64,000 bases of DNA from a virus, in the IMG/VR virus record IMGVR_UViG_3300030419_004471, positions 149,602 through 213,601 of that record, one strand, 5' to 3'. Below, one piece after another: positions 1 to 64,000 of the stretch. Positions within the stretch are counted from its first letter, which is position 1. Each line of letters begins with the position of its first letter. The position numbers were made by a program, and so were the translations under genes. The notes below the pieces were generated by a model that had not been told where the DNA came from, searched no databases, and saw nothing but the letters and a program-made list of their open reading frames with translations.

Positions 1-16
1 TCTTTTTTTCTGCCAT
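1..16 (-). CDS. Start of a gene cut by the left edge
   Basis: An ATG at the complement of 14-16 opens a frame reading MAEKK that runs off the left end of the window. It follows the stop of the preceding small gene by about ten bases, as expected for the next gene of the same minus-strand operon. Only five codons are visible, so no function can be given. Confidence 0.35.
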
Positions 17-26
17 TAATTGTTAT

Positions 27-167
27 TTAAATTGTTCTGAATCTTCGTGATGAATTCCAATATACTCTTGGTGTATTACCTAAGTATTTTTTACGATATA
101 TTCTATCGTTGAAATCATTACGGATGGAATTTAATTGTGTATTACCGTTTTCTTGATTTTGTTTCAT
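27..167 (-). CDS. Small hypothetical protein (46 aa)
   Basis: A 46-codon frame starts MKQNQENGNT and ends in a basic, aromatic tail (SSRRFRTI). It starts two bases after the stop of the upstream gene at 170 and ends about ten bases before the next start, so it fills an otherwise empty gap in a tightly packed operon. I recognise no domain. The Arg-rich C-terminus could suggest nucleic-acid contact, but that is a guess. Confidence 0.45.
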   Translation of the reverse strand: MKQNQENGNTQLNSIRNDFNDRIYRKKYLGNTPRVYWNSSRRFRTI

Positions 168-169
168 TT

Positions 170-364
170 TTAAAATTGCGAACCACTTACTTCTAATAAT
201 GTGTATTCATTGATTTCTTCCCTAAAATCTTTATCTTCAACATATTTATCAACCGCTCTATTAACTAATTTTTGAAGTGTAATGTCCGAATCAAAAGATA
301 AACTTTTAAACTTGGAGTAAACATTTTTCAGAATCTTTACTGTTGTTAATTTTGTTTCTACCAT
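170..364 (-). CDS. Small ribbon-helix-helix-like protein (64 aa)
   Basis: The 64-residue protein has a short strand-like N-terminus (residues about 6-14, TTVKILKNV) followed by two amphipathic helices (about 15-24 and 28-42). This layout resembles Arc/CopG/MetJ ribbon-helix-helix DNA-binding proteins. Such a protein would act as a dimeric repressor or nucleoid-binding factor. Two copies of a TATA-type box lie directly upstream (385-403). The fold call rests on pattern only; it could be an unrelated small phage protein. Confidence 0.55.
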   Translation of the reverse strand: MVETKLTTVKILKNVYSKFKSLSFDSDITLQKLVNRAVDKYVEDKDFREEINEYTLLEVSGSQF

Positions 365-384
365 AATCTCTTTTATTTGTTATA

Positions 385-403
385 TATAAGTATATATAAA
401 TAT
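385..403 (-). promoter_or_regulatory. Tandem ATAYTTATA boxes
   Basis: Two copies of the nine-base box (ATATTTATA at the complement of 395-403 and ATACTTATA at 385-393) sit 10 bp apart upstream of the 364 start. The same box precedes many structural genes in this window. No TTTGG -33 element lies at the expected distance. Confidence 0.4.
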
Positions 404-421
404 AAGAAAATTATAAAAACA

Positions 422-1279
422 TTAATTCCAAGCCGAACACAATCCTCTTTCTTTAAACTCACACCAATCACATAATCTAGTTTTGTTTGTAAAGTAATCT
501 ATATCCCTATGCTTACCCTCATCATCAAACACAGTTTCAATGAAATTCATAAACCCATTCCAAGCCTTATTAATGGATGGTTTTCCATTAGCTGGAATGT
601 GAGATGATATACGAGGAATAGGAAAATCATAATTCTCATTTATTTTTCTTTTAAGAATCTGAAACTCTACGTGAACTTTATTTAGAGGTAAATTATACTT
701 CTCTGCGTAAATCTTTTTGTACAATAAAATTTGTGCGTTTTTTATTGGGTCTCGCTTTTGGTATTTATTCCAACCTCTTGTTGATGTTTTTAAGTCTATA
801 ATAGTAATTGAGTTATCATATAAATTCCTTATAACAACATCAATAAAACCAAGAAAATTTATATTTGGTTTTACTTTAGCGTTTAAGGGTAGCTCAATAG
901 CTTCTAACTTTTGATTCTTTTTAGAATACCATTTAGCTAATTTTGTTTTAAAAAACTTTAGTATCTGCCTACCATCCCCAAAAAACTCTTCCAATTCAAT
1001 TTGAGTACAGGGTAATCTATCACCTTGCTTTTCTTTTTCTTTCTTAAACTCTTCAACCAATTTATCTTTTAGTAATAAATCCAAGTCTATTTCCATAGCT
1101 TGTTTCTTTGTTACATTGTACATCACATCCAAAAAATGTTGGATGGTTTCGTGCATAGCCGTACCAAAGATTGTGTGAATGTTACCAGAACTTTCACCTA
1201 ATTTATCAATATAGTTTAGTTTGAATTGTTGTGGACATGAACTCCACATATTATATTGTGAGAAAGACACTCTAGCCAT
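422..1279 (-). CDS. RecB/Cas4-like PD-(D/E)XK exonuclease
   Basis: This 285-residue protein has the RecB-family nuclease core: a D in GFIDVVI (about residue 147) and the D-x-K triad in IIDLKTS (D162, K164). One cysteine near the N-terminus (C15) plus three at the C-terminus (C270, C273, C281) match the four-cysteine iron-sulfur arrangement of Cas4/AddB-type nucleases. It would degrade or process DNA ends in replication, recombination or host DNA breakdown. It has its own host-type promoter at 1296-1327 with a short leader and no Shine-Dalgarno sequence. Exact polarity and substrate cannot be told from sequence. Confidence 0.8.
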   Translation of the reverse strand: MARVSFSQYNMWSSCPQQFKLNYIDKLGESSGNIHTIFGTAMHETIQHFLDVMYNVTKKQAMEIDLDLLLKDKLVEEFKKEKEKQGDRLPCTQIELEEFFGDGRQILKFFKTKLAKWYSKKNQKLEAIELPLNAKVKPNINFLGFIDVVIRNLYDNSITIIDLKTSTRGWNKYQKRDPIKNAQILLYKKIYAEKYNLPLNKVHVEFQILKRKINENYDFPIPRISSHIPANGKPSINKAWNGFMNFIETVFDDEGKHRDIDYFTNKTRLCDWCEFKERGLCSAWN

Positions 1280-1295
1280 ATACTAATTTGTTATA

Positions 1296-1327
1296 TAAAT
1301 ATACAAAAAATTCCTGAGAAATCCAAA
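1296..1327 (-). promoter_or_regulatory. Bacteroidetes-type promoter (P1)
   Basis: On the minus strand TTTGG (complement of 1323-1327) is followed after exactly 19 nt by TATATTTA (complement of 1296-1303). This fits the Bacteroidetes -33/-7 consensus TTTG and TAnnTTTG. The first start codon is 16 nt past the -7 box. From the -33 element into the spacer it shares more than 20 bases with the promoter of the sliding clamp gene at 12405-12436. Confidence 0.75.
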
Positions 1328-1331
1328 TATT

Positions 1332-2135
1332 TTACCAAAAAGTTTTCTCTCTATCTGAATCAGGTTCGTATGTAGTATGATGTACCACATCTGTATTATA
1401 ATCACTAGCTGATTTTGGATAAGGTTTTGTTTCGTGTTTTAATCTTTTTACCAAATCTCTCTTCTCTTTTTTACTCTGAGGTAGAATCTGAATGTATCTA
1501 TGTTTTGGTGGTTCTTCTCTTCTCCAGAACTCTTTATAACCTTGCTTACCGATTTCTTTTCTAAGGTGTTCTAAGTTACCACTACCCCATAAATTAAATA
1601 CACTTCTACTATGAATCCAATCATATGGGTCTTTACTTAATGAGATACCCCAATTAGGCATAAGAGCGATATCTGTTGATAATCCTTGATAAATCCAATT
1701 GGTAGCTTGATATATTCCTCCTAAGTGTTCTTGTCCATTATCAGCATAAGATAATAAAACTTTTATATTTTTATCATTATCTTTAATCCATTTAAATGTT
1801 TTTGCCAATGCATTAGATTCTATATTTGAACCATACCCATCATCAACATATAATCTAGTCAACTCTAAGATGTTATCTTTAGATAATCCCTCACAAACAG
1901 AAGTTGCTGCTTTTGCTCCTACTGGAAATCCATATATTGCACATCCTATTAGTTTATCTTTATTACCAAATACATCTTCTTCATCTAACTTATAGTAAAT
2001 ACCCAAAGCATATCTACACATAGTCCAAGCATGCGTATAATGCTTCTTTACTATAATATCCTTCGCTATGGATTTAGATATTTGTGCAACGTGCACTCTA
2101 CTAACATCACAATATTCTTTACCTTCTACTTTCAA
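1332..2135 (-). CDS. Mom-like DNA modification protein, copy 1
   Basis: This 267-residue protein resembles phage Mu Mom, a GNAT-related enzyme that adds a carbamoylmethyl group to adenine N6 and so blocks restriction. Shared features are the N-terminal KDIIVKKHYTH segment, the LIGCAIYGFPVG strand-turn, the LTRLYVDD..GSNIES acceptor-like region, YQATNWIYQG, and the C-terminal PKHRYI...KPYPK. It overlaps the upstream paralogue by 17 nt, so the two are co-translated. Known family: Mom and DUF-type Mom-like proteins. Inference: it modifies phage DNA. It could instead be another GNAT-fold protein. Confidence 0.7.
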   Translation of the reverse strand: MKVEGKEYCDVSRVHVAQISKSIAKDIIVKKHYTHAWTMCRYALGIYYKLDEEDVFGNKDKLIGCAIYGFPVGAKAATSVCEGLSKDNILELTRLYVDDGYGSNIESNALAKTFKWIKDNDKNIKVLLSYADNGQEHLGGIYQATNWIYQGLSTDIALMPNWGISLSKDPYDWIHSRSVFNLWGSGNLEHLRKEIGKQGYKEFWRREEPPKHRYIQILPQSKKEKRDLVKRLKHETKPYPKSASDYNTDVVHHTTYEPDSDREKTFW

Positions 2136-2865
2136 TTGGTTCTAATTTATGTATTTCTAATTCATCCGTATCATTATTCTTAGGATAAGTTTCTGATGGA
2201 TGTTTTAATGTTTTTAATATTTTCTTTCGTTCACCACCTTTACTCAGTATGTAAACGTATCTATGTTTTCTTGGTTCTTTACGAATCCAAAATGGTTTAT
2301 CAACTTTTTCTTGTATTTTCTTTGGGTCATTAGTTCCATAATATGGGAAGATAGTTCTACCATGCTGCCATTCACCATCTTCATTAAATTTAAAACTCCA
2401 ACTATCATTGTATCTAAGTGAGTTACCCTGATAAATCCAATTGGTAGCTTGATAAATTGTACCAGCGTGTCCTTCTTTTGGGTCTGAATATGATATTAAT
2501 CCTTTAATTTGTGGTGCGTTTTCTCTTAACCATTTAAAACTCTGTCCTATAAACCAACTTTCTATATTCGAACCATAATCATCAAATATAAAAACTCTAA
2601 CTAACTCTAATACTTCTGTTCTATCTAATAAAGGTGATATTGATTGTCCACTTAATCTTCCGATTGGGTCTCCATAACATATTACACCTATAAGTTTTTC
2701 TGATGAATTAAAAAATTGATGTGAATCATCTTCGATATATAATCCTAATGAATAGGATACTTTTGTCCAAAGATGTGAATAATGATTTTTAACTATAATA
2801 TCTTTAGCTACAGATTTGGAAATCTTTCTAATAGATAATTTTGATGTATCACAATATTGCTTCAT
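2119..2865 (-). CDS. Mom-like DNA modification protein, copy 2
   Basis: A paralogue of the next gene with the same block order: KDIIVKNHYSH, LIGVICYGDPIG, LVRVFIFDDYGSNIES, YQATNWIYQG, RKHRYVYIL, ETYPK. I place the start at the ATG at 2865 (MKQYCDTSK), which forms an ATGA overlap with the stop of the HTH gene; an ATG at 2880 would overlap more. Divergence between the copies is substantial, so this is an old duplication or two separate acquisitions. The two may act as a heterodimer or on different bases (inference). Confidence 0.7.
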   Translation of the reverse strand: MKQYCDTSKLSIRKISKSVAKDIIVKNHYSHLWTKVSYSLGLYIEDDSHQFFNSSEKLIGVICYGDPIGRLSGQSISPLLDRTEVLELVRVFIFDDYGSNIESWFIGQSFKWLRENAPQIKGLISYSDPKEGHAGTIYQATNWIYQGNSLRYNDSWSFKFNEDGEWQHGRTIFPYYGTNDPKKIQEKVDKPFWIRKEPRKHRYVYILSKGGERKKILKTLKHPSETYPKNNDTDELEIHKLEPIESRR

Positions 2866-3065
2866 AAACTTCCAGTCCAAAACTCATTTAAATGTTGCCA
2901 AGTCTTGTTGGTTATGATTTTGTTTATGTTAGCTGGTGAGACTTTATTGTTACGAGCTATGATGGTTATATTTCTATGACCCATTCTCCATAACTTTCTT
3001 ATTTGTATAACCTGTTCATCCGTCAGTTTTGCTGATGGATGTGATTGGCCTCTTCTTATTGGCAT
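2862..3065 (-). CDS. Small HTH protein, homing-endonuclease-type DNA-binding domain
   Basis: The 67-residue protein carries the module SHPSAKLTDEQVIQIRKL followed by a helix-turn-helix (IARNNKVSPANINKII) and the closing NKTWQHL. This is the DNA-binding tail commonly seen after HNH or GIY-YIG domains in phage homing endonucleases. No nuclease domain is attached, so it is either a decayed homing endonuclease or a stand-alone DNA-binding protein. It abuts thioredoxin (TAAATG junction) and overlaps the downstream Mom-like gene by ATGA. Confidence 0.65.
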   Translation of the reverse strand: MPIRRGQSHPSAKLTDEQVIQIRKLWRMGHRNITIIARNNKVSPANINKIITNKTWQHLNEFWTGSL

Positions 3066-3329
3066 TTATAAATTTTCATTAATACTATTTGTGTACGCTA
3101 GCTCTGATTGCACTCCTACAAATCTATTTATTTCAACTCCATCCTTCTCTATTACTACTGTAGGAACTGACCTAACGTGGTATTTTTGAGCTTCTTCAAA
3201 TTGTTCGTCTATATTAATATACGAAAAATTTACCGAATTTCCAAATTTTTGATTAACTTTTTCTAAAATCGGTTTTAGAGCTTTGCAAGGTCCACACCAA
3301 GGGGCTTCGAATTTTTTAACTTCTATCAT
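3066..3329 (-). CDS. Thioredoxin
   Basis: An 87-residue thioredoxin fold with the WCGPC active site at residues 11-15 and the cis-proline VPT near residue 57. It would reduce the C-terminal cysteine pair of the phage ribonucleotide reductase encoded directly upstream (3349-5133). A plausible Shine-Dalgarno AGGAG lies eight bases before the ATG. It is somewhat shorter than cellular thioredoxins (about 105 aa), as is usual for phage versions. Confidence 0.92.
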   Translation of the reverse strand: MIEVKKFEAPWCGPCKALKPILEKVNQKFGNSVNFSYINIDEQFEEAQKYHVRSVPTVVIEKDGVEINRFVGVQSELAYTNSINENL

Positions 3330-3348
3330 TTTTTTCTCCTATTTAAAT

Positions 3349-5133
3349 TTAACCATCACACGCAACACAATCAGGGTCAACTGCTCTATCTGCAATATCA
3401 CCTCTGAGTACACTTTCCGTTCTCATATAATACAAAGTTTTTATACCTTGTTTCCACGCTTCCATTGTAACTTGATTAATCCACTTCGGTGTTGCAATCG
3501 AAGGGAACGCCAAATTTAATGATACGGATTGGTCAATATACTGCTGTCTAACACCAGCTTGCTTAACCAAATCCATTTGATTAATTTCTTTGAATGTTTT
3601 AAATACTTCTTTTACTGGATAAACCTTATCCCTATCTCCATTTTTAATATCTTTACATAATGTAAGTTTTCCATCTAAATAACACCATTTATCCAATTCT
3701 TTTAATGATTGAACAGAACCACCGTCATCCAATATTTTATCCCAAGTTTCCTTTTTATTTATACCAGCTTTTCTTAGTGCTTTTTCTAGCTCCCCATTCT
3801 TTCTAATAAATGTACCTTTAGAAGTTTGCTCAGTAAATACATTAGCTGCCCAAGGCTCAATACCTGGTGATACATTACCACTAAGTTTTGAATTACTAAC
3901 AGTTGGTGCAACTGCTCTTAAATGTGTATTTCTAAATCCACTTTCTCTACACCATAATGGTTCACCATATTCTTCTGCTAATTGTCTACTAGCTCTTTCT
4001 GATTCAATTTTTAATTGTGAAAATATTTTACGAGTTTCAAACTGAGCTTCCATACCTTCAAATGGAATACCTCTTTGTTGTAAGTAAGTGTGCCATCCTA
4101 AAACTCCTAATCCTAATGCTCTACCTTTTTCAGCAGATGCTACTGAATTTTCAAATCCTCTCATATTTTTAGCTTTCTGAATAAATTCTGAAAGTACTCC
4201 ATCTAAAAATATAGTTGCAGTATGAACTAAATCAGTATCTCTCCACTCATCATACTTTGCTAAGTTAAGTGAAGATAAACAACATACAAATGAATGATTC
4301 TCATCAGTATGTAAAGTGATTTCTGAACAGATATTAGTCATAAATACTTTTAATCCATTCTTTTTGTACATATCAGGATTACCTTTGTTTACATTACCTT
4401 TAAACATAATGTAAGGTTCACCTGTTGCTTTTCTTTTTTGTAATAATTTACCCCATTTTCTTCTTGCATCTTCATTACCATCTTGAAGTTTTCTCATAAA
4501 TTTATCACCAACGATTGCACATTGATGTAAATTAAGTGATTGTCTGTTTACATCACCTTTAGGTTCTCTTATCTCTAACCAATCTTCAAAATCATCGTGT
4601 TCAATGTTTAAGTTAACTGAAGCAGCTCCTCTTCTTACTGAACCTTGATTCGTAGCAAGAATTGTAGAATCATATATTTTTGCGAAAGGTACAACACCAT
4701 CTGATGTACCATTCATAGTAATTATAGAACCTGCTGGTCTAATTTGGTTAATACATATACCAACACCACCACCATGCTTTGCTAATAGCATTAATTCTAA
4801 ATTCTTTTTTCCAATCTCATAGATACTATCACCCACATCTATACCAAAGCAACTTATTGGTAATCCTCTATCTGTTCCAGTATTTGAAAGAACTGGTGTT
4901 GCTAAATTTAACCAACCTTTCCAGATGTAATCAAAGAACTTTGTTGCCATCTGAGGTTTGTTTAATCTTTGTGCAATACGAGTAGCTACTCTCCAATATG
5001 CATCTTTGGGTTTTTCACCAGGTAAAAGATACCCTTTTGAAATTGTTTTAACATATATTTCTGTATTTGCCCAAGATGGAAAATCTACATCAATTTCCCA
5101 TTCAAACTCTTCACCATAATTTTTTGCTGCCAT
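3349..5133 (-). CDS. nrdA: Ribonucleotide reductase class I, alpha subunit
   Basis: A 594-residue catalytic subunit that converts ribonucleotides to deoxynucleotides. Visible residues are the first active-site cysteine in LPISCFG (C95), the N-x-C-x-E triad in TNICSE (N267, C269, E271), the second cysteine in the FVCCLSS segment (C284/C285), the tyrosine pair of the radical path in LYYMRTESVLRGD, and the C-terminal CVACDG pair (C589, C592). It is shorter than E. coli NrdA because the N-terminal ATP-cone is absent, so dATP inhibition is probably lost. It pairs with NrdB at 6137-7132. Confidence 0.95.
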   Translation of the reverse strand: MAAKNYGEEFEWEIDVDFPSWANTEIYVKTISKGYLLPGEKPKDAYWRVATRIAQRLNKPQMATKFFDYIWKGWLNLATPVLSNTGTDRGLPISCFGIDVGDSIYEIGKKNLELMLLAKHGGGVGICINQIRPAGSIITMNGTSDGVVPFAKIYDSTILATNQGSVRRGAASVNLNIEHDDFEDWLEIREPKGDVNRQSLNLHQCAIVGDKFMRKLQDGNEDARRKWGKLLQKRKATGEPYIMFKGNVNKGNPDMYKKNGLKVFMTNICSEITLHTDENHSFVCCLSSLNLAKYDEWRDTDLVHTATIFLDGVLSEFIQKAKNMRGFENSVASAEKGRALGLGVLGWHTYLQQRGIPFEGMEAQFETRKIFSQLKIESERASRQLAEEYGEPLWCRESGFRNTHLRAVAPTVSNSKLSGNVSPGIEPWAANVFTEQTSKGTFIRKNGELEKALRKAGINKKETWDKILDDGGSVQSLKELDKWCYLDGKLTLCKDIKNGDRDKVYPVKEVFKTFKEINQMDLVKQAGVRQQYIDQSVSLNLAFPSIATPKWINQVTMEAWKQGIKTLYYMRTESVLRGDIADRAVDPDCVACDG

Positions 5134-5134
5134 T

Positions 5135-5554
5135 TTATAATAATTTTATTTGTGATGAATCACCATAATTTCCAAATAATTCATCGTCTTTTTTAATATC
5201 TCTTAATGCTATTCCTGTATTGCTATCTATATTACCTTTTTCATACATAGTGTTTATCATAGCCAATGGTTCTGAAAATAAAAAATTAGTATCCTTTATC
5301 AATCTAAAACTGATATATGAATAATCATCATTTATTCTACTCCCATATGAACGTAACAAATATGCTAAAACTTCTTTAGGTAACTCCTTAGCTTCTTTAA
5401 ATCTTATTCTATACCATTTAGTTTTTCCTTCCCAATTTGGAAAAACCTGCTCTCCTTTCTTAATATCTACCAAAGCAAACAAACCAACACCGTGCACTTT
5501 GCTTGGTCTTTGATATGATTTTACACTCGTATTAAGATAATCAAATGGTTTCAT
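5135..5554 (-). CDS. SET-domain protein
   Basis: About 139 residues with SET-domain blocks: SKVHGVGLFALVDIKKGEQVF near the N-terminus and the closing GIALRDIKKDDELFGNYGD. SET proteins usually transfer methyl groups from SAM to lysine. I chose the ATG at 5554 (MKPFDYLN) because earlier in-frame ATGs overlap the upstream methyltransferase by up to 80 nt. It lies between nrdA and a methyltransferase, which is unusual. The target is unknown; a host or virion protein, or a histone-like protein such as the Hc1-like product nearby, are possibilities only. Confidence 0.75.
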   Translation of the reverse strand: MKPFDYLNTSVKSYQRPSKVHGVGLFALVDIKKGEQVFPNWEGKTKWYRIRFKEAKELPKEVLAYLLRSYGSRINDDYSYISFRLIKDTNFLFSEPLAMINTMYEKGNIDSNTGIALRDIKKDDELFGNYGDSSQIKLL

Positions 5555-6131
5555 ACTTTTTTCTTTTTTGAAAATCCCCATCGATAAAATAAGTCCAGTT
5601 ACAATTGTGTCCATCTTCAATTATTTTAGGATAATTCTCCCTGTGTGGAGAATTAATCTTAAACCAGTGAGAATGTAAATCTTTTGTATCTCTTATAGAA
5701 AAATAACTAAAAATTGATAAAACACAATTTTCATTTGCAACCATCTTTGCATAATCCTCAAACTTATTATAGTTTGAATCATCATAAGTATCCATAAAGA
5801 TACCATCAAATTTGATATCCAGCTCTGGTATTACATCTATCCAATCTCCAAAATGTATATGAACATTCTCTTTACCCTCAGCCCACTCTAGAGCTTTTGA
5901 ATAAATTTGTGGATTTGATTCGATACAATGATAGTTGCCAACTCTTTTATAAATGGCATCTGCACTATATCCAAGTCCAAATCCTACATCTAATACTTTA
6001 CCACCATTTTGTGTAACTATATTAGAATAAAATTCCATCAATTCTTTAGATACAATATCCATAACAATTGATGAATGGTCATCAGAATAATATATTCTGC
6101 TATCTGTTATTGTAACCTTTTTATTTTTCAA
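5541..6131 (-). CDS. Class I SAM-dependent methyltransferase
   Basis: A 196-residue Rossmann-fold methyltransferase. Motif I is VLDVGFGLGY (about residues 46-55), post-I acidic HCIESNP, motif II-like IHFGDW, and motif IV FDGIFMDTYDD. The overall look is closest to guanidinoacetate/arginine N-methyltransferase-like enzymes rather than DNA methyltransferases, since no DPPY or PCQ catalytic motif is present. It ends inside the start region of the SET gene, so the two are probably translated together. Confidence 0.75.
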   Translation of the reverse strand: MKNKKVTITDSRIYYSDDHSSIVMDIVSKELMEFYSNIVTQNGGKVLDVGFGLGYSADAIYKRVGNYHCIESNPQIYSKALEWAEGKENVHIHFGDWIDVIPELDIKFDGIFMDTYDDSNYNKFEDYAKMVANENCVLSIFSYFSIRDTKDLHSHWFKINSPHRENYPKIIEDGHNCNWTYFIDGDFQKRKKYETI

Positions 6132-6136
6132 TTTTT

Positions 6137-7132
6137 TTAAAATAAATCATCCCAATCTTCTCCCTCATTAGCTTTACTATAATCAGTAGGTCTAATAGCG
6201 AAAAAATCGGTATGAGTGTGTCCACCTGTCAAATGATAAAACCAATCTAAATTATCAGCTTTCTTCTTATCGAATTCAAAGATACCTTTGTATCCTAGTT
6301 CTTCTAATTTAGTATTGGTTCGTTGTTTAATAAACTCTTTTAAATCATCTGCTTTTAAATTTTCCAAATCACCCATCTCAAACATTTTATCAATAAATTT
6401 AAGTTCGAGTTCAACGATTAATTTAGCGGCTTCAGTAATACTCTTTTTACATTGTTTTAATAAGTCTGGATATTCATCACACATATGTCTGAATAATACA
6501 CATCCCATTTTAGAATGTAAAGATTCATCTCGTACTGACCATTTCATTTGCTGACCAATACCTTTGAGTTTATTTCTCATTTGAAATGAATATAGAACAG
6601 CGAATGAAGAATACAAAGAAACTCCTTCAGCAAATGCAGAAAAGATAGCTAAACTTCTACCTACTTCTTGTCTTGCTTTTTCATTTTTTTGTAAATCTTC
6701 ATGTGTCCAATCTGCAGAGGTTTCTGTGAGTAATTCAAATTTTTCCGCTACTGCTGGTTCGTGTAGAAAAGCTTCGAAGTTTTCCAATCCTAATGTTTCA
6801 TTTAGATATGAATATGCAGTTGCATGAATGGTTTCTTGTGAACCAAACATCATTGCCATTTGTCTTATCTCATGCTTAGGAAACCATTTAGTAACCATAT
6901 TAGTCCAATAATCTGAAACTGCACATTCTGTTTGTGCAAATCCCAATAGAATATTACCAACTAAGTTTTTTTCTTCCTTAGTTAAGGTTTCATTCCAATC
7001 CTTGACATCCATTTGCATGGGTATCTCGGTGTGAAGCCAAAATGCTTGTGCTTGTTTTAACCAGCCTTCATTATAATATATTGGATATTCGAATGGTTTG
7101 AACGGAATTCGTTCTTTGAATAGTTTACTCAT
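6137..7132 (-). CDS. nrdB: Ribonucleotide reductase class I, beta subunit
   Basis: A 331-residue ferritin-like radical subunit. The metal ligands are visible: E69 (FAQTECAVSDYW), E100 and H103 (SQETIH), E169 (FAEGVSLY), E203 and H206 (RDESLH). The radical tyrosine Y107 is kept four residues after H103. The first ligand is Glu where E. coli has Asp. It forms the holoenzyme with NrdA (3349-5133), although the two genes are separated by a methyltransferase and a SET protein. Confidence 0.95.
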   Translation of the reverse strand: MSKLFKERIPFKPFEYPIYYNEGWLKQAQAFWLHTEIPMQMDVKDWNETLTKEEKNLVGNILLGFAQTECAVSDYWTNMVTKWFPKHEIRQMAMMFGSQETIHATAYSYLNETLGLENFEAFLHEPAVAEKFELLTETSADWTHEDLQKNEKARQEVGRSLAIFSAFAEGVSLYSSFAVLYSFQMRNKLKGIGQQMKWSVRDESLHSKMGCVLFRHMCDEYPDLLKQCKKSITEAAKLIVELELKFIDKMFEMGDLENLKADDLKEFIKQRTNTKLEELGYKGIFEFDKKKADNLDWFYHLTGGHTHTDFFAIRPTDYSKANEGEDWDDLF

Positions 7133-7145
7133 TTTTTTATAACCT

Positions 7146-7316
7146 TTATTTGTTTTCCTCTACAGACGCTTTTCTATAATCTGTAACTAATTTTTTAATT
7201 TCACCAATAGCTTTTCTTGCTCTTGATTTAGCTGCTTTTGATGTTCCATTGTGTTCTAATTCGAATTGTGTGTACAATTCTTTAATTTGTTCGAAAAGTT
7301 CCTGTGATTTTGCCAT
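7146..7316 (-). CDS. Hc1-like histone H1 family protein
   Basis: A 56-residue basic protein starting MAKSQELFEQIKELY and containing KAAKSRARKAIGEIKKLVTDYRKASVEE. This matches the pattern of the small Hc1/histone H1-like nucleoid proteins common in Bacteroidetes (GNKAAG-type turn, RxRKA, then a KxL..(F/Y)RKxSVEA helix). The start has a clear Shine-Dalgarno AAAAGGAG nine bases upstream. It would bind and compact DNA, either host chromosome or phage DNA. It fills the gap between gp41 and nrdB and supports a Bacteroidetes host. Confidence 0.75.
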   Translation of the reverse strand: MAKSQELFEQIKELYTQFELEHNGTSKAAKSRARKAIGEIKKLVTDYRKASVEENK

Positions 7317-7344
7317 AATTTATTTCTCCTTTTAATTTAAGTTC

Positions 7345-7383
7345 GGTGAATATAACTATTGTATATATTTAAAAAAATTCACC
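7345..7383. repeat. Inverted repeat upstream of the Hc1-like gene
   Basis: GGTGAAT (7345-7351) and its exact complement ATTCACC (7377-7383) flank 25 bases of very AT-rich sequence between gp41 and the Hc1-like gene. It could be an operator, a loose hairpin in the 5' leader, or chance. No T-tract follows the second arm, so it is not a classical terminator. Confidence 0.35.
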
Positions 7384-7410
7384 AATGTTATTTATTTTTG
7401 TAACTTTTTT

Positions 7411-8772
7411 CTAAAAGTTCATACTCTCCACATATTTCTTATGTAATAATTGCTTCCTTTCTATGTTTCCACTAGCGGATTCTTTAGTAGAAAGTATCCC
7501 TTCGGCTGAAGTTCCTTCGTAAACTTCTATGAATCCTGTATTAGTATCCATCTTACAAGGGAATGTTATTCCATCAGGTCCGAATCTGTTTTTCATAATG
7601 TGAGCTCTTGCAGTATTATTCAATTTATCTTTTGATTTTCTACTCCAACTCATAATGAAATCAGCATTCATAACTTTTGCATAAGAGTCTGAAATTTTAT
7701 CTGCTTCTATAACTTCTGAATCAATTGCTGAACGATTAGTTTGAGATGCTGTCCATATTGGAATACCATATTCACCACTTAATCCTCTTAAGTCAATATA
7801 AACACCACCTTGCTCAGCGTATGTTGAATCAGTTTTATTTGAATGTGATAGTAACAAATCTGCATAATCGATTAAGATTAAATCAGGTTTATTATCTGTT
7901 GCTATCATTTTATCTATGTGTTGTGCAATCTTCTTTGAAGATACACCTTTAGGTGGGAAATATTTAATTAATAATCTTCCCTGCAATCCTTTAATTTTTT
8001 CTTTTACTTTTTCTTTATTTTCTTTAATATCAGCTGATGGTATTTTAGAAAATACAGTATCATATCTTTGTCCTACATAATGTTCTGATAATTCTAATGA
8101 ATAATGAACTACACTTAATCCTTGTTTTACTGCTGATGCTCCTAATGTAGTTAGTATCCAAGTTTTACCAACACCAGATGGTGCAACTACAACTCCCAAT
8201 TCACCTGGTCCTAATCCACCATCCATTAAATCATTCACTGGTTTCCAATCGGTTGGTACGGTATCTCTTTTTACATCATCTATACGAGAATCAAAATCAT
8301 CTTTATAGTCATGTCCTAAATCAGTCTCAATACCTACTTTCATAGCTTTATCAACCAAATCTTTTATCCTATTGTAATTACCAGCTTTTAATAAATCAAC
8401 TGATGTTAATATTACCTGTTTAAGATTTTGATTTCTACAAAACGAAGTAAACTCTTTTTTAATATAATCTAAATCTACATTACCAACTTGAGTATAAACA
8501 TGTCTAAGTTGTTCTTTAACTGTAGTTTTTAAAATTTCATTATCTAATTTAGAAACTTTTACTTTGAAAACATCCATAGTAGGAGGTTTTCTAAACTCTT
8601 CATTATAATCTATGATTTCACCAATAATCCATTTATTAGCTTCTGATTCAAAAAACTTTGGTGATACTACTTCTGAAAGTTTATCTAAGAATTTACCATC
8701 TGTAAGTAATGCTGAAACTACTTTAGATTGGAATGAATTTCCATATTTTGATAAATTATCTATCTCTTGCAT
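7411..8772 (-). CDS. 41: Replicative DNA helicase, gp41-like
   Basis: A 453-residue DnaB/gp41-family helicase. The N-terminal helical domain is followed by the RecA-like motor with Walker A APSGVGKT (about residues 197-204) and Walker B LILIDYADLL. It unwinds DNA ahead of the leading-strand polymerase gp43 and works with a primase that is not in this window. Its start overlaps the stop of the gp62-like gene, consistent with coupled replisome expression. Confidence 0.9.
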   Translation of the reverse strand: MQEIDNLSKYGNSFQSKVVSALLTDGKFLDKLSEVVSPKFFESEANKWIIGEIIDYNEEFRKPPTMDVFKVKVSKLDNEILKTTVKEQLRHVYTQVGNVDLDYIKKEFTSFCRNQNLKQVILTSVDLLKAGNYNRIKDLVDKAMKVGIETDLGHDYKDDFDSRIDDVKRDTVPTDWKPVNDLMDGGLGPGELGVVVAPSGVGKTWILTTLGASAVKQGLSVVHYSLELSEHYVGQRYDTVFSKIPSADIKENKEKVKEKIKGLQGRLLIKYFPPKGVSSKKIAQHIDKMIATDNKPDLILIDYADLLLSHSNKTDSTYAEQGGVYIDLRGLSGEYGIPIWTASQTNRSAIDSEVIEADKISDSYAKVMNADFIMSWSRKSKDKLNNTARAHIMKNRFGPDGITFPCKMDTNTGFIEVYEGTSAEGILSTKESASGNIERKQLLHKKYVESMNF

Positions 8773-9221
8773 TAAACTTTTAGTTTAAGTTTTGTTATTT
8801 GTTTCTTCTCTGTTCCGTATTTTTCGCAGATATATTTAATGTGTTCTCTGCCTTCTCTAGTAGAATAAAGTATTTCTAAATATTCATTTGCTTCTTTTTT
8901 TGAACATTCATAATCTACACAAACCAAATCTACTAACCAATCCTCATACTTTTGTGATTTTTTCCCCTTTACATATCTAAGATAATGCCTCCCCTTTGGT
9001 ATGATACCAATGTATGCTAAATATAATGCTTTCGGAGGAAGAGCTTGTGTATATGGTTGTAGTTCCGCTATTAAATCAATCCAATCTGGATTCATTGAAA
9101 GAAACCTATGAATCATATAATTTGACCAACTCTTCAAATCTTCGTCCTCTAACTTATCGAAATATTTAGGGTCTTGATATTGTGTTATCGCTTTTATGTG
9201 GTCAAATAATCCTTTAGCCAT
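8772..9221 (-). CDS. Clamp loader small subunit, gp62-like (tentative)
   Basis: A 149-residue protein with the block LKSWSNYMIHRFLSMNPDWI near the N-terminus, resembling the YxxNRxLSxxPD signature of gp62-type small clamp-loader subunits of T4-like phages. A later block, KALYLAYIGIIPKGRHYLRYVK, fits the same group. Location between gp41 and gp44 supports a role with gp44 in loading the gp45 clamp. No ATPase motif is expected or seen. Alternative: a helicase-loader or other replisome accessory protein. Confidence 0.6.
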   Translation of the reverse strand: MAKGLFDHIKAITQYQDPKYFDKLEDEDLKSWSNYMIHRFLSMNPDWIDLIAELQPYTQALPPKALYLAYIGIIPKGRHYLRYVKGKKSQKYEDWLVDLVCVDYECSKKEANEYLEILYSTREGREHIKYICEKYGTEKKQITKLKLKV

Positions 9222-9504
9222 TCTTCTTAGTGTCTATTTTTTTATCCAAGTGTTTAATCTCTTCAGGTAATAATTGCTCATTTAAAGCCCCACATTCACC
9301 ACAAAGATAAACGTCAATTGGTATCATCACATCTTGCGCTGTACCAGTAATTAAACGAGATATTGTTCTAAGCTTTACACCTGGTAAAAATACATCATAA
9401 CCACATTCAGTACATACCATTGGTTTTGATGTTTTTAAATCTATTTTAGGTTGTTGTTGAGGTGTGTTTCCTGCTCCTCCTGCAGTTCCTATAATTTTTG
9501 CCAT
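9214..9504 (-). CDS. Zinc-ribbon protein
   Basis: A 96-residue protein with two CxxC knuckles (VCTECG and LCGECG) about 34 residues apart, forming a probable zinc ribbon. It starts with a flexible Gly/Gln-rich tail and ends with a Lys-rich helix. It overlaps the gp62-like gene by eight bases and follows gp44 directly, so it belongs to the replisome operon. A role in DNA, RNA or polymerase binding is plausible; no specific function is recognised. Confidence 0.65.
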   Translation of the reverse strand: MAKIIGTAGGAGNTPQQQPKIDLKTSKPMVCTECGYDVFLPGVKLRTISRLITGTAQDVMIPIDVYLCGECGALNEQLLPEEIKHLDKKIDTKKNG

Positions 9505-9505
9505 A

Positions 9506-10456
9506 TTATTTGTTTATCGTTGATAAAATGTTTAGTATCGTAGCCATAAAGGGTATTTCCTTATCGACTGCTAAAGCATCTCTATGTTGACCTTCTGCTA
9601 ATACCAAAATTACTCCACTAACCTTACCTGAAGCATATTCATCTACCTTTTCATAGAGTACTGAATACATTTCTGTAAAATCTTGCATTTTAGAATCCGC
9701 AACCATCTGCCTTATTTTCATATATTTATTCCTACTATCATCTGATGATTTAAGAATATCTAATATTTTAGTTTTGAAATCAGAATCCATCAAATCATTT
9801 TTAGAAAGTTTTAACTCACCCTTAACAGAATTAAGTTGACAAGTATTTATTACTTTTCTTATATCAGGATATGATGAATCTATGATAGGAACTAAATCCT
9901 TTACATCATATTTTATTTCTTCGGAACTAAGTATCTTATCTAATTGTACTGCAACTTCTTTTTTAGAAGGTGGTACAATTTGGAATGTTTGACATCTACT
10001 TTGAATTGGGTCAATTATCTTCTCAACATAATTACAGGTCAAAATAAACCTACAATGTTTTGAAAATGTTTCCATAAGATTTCTTAATATAGCTTGTGCA
10101 TTTGGAGTCATATAATCAAACTCATCCAATATAACAATCTTATATTTCTTAAATCCTTGTGATGATGCAAAGTTCTTAACTTTATTTCTAACTGTATCTA
10201 CATTGTTTTCATCAGATGCATTTATAATCATATAATCACATTCAATTGATTTAACAATGAGTTTAGCCAAAGTTGTTTTACCAGTACCAGCTTTACCAAA
10301 AAGTAAAAGGTGTGGAACATCTGATGTTTCCAAATATCCTGCAACCTTTTCCTTTAGATGTTCATTACCAACATAATCATCTAATTTTACGGGTCTATAT
10401 TTCTCTACCCATAATGAATTATCTATTGTTTCTTCTGTTTGTTCGAAAAATCCCAT
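9506..10456 (-). CDS. 44: Clamp loader ATPase subunit, gp44
   Basis: A 316-residue AAA+ protein of the RFC-small/gp44 type. Walker A is GKAGTGKT (residues 54-61), Walker B LDEFD (about 110-114), and the SRC arginine-finger motif is at 153-155. The N-terminal LWVEKYRP box is typical of RFC subunits. It hydrolyses ATP to open and load the sliding clamp gp45 onto primer junctions. It is one base away from the upstream DruA-like gene. Confidence 0.95.
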   Translation of the reverse strand: MGFFEQTEETIDNSLWVEKYRPVKLDDYVGNEHLKEKVAGYLETSDVPHLLLFGKAGTGKTTLAKLIVKSIECDYMIINASDENNVDTVRNKVKNFASSQGFKKYKIVILDEFDYMTPNAQAILRNLMETFSKHCRFILTCNYVEKIIDPIQSRCQTFQIVPPSKKEVAVQLDKILSSEEIKYDVKDLVPIIDSSYPDIRKVINTCQLNSVKGELKLSKNDLMDSDFKTKILDILKSSDDSRNKYMKIRQMVADSKMQDFTEMYSVLYEKVDEYASGKVSGVILVLAEGQHRDALAVDKEIPFMATILNILSTINK

Positions 10457-10457
10457 A

Positions 10458-11678
10458 TTATCTTCCTACTTCTTTTAAATAATTGTTTTTCATTGTTTCC
10501 CAATCCATACCAATAGCATCTATATAAAATAAATGTTCTGGTTTCAATCGATTAGAATCATATAACTTTGTATATCTTTTTATGGCTTGTCTTTTCCACC
10601 ACTTATTAATGTAATCAACTCCCTCTTCAAACTTCTTTTTCATCTTTAAATCTTTTTCTTCAATTTCTGAACGAAGAAATTCTGGTCCGTTTTCATACAT
10701 CATAGCAAGATACACTCCTCTTTTGAATCCGTGATGGTAATCAGCTGCTCTGATACCACATTCTTTAAAGATTCTTCCTAAAATCTTTTGTTTAATACCA
10801 CTAACAGGTCCTTGTCGTTGAGATTCAGCTCCATACATATTAGCTCCGTTTCTTTTTCTTTCTTCTGTAATATGTTCTTTATACCAATCCTCTCTGTTTT
10901 CTTTTAACCATTGGTGCCACGGGTCATAAAATTTATCATCAGGTTTAATTGCTATCTTACCAGCAGATTCCCCTAATGTTTTAAAATGTGGAATACCATT
11001 ATATTGAGAATGAATACCATATAAAGAAGTTGTACCAACACCAATTAGAGTTTGTCCATATTTCTTTTTCCAAAAATCTCTAATTTCAGGTACAGTAGTC
11101 ATCATCGCTGTAAGTTTACCACCTAAGAAATTATATCCTAATGGTTGTGTACATACTATCGTAGAAGCGATTGTTGTATAATTTAACTTACCCTTTTTAA
11201 ACTTATCTTCTTTATTCCATCCTATGTATTTATCTCTAACACCCATCGATGTAACATCAGATGCTAAAGATATCATACCCAGCAATTTACCACTTTTCTT
11301 ATCCTTAACAAAAACTTTAACATTTCTACCAGGGTTAGCTGTCCAACTCATTGTATGAATCATCTTTCTAAGATGTGTCCATTTTGTAGCTTCTTTAGTA
11401 TCTTCTACAATTTCAACGTATGGTTCTAACTCTTCAATTTCTTTTATTGTAAGTTCTTTATCATTAATATCTGTAGGTCTCCATTGCCAATCATAATAAG
11501 ATGCTATAGCAGATTTATCTCTAATCATAGAATCTCCTTGCAACTCTACCCACTTTTTATATAAAGTTTGTTCCTCTACAGACATCTGCATAAGATAGTC
11601 CATATTCTCAATGAGCTTTTTCTTCTCATCTTCGAATACAAATTGAGGTTTAGCTGGTTCGGTATCCCAAAAACTCAT
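10458..11678 (-). CDS. DruA-like (DUF4338-like) protein, tentative
   Basis: A 406-residue protein. Its central part has the order ...LLGMISLASD...RDKYIGWN..., then GYNFLGGKLTAMM, IRDFWKKKYG, LIGVGTTSLYG, YNGIP..KTLGES.GKI. This recalls the DUF4338 family that includes DruA of the Druantia defence system; the match is from memory and needs a profile search. The N-terminus MSFWDT is nearly shared with the glycosyltransferase at 18725-19855. It is embedded between gp45 and gp44, so it may act on replicating DNA. Its biochemical activity is unknown. Confidence 0.5.
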   Translation of the reverse strand: MSFWDTEPAKPQFVFEDEKKKLIENMDYLMQMSVEEQTLYKKWVELQGDSMIRDKSAIASYYDWQWRPTDINDKELTIKEIEELEPYVEIVEDTKEATKWTHLRKMIHTMSWTANPGRNVKVFVKDKKSGKLLGMISLASDVTSMGVRDKYIGWNKEDKFKKGKLNYTTIASTIVCTQPLGYNFLGGKLTAMMTTVPEIRDFWKKKYGQTLIGVGTTSLYGIHSQYNGIPHFKTLGESAGKIAIKPDDKFYDPWHQWLKENREDWYKEHITEERKRNGANMYGAESQRQGPVSGIKQKILGRIFKECGIRAADYHHGFKRGVYLAMMYENGPEFLRSEIEEKDLKMKKKFEEGVDYINKWWKRQAIKRYTKLYDSNRLKPEHLFYIDAIGMDWETMKNNYLKEVGR

Positions 11679-12373
11679 TACTTAATCTCTACTAAATAAT
11701 AATTTGATGTATAATCTCCGTCCTCAAATGAAAGATGTGCTAATCCTTTAGATGAAATTTTTAATGAAGATGATTTTGAACCTTTGTTAGCTATAAGAAT
11801 AGCTTTTAGATATTTAGCTGAAAATGCTATAGGTTTTATATCATTATCACATTTACAATTAACATCAATACTAATTCTATTTGAATTAATTGATGAATAA
11901 CCTAAAATGATTTCACCTTTGTTTTTTGTACAAGTAAAAGTAAATGTATCTGCATCTGCTAATGCTCCTTTTGATTTGATAAATTTATTTACAAACTCAT
12001 CATCTAATGTTACCTCAGAATCAAATTCAGGTAATGCCTTTAAATCAGGTACAGCAGGTATAACAGATGGAGCAGCTAGCATATATTGTACTTTCGTACC
12101 CTTATCACTAAATTTAAGAGCTCCTGTTACCTCTTCTACTTTTATTGATGAATCTAATACACTTAACAATCCTCTCAATTGAGAAGTTGTATAAATACCA
12201 AATTCACCACTAGGAAACTCACTATCTTTCACAGATACGTTTCCTAATAATGTCTTATCATCAGAAATCATTCTGACTGACATTGAATCATCAGTAGAGT
12301 TCATCATTACTGATTCAACCTCGCCACCGAGATTATATCGATTTATGAACCCATCTAATTTTAATTTTTCCAT
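11678..12373 (-). CDS. 45: Sliding clamp, gp45
   Basis: A 231-residue protein matching T4-type gp45 in length, replisome position and beta-rich pattern (YTTSQLRGLLSVLD, ISIDVNCKCDNDIKPIAFSAKYLKAIL, closing DGDYTSNYYLVE). Three copies would form a ring that tethers gp43 and, in T4, also activates late transcription. It is driven by its own host-type promoter (12405-12436) and has a moderate Shine-Dalgarno (AAAGGA). It is followed without a gap by the DruA-like gene. Confidence 0.88.
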   Translation of the reverse strand: MEKLKLDGFINRYNLGGEVESVMMNSTDDSMSVRMISDDKTLLGNVSVKDSEFPSGEFGIYTTSQLRGLLSVLDSSIKVEEVTGALKFSDKGTKVQYMLAAPSVIPAVPDLKALPEFDSEVTLDDEFVNKFIKSKGALADADTFTFTCTKNKGEIILGYSSINSNRISIDVNCKCDNDIKPIAFSAKYLKAILIANKGSKSSSLKISSKGLAHLSFEDGDYTSNYYLVEIK

Positions 12374-12404
12374 AATTATCCTTTTATTAATTTATTTATT
12401 GTTA

Positions 12405-12436
12405 CAAATATACGAAAAATTCCTGAGAAATCCAAA
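12405..12436 (-). promoter_or_regulatory. Bacteroidetes-type promoter (P2)
   Basis: TTTGG (complement of 12432-12436), 19 nt, then TATATTTG (complement of 12405-12412), a perfect TAnnTTTG box. It lies directly after the stop of the RNase H-like gene and 31 nt before the clamp start. It is almost identical to P1 across the -33 element and spacer. Confidence 0.82.
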
Positions 12437-13483
12437 TTATTTCGTAATTATATTTCCAAAAGTATCCCTCAACCAATCATTAAAATTTTTACCAAATGCA
12501 TCAGTAACCTTATATTTTACTAATGTTTTCATAATATCTAATTTATTGATTGGATTTACTTCTTCATCATATCTATCTAAGATATTCATCTTAATGTTAC
12601 CACTAATATCTGGGTCATGCAATTGCATCAATTCTCTATTCATTAAGATTTGTTCTTTTGAATTTAATATCTCATCATAAATTTTAAGCTTTCCTTTCTT
12701 TTCATCAGCTAATTTTAATAAATCTTCAACTGATATTTTTTTATTTTCTGTAATTTCAGGAAATCTTTTAACTAATGTTTTAATACCACATCCGTGAACA
12801 CCTGGTATATTATCTGAAGTATCACCATCTAATACTCTAAATAGTAATAAATTTTTAGATTCAATACCATATTCTTCCTTTACCAACTCTTTGTTGTAAA
12901 GTTTCTTTTTGGTAGGAGACCAAACGATGGTCGTATCATCTACTAATTGTAGGAAATCCTTATCAGTAGACATAACCACCGCTTGTTCGTTCTCTTTAAG
13001 AAGTTGGGTACTAATGTACGCCATTACATCATCCGCTTCACAACCATCGTAAATCATTGTTGTAATAGGTAAATAATTTAAGATATCAGCTAACCAAACG
13101 AATTGTCTCTTCATTGATTCTCTTTCATCTTCTTCATTCATCAAATCAGCATATTGTCTATTGACTCTTAACTTATTTTTTGAACGTTCTGATTTATACC
13201 CACTAAATCTTTTCTTTCTTTTCTGAGAACCTCCCTTACCATCAAAAACTACAATGACTCTTGTCGGTTGAGTGTTTCTAATCGCATAACCTATTGATTT
13301 CAGAACACCAGTTACACCACCAACGTGGTCACCATCATCATTCATTGTAGGAATGGATGACCAGCATCTGATAAATGTATTTAAACCATCGATAATTAGA
13401 ACTCGGTCATTTCGTTTCCTATCGATATTTTGGTCGTGTGCTCTTTCAACCGAATTAAGTATGTCTTTGTAGAGTTTCTTCAT
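12437..13483 (-). CDS. rnh: 5'-3' exonuclease / flap endonuclease (T4 RNase H family)
   Basis: A 348-residue FEN-family nuclease. Acidic metal-binding motifs are visible: LIIDGLNTFIR, VVFDGKGGSQKRK, YDGCEADDV, STDKDFLQLVDD, and the helix-hairpin region VLDGDTSDNIPGVHGCG. It removes RNA primers and flaps from lagging-strand fragments. It starts at the same position where the small upstream gene stops, and the clamp promoter sits right behind its stop codon. Confidence 0.9.
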   Translation of the reverse strand: MKKLYKDILNSVERAHDQNIDRKRNDRVLIIDGLNTFIRCWSSIPTMNDDGDHVGGVTGVLKSIGYAIRNTQPTRVIVVFDGKGGSQKRKKRFSGYKSERSKNKLRVNRQYADLMNEEDERESMKRQFVWLADILNYLPITTMIYDGCEADDVMAYISTQLLKENEQAVVMSTDKDFLQLVDDTTIVWSPTKKKLYNKELVKEEYGIESKNLLLFRVLDGDTSDNIPGVHGCGIKTLVKRFPEITENKKISVEDLLKLADEKKGKLKIYDEILNSKEQILMNRELMQLHDPDISGNIKMNILDRYDEEVNPINKLDIMKTLVKYKVTDAFGKNFNDWLRDTFGNIITK

Positions 13484-13716
13484 TAAAGTACTTCTTTTGT
13501 TGTTGAAAAATACTTTTCTAATGTTTCTAATCTCTCATCAGCAGATGCTAATAACTTTAAAGCTTGTGTTGCATTATCCCAAAAATCTTTTGTGGAATGG
13601 TCTCCGATTCCAGCAGGAAAGTTTTTCAGTAAATCCAATGATAACAAAGCTTTGTTCTTATCAGCTTCAGCTTCTGATTTTAACATGTCAAATATTCTTT
13701 TATCTATTTTTGCCAT
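13483..13716 (-). CDS. Conserved small phage protein of unknown function
   Basis: A 77-residue acidic, helical protein starting MAKIDKRIFDMLKSEAEADK. I prefer the ATG at 13716 over 13734 because the latter overlaps the uvsX stop. It sits between uvsX and the flap nuclease gene, a place where T4-like phages often carry a short conserved protein. The pattern HSTKDFWDNATQALKLLASADERLETLEKY suggests two helices. No enzymatic motif is visible. Confidence 0.65.
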   Translation of the reverse strand: MAKIDKRIFDMLKSEAEADKNKALLSLDLLKNFPAGIGDHSTKDFWDNATQALKLLASADERLETLEKYFSTTKEVL

Positions 13717-13720
13717 AATT

Positions 13721-14842
13721 TTAATCATTTTCACCAGGTAACTCAGTATCTACTTCCATAGCATCTATATCTAATGTATCTGATTTGTATTGAAGTATTG
13801 TTGATTCACATATCTTTTTGTAAATCTGGTCTCTAACTTCTTCTCTATCATCCATCAATTCGATAAAATCCTTAGATTGAAACTTTAGTTCTTCACCAGT
13901 TTCAGTATCTATGTAAGTGTACCAAGCGCCAGCTTGTTTTACTAATTTATTATCTTTCATTACTCGTAACCAAGAACCATAGTTATCAATACCTCTATCG
14001 AAGTAGATTTCAAAATCAGCCGCTCTTAAAGGTGGCCCCATTCGATTCTTTATTACTTGACATCTCACTTTCATACCAACAACCTTATCCAATCCATTCA
14101 CTTTCATTTTGATTTGCCCCATTCCCTTCAATCTCAGTCTAACTGAAGAGTGGAAAGCTAGTGCTTTACCACCTGAAGTAGTCCAAGGGTCACCAAACAT
14201 TGCGTTCATTTTTTGTCTAAGTTGATTAGTAAATACTAATGAAATTTTCTGTCTACCAATCATATTGGTAATCTTTCTCATCGCCTTAGAAATAATAATA
14301 GCTTTATCTGTAGCATATCCATCTTTATTATAATCAGCTGCTAACTCATTCTTAGTTGAAGCTGCTGCTACTGAATCTACTACGATTGTAACTAATTTAT
14401 CTCTTGAGGTTTGTCTTACCTTTTCAATGATAGTTTCACAATAATCAAAGATTTGTTCAACAGAATCCGCTGATACATAAAGAAGTTTAGAAACATCAAC
14501 ACCGATAGCTTCTAAAAATTCTCTACTTACTGCAGTTTCGGTATCAATTAATACAGCTACACCACCTTGCTTTTGTGTTTCAGCAAGACAATGAGCAGAT
14601 ACTAATGATTTACCACTCTGTTCCAAACCTGTAATCTCTGTAATTCTACCAACAGGCAACCCACCATATGGGCGATTAGAAATTGCAACATCCAACATAG
14701 CACATCCAGTCGAAATCCAACCCTCAACATTTGTGGGTGCTTCATCCGAATCAAGGAAAAATGCTACCTTCTGGTCTTTCGCTGATTTATTCAGCTCGCC
14801 AGCTAGAATATCTGCTAGTTCTAATTCTTTTTTCTTTGCCAT
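13721..14842 (-). CDS. uvsX: UvsX recombinase (RecA family)
   Basis: A 373-residue RecA-like strand-exchange protein. Walker A is GLEQSGKS (about residues 71-78), Walker B VTIVVDSVAA, and the L2-adjacent block SLVFTNQLRQKMNAMFGDPWTTSGGKAL is typical of phage UvsX. It drives recombination-dependent replication and repair together with gp32, whose gene is immediately upstream. The C-terminus is acidic, as expected. Confidence 0.93.
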   Translation of the reverse strand: MAKKKELELADILAGELNKSAKDQKVAFFLDSDEAPTNVEGWISTGCAMLDVAISNRPYGGLPVGRITEITGLEQSGKSLVSAHCLAETQKQGGVAVLIDTETAVSREFLEAIGVDVSKLLYVSADSVEQIFDYCETIIEKVRQTSRDKLVTIVVDSVAAASTKNELAADYNKDGYATDKAIIISKAMRKITNMIGRQKISLVFTNQLRQKMNAMFGDPWTTSGGKALAFHSSVRLRLKGMGQIKMKVNGLDKVVGMKVRCQVIKNRMGPPLRAADFEIYFDRGIDNYGSWLRVMKDNKLVKQAGAWYTYIDTETGEELKFQSKDFIELMDDREEVRDQIYKKICESTILQYKSDTLDIDAMEVDTELPGEND

Positions 14843-14855
14843 TTAGTTTTTAATA

Positions 14856-15683
14856 TTATTTGTTAAACAAATCATCAAATGCAGCCGCAACATCATCAGT
14901 TTTCTTAGATGTTTTTGGTTTATCATCAGTATCAAATGGTAAATCATCAACTTCTTTTTCTGATTTAACCTCTTTGTTTGATAATGTTTCCTCAGCTACT
15001 GAAGGTTCACCATCTTCATTTTTATCTGAAGTTGGATTTAACCATCCTTCTAATACTGCTTTTAATTCATCATAAGATAATTCTGAATATAAATCAGTAA
15101 TTTCAGTTTGAGTTTCTAAAAATTTAGTAACATCTTCAGCTTTATCAGATAATGCACTTTGATTTGGTTTAACTCTAATAGTTGTAACAGGATATGAAGT
15201 TCCTGCTTCTTCGGCAGATTGGTATTCTATAGTAATATCTCTACCCGTTTTAGGGTCTGTTATATCACCATAATCTGGGTCTGCTATATATCCAAGAATT
15301 TCTTGATATACAGTTTTACCGAATCCCCAAAATTTGATTCCTTCTCCTTCTTGTCCTCTCACTAAAATAGGAACGAAAGTTCTTAATTTCGGCTCCATCT
15401 GCTTAGCAGCTTTCCAATCTTCCTTATCACCCATTCTTTTCAATCTATCAGCAAACTCAACTATAGGGTCAGGTCTACCAAATGATTGTGGTGAGAGATA
15501 AGTTTTATTATTAATGTTGTAGTGAAAATACAATTCGATGAAAGGATTATCTTTTTCGAATTTGTAGGGAACGATTCTGACTTGATGTTTACCAGGTGTT
15601 GGTTTCCATAGATTGTCAGACTTCTTTTGTGTGTTTTGTAGTTTGTTCAGTCTACCTCTGATTGCGTCAATATTAATTGCCAT
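14856..15683 (-). CDS. 32: Single-stranded DNA-binding protein, gp32
   Basis: A 275-residue protein with N-terminal basic cooperativity segment (RGRLNKLQNTQKK), OB-fold core beginning KHQVRIVPYKF with the PIL and FWGF segments, and a long acidic C-terminal tail ending AAFDDLFNK, which in T4 recruits other replication proteins. The zinc-finger cysteines of T4 gp32 are not visible. The start has a strong Shine-Dalgarno (AAAGGAG, six bases before ATG) and an ATATTTATA box about 80 bases upstream, suggesting high expression. Confidence 0.88.
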   Translation of the reverse strand: MAINIDAIRGRLNKLQNTQKKSDNLWKPTPGKHQVRIVPYKFEKDNPFIELYFHYNINNKTYLSPQSFGRPDPIVEFADRLKRMGDKEDWKAAKQMEPKLRTFVPILVRGQEGEGIKFWGFGKTVYQEILGYIADPDYGDITDPKTGRDITIEYQSAEEAGTSYPVTTIRVKPNQSALSDKAEDVTKFLETQTEITDLYSELSYDELKAVLEGWLNPTSDKNEDGEPSVAEETLSNKEVKSEKEVDDLPFDTDDKPKTSKKTDDVAAAFDDLFNK

Positions 15684-15762
15684 AATTTACTCCTTTTAAG
15701 TGTTAATATAATTTTAAATTTTACAGTTTAGTTTGAGATGCGTTTCTTACATCCGGTGTATA

Positions 15763-15771
15763 TATAAATAT
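15763..15771 (-). promoter_or_regulatory. ATATTTATA box upstream of gp32
   Basis: The nine-base box on the minus strand lies in the 131-base gap before gp32. No TTTGG is found 19 nt upstream of its -7-like part, so it does not fit the host-type promoters. The leader from here to the gp32 start would be about 75-80 nt, long enough for leader-based control. Confidence 0.42.
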
Positions 15772-15814
15772 AACAAACTTCCAAAAACCACCGATATTTT
15801 TAGAGTTTTTTTAA

Positions 15815-16159
15815 CTATTTTGCCCACTTTTTTCGGTTAACAATTTGAGAGATAACACCATAGACTGAAAGGTCTTGATATGTATCTTCTATTGCTTCAC
15901 CAACCTCATCAGGTTGACCTTTTACAACCAATTGTTTTAACCTCTGAATCTTATCGTTTTTTCTAAACCAAAGACCAGTAAGCGCAACGTTAATATCATC
16001 CGATGATTCCAATACTGAACCTACTGATATATTATCAGGTCCATAATTTCTTTGTTTCTTACAAAATGTATCGTACATCTCATCTAATATTTTTTTAAAT
16101 TCTTGAGTTGTTGCTGGAAATTTATCCTCACAATACTCAATCGCAGTTTGTTTTTTCAT
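15815..16159 (-). CDS. DUF1599-like (nucleotide-modification-associated) protein
   Basis: A 114-residue protein with the pattern EFKKILDEMYDTFCKKQRNYGPDNIS, then LTGLWFRKNDKIQRLKQLV and GEAIEDTYQDLSVYGVI. This resembles the DUF1599/Nmad1 family and, more remotely, MazG-like all-alpha pyrophosphohydrolases, where acidic helix residues bind Mg and a nucleoside triphosphate. It sits directly after the polymerase gene with its own host-type promoter, so nucleotide-pool work is plausible. Activity is unproven. Confidence 0.55.
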   Translation of the reverse strand: MKKQTAIEYCEDKFPATTQEFKKILDEMYDTFCKKQRNYGPDNISVGSVLESSDDINVALTGLWFRKNDKIQRLKQLVVKGQPDEVGEAIEDTYQDLSVYGVISQIVNRKKWAK

Positions 16160-16179
16160 ATAATATAACTTTATTTCTA

Positions 16180-16211
16180 CTAATATACAAAAAATTTTTC
16201 ACATTTCCAAA
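16180..16211 (-). promoter_or_regulatory. Bacteroidetes-type promoter (P3)
   Basis: TTTGG (complement of 16207-16211), 19 nt, then TATATTAG (complement of 16180-16187). It lies between the stop of gp43 and the DUF1599-like start, 20 nt before the ATG. The leader has no Shine-Dalgarno sequence. The -7 box deviates at one position (TTAG for TTTG). Confidence 0.68.
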
Positions 16212-18725
16212 TTAAAATGAAAAAAACTTTTCAGCTGTTTTTGTTGAGGATAAAACCTCACCCCATTTCATAGCCCCATAAAAATCCTCTAACTTCTTTA
16301 AAAGTTCTCTTTCAAAGATTTTATCATAATCAATATAGGTCTTTACTAAATCCATAATTTCCTTTGGGTCATCATATCCTTTGAATGCTACTCCATCTAA
16401 TCCCATTGGATTTTGTTTAAGATACACCCATTTAACCTTATCACCATTTTTCATAGGTTCATATTTCATCTCACATTTAAAATGAGATAATAGTTGATTA
16501 AATGCTATAGCTGCTTTTACGTGAGCTGGTGTGCCTGATACAAATTGGAACATTCTGATTTGTTTACCCTTTGGAAGATATTTTGTTAAATTCTTTACAG
16601 ATGTATTTTTTGCAATATCTACAACATTCATCTGAGATAAATTATTTTTGAAATCATAAATCTTATCAGTAAGTTCAGTTTCCGTTTTACCTTTTAGAAT
16701 ATCAATTAGAACTTCACTCATAAACTTTCTAAATGCCGCTGGATAAGATGACCTAACAACATCTAAGCCCTTTACATCTAATTTATTAACAGATACACCA
16801 TTATCAGATATAATCCATTGTGCGTATCGTTTTTTAGCTATCCAAATACCTGATTTAGAAACATATTCTTTTTTAATCTCAAATCTATGTTTATCAATAT
16901 TGAAAATTCTTTTTGCAAGTATATCATAAAAATCATTTAGATAATCTTGCATTTCTCCTGCTATTCCATTTACGAAACCAGCGATATCATCATCAGAATT
17001 ATCTCTCCAAGTTGGGTTTCTACTATCAAGTAAGGGAGTAGCACTAAAAAAAACGGAATCAGTGTCAATGTATATATTACTATCCAAATCGGGATTACCC
17101 AATTCTTTATTGTACCTGATGTTAGCCATGTCAGCAGTTGACTTAATAACTGTCTGTCCTGTCGTGGTAACAGCGGTAGCATTATCAACATCATAAAACC
17201 TAAAGGCAGGAAGGCCAAGCACCCCATATAAAGAATTAAGTAGAATTTTTTGTACCAATTGACGTTTTTTATACCATTCATATTTTTCATTATCTCCGCT
17301 TTTTCCATATTGTTTCATTTTATTTTTGAACTCAACTCTTTGATTAAACCAAATATCTAAGATATCAGGTATACAACCAACAGTATCAGTTCTATATAAT
17401 ACACCATTAGATGCAACTGAAAATTTTGAATTATCTAAATACTTTTTAAGATTTTCTTTTGTAATCGTATCTTCACCGATTGTATAAGTATCCTTACCAC
17501 CCTTTACAAACTCATTCGCATCCCAATCATTAATCTTACCAATCTTAGTTTCTGGTGAGATATTAATACTCATAATAATAGATGGATATAGAGAAGTTAA
17601 ATCTAAATCATAAATCCATTCATATTTTCCAACGATAGGTGCTTTTACATATGCTCCGATAAACTTCTCCTCATTGTTATCTCTTAATGCTTGCATTCTC
17701 TCCTGTCTATCAGCTGGTTTATTTGGTGCTACGATACCTTTTCTTTTCAAATAACATAACAATGCTCCTTCTAAGTATTTTGATGAATAAACAAAATCTT
17801 CGTATGGAACGTGACCTGCATGACAAATACCTCTTGCCGTATCGATGAATTGTAACTTCTTATCCATATCAACTACCAACTCAACATCCACTAAGTTATA
17901 CTCAATAAACTTCTCTATATCATCTCTAAATAATTGGTCTAAGTTTCCTTGATATTCTACCTTACCTCTACCTAACTCTTTTGATGCAATACTATCTAAA
18001 CGATAATTGTCTAATTCTGTATAAGTAAAGTTTTTGTAAAGTGCTAAATAATCTAAATAAGATACACCAGCCATAAAGAATCTCTTACGATAAGGTGACC
18101 AGAAACATTCACCGATTGGTGATAATCTATTTGCGTTTCTTTTACCTATAACATTTTTTATTCTATTATAAAGATATGGTGTATCAAAGTAATCTATATT
18201 CCATCCAGTAACAATAGTTGGATTAATATATTCATATAGTTCTAAATATTTTTCTAATAATTCTGCTTCACTTCTAAATGGTAGTACAATAGCTTTATCA
18301 GTTTTCTTATTTGATAAAACATTATCTTTATCTAAAACCAAAACATAATATTGATTGGTAGCTGAATCATGCAATGCTATAGAAGTAATTTCATTCTTAG
18401 CTTCTTGCATATCAGGTAAACCTGTTTCCATCTCTACCTCAATATCATATGTAAGAGTTATATGCCCTTCTGATGGTAAATCCGAATCAGTATATGTATC
18501 TACTAAAACTCTAGTCGTTTCTGCAACATCTGATTCAAAAAGATTAGGATTATCTTTATTGAATTTATATATCTTAGTTAACCTATCTCCATACAAAGAT
18601 ACACACTCACCATTTTCTGCTTTTTCATATGCATATCTTGTATAAGGGAAAGTTCTGTAACCTAATTTATCATCCCATAAGTGTATGAGATTCTTCTGTC
18701 TTTGGTAATATACGTTTTGGTACAT
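16212..18725 (-). CDS. 43: Replicative DNA polymerase, family B, gp43
   Basis: An 837-residue family B polymerase. The 3'-5' exonuclease has TYDIEVE (Exo I) and GWNIDYFDTPYL (Exo II). The polymerase motifs are DLTSLYPSII (motif A), KKRQLVQKILLNSLYGVLG (motif B) and YIDTDSVFF (motif C). The C-terminal FFSF peptide fits a clamp-binding tail. It is slightly shorter than T4 gp43 (898 aa) and intact, without an intein. It is abutted by the glycosyltransferase upstream (shared base 18725). Confidence 0.95.
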   Translation of the reverse strand: MYQNVYYQRQKNLIHLWDDKLGYRTFPYTRYAYEKAENGECVSLYGDRLTKIYKFNKDNPNLFESDVAETTRVLVDTYTDSDLPSEGHITLTYDIEVEMETGLPDMQEAKNEITSIALHDSATNQYYVLVLDKDNVLSNKKTDKAIVLPFRSEAELLEKYLELYEYINPTIVTGWNIDYFDTPYLYNRIKNVIGKRNANRLSPIGECFWSPYRKRFFMAGVSYLDYLALYKNFTYTELDNYRLDSIASKELGRGKVEYQGNLDQLFRDDIEKFIEYNLVDVELVVDMDKKLQFIDTARGICHAGHVPYEDFVYSSKYLEGALLCYLKRKGIVAPNKPADRQERMQALRDNNEEKFIGAYVKAPIVGKYEWIYDLDLTSLYPSIIMSINISPETKIGKINDWDANEFVKGGKDTYTIGEDTITKENLKKYLDNSKFSVASNGVLYRTDTVGCIPDILDIWFNQRVEFKNKMKQYGKSGDNEKYEWYKKRQLVQKILLNSLYGVLGLPAFRFYDVDNATAVTTTGQTVIKSTADMANIRYNKELGNPDLDSNIYIDTDSVFFSATPLLDSRNPTWRDNSDDDIAGFVNGIAGEMQDYLNDFYDILAKRIFNIDKHRFEIKKEYVSKSGIWIAKKRYAQWIISDNGVSVNKLDVKGLDVVRSSYPAAFRKFMSEVLIDILKGKTETELTDKIYDFKNNLSQMNVVDIAKNTSVKNLTKYLPKGKQIRMFQFVSGTPAHVKAAIAFNQLLSHFKCEMKYEPMKNGDKVKWVYLKQNPMGLDGVAFKGYDDPKEIMDLVKTYIDYDKIFERELLKKLEDFYGAMKWGEVLSSTKTAEKFFSF

Positions 18726-19855
18726 TAACTATTTAATTGTTTATGAAGTTCTTTAATCATTTTATCTTCGTTATTGGATAATTGTTTAGCTCTTTCGATT
18801 GAACGAAGTTCTTGTGTAAATCTAAATATATCATCATCCAACATTTTATCTAACATTTCAAAGAAATCTTTCTTTTTTGTGAAAAATAATCCATCTGGGT
18901 CTATTTCTCTATAACATAAAGAATCTTGAAATATCATTGGAGTACCATTCATCATACAATCAGTACCACTAACACTCCAACCATAATTTGTTTGTCTCAT
19001 CTGTACACCAACTTTACAATTTTGTAATCTTTCGTAGTATTCATGCTTTGGAACTTTTGTATTATCAATCCAAGATTCACTTGGTTTACCTTTAAGTTGT
19101 GGCACCCATAAAACAAAATCATCTCTTTGTTTTCTATATTCCTTCATAAGTTTTAAAAACGCAGGCCATCCTTTGTAACCAGCAGCCCTATGATTGAATA
19201 CAATAACATTTCTTTTTTCGTTTGAAGGTTTTTCAACTATAAATTCTTTTGGTAATCCTAAATTCCATACTGTAAGAATATCATCTAATTTATTTACAAA
19301 TTCTTCAGTAAATGTTTCTTTAGCTTCTTCTAATACTCTATTCTTTTGGTCTTGTGTATTTAAATAACAAGTATCCATTTGAGATACTCCTAATAATTCT
19401 ATAGGTAACCACATCCATTTTGCTTTACCCGGCCTTCTATCTGCTCCATTTGCCGATTTCATTTCCCACCAATGACAATAACCAATTATTTTTGTATCCA
19501 TATTCTTTTTATATCTACCAGTCTGAACCCAATCTGGTAAATGAGAATATATTACATCATAATCTATGTCTTTTGATAATTTTATTAAATCTAATGGAGG
19601 GAATGCTCTTTGATTCATCATATCACCACTAAATGGTGCAATATGTTGTTTTACATTTTCTAAATTAAGTTTTCTTACTGGTTTTGGTAATATTACATTC
19701 CAAAAGTAATCACCTAATTTATCCAATGCAATAATATGGTTGTATAAAACATCCACAAATGAATCTTTTTCAATACTACCAGCATTCGTGATATTTGGTA
19801 TCACCAACACTTTTCTAGCATCTTTGTAATCTATTTTAGTTTCCCAAAAACTCAT
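18725..19855 (-). CDS. Glycosyltransferase-like protein (GT-B type)
   Basis: A 376-residue protein with the two-Rossmann pattern of GT-B enzymes: N-terminal VLVIPNITNAGS, IIGYCHWWE, then a C-terminal half with VIVFNHRAAGYKGWPAFLKLM, FVLWVPQLKG, and the donor-binding stretch GWSVSGTDCMMNGTPMIFQDSLCYREI. It lies between gp43 and a nuclease-like gene. A DNA-base glycosyltransferase, as in T4, is possible but so is a surface-glycan enzyme. Its MSFWET start nearly equals that of the DruA-like protein, which might be a shared docking peptide. Confidence 0.65.
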   Translation of the reverse strand: MSFWETKIDYKDARKVLVIPNITNAGSIEKDSFVDVLYNHIIALDKLGDYFWNVILPKPVRKLNLENVKQHIAPFSGDMMNQRAFPPLDLIKLSKDIDYDVIYSHLPDWVQTGRYKKNMDTKIIGYCHWWEMKSANGADRRPGKAKWMWLPIELLGVSQMDTCYLNTQDQKNRVLEEAKETFTEEFVNKLDDILTVWNLGLPKEFIVEKPSNEKRNVIVFNHRAAGYKGWPAFLKLMKEYRKQRDDFVLWVPQLKGKPSESWIDNTKVPKHEYYERLQNCKVGVQMRQTNYGWSVSGTDCMMNGTPMIFQDSLCYREIDPDGLFFTKKKDFFEMLDKMLDDDIFRFTQELRSIERAKQLSNNEDKMIKELHKQLNS

Positions 19856-19864
19856 TATCTCTAT

Positions 19865-20371
19865 TTAGTGTATTTGGATTCCATTCTCATATATTTCTTT
19901 AGTTTGTAGGTGAGCTGCTAATCTTGGGTCTTTACCTTTATTCTTCTTCTTAAATTGTTTTTTTAGTTTTGGTAAAAGTAAATTATAAACAGTATCTCCA
20001 TCCAATTTCCATATCTCTGCTATTGGATTGCTTGGGTCTGTAGTAAATCTAGCAATATAATGGTTTTTATATTTTTTAATTTTTTCTTTTTTTAAATAAT
20101 CATTTTGTTCTTTCCAAGTATTAAATACGGAAATTCCAGAATATGCAGCTTTTATTTTATCAGCTGTTGTTGATTTATATTCACAATCTCCATCGGAGTC
20201 TATCCCATCAGCTCCACTCAATGTTTCCGCCACTTTATGACCAAGTTTAATTGCTATCAAAATCTCTCTACTTCGTGCATAAGAAAATGGGTCTCCCCAA
20301 TTTCCTTCTTTACAAGCCTCCATCATAAGATTCCAAGCTTTTGAATATTTTTGTTCTGGTGTTATACGCAT
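19865..20371 (-). CDS. Restriction-endonuclease-like protein (PD-(D/E)XK candidate)
   Basis: A 168-residue protein with ARSREILIAIKLGHKVAETL followed by GADGIDSDGDCEYKSTT. The D-x(several)-E-x-K pattern after a buried helix fits a type II restriction fold (catalytic D, E and K of CEYKST). The rest is basic and helical. It is preceded by a host-type promoter (20391-20421). If it is a nuclease, phage DNA should be protected, for which the Mom-like genes or glycosyltransferase are candidates (inference). A non-catalytic DNA-binding protein remains possible. Confidence 0.5.
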   Translation of the reverse strand: MRITPEQKYSKAWNLMMEACKEGNWGDPFSYARSREILIAIKLGHKVAETLSGADGIDSDGDCEYKSTTADKIKAAYSGISVFNTWKEQNDYLKKEKIKKYKNHYIARFTTDPSNPIAEIWKLDGDTVYNLLLPKLKKQFKKKNKGKDPRLAAHLQTKEIYENGIQIH

Positions 20372-20390
20372 ATTTTAGGGTTTTATGTTA

Positions 20391-20421
20391 CTAATATACG
20401 AAATTATTTTGAATTATCCAA
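20391..20421 (-). promoter_or_regulatory. Bacteroidetes-type promoter (P4)
   Basis: TTGG (complement of 20418-20421), 19 nt, then TATATTAG (complement of 20391-20398), 19 nt before the ATG at 20371. The region upstream of and including the -33 shares a 19-base identical stretch with the UvdE promoter (20415-20433 versus 28614-28632). Confidence 0.68.
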
Positions 20422-20446
20422 GGAAAAAGTGAAGTTTTTTTCAGTT

Positions 20447-20842
20447 TTATGAAAATTTTATTACATCGAATACTCTTGTGTTGATTTTCTTAGTGCCTTC
20501 AACATTAGTTACTATGATTGAGTTTCTGAATTTATCCCAATCTACTGTAAAAGATTTATCAATTACACCATTATTCTCTTCTTTTATCAGTTCGTTTAAT
20601 GCGTTTATTGTGTACAATGTATTTGATTGTTTTTTTCTATGTACCAATATAGTATCAGATAATGGTTTATCTGGTTTATATTTAGTGTCTATATTATAAG
20701 TTACGAACAACTCTTCTAAATCTGATTTATTTTGAAGAACATAAATGTAGTTATAAACTATATGGTATGTTTCTCTGATGTCTTGAAGTGTTGTTTGTAA
20801 CCTCTCTTTTGTTGTAAAAGTACACAATAGTTGAGTTTTCAT
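20447..20842 (-). CDS. Conserved phage protein of unknown function
   Basis: A 131-residue protein starting MKTQLLCTFTTKERLQTTLQDI with an alternating strand/helix pattern and a basic C-terminus (KKINTRVFDVIKFS). Similar-looking proteins occur in marine T4-like phages, but no function is known to me. It is preceded by an ATACTTATA box (20870-20878), placing it with the putative late genes, next to the large gene at 20900-22924. Confidence 0.6.
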   Translation of the reverse strand: MKTQLLCTFTTKERLQTTLQDIRETYHIVYNYIYVLQNKSDLEELFVTYNIDTKYKPDKPLSDTILVHRKKQSNTLYTINALNELIKEENNGVIDKSFTVDWDKFRNSIIVTNVEGTKKINTRVFDVIKFS

Positions 20843-20869
20843 AAATCTTTCTTCCGATTTTTATACACC

Positions 20870-20878
20870 TATAAGTAT
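20870..20878 (-). promoter_or_regulatory. ATACTTATA box
   Basis: The nine-base box lies 27 bases before the ATG at 20842 in a 57-base gap. The same sequence context TTAATACTTATA precedes the sheath gene (42351-42359), and the closely similar TAATACTTATA precedes gp22 (57818-57826). No -33 element is visible. Confidence 0.45.
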
Positions 20879-20899
20879 TAATCGCAAAAAGATTAATTA

Positions 20900-22924
20900 T
20901 TATGATGGTTTCTTATCACCTGATTTCAAACATTTCTGTAAAGATGGATGATAATTGTATACTGTTGATAGTTTACCTAAGATTCCTGTCTTAGAACGTT
21001 GTTTCTTTTCACCAATTGGATATCTATCACCACCTTCTGTTACTGCATATATTATTTTAGAAGCACCTGTTATTGCTGTTCCACCTCTTTGAGTCTGTTC
21101 AGATTCTTCACTTACTTCAAAGTTTTTAATCATTTGATTTTTATTTTCAAATGGTAGACAGTTTGATAATGATTTTTTATCTACTTTTACACCACCACTT
21201 TCTTGATAAAATGCGTCTTGGTCTTGGAAAACACCTTCACCACCAAACATCATACCTAAGTGAAGTTTTTCTGCAACTGATTCTGCTTCTAATACAGTAC
21301 CCATACCCATTTCTTTACCATCCACCATCACTTTAGTTTCGTTCAACTTTTTAATAGTATCTAAATCTGTACCAATTGTTGCTTTTCTAATTTTACCAAT
21401 TTCTGCACCAATTCGAGGACCACCTGTTGCATTTGATAAATCTGCTACAATTCTTTGTTCATCCTTTGTTAAATCATTTGGGTTTTTATTAGCGTAGTTT
21501 ACAAATCCCTTCATAATCTGTTCATCTGTTGGTGGGGTATCCGAACCATCAGGTAAATATTCAGTTTTCTTTGAAATCTTTTTTTCCATCGCTTTCCAAT
21601 ATTTTAAAGGGTCTTTTCCTTTTGATAATGTTTTTGAAAGTTCCACTAACTCACTTGTATTAACACTATCTAAATGTTTTCCAGGTCCTGAAGTTACAGT
21701 ATTTAGTTTTTCTTCCAATTCTGAATATTTCTTTTCTTGGTCATCCATTATCGTTTTAGCAATCTCACCTTGTTTTTTATCTAGTGTACCCTTTGATACT
21801 AAATTATCTACTTCTTTCTTTTTTAAAGTAAATTCTGCTTTTAATGATGATTGTGCTACTAAGGCGTTAACATTATCTTTATCAGAATAAAAAGTCATAT
21901 GTAAATCACCTGTATCTTCATTGGTAACGAATATTGCTGTATCCGATGGATTTGCTCCACCACCACCACTTTTGATTATATCAATTGCTTCTTCTTTACT
22001 AACTTCTGTATTTCCTAAAAATACTTTACCTGTTACACCATTTACCATATTTTCTTGGGCTTTTAAACCTTTTGAATCTCCGAAAAATGGTTCTGCTTTA
22101 GCATTTGTGATATTATTTTTGCTAAGAATATTTTGTCTAACGTGGTCATTTTTACTTTGTGCTGCTCGAGTAGCGATTATTGCTTTACCAGCCTCACCTA
22201 TTGATATACCATATTTTTCTGCTATTGGGGCCGCTTCTTTTTTTGTTATACCTGTTGGTAGGTTATCACTTTTATTATCTTTTCCTAAACCACTTCCTTT
22301 TAATTGGTTACAAGTATTCTCTAAAACGGAATCATAATTAAATTCTTTTCCCGAGTTTATTGAGTCTGTTGCTCCTGTAGATGAAAATATCTCATTTAAC
22401 ATTGAACCTGCTGAACCTGGCGCACCTTTTTCAAATCCCGTTTCAATAAATTTATCCATTGATGCTCTATTATCTTCTGATGAAAAAGTATCTGATTCTT
22501 CACTCGGTTTATCAGTTTTTTCTTTTTCCTTCTCTATCTTTTTCTTTATATCAGGTGCATGAGCAAAATCACCTTTACCACTTATAGCAGTTTTTGGTTT
22601 TTCTTCTGTTGATTGTGCATCTGTATCTATTGGTGTATATTTTCCACCATCATCTTTTTTAAAGGTTTGTGCATCTTTTTTATCCTTATCACCTATCTTA
22701 ACATAAACACCTTTTCCTTTATGATGGTATTTCTCATCTTCCTTTTCATCTTCCTTTAATAAGTTTTTGATTAGTTCGTATTTGACATCAGTCAATCCCA
22801 TTTCAGTAAGAACCTCACTCAAAATACTAATATGAGCAGGTTTACTAAAATTAGGATATCCTTCATCTGAACGATAGGATATTTCTAATAGTATATCTTT
22901 TATAATGTCATCTTTATTCACCAC
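20900..22924 (-). CDS. Large hypothetical protein, possibly virion-associated
   Basis: A 674-residue protein that I do not recognise. Residues about 1-60 are helical; about 60-160 are Lys/Glu/Asp-rich low complexity; the rest is globular with GGPRIGAEIGKIRKATIG (helix-rich) and a basic C-terminus. No signal peptide or membrane span is seen. Translation starts at GTG codons at 22924/22921, right beside an ATATTTATA box, with no ATG nearby. Size, box and position suggest a late or injected protein. This is inference only. Confidence 0.6.
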   Translation of the reverse strand: MVNKDDIIKDILLEISYRSDEGYPNFSKPAHISILSEVLTEMGLTDVKYELIKNLLKEDEKEDEKYHHKGKGVYVKIGDKDKKDAQTFKKDDGGKYTPIDTDAQSTEEKPKTAISGKGDFAHAPDIKKKIEKEKEKTDKPSEESDTFSSEDNRASMDKFIETGFEKGAPGSAGSMLNEIFSSTGATDSINSGKEFNYDSVLENTCNQLKGSGLGKDNKSDNLPTGITKKEAAPIAEKYGISIGEAGKAIIATRAAQSKNDHVRQNILSKNNITNAKAEPFFGDSKGLKAQENMVNGVTGKVFLGNTEVSKEEAIDIIKSGGGGANPSDTAIFVTNEDTGDLHMTFYSDKDNVNALVAQSSLKAEFTLKKKEVDNLVSKGTLDKKQGEIAKTIMDDQEKKYSELEEKLNTVTSGPGKHLDSVNTSELVELSKTLSKGKDPLKYWKAMEKKISKKTEYLPDGSDTPPTDEQIMKGFVNYANKNPNDLTKDEQRIVADLSNATGGPRIGAEIGKIRKATIGTDLDTIKKLNETKVMVDGKEMGMGTVLEAESVAEKLHLGMMFGGEGVFQDQDAFYQESGGVKVDKKSLSNCLPFENKNQMIKNFEVSEESEQTQRGGTAITGASKIIYAVTEGGDRYPIGEKKQRSKTGILGKLSTVYNYHPSLQKCLKSGDKKPS

Positions 22925-22936
22925 CTATAAATATCC

Positions 22937-23569
22937 TTATATAATAGTTTTACTTCTTCTATTAACCTGACATTGGATTTCGTAATCACTCCAATGTTTT
23001 GTTGGTACTGAATTTGGAAAGTAAAAACATTCTTTTCTACCATCTGGGAATGTTATATGTTTCCAATAACCATTTGGTACATGCCCACCAGTTGGTAATA
23101 TTAAATGGTCTTTTTCAAAATGTAAAACAATTCTTACTTTTAAAGTACCATATTTTTTAGCCCATTCTCTTTCTTGAGCTTCCAACTCTCTCCACGCACC
23201 TCTATTTAACTTATCAAATTGTAGAGAACAATTTAAATAAGAAAATGTAGTTTTTAAATTTTCTTTAGTGTCGGTAAAAGCAGCGGCTGGTGCCATATGA
23301 CCTTTATCCCACACATTATTTTTATAATCATCATTATCTGATGTATAAACTCCTTTAGGAACATAAAAATCCATACTACCTCTATCGAATTTTTTAACAA
23401 TATTCCTAACTTCATACTCAACCCAATTTGGTTGTTCTAATGTTTCATTGTAAGAAACTTTAAATACATCATTCTCAATTCTTACATCTGTTCTGTTTTG
23501 TCCAAAGCTACTAAGGAAAACTCCTACGCATAATAGTAGGGATAAGCTTAATTTCAATTTGTATTTCAT
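22937..23569 (-). CDS. Exported DNA/RNA non-specific endonuclease
   Basis: A 210-residue NUC-family nuclease with an N-terminal signal peptide (basic start, hydrophobic core about 8-20, ending SSFGQ). The catalytic DRGH-type motif reads DKGHMAP (residues 88-94, His91 as general base), with the metal-binding Asn/Glu helix in LNRGAWRELE (N122, E130). Secretion implies action in the periplasm or outside, for example on competing phage DNA or released host nucleic acids. An ATATTTATA box lies upstream at 23601-23609. Confidence 0.82.
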   Translation of the reverse strand: MKYKLKLSLSLLLCVGVFLSSFGQNRTDVRIENDVFKVSYNETLEQPNWVEYEVRNIVKKFDRGSMDFYVPKGVYTSDNDDYKNNVWDKGHMAPAAAFTDTKENLKTTFSYLNCSLQFDKLNRGAWRELEAQEREWAKKYGTLKVRIVLHFEKDHLILPTGGHVPNGYWKHITFPDGRKECFYFPNSVPTKHWSDYEIQCQVNRRSKTII

Positions 23570-23600
23570 AATCTATCTTTACTTGTAATCACTTCTAATA

Positions 23601-23609
23601 TATAAATAT
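23601..23609 (-). promoter_or_regulatory. ATATTTATA box
   Basis: The box lies in the 49-base gap between the radical SAM gene and the exported nuclease, about 32 bases before the nuclease ATG at 23569. No host-type -33 is seen at the expected distance. Confidence 0.4.
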
Positions 23610-23618
23610 TAGATTTAT

Positions 23619-24857
23619 CTAAATAAGTTTTATTTTTGGCTTTTCAGGTTCTTTACTATCTAATTCTTCACCATCTAATAAATGGTATAAATTTGAATGT
23701 ACAAAGGGTATTGGGTCTGAATCACCTCTCGGGTTTTGCTTGGTTCTTCGTACTAATTTTTTAAGTTGTTCTATAAGTATAGGATATTTTGGATGTGTAG
23801 ATACACACACATTTCTATCATTATACCATTCCTCTGTATGCACTCTCCAATCTTGAATCGCTCTAAACATTATATGATAATCTGTAAAAGAATCTTTGAA
23901 TATATCTTCTATCATATCAACGAAATCTATCATTTGTTCTACATTATGGTCTTGTACAACAAAAGAGAAGGTACAATTTAATATTGGTTCATCTATAGTA
24001 GCTATAAATTTTAAATTCTCCATTAATACATCCCATCTACCATTTAATCTTACTTTATTTTCATAAGTTTCTTTTTCTGCCGCATCTATTGATATTTCTA
24101 TACCTTCAATAATTGGATGTACATTAGATATGGAGTTCCACATCTTTTCAGTAAGCATATTACCATTTGTAACTATAAAAAGATTTTTAAGTTTTGGATA
24201 TTTCTTTATGTCTAAATTTTGTAACCATTTTCTAAATACATTAGAATAAAATGGGTCACCACTACCTGTACATATTATTTTTTCTACTCCTTCACTAAAC
24301 TGAGTATCGAATGAATTCATTATACTTTCTGCGTTAGGATTATGAGCATTTGTATTTAAATGTATTCTACAAGATGGACATTTAAGATTACAACTAGCAT
24401 CGAAATTTAAATAAACTTGGTCTGGTAATTTTTGATGTTGAATATATTCAAATTCTTTTAAAGAATAGTTTTTTCCAGTATGAGGGTCAATGAATTTAGC
24501 CTTAAATTCCTTTTCTGGTAATGAACTATGTTCATTTACCCAAGGACACATCATAGAACAATACTTATAATCTCCTTCAGATATTGCTTCTCTTAATTTA
24601 GTATGAAATTTATTATTCCAATTTTTAGAAAGGTCATTTATATCTTCTATTTCTGATACATCGTGAGCTGATAATTGTCTAGGGAAATTTTTTTTATCCT
24701 TATGTCTTGATAATAGTTCGGCTTCAAATTCTTTTTTAAGAGTATCTTGGTCGAACCATTCTGGACAACAAGGGGATGTTGAGGTGTTAAATATCTGTAA
24801 CTCCCTGAATGGGGCTGGACATCTAAAATCTTTTAATCTTTTTAGATTCTTCTTCAT
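23619..24857 (-). CDS. Radical SAM protein with extra cysteine clusters
   Basis: A 412-residue radical SAM enzyme. The SAM-binding cluster motif is CNLKCPSC (C156, C160, C163), followed by GSGDPFYS (GGE-like) and later IEISIDA and VTNGN strands. An N-terminal CPAPFRELQIF...PCCPEW segment and C100/C104 (YCSMMCPW) suggest an additional iron-sulfur site of the kind seen in twitch/SPASM relatives. Such enzymes modify peptides, sugars or cofactors. The substrate is unknown; nearby PhyH, PIG-L and glycosyltransferase genes point to a modification module (inference). Confidence 0.8.
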   Translation of the reverse strand: MKKNLKRLKDFRCPAPFRELQIFNTSTSPCCPEWFDQDTLKKEFEAELLSRHKDKKNFPRQLSAHDVSEIEDINDLSKNWNNKFHTKLREAISEGDYKYCSMMCPWVNEHSSLPEKEFKAKFIDPHTGKNYSLKEFEYIQHQKLPDQVYLNFDASCNLKCPSCRIHLNTNAHNPNAESIMNSFDTQFSEGVEKIICTGSGDPFYSNVFRKWLQNLDIKKYPKLKNLFIVTNGNMLTEKMWNSISNVHPIIEGIEISIDAAEKETYENKVRLNGRWDVLMENLKFIATIDEPILNCTFSFVVQDHNVEQMIDFVDMIEDIFKDSFTDYHIMFRAIQDWRVHTEEWYNDRNVCVSTHPKYPILIEQLKKLVRRTKQNPRGDSDPIPFVHSNLYHLLDGEELDSKEPEKPKIKLI

Positions 24858-24869
24858 ATACTATATATA

Positions 24870-25943
24870 TTATACCTTCGAATAATCTTTTATTACCATC
24901 GCACCATTTATATATGTAAAATCTTCAAACATTTTTTGAAGTTCATAATTAGAAAACTTTTTATGTAATCCGTTATGACATTCATTACATAGAATTTGTA
25001 TATCATTTTCTTCTTCAAACCCCATTCTTTTATAGGTATTATGATGGGCATGATATTCCGATTCTTTTTTTGATGCATCTCCACACATCTGACACTTACA
25101 TCCTCTTTTTTTAAGTAGATATTTTCTTTTTCTTTTCCAACAACCAGAACCTATGTAGAGAGAATGTTGATTCTCAAATTGCACTTCTGATAAATTAAAT
25201 TTTTCAGAAAAGGGATTCTTCACATCTTCCTTTAATGATAAATCACCATTTAATATTAGATATATTAAATCTCTATTTTGTCGTATTACTCTCAAAGAAC
25301 TATTATCATAAATTGGTGATAAAGCTTTCTGAATAATATTCAAATGTTTATCATTTAAAATACCACCATAGGTTATTGATGAAGAAATCATAGTTCTGGA
25401 CTGAGAGTTGATTTGTTTCCAAACTTTTTTATTTTGTTTAATTTGAATTAACATATTAATCATCTCTTCGTTAAGATAATATTTATAATTTACTTCTGTT
25501 TTTGGAATTTTTCTAACATATGGTTTTGTTTCAAGTGATGTTACTTTGGGTTTTTTAATTCTTGTTATTTTTGTGGGTTTTATTTCTTTAACTTTAGCGT
25601 AAAAGAATCGTGGATTCGATTCATCTAATATATCCATTATACCCTTTATCTTAACTGCTTTTTGAATTGGTTTAAGATGTTTTGAGTTTAGAATTCCTTT
25701 TCTTCTAATAGATTGAGTAATTAATCCTTTTGTATTTGGGTTAACTTTTTTATAATCTTTAGATTGTTTAAATAACTTTAAAAATTCTATTTGTCCAGGG
25801 TTCAATGGATACATTACCCTACCCCTCGACTTTTTCTTTTTCTTTCTTTTGGGTTTTGATTTAGTATTTTTAGTGCGTTTTTTAGAAGGTAGAGTAAGTT
25901 CTCCACTTTTATATTTTTTAAATATAATATCCATTTCACTCAT
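24870..25943 (-). CDS. HNH endonuclease
   Basis: A 357-residue basic protein. The C-terminal part carries an HNH module: zinc knuckle CKCQMCG, then YHAHHNTYKR, NDIQILCNECHNGLH. The N-terminal two thirds hold Lys-rich and two repeated helical segments (IRRKGILNSKHLKPIQKA and ITYGGILNDKHLNIIQKA), probably DNA-binding. It lies directly behind the family A polymerase gene, and its last seven codons (KDYSKV-stop) copy the end of that gene, as expected for an inserted homing nuclease. Confidence 0.82.
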   Translation of the reverse strand: MSEMDIIFKKYKSGELTLPSKKRTKNTKSKPKRKKKKKSRGRVMYPLNPGQIEFLKLFKQSKDYKKVNPNTKGLITQSIRRKGILNSKHLKPIQKAVKIKGIMDILDESNPRFFYAKVKEIKPTKITRIKKPKVTSLETKPYVRKIPKTEVNYKYYLNEEMINMLIQIKQNKKVWKQINSQSRTMISSSITYGGILNDKHLNIIQKALSPIYDNSSLRVIRQNRDLIYLILNGDLSLKEDVKNPFSEKFNLSEVQFENQHSLYIGSGCWKRKRKYLLKKRGCKCQMCGDASKKESEYHAHHNTYKRMGFEEENDIQILCNECHNGLHKKFSNYELQKMFEDFTYINGAMVIKDYSKV

Positions 25944-25946
25944 ACC

Positions 25947-27224
25947 TTAAACTTTCGAATAATCTTTACCAAAGCTCATTCTAGTCGGAAATCCAAAACT
26001 TTCAATAGTTGATTGAACATCCATTAACCATTGAACATCTTTTGGAGCTTCTTCCGCAAGTTCAAATAAGAATGAATCATATGTATATAAAATCGGTAAG
26101 GGTAAACTCTTTTCCTTCAGCTTTTTCATAACCTCAATATTAAATTCAGTTTCAGTCGCTTGAAGTAGATAATTGAAGTACTTTTGTCCAGTCGGTTGTT
26201 CTATCCAACCTATAGGTATTCTTCTACCTTTTGGGGTTTTGATATAACCATTCTTTATAGCTTCTTCTTGCATCTTTCTAATAAATCTATCAACTTTATC
26301 AAAGAATGGGATTTTTCTATCTTCATCAGTTACACCACCATAAAGTATTTTAAATGTTCTTCCTTTTGAATCATCATAGGAACATCCATATTGGTCTGCT
26401 AACCATTGGTGAACGGATGTATCGGGTAATTTATACTTAATCATTTTAGCAATAATCCTAACGTGATATGCATCATAATCGAATTGTACAAACTTTTTAC
26501 CTTTTGGGGGAATGAATATCTCTCTACTACCATCACTTTTATTAAGAGCTGAATAATTAATACCCAAATGCCTGTTGGATGGTCTGCTTGTTATTGTATA
26601 TGGATTGTATTCTGTAAATGTTCGAGAGAACCAAAGTGATTTCTTATTATCTGGCCATCTATCAAGAAATTTTTCCCTATCGACCTGAATCCCCTTTTGT
26701 TCGATTTCTGAAAGAATAGGTATCATAGTATCATCAATCCACGAATTTGTTGATGGAATTAGTAATTGTTGTCTTAATTCATCTAAAATATCCTTTATAA
26801 CCTCTATAAACTTCATTATAGGGATACTTTTACCTAAACTATCTCTTATACCCAAACGAGTGTAAAAGTTCGTTAAATCCTCTATTTTCTCTCCATAAGG
26901 ATATAGTTTGTTATTTTCAAAGAAAAGATTTGATTGTATATCCTTAGTATTCTTTATATTTAACTTAGTTTGTAGTAGCCCTTTCTTATTCCATACCCAT
27001 TTTTCTTTTTTTGATTTTGATAAATCTATTTCTAATTTTTCACAATCATTATGATTAAATGGTAAAATAAAATGTAAATTTTCAAATGCTACATATAAAA
27101 AGGATATATCAGAAGTCATTGGATGACGCTCTAAATCCTCCCAAATAGGCATAATTAATGAAGTTTCATTATTCCAATATTCGAGAAATTGTTCTTTTTC
27201 ACTATGTGACTCAACAATAATCAT
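25947..27224 (-). CDS. Compact family A DNA polymerase-like protein
   Basis: A 425-residue protein whose C-terminal half is a PolA-type polymerase domain: motif A QFDYDAYHVRIIA (D249), motif B-like SKGRTFKILYGG (about 286-297) and motif C LYTYDSFLFEL (D383). The usual steric-gate Glu of motif A (DYSQIELR) is His254, and the motif C His-Asp-Glu reads Tyr-Asp-Ser. The N-terminal 160 residues look like a degenerate exonuclease domain without clear acidic motifs. A second polymerase beside gp43 is unusual. The start codon sits four bases after a -7 box, implying a leaderless mRNA. Confidence 0.75.
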   Translation of the reverse strand: MIIVESHSEKEQFLEYWNNETSLIMPIWEDLERHPMTSDISFLYVAFENLHFILPFNHNDCEKLEIDLSKSKKEKWVWNKKGLLQTKLNIKNTKDIQSNLFFENNKLYPYGEKIEDLTNFYTRLGIRDSLGKSIPIMKFIEVIKDILDELRQQLLIPSTNSWIDDTMIPILSEIEQKGIQVDREKFLDRWPDNKKSLWFSRTFTEYNPYTITSRPSNRHLGINYSALNKSDGSREIFIPPKGKKFVQFDYDAYHVRIIAKMIKYKLPDTSVHQWLADQYGCSYDDSKGRTFKILYGGVTDEDRKIPFFDKVDRFIRKMQEEAIKNGYIKTPKGRRIPIGWIEQPTGQKYFNYLLQATETEFNIEVMKKLKEKSLPLPILYTYDSFLFELAEEAPKDVQWLMDVQSTIESFGFPTRMSFGKDYSKV

Positions 27225-27228
27225 TGTA

Positions 27229-27260
27229 CAAATATACGAAAAATATTTTAATTTTCCAAA
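27229..27260 (-). promoter_or_regulatory. Bacteroidetes-type promoter (P5)
   Basis: TTTGG (complement of 27256-27260), 19 nt, then TATATTTG (complement of 27229-27236). It overlaps the last codons of the upstream exported protein gene. Only four bases separate the -7 box from the polymerase ATG, so the transcript would start at or next to the start codon. Confidence 0.78.
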
Positions 27261-27673
27261 TCTTTTTGAGATATTTTGATAAGTGGGAATATAATTCCAA
27301 CTGTTTTTCTCATTTTAGAATAATTGAAGAAGAATCTTATAGGATATTCTTTTAATGGTTTTACTGTTGCTATAGCAAATGGTTTAGTATCAGCGTGTCC
27401 ACCAATAATAATACCCCCACCTAAACTAAATTGTTCGAAATGATATTGTGAATTAACCATAACCTTTCCTTTGTTTAGATTTTCTATTGGAGTCATATAA
27501 GCAATCCCAACTGATACTATTGTATCATACCTTTGATTTAAAGATATTCCAATCATATCGTCTCCTACATTAAGTGCTCTTCCAGTCATAACTCCTACAG
27601 TTGTTTGTGCAAATGTAGTAGTTGATAGCAATAATAATAAAATTATTGCAATTATAATTTTAAAAGTTCTCAT
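27248..27673 (-). CDS. Small exported beta-rich protein
   Basis: A 141-residue protein with a signal peptide: MRTFK, a hydrophobic run of about 15 residues and the cleavage context TTTFAQ, typical of Bacteroidetes secreted proteins. The mature part alternates polar and hydrophobic residues in short strands (VGIAYMTP, YHFEQFSLGGGIIIGG, IRFFFNYSKM), resembling a fragment of an outer-membrane beta-barrel. A superinfection-exclusion or host-envelope role is possible. It overlaps the UvdE gene by ATGA. Confidence 0.65.
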   Translation of the reverse strand: MRTFKIIIAIILLLLLSTTTFAQTTVGVMTGRALNVGDDMIGISLNQRYDTIVSVGIAYMTPIENLNKGKVMVNSQYHFEQFSLGGGIIIGGHADTKPFAIATVKPLKEYPIRFFFNYSKMRKTVGIIFPLIKISQKDLEN

Positions 27674-28569
27674 TTTATAAATGGTAATATTGATAATTCT
27701 TTTGCTTTAGATTCCACCATAACATCCACATCATTACCATAAGTATTTGGTAAAGTATCAATATAATCCGAATGTGCTTGTGGTTTAAGTTTTTCGTTAC
27801 CTTCGTGTAATGATTTAGATTCTGAATAGTGAACAATTGGTTTGATACCTTTAGGCCAAGTAGATATTGCTAACTCTAAAGCTTCTTGCTCTGATAAATC
27901 ACCTGTACAAAATTTGTGGTGATGATAATCAAATACAATAGGGATACCGATTCTTTCGTGTATGTACATCAAATCTTTTACTGAGTACATAGATGCTTTA
28001 TCATCGTTTTCTACAGTCAATCTAGTCTGAACTGATTCTGGTAATCTTTCGAAGTTTTTACAAAACCTATCCATAGCGGATATCTTATCACCATAAACAC
28101 CATTACAATGAATATTGATTTTGTTATAAGGTGAACGTTCTAAACCAATCATATCGAAAACTTCGCCATGTATCCGTAAATCAGTAATAGTTTTTTCTAC
28201 AACACTTTCTCGTGGTGAAACCAATACATTGAATGGACCTGGATGTGAAGTCAAACGTAATCCGTTGTTTTTTGCATAAAACCCACAACCAGCCAATAAT
28301 GTTTTGATTCTTAGGTATTGTGGTAAATCTTCAAATTTGTATTCAGATGCCCAAGGAAAGAACTCTGATGATATTCTGAAACATTTGATTCCATTCTTTA
28401 CATTCCATCTAAGTATCCTACCTAAATCAGCTGCGTTTAACATACCCAACTCACCAGCATAATCCAAACCTCTTTCTTTAAAGGTTCTTTTTATCATACT
28501 ACGATTAGTTGTTATTTTTGGTTTTTGACTAGATAAAGTCATATTGATGCAAGCGTATCCTAAATTCAT
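27670..28569 (-). CDS. uvdE: UV damage endonuclease (UvdE family)
   Basis: A 299-residue TIM-barrel endonuclease that nicks DNA 5' of UV photoproducts. Family blocks visible are the N-terminal MNLGYACINMTL, FRISSEFFPWAS, LTSHPGPFNVL, INIHCNGVYGDK, RLTVENDD (metal-binding Glu), VFDYHHHKF and IVHYSESK. A host-type promoter precedes it (28590-28620). It suits a phage exposed to sunlight. Confidence 0.92.
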   Translation of the reverse strand: MNLGYACINMTLSSQKPKITTNRSMIKRTFKERGLDYAGELGMLNAADLGRILRWNVKNGIKCFRISSEFFPWASEYKFEDLPQYLRIKTLLAGCGFYAKNNGLRLTSHPGPFNVLVSPRESVVEKTITDLRIHGEVFDMIGLERSPYNKINIHCNGVYGDKISAMDRFCKNFERLPESVQTRLTVENDDKASMYSVKDLMYIHERIGIPIVFDYHHHKFCTGDLSEQEALELAISTWPKGIKPIVHYSESKSLHEGNEKLKPQAHSDYIDTLPNTYGNDVDVMVESKAKELSILPFIK

Positions 28570-28589
28570 ATATTATTATTTGTGTTATA

Positions 28590-28620
28590 CAAATATACGA
28601 AAAATTATTGAAATATCCAA
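28590..28620 (-). promoter_or_regulatory. Bacteroidetes-type promoter (P6)
   Basis: TTGG (complement of 28617-28620), 19 nt, then TATATTTG (complement of 28590-28597), 20 nt before the UvdE ATG. It carries the same 19-base upstream stretch as P4. Confidence 0.78.
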
Positions 28621-28638
28621 GGAAAAAGTGAATTATTT

Positions 28639-29028
28639 TTAAAGTTTTTTAGAATATGTGTGAAGTGATTCATTTTGAATTTTAATCCAATCTTCTATAT
28701 TTACTTTAATACCCAATTCATTAGCGAATAGTAATCCTTTTTTCCAAGCGTTGATTTCGTTAATATATTGGTAGAATTTAAACTTTTTAGGTTCTTTATC
28801 CTCATCTATAGTTTTAAAATAATTATCTTTATCAGTTTGAAGAAAATGTCCTACTTCGTGTAAAAGAGAATATAATCCGTTTTTTTCTAAATTGTGATTA
28901 TGGTGAATAAATATCTTTTTATTCTTATGCCCCATAAAAGCAGTGATTTGTCCAAGTAATACATCGATTCCAAATTTCTCCTTGAGATAATCAGAAACTT
29001 TTTTAAATTGTTTAGGGTATTTTTTCAT
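28639..29028 (-). CDS. Small HExxH zinc metallopeptidase-like protein
   Basis: A 129-residue protein with the zinc-binding HEVGH (H57, E58, H61) preceded by LYSLL, and a downstream helix EINAWKKG whose Glu could be the third ligand, as in ImmA/IrrE-type and related small peptidases. It overlaps the PIG-L gene by 17 nt. It might cleave a host regulator, but the substrate is unknown. Confidence 0.7.
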   Translation of the reverse strand: MKKYPKQFKKVSDYLKEKFGIDVLLGQITAFMGHKNKKIFIHHNHNLEKNGLYSLLHEVGHFLQTDKDNYFKTIDEDKEPKKFKFYQYINEINAWKKGLLFANELGIKVNIEDWIKIQNESLHTYSKKL

Positions 29029-29518
29029 ATTTTACTATTCGTTCACAATCCCACCTAAACCATCTTGTTACCTGTTTTTGAGATGGATAACATTCTTTGA
29101 GTATATTACCTTTTAATTTTTTTGTATCTTCATCAAGTGGTTGTTTATAACAAGTATCAAATACCCATAATTTTTCAGGGCATAACCTACTCATTACATT
29201 ATGAGTTCCAATATGTCTATAATGACCATATTCACCACCTTGATTATGTGTTACTACTTTTTCCCAATTCCTTTCGTTCAAAACTCGTTCCAAACGAGGA
29301 ATCAAAATCGATTCATTATATGCTGTGGAAGATTTGTAAGGTTCTCCATCCCAATGTTCCCATTTCTCTACTCCCAACATTTCCATCGCTTTGATGAATT
29401 CTTTATGTCTTATTAAGTGGTTTCCATAATCTAATACAACCACTTTGTATTCATTTGGATGTTTAATTAACTCTCCACCACCAAATAGTGTCTCATCATC
29501 TGGATGAGCAACTACCAT
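29012..29518 (-). CDS. PIG-L/LmbE family N-deacetylase
   Basis: A roughly 168-residue PIG-L deacetylase. The zinc-binding signature AHPDDE lies near the N-terminus and the second histidine motif reads GEYGHYRHIGTHN. These enzymes remove acetyl groups from N-acetylated sugars. I choose the ATG at 29518 (MVVAHPDDE); an upstream GTG at 29533 would leave almost no leader after the -7 box at 29537-29544, while 29518 gives the same spacing as the other host-type promoters. Confidence 0.85.
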   Translation of the reverse strand: MVVAHPDDETLFGGGELIKHPNEYKVVVLDYGNHLIRHKEFIKAMEMLGVEKWEHWDGEPYKSSTAYNESILIPRLERVLNERNWEKVVTHNQGGEYGHYRHIGTHNVMSRLCPEKLWVFDTCYKQPLDEDTKKLKGNILKECYPSQKQVTRWFRWDCERIVKYEKIP

Positions 29519-29536
29519 TAATTTGTTAATCACATC

Positions 29537-29567
29537 TAAATATAGACAATTTTTAGGAAAAATCCAA
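29537..29567 (-). promoter_or_regulatory. Bacteroidetes-type promoter (P7)
   Basis: TTGG (complement of 29564-29567), 19 nt, then TATATTTA (complement of 29537-29544). It lies between the PhyH gene and the PIG-L gene and is 18 nt from the preferred ATG. Confidence 0.7.
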
Positions 29568-29574
29568 GGAAAAT

Positions 29575-30330
29575 TTAAGATATTTTTGCAGAACCTACAT
29601 CAATTGGTTCTCTTTTCATATGATTTCCTTTAGCGAAGTTTGCACCTTCTTTGATATAACCAGTTAAGAATGCTCTTCTGAATCTTTTTGAAGTGTTTGG
29701 TTCTGAACCGTGTACTACATTTGAATGAAGTAATGCAACCTGTCCTTTCCTTAGATACCCATCTATATGTGGAAAATTATGGTCATCTGGTAATACACAA
29801 GGTTTTCCTCTTTCGTTCCTCCAATTCTTAGGATTTGAACCAGCTCTTTCTTCATCTACTTCTATTGGTAATCTACCTAAGTGATGAGAACCTTCCAAAT
29901 ACCAAACAGAACCATTGTTAGGGTCGTGATTATCAAGTGCAATAGAAACATTAACTATTTCATTTGCATTACATTGTGTATAGAATATGTTTTGATGTTG
30001 GTCTCTTCCTAATTGACCTGGTGGTTTGAAGTATGCCCAAGTTTGTACTCCAAATATTTTAGAATTCATCAGAAACTCACACGCTTCTATAATCTTAGGA
30101 TGTTTCATTAAACCAGTTAGAACCTTTGATTCTTTGTGTGGATACATATATGGGTCATATTCTCCCCATTCACCTTCTGTATCATTTTCTTGTCTTTTAA
30201 CTCTGACTCTTTCTAATTCATCTCCTATAGCATCAGCTTCTGATTCTGTTAAGAGGTTTAAAATAGATACTCCTTTGTATCTCCAGTCAAATTGTAATTG
30301 TTGTTTTTCTAATTCGGTAAGATAACTCAT
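29575..30330 (-). CDS. PhyH-type Fe(II)/2-oxoglutarate dioxygenase
   Basis: A 251-residue phytanoyl-CoA dioxygenase-like protein. The first metal motif reads DQHQN (H112, N114 where the family usually has Asp), the second histidine is in LLHSNVVHGSEPN (H207), and the 2-oxoglutarate-binding Arg follows in RFRRAF. It would hydroxylate a small molecule, lipid or sugar. If N114 is truly in the ligand position, activity may be altered. It heads the accessory block next to the baseplate genes. Confidence 0.78.
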   Translation of the reverse strand: MSYLTELEKQQLQFDWRYKGVSILNLLTESEADAIGDELERVRVKRQENDTEGEWGEYDPYMYPHKESKVLTGLMKHPKIIEACEFLMNSKIFGVQTWAYFKPPGQLGRDQHQNIFYTQCNANEIVNVSIALDNHDPNNGSVWYLEGSHHLGRLPIEVDEERAGSNPKNWRNERGKPCVLPDDHNFPHIDGYLRKGQVALLHSNVVHGSEPNTSKRFRRAFLTGYIKEGANFAKGNHMKREPIDVGSAKIS

Positions 30331-30363
30331 ATAACTTTAATTTATGTTGTATATGTATATATA

Positions 30364-30720
30364 TTAGTTTTTTGAATATTCCAATAAATTTACTAATCTA
30401 TTTTTTAATTGTGGCATTACTTTCAATTGTTCACCAATACTAGCTTTGTTGGATTTTTTGATTTCTTCTTTAGTTCCAGTAATTCTCCATTTTAAACTTG
30501 CAACTCTAAATAGTGGATTTCCTCTTAGTATCGCAAACCTGTCACTGGATACTTCTGAAATTGGTGATAAATTATCATTTGTTTTTTGTGCAAATCGTCT
30601 TACAATATATCCTCTATTAATATCGTATTTTGAAATTTTAGGAATATGTGGTTTTATCTCAGCTGAAAGCTTTATATTTCTTGATACAGTTAATCCTTTA
30701 TATTGTTCGTTATTATCCAT
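30364..30720 (-). CDS. Hypothetical protein next to baseplate hub
   Basis: A 118-residue basic protein with no recognised domain. Its start overlaps the stop of the large hub-like gene (TAATG junction), so it is co-translated with it and is probably a late, virion-related protein. Segments such as DRFAILRGNPLFRVASLKWRI suggest a small beta-rich core with a helical C-terminus. Confidence 0.6.
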   Translation of the reverse strand: MDNNEQYKGLTVSRNIKLSAEIKPHIPKISKYDINRGYIVRRFAQKTNDNLSPISEVSSDRFAILRGNPLFRVASLKWRITGTKEEIKKSNKASIGEQLKVMPQLKNRLVNLLEYSKN

Positions 30721-33038
30721 TATGCTTTAGGTCTAAATTGCCCCTCTATTGTTGTTTTCCAATTCATACCATCTATCGAATGTTCTACAGATGTAGTAGT
30801 AAATTCTCCGGTTCTAGTATATTTCTCAGGAATACCAGTTATTGTGAATGTATCCCCAAATGCTATACCACTATTACCGTGTATATCAAAATTATATTTT
30901 ACTGTTCCCATTAACGGACCTGTTCCTTTGATTGCTTTTCCGTCTGAATCATAATTTGGATTATCTTTTGTTTGATTTTTCTTCCATAACATTTCATCAT
31001 CATATGTTGGGAACATTATTACAGAATCTAAATCTGTAGTATCTAAATCTATATGACCATCTTTTACGGATGGATATGCTCCTATCTTTTCTAAGAAAGA
31101 GTTGTACAAATCAGCTTTATCTTTTTCGGGAATATCACTTTCTACATCCTCCATTGGTTTTGTATCATCTTTATTTACTGCAGCTTTAGCATTATGTAAA
31201 TCTAATACAGAATCTCTAAATGTGGGTTGATTAAATAATGCATTGTTAGTTTCTCTCTCATCCGCATCTCCAGATATATTAGCTGCTCCACCATCGGCAG
31301 CTTTTCTATCAGCTATTATAGAACTTGCCATATCTCCAGGTAAATCTATATCTAATGTACCTCCTAAGAAAAATGATTGTTCACCATTATGTACAAATGG
31401 TGTTGGTGAAGATTCTTCGTGAGTTGTACACGCCATATCAACTACTTGTAGACATCTCTGTCCTTGTTTTAAATCCATTATAGCTTCAGGAGCAGCTGAT
31501 TCTACTATTTCAAACTTCCATAAGTTACCACAAGCTGCTGACATACCATTTAATATTTCCATTAAAACATCTCTATATGTTGTTGATTCTTTTTCTAATA
31601 CCCCAATGATAAAATCCATATTAACATAAAGATTATCTAAATATCCCCAAGTATTTGCATCTCTAGCTATTGTTCTAAATCCATGCTCTGTAGGTTCTAA
31701 TTGTCTTGAAGCTAAAGCTGTTGGTTCTGGGAATTGTACAGCTATATTTCCTGATTCATCTCTTTGTGCGCAAGGATTCGGTGGATTTTTTTTCTGTTCT
31801 TGTGTTCCTTCACTTATTATTTCAAGAAATCCAAAATCAGGACAATTTTCATTTGGTACTAACAATACATCTTTTTTAGTTGAAAACATACTTTTAAATC
31901 CACCACAAACTGTCCATTCTGTAAATATTTTTATTGGATAATTATTAGGTCCAACTTGGAATCCCTTTTCTAACATTATTTTATCGTTAGTATCTAATAC
32001 TTTCTTTATTACAGAAAATTTAACAAATCTTTCCGTTCCAATTAAATCCGTACCATTTGGTATTTCTAATTGTGAACCATTTAACTGAACATCATTTGTG
32101 AAAATCCACCAACCACCTTCTGATTCACCACCTAATTTATTTCTAGTTGAAGTATTGAAATTTATATAATTTTCTTCTTTACTAAGTTCACCAGCTAAAG
32201 CTTTTATTGCAGCTGTTTGTTTATGATTTGGTAATGAATTAAAGAAATATCTCCAATTTTTTTCTCCTGCTGTTAGGCTTGATGTACTTTTTTTCCCTAA
32301 GTCAGCATATTTTAAACCTGGTGTTGGTTGTTTCTCTTTAGAATCATCATCATCACCTTTATCAGATGATATAATAGGTTTTGTAGTTTGAATCATTCCC
32401 GGCATATTACCCATACCTTTGATGGTTACATCCAATTTATAAACATCACCATCACTTCCTACTTTAAATCCAGTTATAAATCCTAAAATAGCGTTATAAT
32501 CTCCTTGTGAATCTTTTCTTTTTTTCAAAAGTAAATTGAAATCCATACCCACATTTGCAATAGCTTCTGTATTTAAATCAATTAATTCATTATGAGCTCT
32601 ATGTAAATCCCAACCAAACTCAACCAATATAGTATGACCTGGTTCACCAAAATATTTTTGAAGTACATCTACTTGACCACTTGTATATGCATCTATTGTG
32701 AAGTTACATTCTCTAGCTAATCCCCAATCATTATCCTTTAAAGTTAATCCACTAATTGTTGGAGATGGTCTTATTCCTCTATCTTCGCCTTGTACCGTAA
32801 CTGGCTCTCCTGCCCAATTTAATCCAACTACACCAGGAGAATCTGCAGTTCCATAAACCGAACTGGTACTACCAAATAGAGGTAAATCAGGATTTGATTG
32901 TAAAACCAATCCTTCTCCAGAATTACCAATTACTCGTATCCATGCATTTAATCTAGTTGTATAGTGTGCTTCTCTCTTTCTATAAAGATTATCTACAACC
33001 CATTCTGGTATCGCTCTGTATGCTGGCCATTTGCTCAT
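30720..33038 (-). CDS. Baseplate hub-like structural protein
   Basis: A 772-residue protein. Residues about 95-210 carry a tail-tube/hub-like beta pattern (LARECNFTIDAYTSGQVDVLQKYF, ILVEFGWDL, LGFITGFKV, YKLDVTIKGMG), as in gp27/gp44-type hub domains of contractile tails. The C-terminus has GNSGIAFGDTFTITGIPEKYTRTGEFTTTSVEHSID, an OB/LysM-like hub closing domain. Position after tape measure and tube-cap-like genes fits a hub. The precise T4 counterpart (gp27) is inferred. Confidence 0.6.
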   Translation of the reverse strand: MSKWPAYRAIPEWVVDNLYRKREAHYTTRLNAWIRVIGNSGEGLVLQSNPDLPLFGSTSSVYGTADSPGVVGLNWAGEPVTVQGEDRGIRPSPTISGLTLKDNDWGLARECNFTIDAYTSGQVDVLQKYFGEPGHTILVEFGWDLHRAHNELIDLNTEAIANVGMDFNLLLKKRKDSQGDYNAILGFITGFKVGSDGDVYKLDVTIKGMGNMPGMIQTTKPIISSDKGDDDDSKEKQPTPGLKYADLGKKSTSSLTAGEKNWRYFFNSLPNHKQTAAIKALAGELSKEENYINFNTSTRNKLGGESEGGWWIFTNDVQLNGSQLEIPNGTDLIGTERFVKFSVIKKVLDTNDKIMLEKGFQVGPNNYPIKIFTEWTVCGGFKSMFSTKKDVLLVPNENCPDFGFLEIISEGTQEQKKNPPNPCAQRDESGNIAVQFPEPTALASRQLEPTEHGFRTIARDANTWGYLDNLYVNMDFIIGVLEKESTTYRDVLMEILNGMSAACGNLWKFEIVESAAPEAIMDLKQGQRCLQVVDMACTTHEESSPTPFVHNGEQSFFLGGTLDIDLPGDMASSIIADRKAADGGAANISGDADERETNNALFNQPTFRDSVLDLHNAKAAVNKDDTKPMEDVESDIPEKDKADLYNSFLEKIGAYPSVKDGHIDLDTTDLDSVIMFPTYDDEMLWKKNQTKDNPNYDSDGKAIKGTGPLMGTVKYNFDIHGNSGIAFGDTFTITGIPEKYTRTGEFTTTSVEHSIDGMNWKTTIEGQFRPKA

Positions 33039-33054
33039 TTTTCATCTTTTAAGT

Positions 33055-33858
33055 TTACCAAGCTTTACAACTCCAATATCTAGCCTTATGTCTTGGGCCT
33101 GGATTATCACAATTGTGTCTTGCTCTGAATGCTTTTCTTCTTGAAGGAATATCTTTTTGAATCTGCATTGTTTTTTGACCTGCTTTTTTTGCGGAAGTTC
33201 CACCGTGTCCAAAGTTTACTTTTACTACATTTCCTTTTGGATTTTTTACATATACTTTAAATTTCTTTACATCACCTCTCATTGGTTTGTTTAATTTAAC
33301 TTTTCTTCCTTGATATTCTGCTTCATTGATTTCAGATTTTAAAGTTTTCATAAATTCTATAAATTCTTTTATATCTTGCTGATTAACAACATCATATTCA
33401 CCGATTTGTTCTTTTTTCCAACCACCACCAGCTGCTTTATATTTTTTAGCTGCCCAAGCATTTGCATAAGCTGATGGATATACATCAAACTTCTTTTTAG
33501 CTTGAGATTTATAATAAGACCATTTAGATGGATTTGTTGGTACATTTTTTTCTAAAAATAATTCTAATTTTTCTTGTATTTCTTTTTTTGTCTTTACCAT
33601 AATCGGTTTCCTTCCTTGTCCTGGTTGGTTTTTACCACCTCTACCAGCTTTGTTTTGTGCTGCTCTTTTTCTACGAGTTGCAGATTCTTTTTCTTTCTTA
33701 CTCATACTACGAGCTTTACTAGCAGGAACACATTTTGCATATCCCCTTTTGTCTCCACTTGTTCCACATTCAGGATGTTTTCCTGATTTATCTTTTTTTC
33801 CAATGTTTACCCATTTCTGTTTAAACCACTTTCTTAAATCTTCGTGTACACTATGCAT
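33055..33858 (-). CDS. DUF5872-like basic phage protein
   Basis: A 267-residue, very basic protein in three parts. The N-terminus (KWVNIGKK...CGTSG.KRGYAKCVPASKA..MS..EKESATRRKR) fits the DUF5872 pattern with two conserved Cys. The middle is a helical segment (PSKWSYYKSQAKKKFDVYPSAYANAWAAKKYK). The C-terminus FRARHNCDNPGPRHKARYWSCKAW is a Cys-containing tag seen on several T4-like virion proteins. Probably a DNA-contacting structural or packaged protein; function unknown. Confidence 0.6.
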   Translation of the reverse strand: MHSVHEDLRKWFKQKWVNIGKKDKSGKHPECGTSGDKRGYAKCVPASKARSMSKKEKESATRRKRAAQNKAGRGGKNQPGQGRKPIMVKTKKEIQEKLELFLEKNVPTNPSKWSYYKSQAKKKFDVYPSAYANAWAAKKYKAAGGGWKKEQIGEYDVVNQQDIKEFIEFMKTLKSEINEAEYQGRKVKLNKPMRGDVKKFKVYVKNPKGNVVKVNFGHGGTSAKKAGQKTMQIQKDIPSRRKAFRARHNCDNPGPRHKARYWSCKAW

Positions 33859-34150
33859 TACTAGTCTCCTTTCTTACAATTTCTGTAAAATCTTTTGGTA
33901 TTCTTAAAATAGTACCATCTGTTAATCCTAACTTAGCATCGTGTATATTATTAGCGTTAGCTATAATCCACCAATAAGCAGGAGTTCCATAATATTGTTT
34001 TGATAATAAATCTAATCTATCACCAGTTTGTGTAGCAACATATATATCATCATTCTTTAAAGGTATTCTTTTTAACCTCTTAGATTTATATACAGTCTTT
34101 CCATCTGTACTCTTTTTTGTTATATTTTTGTGATATCTACTAATTGCCAT
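33851..34150 (-). CDS. LysM-like baseplate protein (gp53-like)
   Basis: A 99-residue protein with a LysM/tail-hub motif: DIYVATQTGDRLDLLSKQYYGTPAYWWIIANANNI followed by DGTILRIP. Such small proteins (gp53 of T4, gpX of P2) lock the baseplate wedge or hub around the tube. It overlaps the downstream basic gene by eight bases and follows the tube-cap-like gene. Confidence 0.65.
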   Translation of the reverse strand: MAISRYHKNITKKSTDGKTVYKSKRLKRIPLKNDDIYVATQTGDRLDLLSKQYYGTPAYWWIIANANNIHDAKLGLTDGTILRIPKDFTEIVRKETSNA

Positions 34151-34164
34151 TTTTATTATAAATA

Positions 34165-35859
34165 TTATCCACTTGTATTATATGTTAAAGGTGTAAACCC
34201 ATATAAATTTTCTCTTCTTTCAGTATTTCTTCTTTGTTCTAAAAACTTCATTGTTATTGAAACTTCTACTAAATGTGGTAATTTGTATCCTTTTTCTACT
34301 GTTGGTACATTTTTTACACCAGCTTTTTCAAAAAATGCAGCACTTGATTCATATTCTTTAACTTGTTCTGTAGTTCCATCTAACTGCCAATTAGAATTAT
34401 CAGGAACAGTATATTGTAATGATTCAATAAAAGCTTCTCTCTTTTTATATAAATCACCTAAAGTAAAATATAAAAGTGGTGCTCTTACTGAACCAATTGA
34501 AGATTGATAACCTGATTTAATATCTGGATTACCTAATGGATATGTTAAAGATGTTAAAAATCCAATCTTACTCCAATTATTAAGTAATTCTTTTGAATTC
34601 ATTGGATATATTGTAAAATTAAAAGTAACACTTCTTTCTACACCATCATATGTGTAAAAATTAAATGGGTTACCACTAAATTTAGCTCCTGCCCAAGATG
34701 GAGATACCGTTTCTGAAAGTCCTGTAATAGTTCCTCTGAAGTTTACAGTTTCATCAGTAACAACACTTTGAAATTTTAATGGTACAAAATCCCAGTCATC
34801 TATTGATTTATTATTAATTTTTAAATCTTCTGAAGTATAGATTCCAGTTTGATTTATTGCATCATCTGTGTTTGTAAATCCTTTATCAGAAATTAATTTG
34901 TTTCCTAACTCATCCTTCTCAGTACTGAATTTATTTTCTTCATTAAACTTTACTGAATCAACATTTGTTTTTATATTAACACCTTCTGCTCCATCTTTTG
35001 TTACTTGTTTACCAAGAGCGTCTTTCCCAGTAACTTGTACATATCCTTTTCCAACTCTTAAAGCAGCTAATTGGGCTTCAGGTGTTTCGTATTTGATGTA
35101 AGTACTACTTTTTTCATCTATATTTAATTTATTTTCTAATGCTTTTTCTGAATATGTAGTACCTGTTACACTTTCAAAAATACCAGGTGATGGTTTTGTC
35201 TCTTTTTCCTTATATGGTTCTTTTTTACCAAATCTACTTTTTAAATTATTTTTAAAACTACTATCATTAAATAATGTATCTCTAAGTGTATCCTTTGCTT
35301 CTTTTAGTAATTTACCAGCTGCTTGTTGAGCAATTGTCTTTGGAGTTCCACCACTTAATAGTCCACCAATAAAACTTCCTTGTGCACCTCTTTTTATTTT
35401 TATTAGTCTTTCTTCATAACCTGATTGAACACCAAGCGTTGGGTCATTTAGTGTACCACCACGACCAAATTTATCACTAGCTTTTGTTACTGCATCATTA
35501 GCAAGTTTTGCTAATCCTTTTAATTCATCACCATCACCACCACCAGCTTTTTTTGTATATGAACTTGGTATAAGAGTTTGAGGTACACCTAATGTAGAGT
35601 TAACTACAGTTCTTAGATTTTTTATCGTACCACCAATTAAACCACCATCACCTTCATCGGTACGCATCTTATCCATATCAGGTGTTGAACGAAGAGCTAT
35701 ACGAGTAGCTTCGTTGCCATATATTAATGGATTGTTAAGTTCTACTGCAGATTTTACTCTAACACCAGTAAGTTCTTGCTCAACACCAGTCAATCTATCT
35801 GGTTTTACTTGTTTATCTAATCCTGCTCCCCTAAATAATTCTAATATTGTTCTTCCCAT
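34165..35859 (-). CDS. Baseplate/tail-tube-associated structural protein (gp48/gp54-like, tentative)
   Basis: A 564-residue protein. The first 250 residues are Gly/Lys-rich and flexible. The C-terminal 200 residues show a tube-like fold pattern: VERSVTFNFTIYPMN, LTSLTYPL, APLLYFTLGDLYKKREAFIESLQYTVPDNSNWQ, LVEVSITMKFLEQR. A tube-like domain encoded right after the tape measure gene suggests the tube initiation proteins gp48 or gp54. Long N-terminal linker is unusual. Its start overlaps the tape measure stop by one base. Confidence 0.5.
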   Translation of the reverse strand: MGRTILELFRGAGLDKQVKPDRLTGVEQELTGVRVKSAVELNNPLIYGNEATRIALRSTPDMDKMRTDEGDGGLIGGTIKNLRTVVNSTLGVPQTLIPSSYTKKAGGGDGDELKGLAKLANDAVTKASDKFGRGGTLNDPTLGVQSGYEERLIKIKRGAQGSFIGGLLSGGTPKTIAQQAAGKLLKEAKDTLRDTLFNDSSFKNNLKSRFGKKEPYKEKETKPSPGIFESVTGTTYSEKALENKLNIDEKSSTYIKYETPEAQLAALRVGKGYVQVTGKDALGKQVTKDGAEGVNIKTNVDSVKFNEENKFSTEKDELGNKLISDKGFTNTDDAINQTGIYTSEDLKINNKSIDDWDFVPLKFQSVVTDETVNFRGTITGLSETVSPSWAGAKFSGNPFNFYTYDGVERSVTFNFTIYPMNSKELLNNWSKIGFLTSLTYPLGNPDIKSGYQSSIGSVRAPLLYFTLGDLYKKREAFIESLQYTVPDNSNWQLDGTTEQVKEYESSAAFFEKAGVKNVPTVEKGYKLPHLVEVSITMKFLEQRRNTERRENLYGFTPLTYNTSG

Positions 35860-37961
35860 TATTCTCGTTCTCCGTAATTGTTAGATTGGCTTCTTGATAC
35901 TACTTTAGAAACCCCGTCTGTAACTTTTTTACCATCCATATTTACAACAACCTGTAAATTTCTAATATCTTCACCTAAAGTATTTATAGCTGCTACTACT
36001 GCTCTATTATCTCCACCACCTCCACCTCTATTACCAAATAAACCACCAAATAAACCTGGAGCTGCTACTAAATCATCATTATCCGATAATTGGAACAATC
36101 CTCCTTCTTTAGTAGATACTTGTGTTTTACCATCAGCAGGAGATGCCATATCACCAGCTTCACCATATAGTTTACTAAATCCAGTTCCTATAATAGCGGC
36201 TGCTGTAGCAGCACCCAAAATCGGTCCTACTATTGGTATCCAAGCTAATGCACCATATGCTGCATATGCAGCCATTAATATCATAGCTGCTGCCACCAAT
36301 TTTATCATTCCCGCAAAAGGGCCTAAAGCATCTGCCCATCCTCTAATATAGTCTGCAACAGTTCCAACCATAGTAATCATCGAAGTAAAAAAACCTACTA
36401 TACCACTAACAACCCACATTACTCCTTCTAAAGCTGGCATAACACCTTCCATTATTGGTGCAAATGCCAATACTAATTGAGTACCTATTTCTGAAAATGA
36501 GTTCGCTACATTATCTAATACTGATTGCATTTCTTTTTGGTCTTTAATTTTTTGTGTTTGATTTGCTAAATCAGTTTTTGAAATATTATTTAAATCTTTA
36601 CCAGAAGCGATAAGTGCATCATAAGCAGCTTGTTGGTCTGCATTCATTTTACCAAACTTTTGCCTTACATTAAGTTGATTTTGTATTTCACTAAACTCCA
36701 TACCAGCAGCTTCAGCTAATTTCTGCTTTTGGAAGTAATTTAAATTATCTAAATCAATTGTACCTTGTATTTGGTCTAATACTGCTTGTTGTGATTTAAC
36801 TATATCACCAGTAGCTGCTAATTCTCTAGCTCTGTTAAAATTAACTGATTGTCCTAACATAGCAGATGCTTCTAATTCAGCGTTAATACTATTATTAAAA
36901 TCTAATAATCCTTCTGCTACTTTAGATGCCTGACCTATTGATGTTCCTAATCTTGCTGCTTGAACTGCTGCTTTGGTTAAATCTTGTACTGAACCTGAGA
37001 AATGCATTGCTGCTGCTTCTGAGTTTTCAGCTATATCTTTTATTACTTTTGATGGAGCTACTCCAGCAGCTGCAGCTAATTGTGTAGTAAATTCAACTTG
37101 ATATTGTGCAGCTTCGGCAGATAATCCTCCTAATTGTTGGAATATAGAATTTAATTTTGCTCCATCTGCAGCTGCTACTCCGAAGTTCTTTTCCAATGCA
37201 ACTGTACTTTCTAATACTTCTTTTGATGGTTTTCCTATTCCTTCAAATTCATTAATAAATGCTGCAGCTGCCTTACCCACATCTTCCATTGATGCACCTA
37301 AACCTGCCGTACCTTTTGTTACTGCAGCTATATCACCTTTTAATCCTTTAGTTTGGGAGTTTAATAAACCTGTTTCTTCTCTAACTGCCTTTGCAGCTCC
37401 TTCTAATTTTTGAAACCCAACAAAAGCTAATGCTAATGCCGCGAGTAATCCCATAGCAATAAACATAGGTCCTAATTTTGCAAGCATACCTGACATTGAT
37501 TTTAATGAAGCAGTTCCTCCTGCTACACCAGCTCGAAAAGATTTGAAGAATCCAGCCCCTCCTTTTTGTGCAGCTTGAAATGATGATGTAAATCTACTAC
37601 TGAATCTATGTGCAGCTACATCAAATACTCTACCTGCTTTTGCTGCAAATGGGTCAAATACTTTTCCTAATGATGTACCAATTACTGGAACATCTTTTAC
37701 CATATCGCCTATTTTTTCTAATCCAGCTTTGAATCCTTCTGCTGTTTCTTTTGCTTTTTTATTTACAGATGTTAATACTGCATTTTGTTGTTTAGTTGCT
37801 TTAAGAGCTGCTCTAAGGGCTTTAGCTTTTTCTATTTGATTTTTCTTAACGGCACCACTAGTTTTTTCTATAATTTTCTCACTTGCTAAAATTTCAGCAT
37901 TAAGTGAAGAAATCTGTTTTAAGTTTTCTATTTGCCCTATGTAGTCTTGTTCTCTTGCCAT
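35859..37961 (-). CDS. Tail tape measure protein
   Basis: A 700-residue protein with an N-terminal coiled coil (residues about 5-80), an Ala/Gly-rich helical body, and hydrophobic segments (about 165-190 FIAMGLLAALALAFVGF, and around 510-600 with VVSGIVGFFTSM and AAMILMAAYAAYGAL). Length sets tail length; the hydrophobic stretches help genome delivery through the membrane. It follows tube and tail-chaperone genes, the standard order in tailed phages. It is the functional counterpart of T4 gp29. Confidence 0.8.
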   Translation of the reverse strand: MAREQDYIGQIENLKQISSLNAEILASEKIIEKTSGAVKKNQIEKAKALRAALKATKQQNAVLTSVNKKAKETAEGFKAGLEKIGDMVKDVPVIGTSLGKVFDPFAAKAGRVFDVAAHRFSSRFTSSFQAAQKGGAGFFKSFRAGVAGGTASLKSMSGMLAKLGPMFIAMGLLAALALAFVGFQKLEGAAKAVREETGLLNSQTKGLKGDIAAVTKGTAGLGASMEDVGKAAAAFINEFEGIGKPSKEVLESTVALEKNFGVAAADGAKLNSIFQQLGGLSAEAAQYQVEFTTQLAAAAGVAPSKVIKDIAENSEAAAMHFSGSVQDLTKAAVQAARLGTSIGQASKVAEGLLDFNNSINAELEASAMLGQSVNFNRARELAATGDIVKSQQAVLDQIQGTIDLDNLNYFQKQKLAEAAGMEFSEIQNQLNVRQKFGKMNADQQAAYDALIASGKDLNNISKTDLANQTQKIKDQKEMQSVLDNVANSFSEIGTQLVLAFAPIMEGVMPALEGVMWVVSGIVGFFTSMITMVGTVADYIRGWADALGPFAGMIKLVAAAMILMAAYAAYGALAWIPIVGPILGAATAAAIIGTGFSKLYGEAGDMASPADGKTQVSTKEGGLFQLSDNDDLVAAPGLFGGLFGNRGGGGGDNRAVVAAINTLGEDIRNLQVVVNMDGKKVTDGVSKVVSRSQSNNYGERE

Positions 37962-37974
37962 AGTTAGCTATTAC

Positions 37975-38235
37975 TTATTTTATTCCAAATTGTTTCATAG
38001 CTTTTGCTAACGCTGGAGATGGTTTTAAACCTTTGGCTTTCATCTTAGCGGTTGCTTTTTTTAAATCATCTAAAGCTTTATCACCATCTGCTAAAGCTTG
38101 TTGAAGTGATTTATCTTTAGCCAATACTTTTTGAATTTTTCTTTTGAAAAAATTAACTAAAAATCCTTCTCTTTTTAGATTGTGTTTTTTAACAATATTA
38201 GAGAATAGTATCTTATCGTTTTCGTTTATTTTCAT
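37975..38235 (-). CDS. Small basic protein before the tape measure
   Basis: An 86-residue Lys-rich helical protein (FKRKIQKVLAKDKSLQQALADGDKALDDLKKATAKMKAKG). It has a strong Shine-Dalgarno (AAAGGAG, seven bases before ATG) and its own ATATTTATA box at 38269-38277 after a terminator, so it probably starts the tape-measure transcript. It could be a tape-measure chaperone or a small tail component; nothing specific is recognised. Confidence 0.65.
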   Translation of the reverse strand: MKINENDKILFSNIVKKHNLKREGFLVNFFKRKIQKVLAKDKSLQQALADGDKALDDLKKATAKMKAKGLKPSPALAKAMKQFGIK

Positions 38236-38268
38236 AGTTTTTCTCCTTTGTGGGTATTTTTATACAAC

Positions 38269-38277
38269 TATAAATAT
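38269..38277 (-). promoter_or_regulatory. ATATTTATA box, putative late promoter
   Basis: The box lies between the terminator hairpin at 38283-38312 and the strong Shine-Dalgarno of the gene starting at 38235. Terminator, box, Shine-Dalgarno, gene is the same order seen at 39305 and 54772. Confidence 0.5.
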
Positions 38278-38282
38278 AAAGT

Positions 38283-38312
38283 AAAAAAAAAGTGAGGAAT
38301 TATCTCCTCACT
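38283..38312 (-). terminator. Rho-independent terminator after the tail chaperones
   Basis: On the minus strand an eight-base-pair stem AGTGAGGA / TCCTCACT with a six-base loop is followed by a run of eight T. The stop codon of the frameshifted chaperone lies in the loop, so the end of that coding region and the terminator overlap. Confidence 0.85.
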
Positions 38313-38530
38313 CTTATGTTTGGTTTTCTGACATTTGGTGATGATTTTTTCATCGCCTTATCATGCTCTTCTTTCTCTTTTTTCTTTGCCTCTCCAAGTT
38401 TTTTATAATGAAACATTCTAATATGAACAGGCATTTGATACACATCATTAAATGTGAAACCATTTCCATAGTAGCACATTTCAAATATTTGATTATGTAG
38501 TTGAGATGAGTAGTTACTCGGTAGGGTAAA
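38300..38530 (-). CDS. gp51-like tail assembly chaperone part, made by frameshift
   Basis: A 76-codon open frame that overlaps the end of the gp26-like gene. It contains QIFEMCYYGNGFTFNDVY, MPVHIRMFHYKKL and a Lys/Glu-rich tail ending RVRR. A stop codon (TAG) directly precedes the T-run and there is no start codon until an ATG inside the conserved block, so independent translation would lose the N-terminal part. Entry by frameshifting at the T7 run (38528-38534) gives a natural fusion FF-TLPSNYSS. The order tube, chaperone, tape measure supports a lambda G/GT-type role. Confidence 0.7.
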   Translation of the reverse strand, partial: FTLPSNYSSQLHNQIFEMCYYGNGFTFNDVYQMPVHIRMFHYKKLGEAKKKEKEEHDKAMKKSSPNVRKPNIRVRR

Positions 38531-39281
38531 AAAACCCTATCCCCAAAGGGATAATCATCTCCTCTTTCTCTCCTGTTTCGATATCTTCGTGCTCAAACTT
38601 CATATTCATATCTGGTTGGAGTTCCATAATATGATTTCTAAAAGCTCTAGTATCTCGTGATAAAAATTTATTATTAATAAAGTTATTAATTGATTTGGTA
38701 TCTTCTTTTCCATCTACAGATTGAATCATATATCTGTATCTTGTTGTAAGCTCAGCGGATACACCACCTTTATTTAATCTATCCATAGCTTTAACATCAA
38801 TATCGATTTTCTTCTCATCACCGTGTGAAAGTAATTTAAATTTTATTATATTTTTACCTATAGGAGTTACCCACTCATATAAGTTTTCTCTACTAAGTTT
38901 AGATAAATCTACATCTTTTGTTTGAATTTTTGCTAAATCAATATTAACATCTTCCTTATCACCATATTTGTTGGTAATTTCTGCTTTATATTCAGGCCCA
39001 TAACCCAAAATACGAGTTGCTAATACTATTGCGTTTTTATCTCCAAGAAGTATATCATCTGGATTTATTCCTTTATCAACTATTATTGATTCGAATAATT
39101 TATCTAATACTACACCTTTTTTAATTAAGTTTTGAGAAGCAAGTATTTCTTCTTCTTTTGCTGTCATATACTTGATTTCTACTTGTCCTTTTGCTAATGG
39201 GTGTTTTTCGGGATAACATTTTCCCTCTGAAGGTAACGATATGATTTCTGTAGGAAAATCATACTTTTTCTTTTCTGCCAT
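38514..39281 (-). CDS. gp26-like tail assembly/baseplate hub chaperone
   Basis: A 255-residue protein beginning FPTEIISLPSEGKCYPEKHPLAKGQVEIKYMTAKEE, the signature of T4-like gp26-type and related tail chaperones (LPSxGxxY, then MTAxEE). The middle has ILLGDKNAIVLATRILGYGPEY. In zero frame it ends at FFYPTE. It lies between the tail tube gene and the tape measure, as tail assembly chaperones do. A minority of ribosomes probably shift frame near its end to add the gp51-like part. Confidence 0.75.
   Translation of the reverse strand: MAEKKKYDFPTEIISLPSEGKCYPEKHPLAKGQVEIKYMTAKEEEILASQNLIKKGVVLDKLFESIIVDKGINPDDILLGDKNAIVLATRILGYGPEYKAEITNKYGDKEDVNIDLAKIQTKDVDLSKLSRENLYEWVTPIGKNIIKFKLLSHGDEKKIDIDVKAMDRLNKGGVSAELTTRYRYMIQSVDGKEDTKSINNFINNKFLSRDTRAFRNHIMELQPDMNMKFEHEDIETGEKEEMIIPLGIGFFYPTE
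38522..38538 (-). promoter_or_regulatory. Candidate programmed frameshift site
   Basis: The minus strand reads TAGGG, seven T, then CCCTA-type complement, with zero-frame codons GGG TTT TTT TAC. Moving +1 or -2 on the T-run keeps perfect Phe-tRNA pairing and enters the gp51-like frame at ACC CTA. The bases flanking the run (TAGGG and CCCTA) are complementary, so the run sits in a small hairpin loop. The zero frame ends at TAA (38514-38516) four codons later. Confidence 0.6.
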
Positions 39282-39304
39282 AATTTTTCTCTTATTGGTT
39301 TGTA

Positions 39305-39313
39305 TATAAATAT
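39305..39313 (-). promoter_or_regulatory. ATATTTATA box, putative late promoter
   Basis: The box lies after the terminator at 39341-39370 and 24 bases before the ATG at 39281. The context TTATATATTTATATA closely matches the boxes before the tube gene and the 42675 gene. Confidence 0.5.
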
Positions 39314-39340
39314 ATAACTTTCAAAAAGTTGGAAAAAAAG

Positions 39341-39370
39341 CATAAAAAAAGTTCTCACATAGAGAACTTT
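39341..39370. terminator. Bidirectional rho-independent terminator after the tube gene
   Basis: A nine-base-pair stem AAAGTTCTC / GAGAACTTT with a five-base loop is followed by T-runs on both strands (seven T in each direction). In the minus direction it ends the tail tube transcript. Confidence 0.85.
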
Positions 39371-39393
39371 CTTTTTTTAAATATATTTTAGTA

Positions 39394-39882
39394 TTAGAAT
39401 TCTAAGATTGCGTAATCATAAGATAACGTCAATGTGATTTCAGCTGGGTCATTAGAAGCCCAATCTAAATCATTAAATGCAGCAGATGTAATAAATGCAC
39501 CTTTTAGTGTCCATTGTTCAATTTTATCACCAACTGGCCCTAACATATAGAAATTTACATCTTTCTTATAGAAATCTGCGTATCCATCTCTACCCGTTAA
39601 AGATTCGTGTGATGTTCTAACCCATTCCATCACTTGTTGTGCTCCTGAAGGAACGATAGGGTCATATAGAGTAATCTCTACATCTTGCCATTCACCTTTA
39701 CCTTTTAGTTTTCTCTTAACGTTAATATGGTCTAACGTTACAGGTTCAAACTGAATAGTAGGTCTGTTGGCTGTTTTTATTAAATATGAGTCTATACCAT
39801 CAATGTTCATAATGAACCTGTTCTTCATCTTCGGTTCGAAGTTGGTATAAAACATTTCGTTGAATTCTAATACTTCTGCCAT
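39394..39882 (-). CDS. 19: Tail tube protein, gp19
   Basis: A 162-residue tube protein. Conserved pattern: MKNRFIMNIDGIDSYLIKTANRPTI, HINVKRKLKGKGEWQDVEITLYDPI, QQVMEWVRTSHESLTGRDGYADFYKKD, and the closing DWASNDPAEITLTLSYDYAILEF. Hexamers stack to form the inner tail tube through which DNA passes. It has a Shine-Dalgarno AGGAG nine bases before the ATG and an ATATTTATA box at 39906-39914, and is followed by a strong terminator. Confidence 0.92.
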   Translation of the reverse strand: MAEVLEFNEMFYTNFEPKMKNRFIMNIDGIDSYLIKTANRPTIQFEPVTLDHINVKRKLKGKGEWQDVEITLYDPIVPSGAQQVMEWVRTSHESLTGRDGYADFYKKDVNFYMLGPVGDKIEQWTLKGAFITSAAFNDLDWASNDPAEITLTLSYDYAILEF

Positions 39883-39905
39883 TTTAATTTTCTCCTATTA
39901 TATAA

Positions 39906-39914
39906 TATAAATAT
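39906..39914 (-). promoter_or_regulatory. ATATTTATA box, putative late promoter
   Basis: Located 23 bases before the tail tube ATG. It shares the longer string AACTATATATTTATAT with the box upstream of the gene at 42675. Confidence 0.5.
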
Positions 39915-39932
39915 ATAGTTTTTAAATTTTCA

Positions 39933-42311
39933 TTATGCTGAGAACGAAGCCCCTGTCGGTAGAATGTTGAAATCAATTACTATGAATTCAGCTGTCTTAG
40001 TAGGTTGTAAAAATATTTGTCCTGCTAAGATGTTTCTATCGATTACATCAGGAGTGTTGTTTGTTTCATCCATCACCACTTTGAATGCGTATAACCCTTG
40101 TCTTTGCTGTACACCTTCTAAATATGGTTGTACAGTGTTTATAAATCTATTTCTAGTCTGTGCCGTATTTTGTTCAAAGATTAAGTATCTTGAAGTACTT
40201 GCTACAAACTTTTTAACTTTAATCAATAATCTTCTTACATTAATTCTATCTAATGCTGAAGCTTTATCTTGTAATGTTTTTTGTCCGAATGCTACGATTC
40301 CTTCTCCAGGGAACGATGCGATTGGATTAACCTTACCTTCATAAAGTGTATCTCTTTCAGCGTGCGTTAATCTGTTCATTACAGAAACTGCTCCTACAAT
40401 TCCACCTCTGTTTAATCCAGCAGGTGCGAACCATTCGGCTGCTATTCTATCGTTAGCTGCGTAAATACCTGGCATCAATACTGATGGTGGTACTGCAGTT
40501 AATTTGTTAGTATTAATATCGATTGTTTTAACCCAAGGATAATAAGTACCAACATAGTTAGAATCTACTGCATCTGCTTGAGTTGTTGCTTGTGCTATAG
40601 TATCACTATGTGCGGTTGTATCTCCAATGAAGAAACAATCTGCTCTATCTTCACAAGTATCAACAATTTTATCAAACACATAAGAGTGTAATCTACGAAT
40701 AACACCTGGTGCTGATACTAAATTAATATCGAAATCATCAGGGTTAGAAATTGCGTTGATTGCTTTAACATATGCAACTGAACCACTACTTGTCGAATTT
40801 GTTAAGTTAAATCCTTGAGAGTTACCTGCTGTTATATCTGAACCAAGTTTCTTTCTTATCGTTGGAGAAACTCCATCGTATCCACTTTGGAACATTACAG
40901 TAAACTGTCTCTTAGCGATATCAACTGCTGCTGAACCTGTCATCTCATATGAGTATGAATGAGTACTACCGTCTATCTGAACACTTGTATCAAATGCAAA
41001 TACTCCGTTAGAACCTGTTCCTGCTGATTGAGGAATCGGTGCAACATAGTTTTTGTTATCAATCTTAATTGTAGCTGATTCTATATCCATACCAGCGTAT
41101 TTAACTTTTGAACTAGCCGTATTTGAATCAGAACCTGTACTGAATATTACTGCAGGTACTAAATCTTCTTCTGCTGAAGTAGCTGTACCACTAATATTAA
41201 TTGGGTTTTGATATTCACCGTGTCCAAATGGTGCTGATGTTATTGGGAATGCTCCTTCTGCTACACACTCAACATAAATATAATCAGAGTAATTTGCATA
41301 ATCTCCAGTTTCAGTTTGTTTACCATCTGAATCGATTGTTATGTATCTATCACCAATTACTTTTTTAATGTATTGAGGTGAAGCTGGGTCTAAGTTAACA
41401 TTATTAAATGTTTCTAAAACATTCTTTCTTTTATCAGTATCACTAAATTTTCTAACTGCTATAGAGAACGTTGCATAATCTGTAGATGCGTTGCTTCCTG
41501 CAGGTTTAACATTAAATACTGAGATTTTATATGCTTGGTTCGTATCAGTACCATGCGATATAGTATGGAATCTAAATAAGTTATGTCTTTGACCTGATAT
41601 TAATTGTGATTTAATATAAGGTGTGGTTGCTCTCTGAGTATCAACATTAAAGTCTTGGTCTGCTAATGATAAAAACTCAACTGATGAACCACTATTAATA
41701 AAGTAATCTACTTGATTCGTAGCGTTGTTTTCAAAATATTTGTAAACATATGCGTTTTTGCTTCCAAGCGGTGATTCCCCAAATAAATCTCTGATGTCAC
41801 TACCAGATGCTGGGATTACCGATGCGGATACTGCTGTTCCTAATTGTGAACCACTAATATTAAAAGTAGAAGAAGATAACTGACATTCAATTGTGTTAGT
41901 AGCTGATGGGAATCCAGTTCCTTCAGTTCCATTTTCAGTTGCAAATAGTGTACCTACTAATGTTCTAGCTCCAGCACTACCTGTAGTAGCTGCTGCATCT
42001 CTAGAACCAGATACTACGATACCTACTGGGTCAACCATAGTATATCCACCTAAGTGTCCTACTTTAACAATTGTTACAGTTCCTGCTTCTCTTAAATAGT
42101 TTTGTACGGTATATCCTGTATAGTATGTTCCATCAGGTACACCGAAAATTTCTTCAAATTCTGATTGGGTATTTACGATTGTTGGTACGAATGCAGGTCC
42201 TTTTTTGAAAGGTCCTATAATTGCGGCACCAATCTCACCTATTCCTTGCGAAATAAATGATAAATCATTTTCTCTTGTAAATACGCCAGGTGATACGATT
42301 TTTTCTGCCAT
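39933..42311 (-). CDS. 18: Tail sheath protein, gp18
   Basis: A 792-residue contractile sheath protein. The N-terminus IVSPGVFTRENDLSFI...GAAIIGPFKKGPAFVPTIV is diagnostic of phage sheath proteins, and the C-terminal domain contains APAGLNRG, LYEGKVNPIASFPGEGIVAFGQKTL, INVRRLLIKVKKFV...RYLIFEQNT and the final FIVIDFNILPTGASF. T4 gp18 is 659 residues; the extra length lies in the beta-rich surface domains (about 130-480). Strong Shine-Dalgarno AAAGGAG eight bases before ATG. Confidence 0.95.
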   Translation of the reverse strand: MAEKIVSPGVFTRENDLSFISQGIGEIGAAIIGPFKKGPAFVPTIVNTQSEFEEIFGVPDGTYYTGYTVQNYLREAGTVTIVKVGHLGGYTMVDPVGIVVSGSRDAAATTGSAGARTLVGTLFATENGTEGTGFPSATNTIECQLSSSTFNISGSQLGTAVSASVIPASGSDIRDLFGESPLGSKNAYVYKYFENNATNQVDYFINSGSSVEFLSLADQDFNVDTQRATTPYIKSQLISGQRHNLFRFHTISHGTDTNQAYKISVFNVKPAGSNASTDYATFSIAVRKFSDTDKRKNVLETFNNVNLDPASPQYIKKVIGDRYITIDSDGKQTETGDYANYSDYIYVECVAEGAFPITSAPFGHGEYQNPINISGTATSAEEDLVPAVIFSTGSDSNTASSKVKYAGMDIESATIKIDNKNYVAPIPQSAGTGSNGVFAFDTSVQIDGSTHSYSYEMTGSAAVDIAKRQFTVMFQSGYDGVSPTIRKKLGSDITAGNSQGFNLTNSTSSGSVAYVKAINAISNPDDFDINLVSAPGVIRRLHSYVFDKIVDTCEDRADCFFIGDTTAHSDTIAQATTQADAVDSNYVGTYYPWVKTIDINTNKLTAVPPSVLMPGIYAANDRIAAEWFAPAGLNRGGIVGAVSVMNRLTHAERDTLYEGKVNPIASFPGEGIVAFGQKTLQDKASALDRINVRRLLIKVKKFVASTSRYLIFEQNTAQTRNRFINTVQPYLEGVQQRQGLYAFKVVMDETNNTPDVIDRNILAGQIFLQPTKTAEFIVIDFNILPTGASFSA

Positions 42312-42350
42312 TTTTTGTTCTCCTTTAGTGATAATGTAATATTATACACA

Positions 42351-42359
42351 TATAAGTAT
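42351..42359 (-). promoter_or_regulatory. ATACTTATA box, putative late promoter
   Basis: Located about 40 bases upstream of the sheath ATG, in the 67-base gap after the small coiled-coil gene. It is the C variant of the box, as at 20870 and 57818. Confidence 0.45.
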
Positions 42360-42378
42360 TAAATAAAATTTCAAAAAG

Positions 42379-42675
42379 TTATTTTTTCTCTTCAGTTCTT
42401 GGTGTAAAAGTACCACTTACTGGGTCTAAGTCTCCATCACCATACTTTTCATTAAGAGATTTATATAACTCTGACTCTTTCTGAACTAAAGCATCATGCC
42501 TCTGTTCCATTTCGAGTTCTCTATTGTCCATATCAGCCATTACATTTCTTCTTCTAATATGTAATTGACCTAATTGAACAAAAATTTGAGATGCTTCATT
42601 TCTTATTTCAGAAATAGAATCCATCTCTTCTTTGGTAAACTTTTTTACGTTTTCTTGTACTTTTTCTTTTGCCAT
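42379..42675 (-). CDS. Small coiled-coil protein
   Basis: A 98-residue, highly charged helical protein (heptad-rich from about residue 15 to 75) with a C-terminal GDGDLDPVSGTFTPR tail. It lies between the Hint-containing protein and the sheath gene and has its own box at 42708-42716. A structural or assembly helper role is likely from context; no family recognised. Confidence 0.65.
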   Translation of the reverse strand: MAKEKVQENVKKFTKEEMDSISEIRNEASQIFVQLGQLHIRRRNVMADMDNRELEMEQRHDALVQKESELYKSLNEKYGDGDLDPVSGTFTPRTEEKK

Positions 42676-42707
42676 TTTTGTAAAATTTAATGTAACATTA
42701 TTATATA

Positions 42708-42716
42708 TATAAATAT
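42708..42716 (-). promoter_or_regulatory. ATATTTATA box, putative late promoter
   Basis: Located 32 bases before the ATG at 42675, in AAAACTATATATTTATATATA. No clear Shine-Dalgarno follows. Confidence 0.48.
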
Positions 42717-42754
42717 ATAGTTTTTTTCAAAACGAAATATTTTTTTGTAGATTC

Positions 42755-44071
42755 TTATGAACTTATAGTAAAGGTCAAAGTTGCACTCCAGTCACTAGCT
42801 AAACCTTGGTCATAAGCTCTTACTCTAAGATATCTAGTTCCTGTTCCTATACCACTTATACCACTAACACTACTAATACTAGTTGCAACATGCCCAGTTA
42901 CATTAGCTATTGTTGAACCAAAATCATTATTATCATCAATTTGGTAATCATATGCGGTAATTCCGCCTGTACCCGTTGATGATGGTGCTGTCCAACTAAG
43001 AACATCTGTTCCTGAATTATATGCTAATGATGATGGTGCATCTGGTGCGGTTAAATCAGTATGGGAATTCCCACCTTTATTGTGAGTAACATATCCATTT
43101 ACTAAATAAGTATCTTGTACTTCTACATCTAAAGATACTATTTCTATTTCATCAGTATCTATTGTTATTGAAGTAATTTCTTTTTCTGTTAATACATCTC
43201 TTATCTCTTGAATTAAATAATCTCCGATTTCTAATCTTACTAATTCTTTAAATCTGTATTTTCCATCCGATTTATCTTTTACTAACATTGGGTGTTCGGA
43301 TGTACCTTTTACTTCACCATTATTAATGTTGTATATTTTATTACTAAAAGAGTAAGTTACATTTACTACTTTTACATTTTTTTGAGTTTCTCCAATTGTA
43401 TCAGATTCCCATTCTAAAAAATCACCATCTGAATCTTCTGATAATCCAGCTAATGCATATCCTTTTAATTCATCACCTTCATTTAAATCTCCAACCTCAA
43501 CTACATTTCCATCTGCTTTTGTTATAGGTGAATCAGATACTAAACATAATGCAGCTGCATTACCATCATATGAATCTACGGAATATATTGTTTTTGTAAC
43601 TGCAGTATTATATTTGTTTCCTGAACCTAAATGGTCATTAAATCCATCAGCGAATTTTACTTGAAGTGTATGTGCTTGAGCTCCAACTAATTGAGTTTGA
43701 GTTGCTGCATTTGTCATATTTCCAGCAGTAATAGTTATAGAACCACTACCAGCTGCAGCTGCATCATATGATGCTGATGTGAAATATGTAGTTCCAGCTG
43801 AAGTTATTGTCCAATCATAATTTTTCTTTTGGTCTTTTATTTTTTTAAATCGTCCACCTTCATTACTAAATGTTACAGTATAATCTTCTGCTGTACTTTC
43901 AACTACATAAGTATATCCACTTATTGAACTCACTGCATCTATAGAAAATGCTGACATTGATATTGGAGTTGCTGTACTACCAGCACAAGTACCCAATGAT
44001 TTGGTACTTTCATCACAAGCCGTTGCTAAACTATTTAGTGAGAGTGTATTTCCTGCTGCTAATGTTGCCAT
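42755..44071 (-). CDS. Virion surface protein with embedded Hint (intein-like) domain and FN3-like end
   Basis: A 438-residue protein. Residues 1-170 are a Ser/Thr/Ala-rich beta structure typical of fibre or decoration proteins. Residues 176-331 form a Hint domain: block A CLVSDSPITKADG...VGDLNEGDEL (nucleophile C176), block B GTSEHPML (H260), and the C-terminal block DTYLVNGYVTHN (H330, N331). The next residue is Lys332, not Cys/Ser/Thr. Residues about 340-438 resemble a fibronectin type III domain (APDAPSSLAYN...LSWTAPSSTG). Self-cleavage is likely; clean splicing is not. Confidence 0.78.
   Translation of the reverse strand: MATLAAGNTLSLNSLATACDESTKSLGTCAGSTATPISMSAFSIDAVSSISGYTYVVESTAEDYTVTFSNEGGRFKKIKDQKKNYDWTITSAGTTYFTSASYDAAAAGSGSITITAGNMTNAATQTQLVGAQAHTLQVKFADGFNDHLGSGNKYNTAVTKTIYSVDSYDGNAAALCLVSDSPITKADGNVVEVGDLNEGDELKGYALAGLSEDSDGDFLEWESDTIGETQKNVKVVNVTYSFSNKIYNINNGEVKGTSEHPMLVKDKSDGKYRFKELVRLEIGDYLIQEIRDVLTEKEITSITIDTDEIEIVSLDVEVQDTYLVNGYVTHNKGGNSHTDLTAPDAPSSLAYNSGTDVLSWTAPSSTGTGGITAYDYQIDDNNDFGSTIANVTGHVATSISSVSGISGIGTGTRYLRVRAYDQGLASDWSATLTFTISS
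43079..43546 (-). other. Hint / bacterial intein-like domain (codons 176-331)
   Basis: Bounded by Cys176 and the His330-Asn331 pair. Splicing blocks A, B, F and G are visible and no homing endonuclease is inserted, which gives a mini-domain of 156 residues. The +1 Lys and the non-conserved flanks fit bacterial intein-like domains, which mostly cleave or cross-link rather than splice. Confidence 0.75.
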
Positions 44072-44081
44072 ATATGTTCCC

Positions 44082-45077
44082 TTATATGTTATAAATATTT
44101 AATAATGAATCAATCCACAATTGTTTGTCTGAATAATTATCAATCATATACTTTTTTATTGTATTAAACCAATGATTTTTCGTTCCATATGAATCACTAC
44201 ATATCTTATTATAAATATCTTTAAATTCTTTTTTATTAGAAACTCTGTATGGATATTCGAAATCTTTACACCAAGATGTATGTAAAATCGGTAATTTTCC
44301 TCTATCTACTGCTTCAAATATACCATACCCAAATGGTTCATATGTAAATGCCGAATGAGATATTCCCCAATCCATTCCATAAAACTTTTCTTTAAAATTA
44401 CTATAATAATGATAAATCTTTGCTTTATCTAAATCAAGTTTTACACCATTTTTCCAAAATAAATTAAATTCAAACGAATTTGTAAATACTAAAGATTCCA
44501 ATCCATCTAAGTAATGTGGATTTTTTCTTCCCTCACATCTAGCAGCAAATCCTAGTTTGTTAGATTTACTTAATGGAAGATTGTGTTTAAATTCATAAAA
44601 GTTTGGTAATTTTTTATTTGGGATTAAAATATCAAATAATCCAACCCACAAAGAATGCTTCGCCCATTTATTAATTTTTTGTTCCCACGCCGAATCTACC
44701 CAAGGATGCCAACCTATTCCTGCATCTGTTCCAACTTGTGATTTTAAAATGTGGTCTACTGAATTATGTAATATATTTGAATGTATTTTATCTTTATTTT
44801 CTACTATTGCTTTCATTGGTGTATAGTGACCATGTAATATATTGATTCTTCTAGCACCATCACATATTTTTTTAAATTCACCAACATCATCACCTTGCCA
44901 ATGAGCTTCTATTGGAAATTTATAATCTTCGAATCCTTTGGGTTTTGTTCTATGTATAAGAAGTTTTGGTGTAACTTTTAAATGTGGTACAACTAATTCT
45001 AAGAAATCATTAACCCACATATCAGTACCAGCGTTTACCCAAGGCCCTCCGCCTGTAGTATAATAAACATCGTACAT
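44082..45077 (-). CDS. Glycosyltransferase-like protein in the fibre region
   Basis: A 331-residue GT-B-like protein. N-terminal VYYTTGGGPWVNAGTDMWVNDFLE, middle INILHGHYTPMK, and C-terminal donor-site-like HSAFTYEPFGYGIFEAVDRGKLPILHTSWCKDFEYP (the GT4 E-x-F-G-x-x-x-E-A pattern). Embedded between the S74 fibre gene and the Hint protein, it most likely adds sugars to virion fibres or decorates host glycans (inference). The last residues overlap the leader of the Hint gene. Confidence 0.7.
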   Translation of the reverse strand: MYDVYYTTGGGPWVNAGTDMWVNDFLELVVPHLKVTPKLLIHRTKPKGFEDYKFPIEAHWQGDDVGEFKKICDGARRINILHGHYTPMKAIVENKDKIHSNILHNSVDHILKSQVGTDAGIGWHPWVDSAWEQKINKWAKHSLWVGLFDILIPNKKLPNFYEFKHNLPLSKSNKLGFAARCEGRKNPHYLDGLESLVFTNSFEFNLFWKNGVKLDLDKAKIYHYYSNFKEKFYGMDWGISHSAFTYEPFGYGIFEAVDRGKLPILHTSWCKDFEYPYRVSNKKEFKDIYNKICSDSYGTKNHWFNTIKKYMIDNYSDKQLWIDSLLNIYNI

Positions 45078-45941
45078 TTATTTCATTTTTGATTCTAACT
45101 CTTCTACTCGTTTGATAAGTTCTTTATTTGATTCTATAAGAAGTGCTACTATCTTTTCGTATTTTACTGCTTTATATCCACTATCTCTTGTAGTTACAAT
45201 TTCAGGTAATACCTTTTCAACTTCTTGTGCGATTACACCAATATCATGCGTACCTTTATATATTTCGTGTTTATCGTTCCAATCAAATTCATATCCATTT
45301 AGTTGTTTTATCTTATCGTTTGGATTGGATATTCTTATTACATTATCTTTATATCTTTTATCAGATGATGCGTACGCAGTTACATCTTCTCCAACATTTA
45401 ATGCTTTTGCAATACCAACACCACCATCCACTATTAATGCTCCAGTAGTTTTAGTTGTTGATTGTGTGGTTGCATCAATATTAACTGCAGCAGCAAAATT
45501 TGTTGCTTTAGCTGCTTCTATTGTTGATGCACTACCATCTATAGTAAGGTATGTTTCAACTCCTCCAGAGCCATTATCTGATTGAAATATTATATCTTTA
45601 TCGTTAGTATCGTTGATGATATATAAATCACCTGTTTCGTTTTCTAACTTAGTATCGGTGCCATCGTGATGAATGGTAAAATCATCTCCTGTACCTAGCT
45701 TTATATATTTACTATCATTTAATTCAATTTGTCCGAATGAACCTGTTTGGGTTAATTCAATTGAACCTGTAGTAACAGAATCCGTAGTTACAATTTGCAC
45801 TATAGCAGCAGAACCATCATTCTTTTCGAAGAATATTCTACCATCGTATGTATTTATTGCTAATTCACCAAGCGATAGATTGGAAGTGCTTGGAACTTTT
45901 CCTTGTGTGGAAGAACGCCTTAATAATATTGTTTGTGCCAT
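45078..45941 (-). CDS. Short tail fibre with S74 chaperone
   Basis: A 287-residue fibre. The N-terminus MAQTILLRRSSTQGKVPS...LSLGELAINTYDGRIFF is the common phage fibre adaptor. A beta-helical middle follows, then a C-terminal S74 intramolecular chaperone: YASSDKRYKDN (Ser/Lys dyad), YEFDWND, DIGVIAQEVEKVLPEIV, and a terminal coiled coil. The chaperone trimerises the fibre and then cuts itself off. It is much shorter than its neighbour and shares the S74 domain type. Confidence 0.85.
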   Translation of the reverse strand: MAQTILLRRSSTQGKVPSTSNLSLGELAINTYDGRIFFEKNDGSAAIVQIVTTDSVTTGSIELTQTGSFGQIELNDSKYIKLGTGDDFTIHHDGTDTKLENETGDLYIINDTNDKDIIFQSDNGSGGVETYLTIDGSASTIEAAKATNFAAAVNIDATTQSTTKTTGALIVDGGVGIAKALNVGEDVTAYASSDKRYKDNVIRISNPNDKIKQLNGYEFDWNDKHEIYKGTHDIGVIAQEVEKVLPEIVTTRDSGYKAVKYEKIVALLIESNKELIKRVEELESKMK

Positions 45942-45953
45942 TTAACTAAAATT

Positions 45954-48900
45954 CTATTTAGATTTCAGTTCCTCAATTTCTTGTTTCAATTCTTTAATTG
46001 CTTCAATCAGTAAAGGAACAATTTTGTCATATTTTACTGCTAAGTAACCATTATCCCTCGTATCTACGAGTTCAGGCATTACTGCCTTAATTTCTTGTGC
46101 GATTACTCCGTAATCTCTACCTTTATATATATTCTGTTTTTCTTCATTCCATTCAAAAGTGTTACCACTTATTTGTGAAACTTTACTTAAAGCCCCACCA
46201 ATTGGTTGAATATTATCTTTTAATCTCTCATCCGATGATGCGTATGCGATTACATCACCACCAGCACTTATTGTATTTAAAATACCTAAACCACCACTAA
46301 CAATTAATGTTCCAGTAGTTTTAGATGTCGAATCCGTTCCATCACCAGTAGTCCATTTTTGTCCTAATAAAGAACCAGTAACCATAGCTGCAGTTGCATT
46401 CCAAGTACCACCTGAACCACTAATTACTGTTGAGCCAAGGAATACCTGAGAAGAACCACTAACTAAGTTGGAACCTGATAGGTTTAATTTAGTATGTGCG
46501 ATTTGAGCTGCATCATTTACTTGTGTATTTGTAACAGCCCCATTTGCCATTTTAGCTGCTGTAACACCTAAATCTTTTATTCTTACTGCATCTGAATTAA
46601 TTTCAAGTGTTGAATTATCTGTGTTTACTGCAAAAGTTCTTCCAGTTGTTATATCACCACCACCCGTTAAACCATCTCCTGCAGTTAATGTTACATTACT
46701 ATGGTCAATGTGTTCGTTACCAACAAAACCTGTAGTATCATCGTGAACTATTTGAGATGAACCTGATACAACACCATTTGTTGCTCCGATTGAACCAACA
46801 ACTCTACCAAATGAACCTGATGTTGTAGTTATATCACCACTTGCACTTATATGCCCACTTGCGGTTATGTGTGAATTTGTATATAAATTTCCATCAACAG
46901 CAAGTTTAGCTACTGGTGTATTGTATCCTATACCAACTCTATCATTTGAAGCTTGTGTGAATAATAAGTAAGCATCGTCATCTCCTTCTATTCTAACATC
47001 TAAATCAGCTCCAGCTTCATTAAAAGTTATTTCGCTATTACCATTCGCGCCACCACTACCCTCTGTAAAGTCTAAACAATTTACATTACCAACTGTGATA
47101 TTTAAATCATCATTTCCAGTTTGACCGAAGGTTATTTTAGTATCCGTATCACCTTTATGGTAAATTGCTCCATCAATATATATTTCTCTCGTTATTACAT
47201 CACCACTTGCACTTATATCATTAGCAACATCCACATAACCTGAGAATGAACCACTTCCACCAACATTTAATACATTACTAGCGAAAGTTAAATTTGCCGA
47301 TGAATCAACTCCGTGTGTACCAGAGAATAGTGCTACTCTATTATCTACTCCACTACCACTTATTACTGTATCTCCATTACCTAATAACACTTTGTGTTCA
47401 AGTCCTTTTTGACCAGCCACCCAATAATCAGCACTAGCATCCCACAATAAAGAACCTGAAGTTCCTGTCCCATCTACATCTCCTACATACATCCCAGCAT
47501 CACCACTAGTGCCTAAATAATTTAATTCTATAATTCTATCACCAATTGTTACATTTGATGAGGAAACATATGTTGTTGTCCCATTAACTGTAAAGTTTCC
47601 AGTTACAGTAAGGTTATCGTTTATCGTTGTTTCTGAAGTTGTGTGTCCTATTTTAACTGGAACACCTGAGGTTACAGTACCTATAGAGATACCACCAGTT
47701 GTATCCGTAGTATCTATTGTAATATCGTCTGATGCATCTATATCTAAAGTAGTAGCATCTATATCAATTGGTTTATCTGTTGTAGTACCAATGTTAATTT
47801 GTGTTTGTGAATCTAAAGTAAGTGCACCTGATGATGATATATGAGTTGAACTTTCACCATTTATTGTAATTGCACCACTTGCATCTATATCCAATGTAGA
47901 AGAATCTATATCTATTGGAACATCTGCCGCAACACCGATATCAATTCCATCTGAACCATCAATAGTAACTTTACCATTTGATGTATCTATATCTACTCCA
48001 GTGTGTCCATCTAATATTAAATTACCTGCAACTGAATCTACTGTAATATTTCCAGCTGATGTTGTAAGATTTGTAGCTCCTGCACCATCAATAGAAACAG
48101 TAGAAGTACCATCTATAGTAATTGCCCCACTTGCATCTATATCTAAAGTAGTTGAATCTATATCAATTGGCTTATCAACGGCAACTCCAATATCAATACC
48201 ATCCGCACCGTCTATGGTAACTTTACCACTATTTGATGCGTCTATATCTACACCTGTATGCCCATCTAATGTTAAACTACCAGCTTCTGAATTTATTTCT
48301 ATATTACCTACCGAAGTATTAAGGTTTGTTGTTCCATCTACATCAATAGATAAAGTAGAAGTACCATCTATTGTTATTGCTCCACTTGCATCTATATCAA
48401 GGGTTGATGCATCTATATCGATTGGTTTATCAGTAGTTGTACCGATATTAATTCCTGTTTCTGAATTTAAACTAAGTGCTCCAGATGATGAAATCGCTGT
48501 AGTTGATTCACCATTAATAGTTATTGCACCAGTTATATCTACATCTAAGAAAGTTCCAGCTGATGCTGATATGTAAGTATCAGAATGTAAATTGATTGGT
48601 CCACCTTGTATATCTAATGCTCCACTTTGGTATAAAGATTTCCATCTTTGTGAATCTGAACCTAAATCGAATTTTGCGTTTTTATCTGGGATTATAGAAG
48701 AACTAATATCTGCTTTAAATACAATATTATCAGTTGCAGAGTCTCCAAAATCAAGACCACTGCCTCCCATTGTGATATTACCTCTTATTGTTGCATTTCC
48801 ATGCAAAAAAAGATTTGAACCACTAATATCTGCGGTTGTTATGAATGAACCAGTGTTAATATAATCAATTAACGCTACCCTATATAACGAGCCACTCGCT

Positions 48901-49043
48901 ATATTGGGAGTAACCTCCGTATTTGTATATTCACTCATCGAACCACTAATCAATAATGTGTTCGAATCGGTGTGAAATAAAGGTTCTGCGTATGATAATG
49001 AACTGGATTCAGAATTTCCTTGTTTAAAAATCAGTACTGCCAT
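45954..49043 (-). CDS. Long tail fibre with internal repeats and S74 chaperone
   Basis: A 1029-residue fibre. Residues about 150-470 are repeats built on IDIDASTLDIDASGAITIDG and LDGHTGVDIDAS..GKVTIDG..GIDIG. An internal block GTTTYVSSSNVTIGDRIIEL is shared with the fibre at 49156-51276. The C-terminus is an S74 chaperone (YASSDERLKDN, NTFEWNE, YGVIAQEIKAVMPELV) with a final coiled coil. It likely carries the receptor-binding tip before the chaperone. A moderate AAGGGG lies ten bases before the ATG. Confidence 0.85.
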   Translation of the reverse strand: MAVLIFKQGNSESSSLSYAEPLFHTDSNTLLISGSMSEYTNTEVTPNIASGSLYRVALIDYINTGSFITTADISGSNLFLHGNATIRGNITMGGSGLDFGDSATDNIVFKADISSSIIPDKNAKFDLGSDSQRWKSLYQSGALDIQGGPINLHSDTYISASAGTFLDVDITGAITINGESTTAISSSGALSLNSETGINIGTTTDKPIDIDASTLDIDASGAITIDGTSTLSIDVDGTTNLNTSVGNIEINSEAGSLTLDGHTGVDIDASNSGKVTIDGADGIDIGVAVDKPIDIDSTTLDIDASGAITIDGTSTVSIDGAGATNLTTSAGNITVDSVAGNLILDGHTGVDIDTSNGKVTIDGSDGIDIGVAADVPIDIDSSTLDIDASGAITINGESSTHISSSGALTLDSQTQINIGTTTDKPIDIDATTLDIDASDDITIDTTDTTGGISIGTVTSGVPVKIGHTTSETTINDNLTVTGNFTVNGTTTYVSSSNVTIGDRIIELNYLGTSGDAGMYVGDVDGTGTSGSLLWDASADYWVAGQKGLEHKVLLGNGDTVISGSGVDNRVALFSGTHGVDSSANLTFASNVLNVGGSGSFSGYVDVANDISASGDVITREIYIDGAIYHKGDTDTKITFGQTGNDDLNITVGNVNCLDFTEGSGGANGNSEITFNEAGADLDVRIEGDDDAYLLFTQASNDRVGIGYNTPVAKLAVDGNLYTNSHITASGHISASGDITTTSGSFGRVVGSIGATNGVVSGSSQIVHDDTTGFVGNEHIDHSNVTLTAGDGLTGGGDITTGRTFAVNTDNSTLEINSDAVRIKDLGVTAAKMANGAVTNTQVNDAAQIAHTKLNLSGSNLVSGSSQVFLGSTVISGSGGTWNATAAMVTGSLLGQKWTTGDGTDSTSKTTGTLIVSGGLGILNTISAGGDVIAYASSDERLKDNIQPIGGALSKVSQISGNTFEWNEEKQNIYKGRDYGVIAQEIKAVMPELVDTRDNGYLAVKYDKIVPLLIEAIKELKQEIEELKSK
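47700..48540 (-). repeat. Coding repeats in the long tail fibre
   Basis: Approximate limits of imperfect coding repeats, units of about 80 codons with 15- to 20-codon sub-repeats rich in Asp, Ile and Thr. They form a beta-helical shaft. DNA-level similarity is high enough to permit length change by recombination. Confidence 0.6.
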
Positions 49044-49100
49044 CTATTGTAAACCCCTTATAGTTGTTATAGTAATAAATATTGAGAAAACAAATTAACC

Positions 49101-49130
49101 AAAAAAAATCCCCATTATTTAATAGGGATT
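49101..49130 (-). terminator. Rho-independent terminator between fibre genes
   Basis: Minus-strand hairpin AATCCC-TATT / AAT-GGGGATT with a four-base AT loop, followed by eight T. It ends the transcript of the 49156-51276 fibre and precedes the long S74 fibre gene. Confidence 0.8.
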
Positions 49131-49155
49131 GAATAATTAATATTTATTTTACTAA

Positions 49156-51276
49156 TTAATATGTTCCCCCATCTATTGTTAATGTTAAAGATGATATGTC
49201 AGTTGTTGAAGTCAATTGTTTAGAACCATTTGTTACAACTAACTGAGAAGCCGTTAGTCCACTAACTATTACATTATTTGCAATTGTTAATGTTGTTCCA
49301 CTTTCAGAAAGTATAGAATCAGCGATTACACCAGCTGAACTAAATTTAGTAATTTTATCTCCAGTACCAGTACCAACTACTACTCTTGCTTCAGAACCTA
49401 AAGCTCCAGCAATCCAATAATCCTCACTTGCATCCCATAGTAATGAACCTGATGTACCAGTTGAAACTGCATCTTTTACTAAGATACCAGCATCAGCCGC
49501 AGTACCAGCATAATTTAACTCTAATACATTATCACCTATGTTCAAATTAGATGATGAAATAAAAGTCTTTGTCCCATTAACTGTTAAATCACCAGGTATG
49601 ACAACCGTAGTACCTGCTGCACCTACTGTAAGTGTATTAGAACCGATTGTATCAAATATTGTTTTATCACCTGATGTTAAATCTAAATCTGTTAATCCAA
49701 CGAGTGCAGTAATCGTACCACCCAAAGAAGTATCAGTAGTACCAATTGTGATTCCATCATTTGCAAGTTTTGCATTTGCAATTGAACCAGCCAACATAGC
49801 GTTACTAACTGTACCCCAAGAAGCATCTGTTCCATCTGATTGTAAAACAGTGTTTGCTCCACCAACAGATAAAGCCGCAGGGTCTCCACTAGCATCACCA
49901 TATATAATACTACCTCTTGTAAGTCCTGCCATTTTAGCTAGGGTTATAGCGTTATCTGCTATATATGCAGTTGCTATAGTTGTACCATTCCAAACACCAG
50001 TAGTAATTGTACCCAATGTTGTAATATTTGTAGTACCAGCAGCTGCTACTGCAGTTCCTCCGATAGTCAATGCATCCGTTTCTAATGTACCATCAACATC
50101 AATATCTCCTGCTAAATCAATATTACCAGGTATTGTTACAGTAGAACTTGCTCCAGCTCCAAGAGTTACATCTACCTCTCCATCAGTTGCATGTTCACCT
50201 TCTAATACTAAACCTGCTGTTAATTGTGTAGTAGTTCCATCACTTTCTGCTACAAGTAATGATAACTTACCTGCTTCATCCGTATTATCTGCCTCTGAAA
50301 CTTGTGCTACAATTTTTGCGAAAGTAGTTTGTGTTTGCCCTGCATCATCACCAATAAATTCGATATTACCAATAATATCTCCATCTGCTCCTGCTGAACC
50401 TTTATCTTTTGAAAATCTTAAACGAGCTCCGTTTGTATCAGAAGTAGTATTTTTGATTTCAATAAGCGGGTCGGTTGAATTAGCTGATGTAAATGTTACT
50501 GTATCTTGTGTTATCGTTCCAACACCCGTTATTTGTGCTGCTCCACTAATCAATGTGTGAGAAGCTCCTGCTCTACCTTCATAAGTTGTAGCTAAAGAAG
50601 CCGTAGTGGATTCAATATTATCTAATCGATTATCAAAAGAAGCCGTAGTGGATTCTAAATTTGTAATATCTATTGTATTTGAAGCTGTATAAGCATTCAA
50701 TGAAGTATTTTCTTCTGATTGAGAAATAAATCCTAAATCAGTTATTTGTTTTGAAGAACTTATATATCCCGTTGTAAGTACTGAACCAGTAAAAGAATGA
50801 ATATTACTGATATTAATTGTATTTGAAGCCGTATAAGCATTTAATAAGGTAACAGATGCTTCCGTAGAACCCTCTAATGCTGCGTTTATAGTTACACCTC
50901 CACTTCCAGAAGATACTGTTACATTTGTACCTCCTATAAAGGCTGTATCGGGAGTATTTGGTATATCTGCATAAACTATTTGAGTTGAACCACTTACTGT
51001 TCCAGTTGGAAGTTGTGCTGCACCAGATATAATATTACTACCACCTAATATTTGTATAGATTGAGATACTATTCCTCTACCAGCTAACTCTACTCCAGTT
51101 AATTGAGTACCACCTCCAATAAAATCTGAAGCTGATATATCACCACTTGCGGTTAGAGAACCTGTTAATTGTAATGAACCTGTATTAATAAAAGAACCGC
51201 TAACTTGAAATTCTCCGTGAATTATCGATGCGGTTACTATACCTTCTATTTGTTTACTTGAAATTAACGTTGCCAT
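49156..51276 (-). CDS. Tail fibre/baseplate fibre protein
   Basis: A 706-residue fibre without an S74 domain. The N-terminus has ISSKQIEGIVTASIIHGEFQ and GSLTASGDISASDFIGGG; the middle has coiled repeats (NAYTASNTIDITNLESTTASFDNR); the C-terminal third shares the block GTKTFISSSNLNIGDNVLEL and GTSGSLLWDASEDYWIAG with the long S74 fibre. It may form the proximal part of a fibre whose tip is the S74 protein. It is followed by a terminator. Confidence 0.78.
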   Translation of the reverse strand: MATLISSKQIEGIVTASIIHGEFQVSGSFINTGSLQLTGSLTASGDISASDFIGGGTQLTGVELAGRGIVSQSIQILGGSNIISGAAQLPTGTVSGSTQIVYADIPNTPDTAFIGGTNVTVSSGSGGVTINAALEGSTEASVTLLNAYTASNTINISNIHSFTGSVLTTGYISSSKQITDLGFISQSEENTSLNAYTASNTIDITNLESTTASFDNRLDNIESTTASLATTYEGRAGASHTLISGAAQITGVGTITQDTVTFTSANSTDPLIEIKNTTSDTNGARLRFSKDKGSAGADGDIIGNIEFIGDDAGQTQTTFAKIVAQVSEADNTDEAGKLSLLVAESDGTTTQLTAGLVLEGEHATDGEVDVTLGAGASSTVTIPGNIDLAGDIDVDGTLETDALTIGGTAVAAAGTTNITTLGTITTGVWNGTTIATAYIADNAITLAKMAGLTRGSIIYGDASGDPAALSVGGANTVLQSDGTDASWGTVSNAMLAGSIANAKLANDGITIGTTDTSLGGTITALVGLTDLDLTSGDKTIFDTIGSNTLTVGAAGTTVVIPGDLTVNGTKTFISSSNLNIGDNVLELNYAGTAADAGILVKDAVSTGTSGSLLWDASEDYWIAGALGSEARVVVGTGTGDKITKFSSAGVIADSILSESGTTLTIANNVIVSGLTASQLVVTNGSKQLTSTTDISSLTLTIDGGTY

Positions 51277-51665
51277 TATCTATCTGTTATCTTCCCCTTA
51301 ACTAAAAAGTCACTAGCTACTATATCGCCTGGACTATCTACTATACTTTGATTAAACGTAACTACCACATTTGTACCATTATCTTCTACTCCATATCTTG
51401 ATGATGGTTGTTTAACACCTTGTAAATAAATATCAACAAAATCAGAATGATTATCAACTTTTAGCTCTTCATATATAATTTTTTTATCAGAAAGGGTTAA
51501 AATGAACAATACACCCGATAAAGTTATGGAGTCTGGAGTATGATTTGTAACGAACATATCATCAAAAACATTTTGTGCAAAGTCATTAACTTTACCCTTA
51601 TCATTTATAGGCATTACCAAATCAGGTTTTTTCCTATAGCTGCCATGTTTTTCAAAAGTTTTCAT
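51276..51665 (-). CDS. Virion structural protein, fibre-associated
   Basis: A 129-residue protein. The C-terminal half has the fibre-domain pattern VDIYLQGVKQPSSRYGVEDNGTNVVVTFNQSIVDSPGDIV, which occurs in phage proteins that attach fibres to the baseplate or neck. It is coupled to both neighbours by one-base overlaps. A role as adaptor for the following fibre is likely from position. Confidence 0.6.
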   Translation of the reverse strand: MKTFEKHGSYRKKPDLVMPINDKGKVNDFAQNVFDDMFVTNHTPDSITLSGVLFILTLSDKKIIYEELKVDNHSDFVDIYLQGVKQPSSRYGVEDNGTNVVVTFNQSIVDSPGDIVASDFLVKGKITDR

Positions 51666-51997
51666 TATACTGATTCTAAATCTCCTTCTATAACTATTAT
51701 ATCACTATTACTTAATGCATAATCAAAATTTGCTTTTTTAAATTTTATAAATAAATCATTGTCAATTTGCTCAGTTATATAATCATCTTCTATTATAAAC
51801 TGTCCATTTACAAAAATATCATATCTTGCATGAACCGGTCTTAGCTTTTCATATCTACTACGAAGATTTTTTATTTTAACATTCGATACCTTCCAAACAT
51901 AATATGTTGTATCATCTACTAAATCAACTTCTTCTAATTGATATTCATTAGGTTCATTTAATTCGTTTAAAATATCTCTAATTTCTTTTACACTCAT
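51665..51997 (-). CDS. Hypothetical structural protein
   Basis: A 110-residue acidic protein with strands such as TYYVWKVSNVKIKNLRSRYEKLRP and ARYDIFVNGQFIIEDDY. It overlaps the upstream gp15-like gene by four bases and the downstream fibre adaptor by one, so it belongs to the neck/fibre operon. The DIFVNG segment resembles the IYLQG/VYING surface loop of its neighbours, suggesting related beta domains. Function unknown. Confidence 0.6.
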   Translation of the reverse strand: MSVKEIRDILNELNEPNEYQLEEVDLVDDTTYYVWKVSNVKIKNLRSRYEKLRPVHARYDIFVNGQFIIEDDYITEQIDNDLFIKFKKANFDYALSNSDIIVIEGDLESV

Positions 51998-53136
51998 ACT
52001 TCCTCAAACTTTCCTACAATTCCAAGTTCGTGAGATGCAGTTATAATATATCCTAATGATGATGTAGTTGCTACTAAATCATCTGGATATGTTCCTCCTT
52101 CACTAAGAGAACCTGTTGTAAAATTAAATTCAACTTCATTTTCAGAACCACTTACGTGATAAGTGTATTTTTTAGGGTCTATGAATAATCCATTAATATA
52201 AACTCTAAACCATTTTTCTGTATCAAAGTTTCCAACTAATGATGGTGGTAATTTTGGTACTTTAGCATTATAAATTTTAACTGTATCTGCATCTATACGA
52301 CTTCCAGTTGTAGAACCTCTAATCGCAAGAAAATCTAATACATCCGAATATTGATTTTGTGCGCTTGTATCTGATGGGTTTAGTACATTCCCACCACCTC
52401 CAGTTAAATCAGTCTCATATCCAAAAACTACTCTCTTTGGTGTAAATTCTTTAGTGATTGTTGGTTTATTATCAAACTCTTCAGGTAATAAATATGCATT
52501 AACTGCCATAGTGAACGTTGTTCTAACTATTCTTTCACTACCTTCTCCTACTTCTGTCTGATTATCAAACGAATCAACTCTTACCCTAAATTTATATTTT
52601 TTCTTATCTCCCCAATATTCATCAGTAGCGTATTGAAATGCTTCTACTATTTTATTCATATGTTCTGTAAAGTTTGTCCAAATCATTACTTCATATGAAA
52701 CTGTAACATAATCGGGCATTGCTATATTAAATGATTCTGCATTTGGTTTAACTCCATTCATTAAACCAAACTTGTCATATTTCTGTCTTTTATTATATTT
52801 TGTTATTGATGGGTATGATATTTTTCTATTCATTGTATTAGCTAAAGTATCATCTCTAGCTATACTATTTCTTTTGTACATTACTAATGGAATTTGGATT
52901 CTTCCTCGTACATCTCTTATGAATCCATCTTTACTTGCGGCTTTCCATCTTTCTGGATTACCATAGATAAGAGGAACTTTTACTTTTGTTCCATTTTCAT
53001 CAACATCAGGAATTACAACATCAGTCATATATTCCATCATAGCATAATCTATATCATATAAAGTTATACCAAATTTCTCATTTACAGCTATTTGCTGTCC
53101 TCTATTCTTTACCTTATCTAACGGGTCTTTTGCCAT
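51994..53136 (-). CDS. gp15-like tail terminator/sheath stabiliser with C-terminal extension
   Basis: A 380-residue protein. Residues 20-110 read VVIPDV...KVKVPLIYGNPERW, IQIPLVMYKRNSIARDDTL, the V-PL-YG...R...I-PLM pattern of T4-like gp15 tail completion proteins. Residues about 140-220 continue with YVTVSYEVMIWTNFTEHMNKIVEAFQ. The last 140 residues form an additional beta domain (FRVYINGLFIDPKKYTYHVSGSENEVEFNF) not expected in T4 gp15 and related in style to fibre-adaptor domains. Confidence 0.6.
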   Translation of the reverse strand: MAKDPLDKVKNRGQQIAVNEKFGITLYDIDYAMMEYMTDVVIPDVDENGTKVKVPLIYGNPERWKAASKDGFIRDVRGRIQIPLVMYKRNSIARDDTLANTMNRKISYPSITKYNKRQKYDKFGLMNGVKPNAESFNIAMPDYVTVSYEVMIWTNFTEHMNKIVEAFQYATDEYWGDKKKYKFRVRVDSFDNQTEVGEGSERIVRTTFTMAVNAYLLPEEFDNKPTITKEFTPKRVVFGYETDLTGGGGNVLNPSDTSAQNQYSDVLDFLAIRGSTTGSRIDADTVKIYNAKVPKLPPSLVGNFDTEKWFRVYINGLFIDPKKYTYHVSGSENEVEFNFTTGSLSEGGTYPDDLVATTSSLGYIITASHELGIVGKFEEV

Positions 53137-53591
53137 TATACTATTCTACTTTCTAAATTTAATTGAGAACGTCTTGTCATAAATGTAGAAACAATAATTG
53201 AGAATTTCTCTCCACTTCTTCCTCCTATCAGTTGGTCCTCTCTGACATTACTAATCTCAAAATATGCTTCATTATGAAATACTATATCTCCAATCTCAGG
53301 ATATACATCCTTTTCTTCTAAAGTAAATCTGTTGAATCTGAATTCTACATTTTGACCTGTATCTGGTCCGAATCCTTCATAATTGGTGATAGTATCTTCT
53401 CTTTCTATGATACAATTTATTGTAACTCCTTGATGATATGATTTATTTAAAGATTCTCCATACAGATTTGTTCTACTTTCAGAAATTGAAAGCTTGAAGA
53501 ATTGTATTGCAGTTGATACTACATCTTCAACTAACTCTTTTGATATCTTTTCGAAAAAAGCTAAATCTTTACTTTGTATAAATCTTGCCAT
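53136..53591 (-). CDS. Neck protein, gp14-like
   Basis: A 151-residue protein starting MARFIQSKDLAFFEKISKELVEDVVSTAIQFFKLSISESRTNLYGESLNKSYHQGV. The helix followed by YGE.....Y and an acidic beta core (INCIIEREDTITNYEGFGPDTGQNVEFRFNRF) fits gp14-type neck proteins. Location after gp13-like and before gp15-like genes matches the T4 order 13-14-15. Assignment is by context and weak pattern. Confidence 0.6.
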   Translation of the reverse strand: MARFIQSKDLAFFEKISKELVEDVVSTAIQFFKLSISESRTNLYGESLNKSYHQGVTINCIIEREDTITNYEGFGPDTGQNVEFRFNRFTLEEKDVYPEIGDIVFHNEAYFEISNVREDQLIGGRSGEKFSIIVSTFMTRRSQLNLESRIV

Positions 53592-53596
53592 CTTTA

Positions 53597-54742
53597 TTAT
53601 CCAATATAAATGTTCAGCGGTATTTTGGCCACTACTCTTTGTTGTGCATCAGCTTGGTCCGCTTCACTGGTATATCTTTCTTTATCTGATAAATCTTCAA
53701 GTACTTGTCTTAATTGTTCTATCAGAGTATCTTTTTCAGTTTGTGCTTCAGCTCTAAGAGCGCCTCCATCTAATGTTACCTCCGAACCCGGTATTGGAAC
53801 AGATGAAAATTTTTCTCTTACTGCACCTAATAACTCTTTTGCTAAAGCTAAGGTGTATTTTCTAATCCATTGTTTACCAACATCATTTATTTTACTATAA
53901 GTGTGAAAATCATATCCAGTATTTGAATAATCTGCAACTACACCATCTGTTACTGAAGTTGCATTGTCATCAAACTCTTTTTGAACAATATATTCAAACC
54001 ATAATGTTTCTGCCTTTGCTGGTTTTGGGAATATTCTTAATTTGTTATTAACAATATTGAACGAAAATGCCGATTTTCTATATGAATCATTAAATTCAAT
54101 AGCTTGAATTCTTAATAAATCTTCATATATTGGCATCAATATAAATTGTGCTGCTGGTGAGAATGAACCGAATCCAAACTCATCAACTAAATTTAATGTT
54201 CCTTGTCCACTTATAGAATATGGGTCAAAGAATCTATTAGTAGCTGGAGTTGCTTCATAGAATACTTTAGTTACTTGTATTCTATTTTCACTTTCGGAAA
54301 CATCACCCCATAATGCTTGTAAATCATATGTTTGTGAACCCGAATCTATTGTTATACTACCGCTTTTTATATCCACATTACCACCTACTCCTGCGTAAGT
54401 ACCATAAGAATTAGCTATTTGAATAAGATTTGGTAGTGGGTTACCTTCTATGTTCTTTTGTGTATAATTAGAACCTGTTGGTTGACCTTGTAAAGAACTA
54501 AGGTTATTTTTTATATTAAATTGGTTTACCTGTGCTGAATATTCGGAAACTGCTTCTTCAAAACAAGCGTAAAAGTTTAAATCCACCAATTCAACATCTA
54601 CAATTGGGTATCCCATTCTCTTAGCACACCAACTTGCTACTTTAGGTCCTTCTGTTTGATATTCTGTATCTGTATCGTATATACCAAACGGAGTTGAACC
54701 TGATATATCATTCTCTACTGAACCAGTCCAATAATTTGCCAT
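53597..54742 (-). CDS. Neck protein, gp13-like
   Basis: A 381-residue protein. The N-terminal helix pattern VASWCAKRMGYPIVDVELVDLNFYACFEEAVSEYSAQVNQFNI and the later block IYEDLLRIQAIEFNDSYRKSAFSFNIVNNKLRIFPKP are typical of T4-like gp13 head completion/neck proteins. It has a good Shine-Dalgarno (AGGAG, seven bases before ATG) and is preceded by a terminator and an ATATTTATA box, marking the start of a new transcript after the capsid gene. Confidence 0.68.
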   Translation of the reverse strand: MANYWTGSVENDISGSTPFGIYDTDTEYQTEGPKVASWCAKRMGYPIVDVELVDLNFYACFEEAVSEYSAQVNQFNIKNNLSSLQGQPTGSNYTQKNIEGNPLPNLIQIANSYGTYAGVGGNVDIKSGSITIDSGSQTYDLQALWGDVSESENRIQVTKVFYEATPATNRFFDPYSISGQGTLNLVDEFGFGSFSPAAQFILMPIYEDLLRIQAIEFNDSYRKSAFSFNIVNNKLRIFPKPAKAETLWFEYIVQKEFDDNATSVTDGVVADYSNTGYDFHTYSKINDVGKQWIRKYTLALAKELLGAVREKFSSVPIPGSEVTLDGGALRAEAQTEKDTLIEQLRQVLEDLSDKERYTSEADQADAQQRVVAKIPLNIYIG

Positions 54743-54771
54743 TGTATTTCTCCTATATATAGTTTATCTTA

Positions 54772-54780
54772 TATAAATAT
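54772..54780 (-). promoter_or_regulatory. ATATTTATA box, putative late promoter
   Basis: Located between the capsid terminator (54808-54837) and the gp13-like gene, 30 bases before its ATG. A TTGG does occur upstream (complement of 54797-54800) but the spacer to this box is too short for the host-type promoter. Confidence 0.5.
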
Positions 54781-54807
54781 CAAATAATATTAATATCCAA
54801 AAAAGAC

Positions 54808-54837
54808 ACAAAAAAAAGGGGAAATTTCTTTCCCCTT
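54808..54837 (-). terminator. Rho-independent terminator after major capsid gene
   Basis: Nine-base-pair stem AAGGGGAAA / TTTCCCCTT with a four-base loop, followed on the minus strand by seven to eight T. It separates the very highly expressed capsid gene from the neck genes. Confidence 0.88.
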
Positions 54838-54876
54838 AATTTTTTACTAGATTCTATGAATCTACTGAATTAAATC

Positions 54877-56511
54877 TTATAAAGTATCTAAATCAGCGAT
54901 TTCAATCTTACCATAGAATTCTGGTCTTACCATCTTCTTAGCGTATCTAGTCATTACACCTCTTCTTGGTGTAAAGTTCGCTGGGTCATAAACCAACGGA
55001 GTCATTATAAGCGGTACATATGGTGCATAAACTGCTCCACTTTCAAGGAAGTTGCTACCTTTAAATCCTAATAAGATTTCGTTAGAAGTCATATAAGGGT
55101 TTTTGTAAACAGTATATCTGTTTGCAAGAGCACCTACTTGAGTTACACCAGCTGCGAATTCCATAGCGTTTGCATCAGCGTTAACTGAGAAACCTGGAAT
55201 TGATTCTAGAATAGTACAAGCATCAGGACTAGCCACGATGAAGTTTGCACCACCTCTTAGAGTCAATTGGTGAATTCTGTTTGAAACTTTGTTGATTTTA
55301 ACACCTAATGTTTGGAACCAGGTATTTCTTTGGTATGCTACAGAAGAACTTGGTGCAGTCCATCCAGTACCATCCCACTCTTTACCAATAGTTACAGACC
55401 ATTTTTCACTTGATAATGCATTAGTTTTTAACATATCTAAGATTTCTAAGTCAATCTCTAATGAGATATACTCAGATAACATAGAAGTTAATTCAGCTTC
55501 TGCATCAATTGAGTGATAAGCGTTAAGGTCTTGCGCTAATTCAGGAGTCCATACTGCTTTTAACTTTCTAGTCTTAGCAACGATTGCCTCTGATTTCAAT
55601 TCAAGATCGATTTCAGGGATATCAAGTATAGTTCCAGAAGATGCAGCTCCAGCATTCATAACTGGGTCTCTATCTTCGAAATCACCTCTGTTAGTAGAAG
55701 CAGGTACATCAGCGTAGTTAATAGTACACGCGTCGATACCAGCATCTTCTGATGCAGATACAAAGAATACATAGTTTGAACCGTCAACTTTGTTGAAGTC
55801 ACCAAGTGTTTCAACTAGCTCAGTTCCACCAGTACCAGCGTTTACAACAGTAAATGCTCTAATTGCATCGTCATCAGCATTAGATGATACGTTAGATTTA
55901 GCGATTGTAATTTTTATGACCTCATTTGCTGCAATAGATGCAGTAAAGTTTGAGTCATATCTTAAGTCAGCGTTAGATGCAGTTGCAACAGTTGTGTTAC
56001 CTGCAGATACCGCTACTGATTGGTCGTTAAGGGTATAACCATAACGTCCACTACCATATAAACCATCTTTAGCTACGTTAGTTGAACCTAAATCACTTCC
56101 GTCTCCACCGAAAATCGATGAACCAGAATATGGAGTTACGTCCGAACCACTACCAAATTGATTGTTAAAGTACTTAAAGTCTAAATAGAAGATAAGTCCT
56201 GAAGGTAAGTTCATAGGTTGAACAGAAACGAAATTCTTCGCACTGATTTCACCAAAAATTCTTCTTACCAATGGTAGAGCTACACCATTCCACTCTTCAT
56301 TACCTGAAGCGGCAGAAGTAGCGTTAGCTTCATCAAGCAATTGTTTTGCTTGGTTTTCTAAAAGAACAGCCATCTGTGATTGTTCTCTTTCTTTTAAGCC
56401 TTCAAGAAGTCCAGTTTTTTCCCATTTGTTTTTCAAACCTCTAGTTTGCTCAAGCATTACTGCTTGTGGGTTCTTTCCTTCTGTTAGCTTTGATAAATCA
56501 AAATTTGCCAT
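54877..56511 (-). CDS. 23: Major capsid protein, gp23
   Basis: A 544-residue capsid protein. The N-terminal region ending around residue 70 (LLDEANATSAASGNEEW) should be removed by the gp21 protease. The HK97-like body includes LPLVRRIFGEISAKNFVSVQPMNLPSGLIFYLDFKY, TRKLKAVWTPELAQDLNAYHSIDAEAEL and the C-terminal RRGVMTRYAKKMVRPEFYGKIEI. The leader has a strong Shine-Dalgarno (AAAGGAG, nine bases before ATG). It is followed by a terminator and preceded by the scaffold gene. Confidence 0.95.
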   Translation of the reverse strand: MANFDLSKLTEGKNPQAVMLEQTRGLKNKWEKTGLLEGLKEREQSQMAVLLENQAKQLLDEANATSAASGNEEWNGVALPLVRRIFGEISAKNFVSVQPMNLPSGLIFYLDFKYFNNQFGSGSDVTPYSGSSIFGGDGSDLGSTNVAKDGLYGSGRYGYTLNDQSVAVSAGNTTVATASNADLRYDSNFTASIAANEVIKITIAKSNVSSNADDDAIRAFTVVNAGTGGTELVETLGDFNKVDGSNYVFFVSASEDAGIDACTINYADVPASTNRGDFEDRDPVMNAGAASSGTILDIPEIDLELKSEAIVAKTRKLKAVWTPELAQDLNAYHSIDAEAELTSMLSEYISLEIDLEILDMLKTNALSSEKWSVTIGKEWDGTGWTAPSSSVAYQRNTWFQTLGVKINKVSNRIHQLTLRGGANFIVASPDACTILESIPGFSVNADANAMEFAAGVTQVGALANRYTVYKNPYMTSNEILLGFKGSNFLESGAVYAPYVPLIMTPLVYDPANFTPRRGVMTRYAKKMVRPEFYGKIEIADLDTL

Positions 56512-56532
56512 TTGTTTTCTCTCCTTTAAAAA

Positions 56533-57684
56533 TTATTTAATGTTAGCTAACTTCTTAAATCTGTTAGCGATTTCGTTACCTTCAGAAATAATTTCTTTCT
56601 TAGGAGCAGTAGATTTAGTTACTGTAGATGCGATACCTTCAGTAATTTTTCTAGTCTGTCTTTTTTCTCCCGTGAATTTCATTGATTCTGCTAAAGTAGC
56701 GAATACCAATTTCACCTCTCTTACAGATTTTGTTCTGTCAAGAGTTTCAACAACTTTATGTTTTTGGTCATTGTTCATAACATATGAACGGAATAACTTA
56801 TTAGCATAAAGTAATTTTGCGTTTAGAAGGTTAACTTCATTGATAGTCTTTTTAAGTTCTTTGATAGTAGAGTATGCCTCTTCAAGTTCCTTATTAGTTT
56901 CTTCAAGTTCGTTAGATTCTTCAACTGCTTCTTCTTCAGATTCTTCTTCTTCTCCGTATCCCATTTCTCTTAGGATTTCGTCTAAGTCGATGTCATCTTC
57001 TTCTTCTTCAGTTTCAGCTTCTTCCTCAGTTGCTTCTTCTTCTGATGCTTCTTCTTCAGATTCTACTTCAGCTTCAGCTTCAGTTTCTTCTTCAGTTTCT
57101 TCATCATGCAATTCTTCAACCGAATCACCTTCCTCTTCTTCTTCACCTTCTTCTTCAGAAAGTTCAGATTCTAATTCTTTGATGATATCTTCAAGGTTAA
57201 GTTCTTCATCAACCTCTTCTTCATCATCACCATCTTCTTCAGATATTTCTTCAGATTCAGTTACTTCTTCTTCTTCGTCAGCTTCTTCATTAACTTCAGC
57301 TTCCTCAGAAACTTCTTCTTTATCTTCTGTTACGTCTGCTTCTTTTTCCTCAGAAACTTCTTCAGTTTCTTCGTTAACTTCTGCTTCTTTTTCTTCAGAT
57401 ACTTCTTCAGTTTCTTCGTTAACTTCTGCTTCTTCAGTTACTTCTTCAGTAGCTTCTTCAACTTTTTCTTCAGATACTTCTTCTGTAGACTCTTCAACTG
57501 CTTCTTCTACATCTTCTGTATCTTCATCTTCTTCTTCCATTTCTGATTGAAGTTTCTTAGATAAGATAGATTGTAGTTTTGGAGTAAATGCTTCTTCTAA
57601 TGCGATTTTTGCATTAGCGATTGCAGTTTCTCTTACAGCTTTAGCGTCAGCGATGGCTTCTTTTAATAATTTAGAATTTGCCAT
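56533..57684 (-). CDS. 22: Prohead core scaffold, gp22-like, with long acidic insert
   Basis: A 383-residue scaffold. The N-terminal 47 residues (LLKEAIADAKAVRETAIANAKIALEEAF) and C-terminal 115 residues (ELEEAYSTIKELKKTINEVNLLNAKLLYANKLFRSY... RTRKITEGIAST) match T4-like gp22. Between them, residues about 48-265 are almost only Glu, Asp, Ser, Val and Thr, including a 45-bp direct repeat (EVNEETEEVSEEKEA). The protein is longer than T4 gp22 (269 aa). The core is normally chewed to peptides by gp21; the acid load may occupy or organise head space. Confidence 0.85.
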   Translation of the reverse strand: MANSKLLKEAIADAKAVRETAIANAKIALEEAFTPKLQSILSKKLQSEMEEEDEDTEDVEEAVEESTEEVSEEKVEEATEEVTEEAEVNEETEEVSEEKEAEVNEETEEVSEEKEADVTEDKEEVSEEAEVNEEADEEEEVTESEEISEEDGDDEEEVDEELNLEDIIKELESELSEEEGEEEEEGDSVEELHDEETEEETEAEAEVESEEEASEEEATEEEAETEEEEDDIDLDEILREMGYGEEEESEEEAVEESNELEETNKELEEAYSTIKELKKTINEVNLLNAKLLYANKLFRSYVMNNDQKHKVVETLDRTKSVREVKLVFATLAESMKFTGEKRQTRKITEGIASTVTKSTAPKKEIISEGNEIANRFKKLANIK

Positions 57685-57785
57685 AATTGCCTTCCTTTTT
57701 GTTTTCTGAAAATATTAATGTGGATTTTCAATAAGATTAGGTCGGTTGTTCGGTCACCTCATAAAAATGGGTATTCATTAACCAA

Positions 57786-57811
57786 CGAAAAACACACATA
57801 GAACGTGTGTT
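57786..57811 (-). terminator. Hairpin with T-run in the gp22 leader
   Basis: Stem AACACAC / GTGTGTT with a seven-base loop, followed by five T on the minus strand. It follows both the bS21 gene and an ATACTTATA box (57818-57826). If that box is a promoter, the hairpin is the 5' end of the gp22-gp23 mRNA and may stabilise it; otherwise it is a weak terminator for the upstream operon. Confidence 0.6.
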
Positions 57812-57817
57812 ACTGAG

Positions 57818-57826
57818 TATAAGTAT
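57818..57826 (-). promoter_or_regulatory. ATACTTATA box, putative late promoter for gp22-gp23
   Basis: Minus-strand TATAATACTTATACTC directly upstream of the hairpin at 57786-57811, about 134 bases before the gp22 ATG. The same C variant stands before the sheath gene. Confidence 0.45.
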
Positions 57827-57845
57827 TATAATATATTAAAAAACG

Positions 57846-58115
57846 TTATTTTCGTTTTCCTTTTTTTCTTTTTTTGGTGAATAATCTGATAGTTTTATCA
57901 CCATTTTCTATTTTTTCTAACAATGCAAGTTTCTGTTGTTCTCTTACTGCTTCTTGCTTTTGTTTTCTTTTTTTAGTAGTGGGTTTGGTATATTCTTGTC
58001 TTGTTCTTACTTCGTATAGATGACCTGAATCCTCTACTCTTCTTTTAAATATTTTTAATGCTTTTTGTAAGTTCCCATTTCTCACTTGGACACTTACCAA
58101 TTTTGTTTTACTCAT
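57846..58115 (-). CDS. rpsU: Ribosomal protein bS21 homologue
   Basis: An 89-residue basic protein matching bS21: VSVQVRNGNLQKALKIFKRRVEDSG, LYEVRTRQEYTKPTTKKRKQKQEA. Cellular bS21 is about 60-70 residues; this one has a longer basic C-terminal tail (RLFTKKRKKGKRK). bS21 sits next to the 3' end of 16S rRNA on the small subunit. In Bacteroidetes it helps bury the anti-Shine-Dalgarno. The gene lies in the late head operon between head-internal proteins and gp22. A GGAG stands almost directly against its own ATG. Confidence 0.85.
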   Translation of the reverse strand: MSKTKLVSVQVRNGNLQKALKIFKRRVEDSGHLYEVRTRQEYTKPTTKKRKQKQEAVREQQKLALLEKIENGDKTIRLFTKKRKKGKRK

Positions 58116-58138
58116 TCTCCTTTATTTAAATAACACAA

Positions 58139-58522
58139 TTATTTTATTTTCTTTAAAATAGGTTCTATATCTAATGCAATTGCATATTGGTCAAGATGTC
58201 TATATGCAATAGGTTTAAAATTTTGTTTTGTTTTCTTTGATGCGAATTCTGCTAATTGTTTAGTGATATCATCTTTTGATATACTACCTAAACTATCAAT
58301 CTTATCTAAATCTTTAGAACTTGCAGGGGGACAAGCTAAAGTTGGGCCCTCACCTGCATAATCTGGATATGCATAGTTAAATTTAAACTCTACAAGTTGA
58401 GATGGCATTTCTGCATCTTTTGCTTTTGATTGAAGTAGAACTTTTGCCTTTCCATAAAACCTTACTCCTTCGTTTAACATGTCTATGGCAGTTACGTTAA
58501 GTAAATCATTTAATTTAATCAT
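58139..58522 (-). CDS. Putative head-internal protein
   Basis: A 127-residue protein. The N-terminus MIKLNDLLNVTAIDMLNEG has the MIKLxxLL start shared by several genes of this cluster and an L-x-E/G site (after residue 18) like those cut by the T4 gp21 protease. The remainder is basic and mixed alpha/beta. The likely role is packaging in the capsid core via the N-terminal tag (inference). Coupled to the upstream gene at 58522. Confidence 0.6.
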   Translation of the reverse strand: MIKLNDLLNVTAIDMLNEGVRFYGKAKVLLQSKAKDAEMPSQLVEFKFNYAYPDYAGEGPTLACPPASSKDLDKIDSLGSISKDDITKQLAEFASKKTKQNFKPIAYRHLDQYAIALDIEPILKKIK

Positions 58523-58806
58523 TAGAATCTTTCTATTTTATCAATTTCTCTTTGGTACTTCTTTAATAATTTTTTATTTTTATTATAATCTTTTTCTAAT
58601 TTATGGATTTGGTCAGCGTATCTATCTGCAATCGGTCCACCTTGTGGTTCAGCTTCTTGCTCCATCTCTTTATATGCAAGTTTCAAATCCCTAGCAATAT
58701 CTTTCATATCAGTTTCAATATCAATTGCAGTAGTTCTAAGATTCTGTAGTTTATCAAACCTCTTCCATACATTACTTTTTTCTAATATGGTTTTTAATTT
58801 AATCAT
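58522..58806 (-). CDS. Putative head-internal coiled-coil protein
   Basis: A 94-residue, highly charged helical protein starting MIKLKTILEKSN, again with the shared tag and an I-L-E site. Two long helices follow (TTAIDIETDMKDIARDLKLAYKEMEQEA and ADQIHKLEKDYNKNKKLLKKYQREIDKI). It overlaps the upstream gene by four bases. Its position between gp21 and gp22 suggests a core protein. Confidence 0.6.
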   Translation of the reverse strand: MIKLKTILEKSNVWKRFDKLQNLRTTAIDIETDMKDIARDLKLAYKEMEQEAEPQGGPIADRYADQIHKLEKDYNKNKKLLKKYQREIDKIERF

Positions 58807-60395
58807 TTTGATACTGTTTGATATAATTTTTCTTCTGCATCTGGTATAGATTTAAACTGTCTTGGATTTATTCCAAATCCTTGAAGTGCTCTTCCTATAA
58901 ACATTTGATATTGTCTTGTACCAATTCTTCTTTCGTGCTCCGCCATCTTATCGTAAAACTTTTTCTCTTTTGGTGCATATTTGTAAATCATCTGAATAAC
59001 TTTACTTTCTTTTGTTTTAGATTCATCTATAGATTCTGCAAACCTACCAATAACCATTTTAAAAAATTTATTGTTTGGTTTACCAACTAAAGCTGTTATA
59101 AATCCTAATCTATCTTGTAGATTACCCTTCTTTACATAGTTAAAAAGTTTTTTAGCATCGATATTATGTTTTTTAATAAAATCATCAATAGCAACACCAC
59201 GAGCACCTGTAAGTTTTGCGATTCCCAATGCCTCTTTACTACCTTCATGCAATCCCGCTTTTGCAGCCTTTTGAATTGTTTTTTTGAAATCTCTTGGTTT
59301 GTGTTTAGACATTTTGATTACACCATCAATACCTTGAGGATTCATAAATATAAATTTAGAAATAACTTTTAGTTCTTTTTCGTTATATCCTTTGAAATGT
59401 TTTTCCCAATCCATTGAACCTTCGTTTACTGATTCATCTACTTTATATTTGTAGATTACATCACTTCTATCTTTTAATTTTGTTTTGTTTCTTTGTAAAT
59501 CGTAATTAGGGTTTGCAGTAGTTGCTTTTGCAAACTTACCATTCTTTAGATAGAAAGAACCGATACGAGAATTATTATCATCGGTTACATAGAATGTTGC
59601 ATTTTTCTTTTGTTTTGATAACTTAATAATATCAGTAAGATTTTTAGCTTTTACCCAATCACCATATCCTTCGTTTACTGATTCTATTTTCAGTTTAGAT
59701 GGGTCTGTTTCTAATGCTTTATAAACATCACTAACTTGTATGTATCCTTTTTTATAGAAATCAACAACTTTATAAGCTAAATCTTTTTTGTTCTTACTAA
59801 TTGATATACCTACAAATGGACTTCCATCTTTGTGCTTTCCTTTTCCATCATACCAATCTATTACATATCTTCCTCGTCTACTACCAAAATGATGTGAAAA
59901 CATTTTTGTTTTTAATGCCTTTTGATTATACTTACCACCAAATGTTGCATCTTCATGTACTGATTCGTTTTTCTTCTTACCTTTTTTACCTTTTGCTTTA
60001 TATCCACTTGCAAATGCAGCTCTTCTTTGTGCATCTGATGCAAATCCTTCGTATATTGATTTAAGATATTTAATGAATTCTTTATCATTCTTCATTCTCT
60101 TAAAATCTCTATCTGCGAAAACATTCTTTACGAAATCTCTAACATCTTTAGAATCTTTTCTGATTTGGTCTAGTGTAGAAAAATATCCTTCATATAAGGA
60201 TTCATCAATTGCTTTTGGGAATTTTGTTTTTTTAGCTAGTTGTAGAAGTTTTTTAACATCAGCTGGTTTGTTTCTATTGAACTTATCAGCGTTCTTTTTA
60301 TCTTTGAAGATGGCAGACACCATTTTGTTCCCATCACGAATCATAATGATGATTCCTTTTTTACCAAAGTATCTTTCTGTTTCTACTTTAGCCAT
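58803..60395 (-). CDS. Putative head-internal protein with many protease-like sites
   Basis: A 530-residue, very basic protein. It carries at least seven short motifs resembling gp21 cleavage sites (aliphatic-x-Glu before Gly/Asp/Ser): IDE65, LYE69, IYE116, VHE148, VNE242, VNE325, LHE384, several as ESVNEG. Between them lie small domains, some rich in Lys. This suggests a precursor cut into basic peptides inside the head. A good Shine-Dalgarno (AAAGGA) precedes the ATG. It is an interpretation; the motifs could be linker sequences. Confidence 0.6.
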   Translation of the reverse strand: MAKVETERYFGKKGIIIMIRDGNKMVSAIFKDKKNADKFNRNKPADVKKLLQLAKKTKFPKAIDESLYEGYFSTLDQIRKDSKDVRDFVKNVFADRDFKRMKNDKEFIKYLKSIYEGFASDAQRRAAFASGYKAKGKKGKKKNESVHEDATFGGKYNQKALKTKMFSHHFGSRRGRYVIDWYDGKGKHKDGSPFVGISISKNKKDLAYKVVDFYKKGYIQVSDVYKALETDPSKLKIESVNEGYGDWVKAKNLTDIIKLSKQKKNATFYVTDDNNSRIGSFYLKNGKFAKATTANPNYDLQRNKTKLKDRSDVIYKYKVDESVNEGSMDWEKHFKGYNEKELKVISKFIFMNPQGIDGVIKMSKHKPRDFKKTIQKAAKAGLHEGSKEALGIAKLTGARGVAIDDFIKKHNIDAKKLFNYVKKGNLQDRLGFITALVGKPNNKFFKMVIGRFAESIDESKTKESKVIQMIYKYAPKEKKFYDKMAEHERRIGTRQYQMFIGRALQGFGINPRQFKSIPDAEEKLYQTVSK

Positions 60396-60399
60396 TTTA

Positions 60400-60870
60400 T
60401 TATCCTTTACATCCGCCTTCGGTTACTCCTCCACATCCACAACCACAATCTCCTTTAGATTCTTTCATACTTAATCTTTCTCTCATCTCTTCTTCTGTAA
60501 TATCTCCGAGTTTGTAATATCTGGAAAGGATGTTACCCATATCTTCATATAATCCATGCATCCTTTGGTCTAAGTTCTTAGCTTCTTTAGTTACTTTTTT
60601 AAATTGAGTTTCTAATTTAGTTAGTTCACTCATATTTCTTTTTATGGTATGTCTATCAAACCAATCATCAGCTTCTCTAAGAGCAAGTTCTCTAGCTGCT
60701 TCGGTAATGGCACCCAATGTTTCAGCTATTTCAATGATATCTGATTTTCTATCAATTTGTTCTTGATACTTGTTATATGTAGATACGATTTCTAAGAAGT
60801 GTTTTTTTACTTCATTAGATAATCCTCTTTCTTCGTTTTCTTTTAATAAGTCTTTTAATTTAATAGCCAT
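60400..60870 (-). CDS. Putative head-internal coiled-coil protein with Cys-rich tail
   Basis: A 156-residue protein starting MAIKLKDLLKENEE (tag with an LKE site), then long helices (EVKKHFLEIVSTYNKYQEQI, LTKLETQFKKVTKEAKNLDQRM) and a C-terminal Cys/Gly tail (GDCGCGCGGVTEGGCKG) that may bind metal. Strong Shine-Dalgarno AAGGAG eight bases before the ATG. The Cys-Gly tail is an odd feature with no clear function. Confidence 0.62.
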   Translation of the reverse strand: MAIKLKDLLKENEERGLSNEVKKHFLEIVSTYNKYQEQIDRKSDIIEIAETLGAITEAARELALREADDWFDRHTIKRNMSELTKLETQFKKVTKEAKNLDQRMHGLYEDMGNILSRYYKLGDITEEEMRERLSMKESKGDCGCGCGGVTEGGCKG

Positions 60871-60890
60871 TGTTTTCTCTCCTTATATAA

Positions 60891-61625
60891 TTATGATGTT
60901 GTTGGTGGATTCAAAAATTCTTGAAACTTTTTAGTTAAAGCTTCAAATTCTGGGTCATTCATTCCATCAACTAAATCACCTGAATATTGTTCAATAAAAG
61001 CTGGTGTTACAAACATATAAGTATCCTTATGTATAGTTAACTCAGTACTTGTACTATGTTCTTTTATACAAGGACCTAAAGTTAATGCTTGTGAATTTTC
61101 TTTAGTATCTACAGTACATACAATTGCACTAATAACAGGCATCCCTAATAAATATTCACATACAAATATGATATTACAACATTTCTTTGAAGTATGATTC
61201 TTATCTCCTGAAATAGTTAATCCGGCTTGTCCTACTGAACTAACCATTGCTTTTGCAAATGCTAATCCTCCTGTACCTGTAGCAAGTCCAAGAACTCCTT
61301 CTAATAATTCTTTGGAGAAAGTAGCTCCCCAAGAATTAGATTTATGAGAAACATCTTCTTCATTAACATGCACAAAACAACCCGATTCATCAATTATTTT
61401 CTGTAATGCATCATAATCATAAAGAGATTTTCCTTCTTTATCCAATGCTTTTGTCATTGCGCCAAAAAATACAGATACTTCTGCAAATACATCTCTTACT
61501 TCCTTTTCTATTGTTGAATTGGTCATATCAGTAGTTGCCATCATAATATTACCTGTTTCATTAAATACGAATCCTTTTTTAACCTCTTGGTTATTTGGGT
61601 CTTGTTTTGTTATTTTGTCTGCCAT
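60891..61625 (-). CDS. Hypothetical protein with Gly-rich hydrophobic segment
   Basis: A 244-residue protein that I do not recognise. Unlike its neighbours it lacks the MIKL tag. A central segment (KELLEGVLGLATGTGGLAFAKAMVSSVGQAGLTISG) is hydrophobic and Gly/Ala-rich, followed by KKCCNIIFVCEYLLGMPVISAIVCTVDT with several Cys and a beta-rich end. It could be a membrane-interacting or oligomeric protein. Located in the head cluster, so late expression is likely. Confidence 0.6.
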   Translation of the reverse strand: MADKITKQDPNNQEVKKGFVFNETGNIMMATTDMTNSTIEKEVRDVFAEVSVFFGAMTKALDKEGKSLYDYDALQKIIDESGCFVHVNEEDVSHKSNSWGATFSKELLEGVLGLATGTGGLAFAKAMVSSVGQAGLTISGDKNHTSKKCCNIIFVCEYLLGMPVISAIVCTVDTKENSQALTLGPCIKEHSTSTELTIHKDTYMFVTPAFIEQYSGDLVDGMNDPEFEALTKKFQEFLNPPTTS

Positions 61626-61636
61626 AGTTTTTTATT

Positions 61637-62098
61637 TTATAATAATTTTAATTCTTTGTCTTTATAAGTGTCTGCATAATACCACTTTTTATCTTTTTCA
61701 TTATAAAGGTAAACAAATTCAGCACCAGACCCTTTAGAAGAATCTATGTACTTTGATATGTTATTTATCTTACCCTTTGTAAAGTATGAACCCTTTTCAC
61801 CTCTATCTCTACCATAGAATACAGTTTGACCTTTTAATTGATTATCAAACGAATGTCCTTTTCCACCATCCATCTTAGGCCCAAGTGAAGAAATACCAAC
61901 ACCTTTATCTATTTTCAAAAGTTGTTTTACCTTTCCACCTGAATAATATTTTTTTGCTGTCTTACCAACACCTGATTTATATCCATCATAATGTACATAA
62001 GTTGAAACTATATTTCCGTTTCTATCAATTAAACCAATTTGTGAACGTGTTGATTCATTAATTTGATATTCTGTTGGTATTAATTTTTTTAGTTTCAT
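61637..62098 (-). CDS. Putative head-internal protein, paralogue of next gene's C-terminus
   Basis: A 153-residue protein starting MKLKKLIPTEYQINESTRSQIG (tag with an INE site). The rest (LIDRNGNIVSTYVHYDGY ... SGAEFVYLYNEKDKKWYYADTYKDKEL) is clearly homologous to the last 130 residues of the adjacent protein at 62107-63612. Strong Shine-Dalgarno AAGGAG four bases before the ATG. Domain function unknown; the conserved WYYADTY end suggests a compact fold. Confidence 0.65.
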   Translation of the reverse strand: MKLKKLIPTEYQINESTRSQIGLIDRNGNIVSTYVHYDGYKSGVGKTAKKYYSGGKVKQLLKIDKGVGISSLGPKMDGGKGHSFDNQLKGQTVFYGRDRGEKGSYFTKGKINNISKYIDSSKGSGAEFVYLYNEKDKKWYYADTYKDKELKLL

Positions 62099-62106
62099 AT
62101 CTCTCC

Positions 62107-63612
62107 TTAAAATAATTTTTTTAATTCGTTATCTTCATAGGTATCAGCATAATACCATTTCTTATCCTTCATATTGTATAAATATACATATTCTGCTCCA
62201 CCACGGCTATCTGCACTTTTAATATATCTTGATAAAGTTTTCATATTACCTTTTATTGGCGAAGGTTTTTCATTATAGTATTCTATTGGTTTATCATCGA
62301 AGATTCCTCTTGCTCCACCTTTTTTGATTAGAGTTAAAACATCCTTTTCATTTTTCATATGTTTTTTCAAACCCTTTTTCATATTAGATGGATATCCATC
62401 AAAGTGAACATATGCTGATGCAATTTTACCACTTCTATCGATAACACCAACTTGGGAACGAGTTCCTTCTCTAAGTAAACCTTCCGGTAACATTGATTTT
62501 AGTTTTGTAGATGATTCCTTTTTAGCAGATAAAGCTTGTTTTATTCTATCTTGTAGGTCCTCAACAGCAGAATCAATTTCCATTTTTTCATTATATGTAT
62601 TTCCACCATCATCTTCTAAATCCTGCATTTCATCTTGCATAACCTCCAATGCTTTCATTTCATCAGAAATTTCTTCATACTCTTGGTCATCTATTTTTCC
62701 TTTAAGTGAAGATACAATTGATTCAAAATCTTTAGCTTTATATGCGTTATCTAAATCTTTTTTAGATTCTTCTTTCTTTTTCTCTATTTGTTTTTGGATT
62801 GCAGCTTTAAGTTTTTCACCATCGTTTGATAGTTTATCTACTACTTGTGGGCCTGATTTCTTAATTAAATTATTGATAAATTCTTGTTCTTCTTTACTTG
62901 TTATCCAAGCGAATTTTTTTTGATACCAATCATCATTATACTTATCTCCCTTTTCCCATACATCATCCGGTACTATTATTCTATTTTTATCATCTCTTGG
63001 AGCTTTTTCAGATGAATCAGATTTAGGTGTATCTCCTGCTCCACCTTTAAGTTTTTTTCCTAACTCTTTAGCGTATGCCATAGCATCTGCACTATTATCG
63101 AATGATTTATAAGTATCACCACCATCATCATCATCGTCTTTATAGAATTCAACCGAAAATTTCTTTCCACCAATCTCATCATCACCAATAAGAATATGAG
63201 CTTCTGAACCTTGTATTCCATATTCGATTGCACCAATGGAATTTATATCAACAACTGCATCTATACCTAATTCTTTATTTAGGTACAATTTAGTTTGATT
63301 AGCTGCAGCTATACTCATTTCGCCATCATCATCTTTACTTAATTTAGGAGGTTCTGATTTTCCGGCAGAAGAGTCACCTCCCTTCGCTGCCTTATCTTTT
63401 TTGAATATGTTTACTTTAGGAGTATCTGTTGGGTCTTTCTGTCCACCATCTTTATCACCTTTTCTTTTTTCGTGAGTTCCTGCTTTGATTGCAGCATCTC
63501 TTGCTGCTTTTGTTTTAAATACCGATGTCGTACCAGTCTCTTTACTTGTAGCAGTAAATACTTCTGCTTCAGTAATTGGCTGTAAATCGATAAGTCCACC
63601 TAATTTAATCAT
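62107..63612 (-). CDS. Large putative head-internal protein
   Basis: A 501-residue protein. N-terminal tag MIKLGGLIDLQPITEAE (ITE site); Lys/Asp-rich middle with acidic DDDDDGGDTYKSFDNSADAMAYAKELGKK; coiled segment around 270-350; then a second tag-like stretch TKLKSMLPEGLLREGTRSQVG followed by the C-terminal domain shared with the neighbouring 153-residue protein. The internal tag suggests fusion of two formerly separate genes or release of the domain by gp21. It is ATGA-coupled to gp21. Confidence 0.65.
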   Translation of the reverse strand: MIKLGGLIDLQPITEAEVFTATSKETGTTSVFKTKAARDAAIKAGTHEKRKGDKDGGQKDPTDTPKVNIFKKDKAAKGGDSSAGKSEPPKLSKDDDGEMSIAAANQTKLYLNKELGIDAVVDINSIGAIEYGIQGSEAHILIGDDEIGGKKFSVEFYKDDDDDGGDTYKSFDNSADAMAYAKELGKKLKGGAGDTPKSDSSEKAPRDDKNRIIVPDDVWEKGDKYNDDWYQKKFAWITSKEEQEFINNLIKKSGPQVVDKLSNDGEKLKAAIQKQIEKKKEESKKDLDNAYKAKDFESIVSSLKGKIDDQEYEEISDEMKALEVMQDEMQDLEDDGGNTYNEKMEIDSAVEDLQDRIKQALSAKKESSTKLKSMLPEGLLREGTRSQVGVIDRSGKIASAYVHFDGYPSNMKKGLKKHMKNEKDVLTLIKKGGARGIFDDKPIEYYNEKPSPIKGNMKTLSRYIKSADSRGGAEYVYLYNMKDKKWYYADTYEDNELKKLF

Positions 63613-64000
63613 TGTAATTCTGTTATTATTTCTCTTATTAAATCGTGTGCTTTACAATAGTCTCCACAAACATCAACATTATGTTGTTTAGATTCGTTTA
63701 CAGGAGTCATAAATGCACCATGCGTAGACGGGTTGGATACAAAATCCCAACCTATTAATTCAAAATCATCTCCAACAGTTACTCCACCTTCTCTTCTTTG
63801 TTCAACTGAACCCATTCCTCTTGATGAAATACCTAAAAGGATTCCTGCTTTTAACAATTCTTTAAGAATGTTACCTGATGGTGTTGGTAGGATTTCAACT
63901 GTTCCTAATAAATCATCACCATCCCAATGAATCTCTCTTATATTGTGTGATACGTTTTTTAAATTTATTACAGAAGATTCTGGATGGTCTAATTCACCAA
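63609..64000 (-). CDS. 21: Prohead core protease, gp21 (N-terminus beyond the window)
   Basis: The frame continues to the right edge without a stop. Visible blocks are GELDHPESSVINLKNVSHNI (catalytic His), IHWDGDDLLGTVEILPTPSG, ILLGISSRGMGSV (catalytic Ser) and FELIGWDFVSNPSTHGAFM, the standard order of T4 gp21-type serine proteases (herpesvirus-protease-like fold). It cleaves gp23, the scaffold and internal proteins after L/I-x-E. The start codon and N-terminal part are missing here. Confidence 0.9.
   Translation of the reverse strand, partial: GELDHPESSVINLKNVSHNIREIHWDGDDLLGTVEILPTPSGNILKELLKAGILLGISSRGMGSVEQRREGGVTVGDDFELIGWDFVSNPSTHGAFMTPVNESKQHNVDVCGDYCKAHDLIREIITELQ

Follow-up and report, generated by a model that had tools for sequence, protein, structure and literature searches.

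Among the ribosomal proteins that phages encode, bS21 is the most frequent by a wide margin. In Bacteroidetes, bS21 helps to tuck away the 3' tail of 16S rRNA, and Shine-Dalgarno (SD) sites are therefore ignored. The locus described here places a bS21 gene among structural genes with AAAGGAG-type SD sites, in a phage predicted to infect such a host, and raises the question of whether the phage protein changes what the ribosome reads. We analyzed a window of 64,000 nucleotides, the final 64 kb of a 213,601-bp IMG/VR record (IMGVR_UViG_3300030419_004471; 31% G+C); coordinates below are positions in this window. The 265 genes called in the whole record are all on the minus strand. The record also contains three genes for tRNAs, those for Glu, Ala, and Cys.

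The bS21 Gene and Its Surroundings

The head region contains the following features.

57846-58115, minus strand: bS21 gene, 89 aa, with Arg58 at the place of Bacteroidetes Tyr54 and a basic C-terminal extension
57791-57811, minus strand: terminator-like hairpin with a 9-bp stem and a T-rich tail, directly 3' of bS21
56533-57684, minus strand: acidic gene resembling a prohead core/scaffold gene, flanked by bS21 and the capsid gene, SD AAAGGAAGG; role assigned from position
54877-56511, minus strand: major capsid protein (gp23-like), 49.5% identical to the capsid protein of Flavobacterium phage immuto
53597-54742, minus strand: head-tail adaptor/head completion gene, SD AGGAG

The product of 57846-58115 (MSKTKLVSVQVRNGNLQKALKIFKRRVEDSGHLYEVRTRQEYTKPTTKKRKQKQEAVREQQKLALLEKIENGDKTIRLFTKKRKKGKRK, 89 residues) matched the PF01165 profile over essentially the whole domain (positions 1-54 of 55) with 55.5 bits against a cut-off of 27 (E = 1.1e-15), and its PHROG annotation was "ribosomal protein S21." An AlphaFold model (mean pLDDT of 81) was a bS21-like chain of helices; the top matches of this model in a PDB fold search were mitochondrial S21 chains, none of them significant (best E of 0.08). 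The gene is part of the late head operon, with a single gene between it and the downstream major capsid gene. The preliminary description of this DNA had reported a complete bS21 homologue with a long basic tail in the late head operon, and this was confirmed, with the gene on the minus strand. Two terminator-like sites were found in the region compared to 1.1 expected, a weak excess, and the hairpin at 57791-57811 may close the bS21 transcription unit. A search of this phage genome for bS18 or IF3 genes, as other phage factors, found none.

Two further observations concern other parts of the window. A structural-region protein at 42755-44071 has a segment that looked by eye like a Hint/intein-type domain (CLVSDSP...TYLVNGYVTHN), and the adjacent genes at 1332-2135 and 2119-2880 encode similar proteins, apparently from a tandem duplication.

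Predicted Host

The host was predicted from the phage's own genes. Q-rule signal peptides, in which glutamine directly follows the cleavage site (marked here by a slash), were gathered by inspection from this phage and its relatives, with the endings TFA/Q, SFG/Q, NA/QE, and NA/QQ. Two of them are in the window.

22937-23569, minus strand: secreted endonuclease-like protein, signal peptide ending SFG/Q (Bacteroidetes Q-rule)
27248-27673, minus strand: secreted protein, signal peptide ending TFA/Q

The published account describes the Q-rule as specific to Bacteroidetes and not to the wider FCB group (PMC5837995). Lipoproteins such as SCKKEEEE are also encoded by the phage and its relatives, and the start regions of this phage are A-rich at -3 and at -11 to -14, which resembles the adenines reported upstream of F. 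johnsoniae genes (PMC9976891). From the Q-rule signal peptides, the immuto-like capsid, the host-type promoters, and the A-rich starts, the host is very likely a Bacteroidetes bacterium. On the first three of these we rejected a non-Bacteroidetes host, and a gammaproteobacterial match in a genome scan proved to be merely a chromosomal rpsU. The signal peptides also suggest a host in which SD use is not the norm. They occurred in SD-using and SD-less phages alike, which suggests that both kinds have Bacteroidetes hosts.

Loci L053 and L240 (PP395634.1, Microcystis phage Mel-JY01) encode a capsid protein 51% identical to that of this phage, and bS21 adjoins the capsid gene there. One signal peptide of Mel-JY01 ends IFS/Q, and this phage may infect a Bacteroidetes bacterium present in the algal culture.

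SD Sites Within the Genome

Coding score and length alone determined the choice of start codons, with no contribution from SD sites. Each SD site was scored as the pairing energy between the 20 bases upstream of the start and the 16S tail, for which the sequence AUCACCUCCUUUCU was assumed. The SD sites and promoters on which the analysis draws are listed below.

56521-56527, minus strand: capsid gene SD AAAGGAG, -9.1 kcal/mol
39933-42311, minus strand: tail sheath-like gene, SD AAAGGAG; named from the adjoining tail tube gene and the preliminary description
39394-39882, minus strand: tail tube gene, SD AGGAG, downstream of a late promoter
37975-38235 and 60400-60870: further genes with confirmed SD sites, named in the preliminary description
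39906-39915, minus strand: example of the late promoter TATATTTATA (T4-late-like)
28590-28622, minus strand: example of the host-type (early) promoter, CCTTGGA...TATATTTG, preceding an SD-less gene

The SD sites noted earlier at gp23, gp18, gp19, a gp13-like gene, and the last two genes above were all present. When SD strength was compared between gene classes genome-wide, the check proposed with that earlier list, the classes differed: 15 of 28 structural genes had a duplex energy of -6 kcal/mol or lower compared to 40 of the 237 remaining genes (Fisher p = 4.5e-5). The excess persisted among genes for which just one start was possible (p = 2.4e-4) and among genes of at least 150 aa (p = 1.7e-4), and only about 16% of shuffled upstream regions of the structural set reached the threshold. 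Two of 14 replication genes had an energy of -6 or lower.

The late-promoter motif TATTTATA occurred 44 times in sense and 13 times in antisense orientation. The host-type promoter, in the form TTTGG-N~20-TATATTTG, was found upstream of approximately 18 genes and is close to the Bacteroidetes housekeeping consensus. The preliminary description had noted that most genes behind such promoters lack SD sites, and strong sites were indeed found at only 2 of 18, compared to 8 of 28 genes behind the late promoter. When late-promoter and early-promoter genes alone were compared, the contrast was weaker (rank test p = 0.017, Fisher p = 0.3). Taken together, the late genes combine complementarity above chance with fixed spacing, as SD-led translation would have it. 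The early promoters at 28590-28622 and approximately 17 other sites in the genome have in common a long element, TTTTTCCTTGGATTTCTCAGGAA...TTTCGTATATTT, which exceeds a plain host promoter and may be bound by a phage or host regulator.

The structural excess recurred in 8 larger genomes of SD-using relatives (Mantel-Haenszel odds ratio of 3.6, p = 4e-11). It reached p < 0.05 in 6 of the 8 and was absent or unclear in G021 and G001.

bS21 and SD Sites Across Related Phages

Searches with the capsid protein and bS21 gave 260 usable loci, of which 179 were left after dereplication at 92% identity. Where bS21 was in the locus, its distance upstream of the capsid gene was 1.0-2.6 kb; its absence near the capsid could therefore be scored in loci with 3 kb or more of sequence on that side. 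Capsid SD sites were called at an energy cut of -4.5, and the clade resembling the phages of Chen et al. (PMC9723584) was left out. Among these dereplicated phages, a capsid SD was present in 81 of 86 with bS21 compared to 2 of 54 without bS21 near the capsid gene; that is, 81 had both, 52 had neither, 5 had bS21 only, and 2 had the SD only. The association was stable at energy cuts from -4 to -6, and its Fisher p of 6e-30 ignores kinship. Independent pairs on the capsid tree provided 8 usable contrasts, of which approximately 6.5 on average agreed and none opposed (median p = 0.016, range 0.016-0.06).

A whole-record search of 50 phages scored as lacking bS21, on contigs of up to 182 kb, found one with the gene elsewhere (G080, L354); L354 is SD-less, and its bS21 is away from the head genes. 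The loci of the first set that seemed to have SD sites without bS21 were rejected, as their contigs break off within 1.8 kb of the capsid gene on its upstream side. Only L080 was not of this kind; it is SD-positive without bS21 nearby, and its bS21 is elsewhere in the record. L374 uses SD sites, and no bS21 was found in its 54-kb fragment. In 4 of the 5 phages with bS21 and no capsid SD (L114, L123, L284, and L347), other genes of the locus use SD sites, which leaves L089 and, at the locus level, L088 as real exceptions. The excluded Chen-type clade has a bS21 with a host-like YIQ/YIE tail and SD-less late genes.

In the G021 record (L164-L174) and in loci L098, L111-L123, L134, L138, L153, and L155, bS21 has a GAGGT-type SD of its own. 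G021 has SD sites in early and late genes alike, so that the early/late contrast is lost. Since early genes use SD sites too and bS21 has its own, we infer that this subclade has no switch.

The link between bS21 and SD sites across phages was found in this analysis, and no report of SD use tracking phage bS21 was found among the open-access PMC papers searched. The two come and go together across relatives, a pattern that would fit a protein that adjusts the host ribosome in favor of late virus messages, and the comparative result supports a translational switch.

Residue 54

The bS21 of F. johnsoniae (7JIL chain) reads ...KPSVVKRAQIQKAAYIQ and contains Tyr54, whereas the phage protein reads KPTTKKRKQKQEAVREQQ. 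The alignment is gap-free after the KP motif and pairs Tyr54 with Arg58, so the statement in the preliminary description that the host's rRNA-contacting tyrosine aligns with arginine was correct, and the tyrosine is not conserved. Residues 44-78 of the phage protein contain no aromatic residue, and a small shift of the alignment therefore leaves the result unchanged. The protein does not have the Tyr54, or other aromatic residue stacking on A1534, of a Bacteroidetes-type bS21 that sequesters the anti-SD. Arginine was at this position in all 10 of the nearest IMG/VR relatives. The phage bS21 proteins of Chen et al. have an aromatic residue at position 54 in 61 of 61 cases (PMC9723584), and this family departs from that rule. 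In F. johnsoniae, strong-SD reporter output rises upon bS21 truncation, depletion, or the Y54A change, which raised it 1.7- to 3-fold (PMC9976891).

Tyr54-to-Arg as a general switch was clean in the first samples and was rejected after wider sampling. Among 80 phages with both bS21 and a capsid SD, position 54 was non-aromatic in 43 (R, K, L, V, S, or A) and aromatic in 37 (Y in 30, F in 7), which indicates that loss of the tyrosine is unnecessary for SD use. Conversely, L088 and L089 have arginine at position 54 and SD-poor late genes, which runs counter to a rule based on the residue as well as one based on the presence of bS21. Loss of the tyrosine may contribute in this phage's family, and another property of phage bS21 proteins besides residue 54 must matter.

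The Start of the bS21 Gene

The bS21 gene itself is preceded by an SD-like box in an unusual place.

58117-58123, minus strand: AAAGGAG before bS21, ending one base before the start codon, too close for normal SD work

The 10 nearest relatives and the sister lineage (L055-L060) likewise have AAGGAG ending one base before the bS21 ATG. In SD-using loci, 19 genes have GGAG 0-1 nt before the start, and 15 of these are bS21. A properly spaced SD was present at 97% of capsid genes and 11% of bS21 genes in these loci, and bS21 was last of 14 conserved late genes in mean pairing energy (-0.95 compared to -7.35 for capsid). Loci were classed as SD-using on the combined evidence of all their genes, which makes the capsid value partly circular; this caveat does not extend to the low rank of bS21. 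No SD was present at bS21 in 59 of 79 dereplicated phages, or in 51 when, wherever bS21 had more than one candidate start, the one with the most SD-like upstream region was used. Many of the other 20 are of the GAGGT type and belong to one subclade, whose larger genome G021 uses SD sites throughout. The absence of a working SD is expected of a gene that needs unaltered host ribosomes before a switch, and we speculate that bS21 shuts off its own synthesis through its start region.

AAGTTAT or AAGTTAC stands directly before the SD-less bS21 start codon in L109, L117, L278, L281, L286, L288, L301, L307, and others. This motif is common to many Tyr-type phages.

Proposed Mechanism and Alternatives

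Our preferred reading, to which we assign a probability of roughly 60%, is that phage bS21 enters the host 30S subunit, loosens the 16S tail, and favors SD-bearing late mRNAs. The protein would be made late from the head operon, from a message that needs no SD and is thus readable by unaltered host ribosomes. It would replace host bS21 on some 30S subunits, on which the 16S tail would be held less firmly, and late mRNAs with AAAGGAG-type sites would gain over SD-less host and early phage mRNAs. In this family, the SD pressed against the bS21 start could repress bS21 once the anti-SD is free. The earlier suggestion that phage bS21 favors late mRNAs gained strong support from the SD association across phages and further support from the within-genome contrast; what did not stand was the change from tyrosine to arginine as the general cause.

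The finding that E. coli ribosomes take up a pelagiphage bS21 (PMC6375957) makes an exchange of bS21 plausible. However, the E. coli ribosomes that carried it were nearly inactive (PMC6375957), which counts against the mechanism. So does SD strength, as the effect in F. johnsoniae ribosomes without bS21 needs a very strong SD, below -13 kcal/mol, as in rpsU autoregulation (PMC9976891), and most SD sites here are weaker (-7 to -9 kcal/mol).

It is unlikely, in our estimate, that the hosts simply differ, such that the Bacteroidetes concerned already read SD sites and the phages have bS21 for some other purpose, for example to maintain the supply of the protein to ribosomes. An SD-reading host should not yield the pattern of this phage and most of its relatives, in which early and unclassified genes are SD-poor and late genes SD-rich; the early genes of T4 do have SD sites. 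The SD-poor start of bS21 in the same phages also speaks against it, and the joint coming and going of bS21 and SD sites would be left unexplained. Such a difference would nevertheless suit G021 and the kin of L121, which use SD sites in early and late genes alike, and it is favored by the hosts being known only above the genus level and by the host rpsU compared being that of PDB chains.

Still less probable is that phage bS21 merely mimics the host protein and tops up ribosomes late in infection, with the late SD sites being a separate tuning for high expression. Replacement of this kind is the published view for Tyr54-type phages, with their aromatic residue in 61 of 61 (PMC9723584), and the loci of that type do lack SD sites, but no aromatic residue occupies the site in this phage. 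Moreover, phages without bS21 presumably express their capsid genes at equally high levels, but an SD is lacking at 52 of 54 of these genes. Finally, many AAGGAG boxes are shortly downstream of the late promoter TATATTTATA, but we regard it as very improbable that they are promoter parts or RNA-processing signals rather than SD sites, since their spacing clusters tightly, with GGAG ending 6-8 nt ahead of the start codon, they also precede operon-internal genes without a promoter motif, and they match the 16S tail.

A fuller version of the preferred reading is one that we hold only tentatively and consider somewhat doubtful. The phage would build specialized ribosomes: bS21 would turn an SD-blind ribosome into an SD-reading one, the late SD sites would match it, the bS21 start would be SD-free or jammed so that success stops synthesis, and clades would gain or lose the protein and the SD sites together. 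If true, this would be a natural case of virus-made specialized ribosomes and of a switch between early and late translation. That phages of SD-ignoring hosts gain or lose bS21 and SD sites in step offers a concrete, testable reason for carriage, in which the phage changes what the ribosome reads, and the result shifts attention away from the single residue Tyr54.

Comparison With Known Systems

Flavobacterium phage immuto (NC_055915) is a T4-like relative with similar replication genes in addition to its 49.5% identical capsid protein. No bS21 was found in it by tblastn, and its late genes are SD-less. Among pelagiphages, the bS21 of HTVC008M, the one shown to enter E. coli ribosomes (PMC6375957), is related to that of this phage, and the bS21 of Mosig is approximately 41% identical to it. 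Since 57% of Mosig genes have an energy of -6 or lower, SAR11 appears to use SD sites normally, and no unlocking would be needed there, unlike here.

The phages of Chen et al. (PMC9723584) are, like this one, large Bacteroidetes phages whose bS21 gene belongs to the late structural module, in the neighborhood of the capsid, protease, and portal genes, and whose bS21 was proposed to enter the ribosome late; here, bS21 is one gene upstream of the capsid gene. Replacement of the host protein by phage bS21, with an advantage for late messages, had already been proposed by those authors in 2022, so ribosome takeover by phage bS21 is not new. In contrast, the published freshwater phages keep the host-like Tyr54 (PMC9723584), and loci of their type in our set have an aromatic residue at 54 without late SD sites, whereas the present phage has arginine and SD-led late genes.

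McNutt et al. (PMC9976891) raised a connection among phages, mRNA selection, and bS21 as an open question. In the bS21 autoregulation that they described in F. johnsoniae, as in the mechanism proposed here, the reading of SD sites depends on the bS21 status of the ribosome, and the start of the bS21 gene is specialized. The rpsU gene of F. johnsoniae has a very strong SD that is read by ribosomes without bS21; the phage gene, without a working SD, is its mirror image.

Follow-up and report, generated by a model that had tools for sequence, protein, structure and literature searches.

Why do several small genes between the prohead protease and the scaffold of this phage begin with nearly the same short peptide, and what do they encode? 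The locus was analysed within a window of 64,000 nucleotides (positions 149,602 to 213,601 of the IMG/VR record IMGVR_UViG_3300030419_004471), which comes from a marine, T4-like phage. All genes given below by window coordinates lie on the minus strand, and a slash marks a candidate cut. The C-terminal part of the gp21 prohead protease (63609..63998) matched PF03420 (E=2.5e-19) and phrog_207, the head maturation protease (E=2e-36); its N-terminal part, which starts with MKNLLIETRLFEGRVNEDSSGR, is at contig positions 3-152. The major capsid protein gp23 (54877..56511; PF07068, E=1e-76) has a conserved candidate maturation site, QLLDE/A. Judged by position and by acidity and composition, the gene at 56533..57684 probably encodes gp22; this candidate gave no family match in profile searches. 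The gp22-like acidic scaffold carries LLKE/A at the N-terminal and IISE/G at the C-terminal, and would be a substrate of the same prohead protease. A ribosomal protein S21 homologue (57846..58115; PF01165, E=8e-15) is a neighbour outside the cargo set.

Five tagged proteins between gp21 and gp22 had been claimed in the original prediction, and all five ORFs were found at their positions on the minus strand, each with the named site. The 501-aa protein (62107..63612) consists of the tag MIKLGGLIDLQPITE/A (63568..63612), an N-terminal body, an internal hydrophobic-x-Glu (h-x-E) site (LLRE/G), and a C-terminal phrog_1987 bead (62110..62466) that starts with GTRSQVG directly after LLRE. The 153-aa protein (61637..62098) has the tag MKLKKLIPTEYQINE/S (62054..62098) before a phrog_1987 body; the profile matched this body with E=2e-21 and the C-terminus of the 501-aa protein with E=2e-14. 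Its tag is predicted to be disordered, with the fold beginning at residue 18; a fold search of the 153-aa protein returned no match. The 156-aa protein (60400..60870) begins with MAIKLKDLLKE/N (60838..60870), and its orthologues with MKLRDILKE/S, MKLINILKE/S or MKLTQLLKE/N. The 94-aa protein (58522..58806) has the tag MIKLKTILE/K (58780..58806), the poorest site of the five, with Lys at P1'. The 127-aa protein (58139..58522) has the tag MIKLNDLLNVTAIDMLNE/G (58469..58522), and its homologous body in the related contig L104 begins after MIKLRDLLNE/. The tags are 9-18 residues long and end in LNE, ILE, LKE, INE or ITE.

A MIKL/MKLK start with L/I-x-E is thus present in 5/7 uncharacterised genes between gp21 and gp22. 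The untagged genes of this interval encode the S21 homologue, a 530-aa protein, and a 244-aa protein (60891..61625) without family match, which is placed outside the cargo set. A search of the complete 213.6-kb genome, proposed with the original prediction, bore the tag out: tag plus [LI]xE occurs in 6/14 genes of the gp20-gp22 interval vs 4/259 elsewhere (Fisher p=1.0e-6, for a pattern that was defined after the tags had been seen), and MIKL starts none of the 246 background genes outside the interval. By itself, the [LI]xE site says little, as 20% of the background genes have one within residues 4-22. A further, sixth MIKL gene is found on the far side of gp21, at the opposite end of the contig (contig 320-~565). 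It shares its first 30 nt with the 501-aa gene and the two bodies are unrelated, which indicates that the tag is a transferable unit. In related contigs, the pattern was found in 40/429 genes within 8 kb upstream of gp23 vs 18/590 downstream (p=2e-5), and MIKLKxLLxE tags precede many unrelated bodies.

These features resemble the capsid-targeting sequences (CTS) of T4, the rules of which have been given (PMC9026906). The T4 internal proteins IPI, IPII, IPIII and Alt likewise have a short N-terminal propeptide that a gp21-type protease cuts at hydrophobic-x-Glu (PMC9026906), and they too are small proteins with diverse bodies behind one tag. For example, MIKLKDLLKE/ and ...PITE/A compare with T4 MKTYQEFIAE/A (IPII and IPIII) and ...ITE/A (IPI). 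By eye, the tag pattern resembles MKTYQEFIAE (basic, hydrophobic pair, x-Glu), although the tags are too short for a homology test. The length of T4-type CTS is 10-19 residues. In T4, exchange of the P1 Glu for Asp stops the CTS from being processed (PMC9026906). In this window and in the relatives, the short peptide stands on unrelated bodies and ends in hydrophobic-x-Glu, and the S77 prohead protease gp21 (PF03420) is encoded in the same cluster; moreover, the cut motif matches the candidate sites of gp23 (QLLDE/A) and gp22 (LLKE/A). The T4 system differs in having another tag sequence and separate genes with one cut each, whereas here the genes cluster around gp21 and several beads are joined in one putative cleavable polyprotein. 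We put the probability at roughly 0.75 that the MIKL/MKLK N-termini are T4-type CTS and that the same protease also cuts the 530-aa protein, as a polyprotein. The sequence shows the tags and where they lie, the exchange of bodies behind them, sites where bodies start, shuffled modules with breakpoints at sites, and a linker conserved in its DNA; from these we infer packaging, cleavage by gp21, delivery to the host and any role of the beads. The hydrophobic-basic N-terminal stretch would carry the new protein into the prohead core; gp21 would then cut after h-x-E, and the mature body would stay inside.

The tagged proteins might instead be parts of the prohead core or scaffold, like T4 gp67/gp68; they would then be cut as the head matures and would not reach the host. 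This explanation is possible albeit doubtful; it agrees with the location of the genes between protease and scaffold, and with the 156-aa protein, whose homologues occur in most relatives, distant ones included. This protein, kept in nearly all relatives, may be either a prohead core component or cargo. However, most bodies differ and swap freely between close relatives, unlike structural core genes, and a comparable tagged protein of a cultured cyanophage is an enzyme: the S-SCSM1 NMN adenylyltransferase, which starts with MKSFLQFLKE/A and was detected in virions by MS (PMC9602691). Its presence there gives indirect support to head targeting by such tags. The bodies of the 501-aa and 156-aa proteins are net acidic, unlike T4 internal proteins, which counts against the CTS reading, as does the poor ILE/K site of the 94-aa protein. 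Neither the 156-aa protein nor gp22 was assigned cuts at its internal h-x-E matches, because both are Glu-rich and homology showed no boundary at these places.

The 530-aa putative polyprotein (58803..60395) consists of eight basic modules of 32-94 aa between h-x-E sites that precede a small residue. Bead 1 (residues 1-69, 60189..60395) ends with AIDE/SLYE/G, bead 2 (residues 70-116, 60048..60188) with SIYE/G, and bead 3 (residues 117-148, 59952..60047) with SVHE/D. Bead 4 (residues 149-242, 59670..59951) and bead 5 (residues 243-325, 59421..59669) both end with SVNE/G; the start of bead 4 is the least certain boundary and is not on a site in relatives. These are followed by bead 6 (residues 326-384, 59244..59420; GLHE/G), bead 7 (residues 385-458, 59022..59243; SIDE/S) and the C-terminal bead 8 (residues 459-530, 58806..59021). 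All eight beads have a net charge of +3 to +9. The beads are small and basic, as T4 internal proteins are. There are 9 h-x-E sites in this ORF vs 1.6 in shuffles. Homology ends fell within 2 residues of a site in 23/65 cases vs an expected 8.8% (p=3e-9), and the control motifs hx[DKNS] showed no excess. This boundary test used the 530-aa query alone, because multi-bead alignments dilute the HSP-end statistics over all 52 polyproteins.

A scan of the genomes of 84,980 bacterial and archaeal species yielded no relative of the 530-aa protein, nor was a match obtained among cultured phages. The polyproteins examined contain no Pfam families and few PHROGs, all of unknown function; weak Pfam/PHROG matches (tape measure, DUF445, coiled-coil families) were below the cut-offs and were discarded. 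The AlphaFold model of the 530-aa protein, built from a six-row full-length alignment, has low confidence (pLDDT 46), which, like the off-site start of bead 4 in relatives, counts against the polyprotein reading. An input with mosaic fragments as rows was dropped, as MAFFT stacked unrelated beads, and a PDB search with the poor model was meaningless.

The body starts link tags and internal sites. In 89/135 contexts, [LIVM]xE stands exactly before the homologous body, and in 112/135 it is within 3 residues (background 2.7%). For example, one 50-aa bead is a free protein after MIKLKDILNEEPINE/ or MKLVDLVPLKEEPVNE/, and elsewhere is the last bead after ...ESVNE/ or ...DVINE/; what one phage encodes as a free tagged protein can thus be part of a polyprotein in a different phage. 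The phrog_1987 module also follows either a tag site or an internal site, and its free untagged homologue in phage P-SSM2 begins with MGTRSRIG, at the same residue as the bead. Tag site and internal site appear to be equivalent, since the same beads follow either one. The idea of a T4-like tag removed by gp21 is well supported at the level of sequence by these exact body starts and by the exchange of bodies behind the tag. As a list of packaged proteins, the original prediction is partly supported and falls short in extent: the set would take in at least one more MIKL gene, the one across gp21, and very probably the untagged 530-aa ORF, which the prediction overlooked.

About 20 relatives share the gene order (p156-polyprotein-S21-gp22-gp23), and their loci carry differing module sets in which homology breaks at h-x-E sites. 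The bead 1 family is present in 12 proteins, with 7 neighbours on its left and 10 on its right, and the bead 7 family in 10 proteins, with 9 on either side. DNA breakpoints between close relatives are mostly within ~12 nt of linkers; L095 and L104, for example, are 96% identical up to 1 nt beyond the linker. The S[VI]NE motif occurs 96 times in 52 ORFs vs 0.84 in shuffles. The commonest linker, ESVNE, is encoded by the 15 nt GAATCAGTAAAYGAA, and its codons are conserved more than codon usage explains (GTA for V in 68/69 cases, TCA for S in 57/69), which suggests that ESVNE may serve the protease as a site and recombination as a seam.

Such codon conservation, with breakpoints on the linker, is also what a pure DNA seam predicts. 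The tags could be true CTS and the 530-aa mosaic could stay whole, its h-x-E linkers being hinges and recombination seams. The missing tag fits this as well, and itself counts against cleavage as cargo: no targeting element was found on the 530-aa ORF (start MAKVETER...) and its closest relatives; the polyproteins of L096, L112, L117 and L118 start with a CTS-like helix and a site. We nevertheless consider an uncut mosaic unlikely. Most junctions of the 530-aa protein are not ESVNE (AIDE, SLYE, SIYE, SVHE, GLHE, SIDE), yet h-x-E followed by a small or acidic residue is retained at them, a feature that a seam in the DNA would not require; and the same beads follow h-x-E as free tagged proteins. 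That MIKL starts are by-products of A/T-rich starts or translation signals, with h-x-E sites by chance, could draw on the A/T-rich codons ATGATTAAATTA and the frequent background [LI]xE, but is refuted in the main by the tag enrichment, the absence of MIKL from background genes, and body starts that coincide with a site far above background.

In the cleavable-polyprotein reading, the beads, joined by h-x-E/G, A, S or D sites, would be cut in the prohead to small proteins. The locus would be a cassette store, where recombination at linkers gains, loses and reorders beads, and ESVNE would offer a protease site together with short DNA homology. With this double role, related phages could exchange beads and re-deal their packaged proteins. 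It seems that the small proteins packaged by this phage and by its relatives form a kit with exchangeable parts; on balance, the lineage probably has interchangeable packaged (and probably injected) beads from a combinatorial polyprotein, with the linker as cut site and seam. If so, capsid targeting would extend beyond T4, with a tag that is searchable in metagenomes; where a phage has no cultured host, its virion cargo could then be listed from sequence. If cut, the 530-aa protein would represent a cargo polyprotein that a tailed phage cleaves, and one 15-nt linker would serve protease and recombination, a simple route to rapid exchange of packaged proteins. The role and fast variation of internal head proteins have long been open, T4 IPII and IPIII remain unexplained (PMC9026906), and dozens of bead families with known contexts are now available.

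Searches of open-access full text gave no account of a polyprotein with shuffled modules that a prohead protease cuts. In the SPN3US and phiKZ-type head proteins (PMC10052503), the prohead protease also cleaves a single protein at several A-x-E (S/A-x-E) sites; however, the additional cuts there break up a propeptide, which leaves the head, whereas the cuts predicted here would part bodies that also exist free, and the modules are shuffled. The polyvalent proteins (Iyer et al. 2017, PMC5512222) are likewise shuffled multidomain phage proteins, proposed to be packaged and injected, and some are proteolytically processed. Their domains are large and mostly enzymatic, and many of these proteins have a peptidase domain of their own; the beads here are of 32-94 aa, without known families, and have prohead-protease-type sites at every junction. 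The large multidomain layout with known enzymatic or effector domains is not seen.

MRLKEILLE-tagged genes behind gp23 in LR756508 (L013) were considered as Alt-like ADP-ribosyltransferases for their recurring YRG[TS] motif, and were rejected for lack of Pfam support. Phage S-SCSM1 differs from the present phage in that no ESVNE polyprotein and no MIKL tag were seen there; targeting sequences are not discussed for its virion proteins in the passages of PMC9602691 consulted. Its DUF3008 protein is annotated as a virion protein in the genome. Relatives of this protein and of the NMN adenylyltransferase both occur in the present phage, which also encodes a 416-aa ESVNE protein with DUF3008 as its first module.

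The five proteins between gp21 and gp22 which the original prediction described as carrying MIKL- or MKLK-type starts followed by an L/I-x-E site are all present on the minus strand. The tag pattern was defined as M, 0-3 residues, K/R, a hydrophobic residue, two residues, two hydrophobics, and [LI]xE within 25 residues; ORFs called on the remaining 149,601 bases of the record served as background. The pattern was found in 6/14 genes of the gp20-gp22 interval versus 4/259 elsewhere, and the p value (1.0e-6) is indicative because the pattern was drawn up once the tags had been seen. The [LI]xE site by itself is uninformative (20% of background genes carry one). The proposed search of the other genes of the complete genome, which yielded the 4/259, showed a MIKL start in 0/246 others. 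A sixth MIKL gene lies on the other side of gp21 (contig 320 to ~565) and shares its first 30 nt exactly with the 501-aa gene, the two bodies being unrelated. The relatives provided an independent test of the pattern, with 40/429 genes upstream of gp23 versus 18/590 downstream (odds enriched three times, p=2e-5).

The viral contigs compared were 80 carrying a related gp23, 28 in which the 530-aa protein has relatives, and 6 that encode the 153-aa protein. Tags such as MIKLKDIISE, MIKLKKLLNE, MIKLKELLSE, MIKLKDLLTE, MAKLKDLIKE and MKLKKILSE precede unrelated bodies in these relatives. Among the residues preceding each relative's body homologous to a window body, [LIVM]xE stands directly before the body start in 89/135 contexts and within 3 residues in 112/135, versus 2.7% at any position of the same proteins. 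The 153-aa body belongs to phrog_1987, and in other phages its free untagged homologues begin with what would be the first residue after the predicted cut; the P-SSM2 homologue starts MGTRSRIG, compared with INE/STRSQIG and LLRE/GTRSQVG (slash, predicted cut). AlphaFold models the tag of the 153-aa protein as disordered, with folded structure starting from residue 18. The relatives' gp23 (conserved QLLDE/A-like site) and gp22 (N-terminal LLKE/A) share the site type of the tags. The T4 internal proteins carry MKTYQEFIAE/A and ...STITE/A; the rules for such capsid-targeting sequences, and the loss of processing on Glu10 to Asp, have been reviewed (PMC9026906). On sequence grounds, the original reading of a T4-type targeting sequence appears largely right, with the MIKL/MKLK form as a putative variant that is new as a tag.

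The larger finding is a shuffled polyprotein, probably cut by gp21, adjoining the tagged genes. The 530-aa ORF has nine h-x-E sites (hydrophobic-x-Glu) followed by [GASDN] versus 1.6 in shuffles, and no excess was found for control motifs with E replaced by D, K, N or S. Its homology to relatives is piecewise, and 23/65 distinct homology ends fall within 2 residues of a site (expectation 8.8%, p=3e-9). The relatives' ORFs are module chains, up to ~15 long, linked by ESVNE or similar; S[VI]NE occurs 96 times in 52 such ORFs versus 0.84 in shuffles, with A, G or S next in 68. Modules ("beads") delimited by the sites fall into families recurring beside different neighbours, including bead 1 (12 proteins, 7 left and 10 right neighbours) and bead 7 (10 proteins, 9 and 9); one family is constantly C-terminal. 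The beads are small and basic, like the T4 internal proteins. The bodies of the 501-aa and 156-aa proteins, by contrast, are acidic; the 156-aa protein may be a prohead core component. The Pfam search of the polyproteins revealed no family, and fold searches with AlphaFold models of the 153-aa and (low-confidence) 530-aa proteins gave no match. No cultured phage carrying an ESVNE polyprotein was found in the searches, and the open-access full text searched held no precedent for a shuffled, gp21-cut polyprotein.

The 530-aa protein itself has no N-terminal tag; tagged polyproteins are found in the related contigs L096, L112, L117 and L118. The 50-aa bead GPSTEEKRIAML... is free and tagged in three contigs, after MIKLKDILNEEPINE/, MIKLKDIIEQKKVLEELGLNE/ and MKLVDLVPLKEEPVNE/, and in six it stands last in a longer protein, for instance after DESVNE/ or DVINE/. 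The phrog_1987 body shows the same free-tagged and linked duality in >12 contexts, and some of its fusions enclose a fossilised complete tag (NSMKLKDLLSEKLINE/GTRSQ). This tag-linker equivalence is the best argument from sequence that one protease would cut both internal sites and tags.

The linker is also conserved as DNA. ES[VI]NE is encoded as GAATCAGTAAA[CT]GAA in 53/82 cases, and the Val codon is GTA in 68/69 and the Ser codon TCA in 57/69, well above codon usage; these counts are not probabilities, because the related contigs lack independence. DNA similarity between close relatives ends and restarts at linkers: a 400-nt stretch shared by L095 and L104 at 96% identity reaches 1 nt beyond a linker, different beads follow, and similarity returns 6 nt from the start of the next linker. 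These breaks and the codon conservation suggest that the linker probably doubles as a short recombination seam. Conservation purely as a DNA seam is unlikely, since most junctions of the 530-aa protein are not ESVNE yet retain h-x-E, which a seam alone would not need. A search across 2.9 million viral contigs found the 16-nt GAATCAGTAAAYGAAG at at least 119 loci (contigs L134-L252); among the matches listed it is nearly always an in-frame ESVNE linker (107/119 loci), so it can be used to probe DNA for polyproteins of this type.

The record is 213,601 bp long, the window being its positions 149602-213601, and its last base falls inside gp21. The C-terminal part of gp21 (PF03420; phrog_207) lies at window 63609-63998 and the N-terminal part at contig 3-152; this split over opposite contig ends (window 63998 / contig 1) indicates a circular or permuted genome. 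The identity of gp23 is certain (PF07068), and that of gp22 in the window is putative. The 244-aa and 530-aa proteins of the gp21-gp22 neighbourhood and ribosomal protein S21 (window 57846-58115; PF01165) are untagged. The order 156-aa gene, polyprotein, S21, gp22, gp23 is syntenic in relatives with gp23 ~60-82% identical, and their bead sets are unlike one another. The S21 position between polyprotein and gp22 is retained in most relatives.

NMN adenylyltransferase was detected by mass spectrometry in virions of cyanophage S-SCSM1, and such enzymes occur in virions of other cyanophages too, according to that paper (PMC9602691). The S-SCSM1 enzyme starts MKSFLQFLKE/A; its detection in virions supports packaging for this kind of protein rather than for the window's own proteins. 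The 1202-aa nucleotidyltransferase-HD protein of the present phage (contig 6960-10568, minus strand, outside the window; PF01467 cytidylyltransferase-like and PF01966 HD) is a candidate packaged NAD-metabolism enzyme of this type; its start, MSKLSNYLVDQILLEE/S, is a possible tag. A second polyprotein-like ORF (416 aa; contig 126330-127580, minus strand, outside the window) lies far from gp21, with DUF3008 as its first module and then modules with ESVNE sites; the S-SCSM1 record has a virion-protein annotation for a DUF3008 protein of 69 aa. In a huge phage (L013, LR756508; 20793-26672), tandem paralogues behind gp23 carry tags of the form MRLKEILLE or MKFKELLKE, and the motif YRG[TS] recurs in them; they have no Pfam match and are perhaps packaged effectors. 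An adjacent pair of paralogous ORFs is also present on the minus strand at window 1332-2135 and 2119-2880 (SKSIAKDIIVKKHYTHAWT and SKSVAKDIIVKNHYSHLWT).
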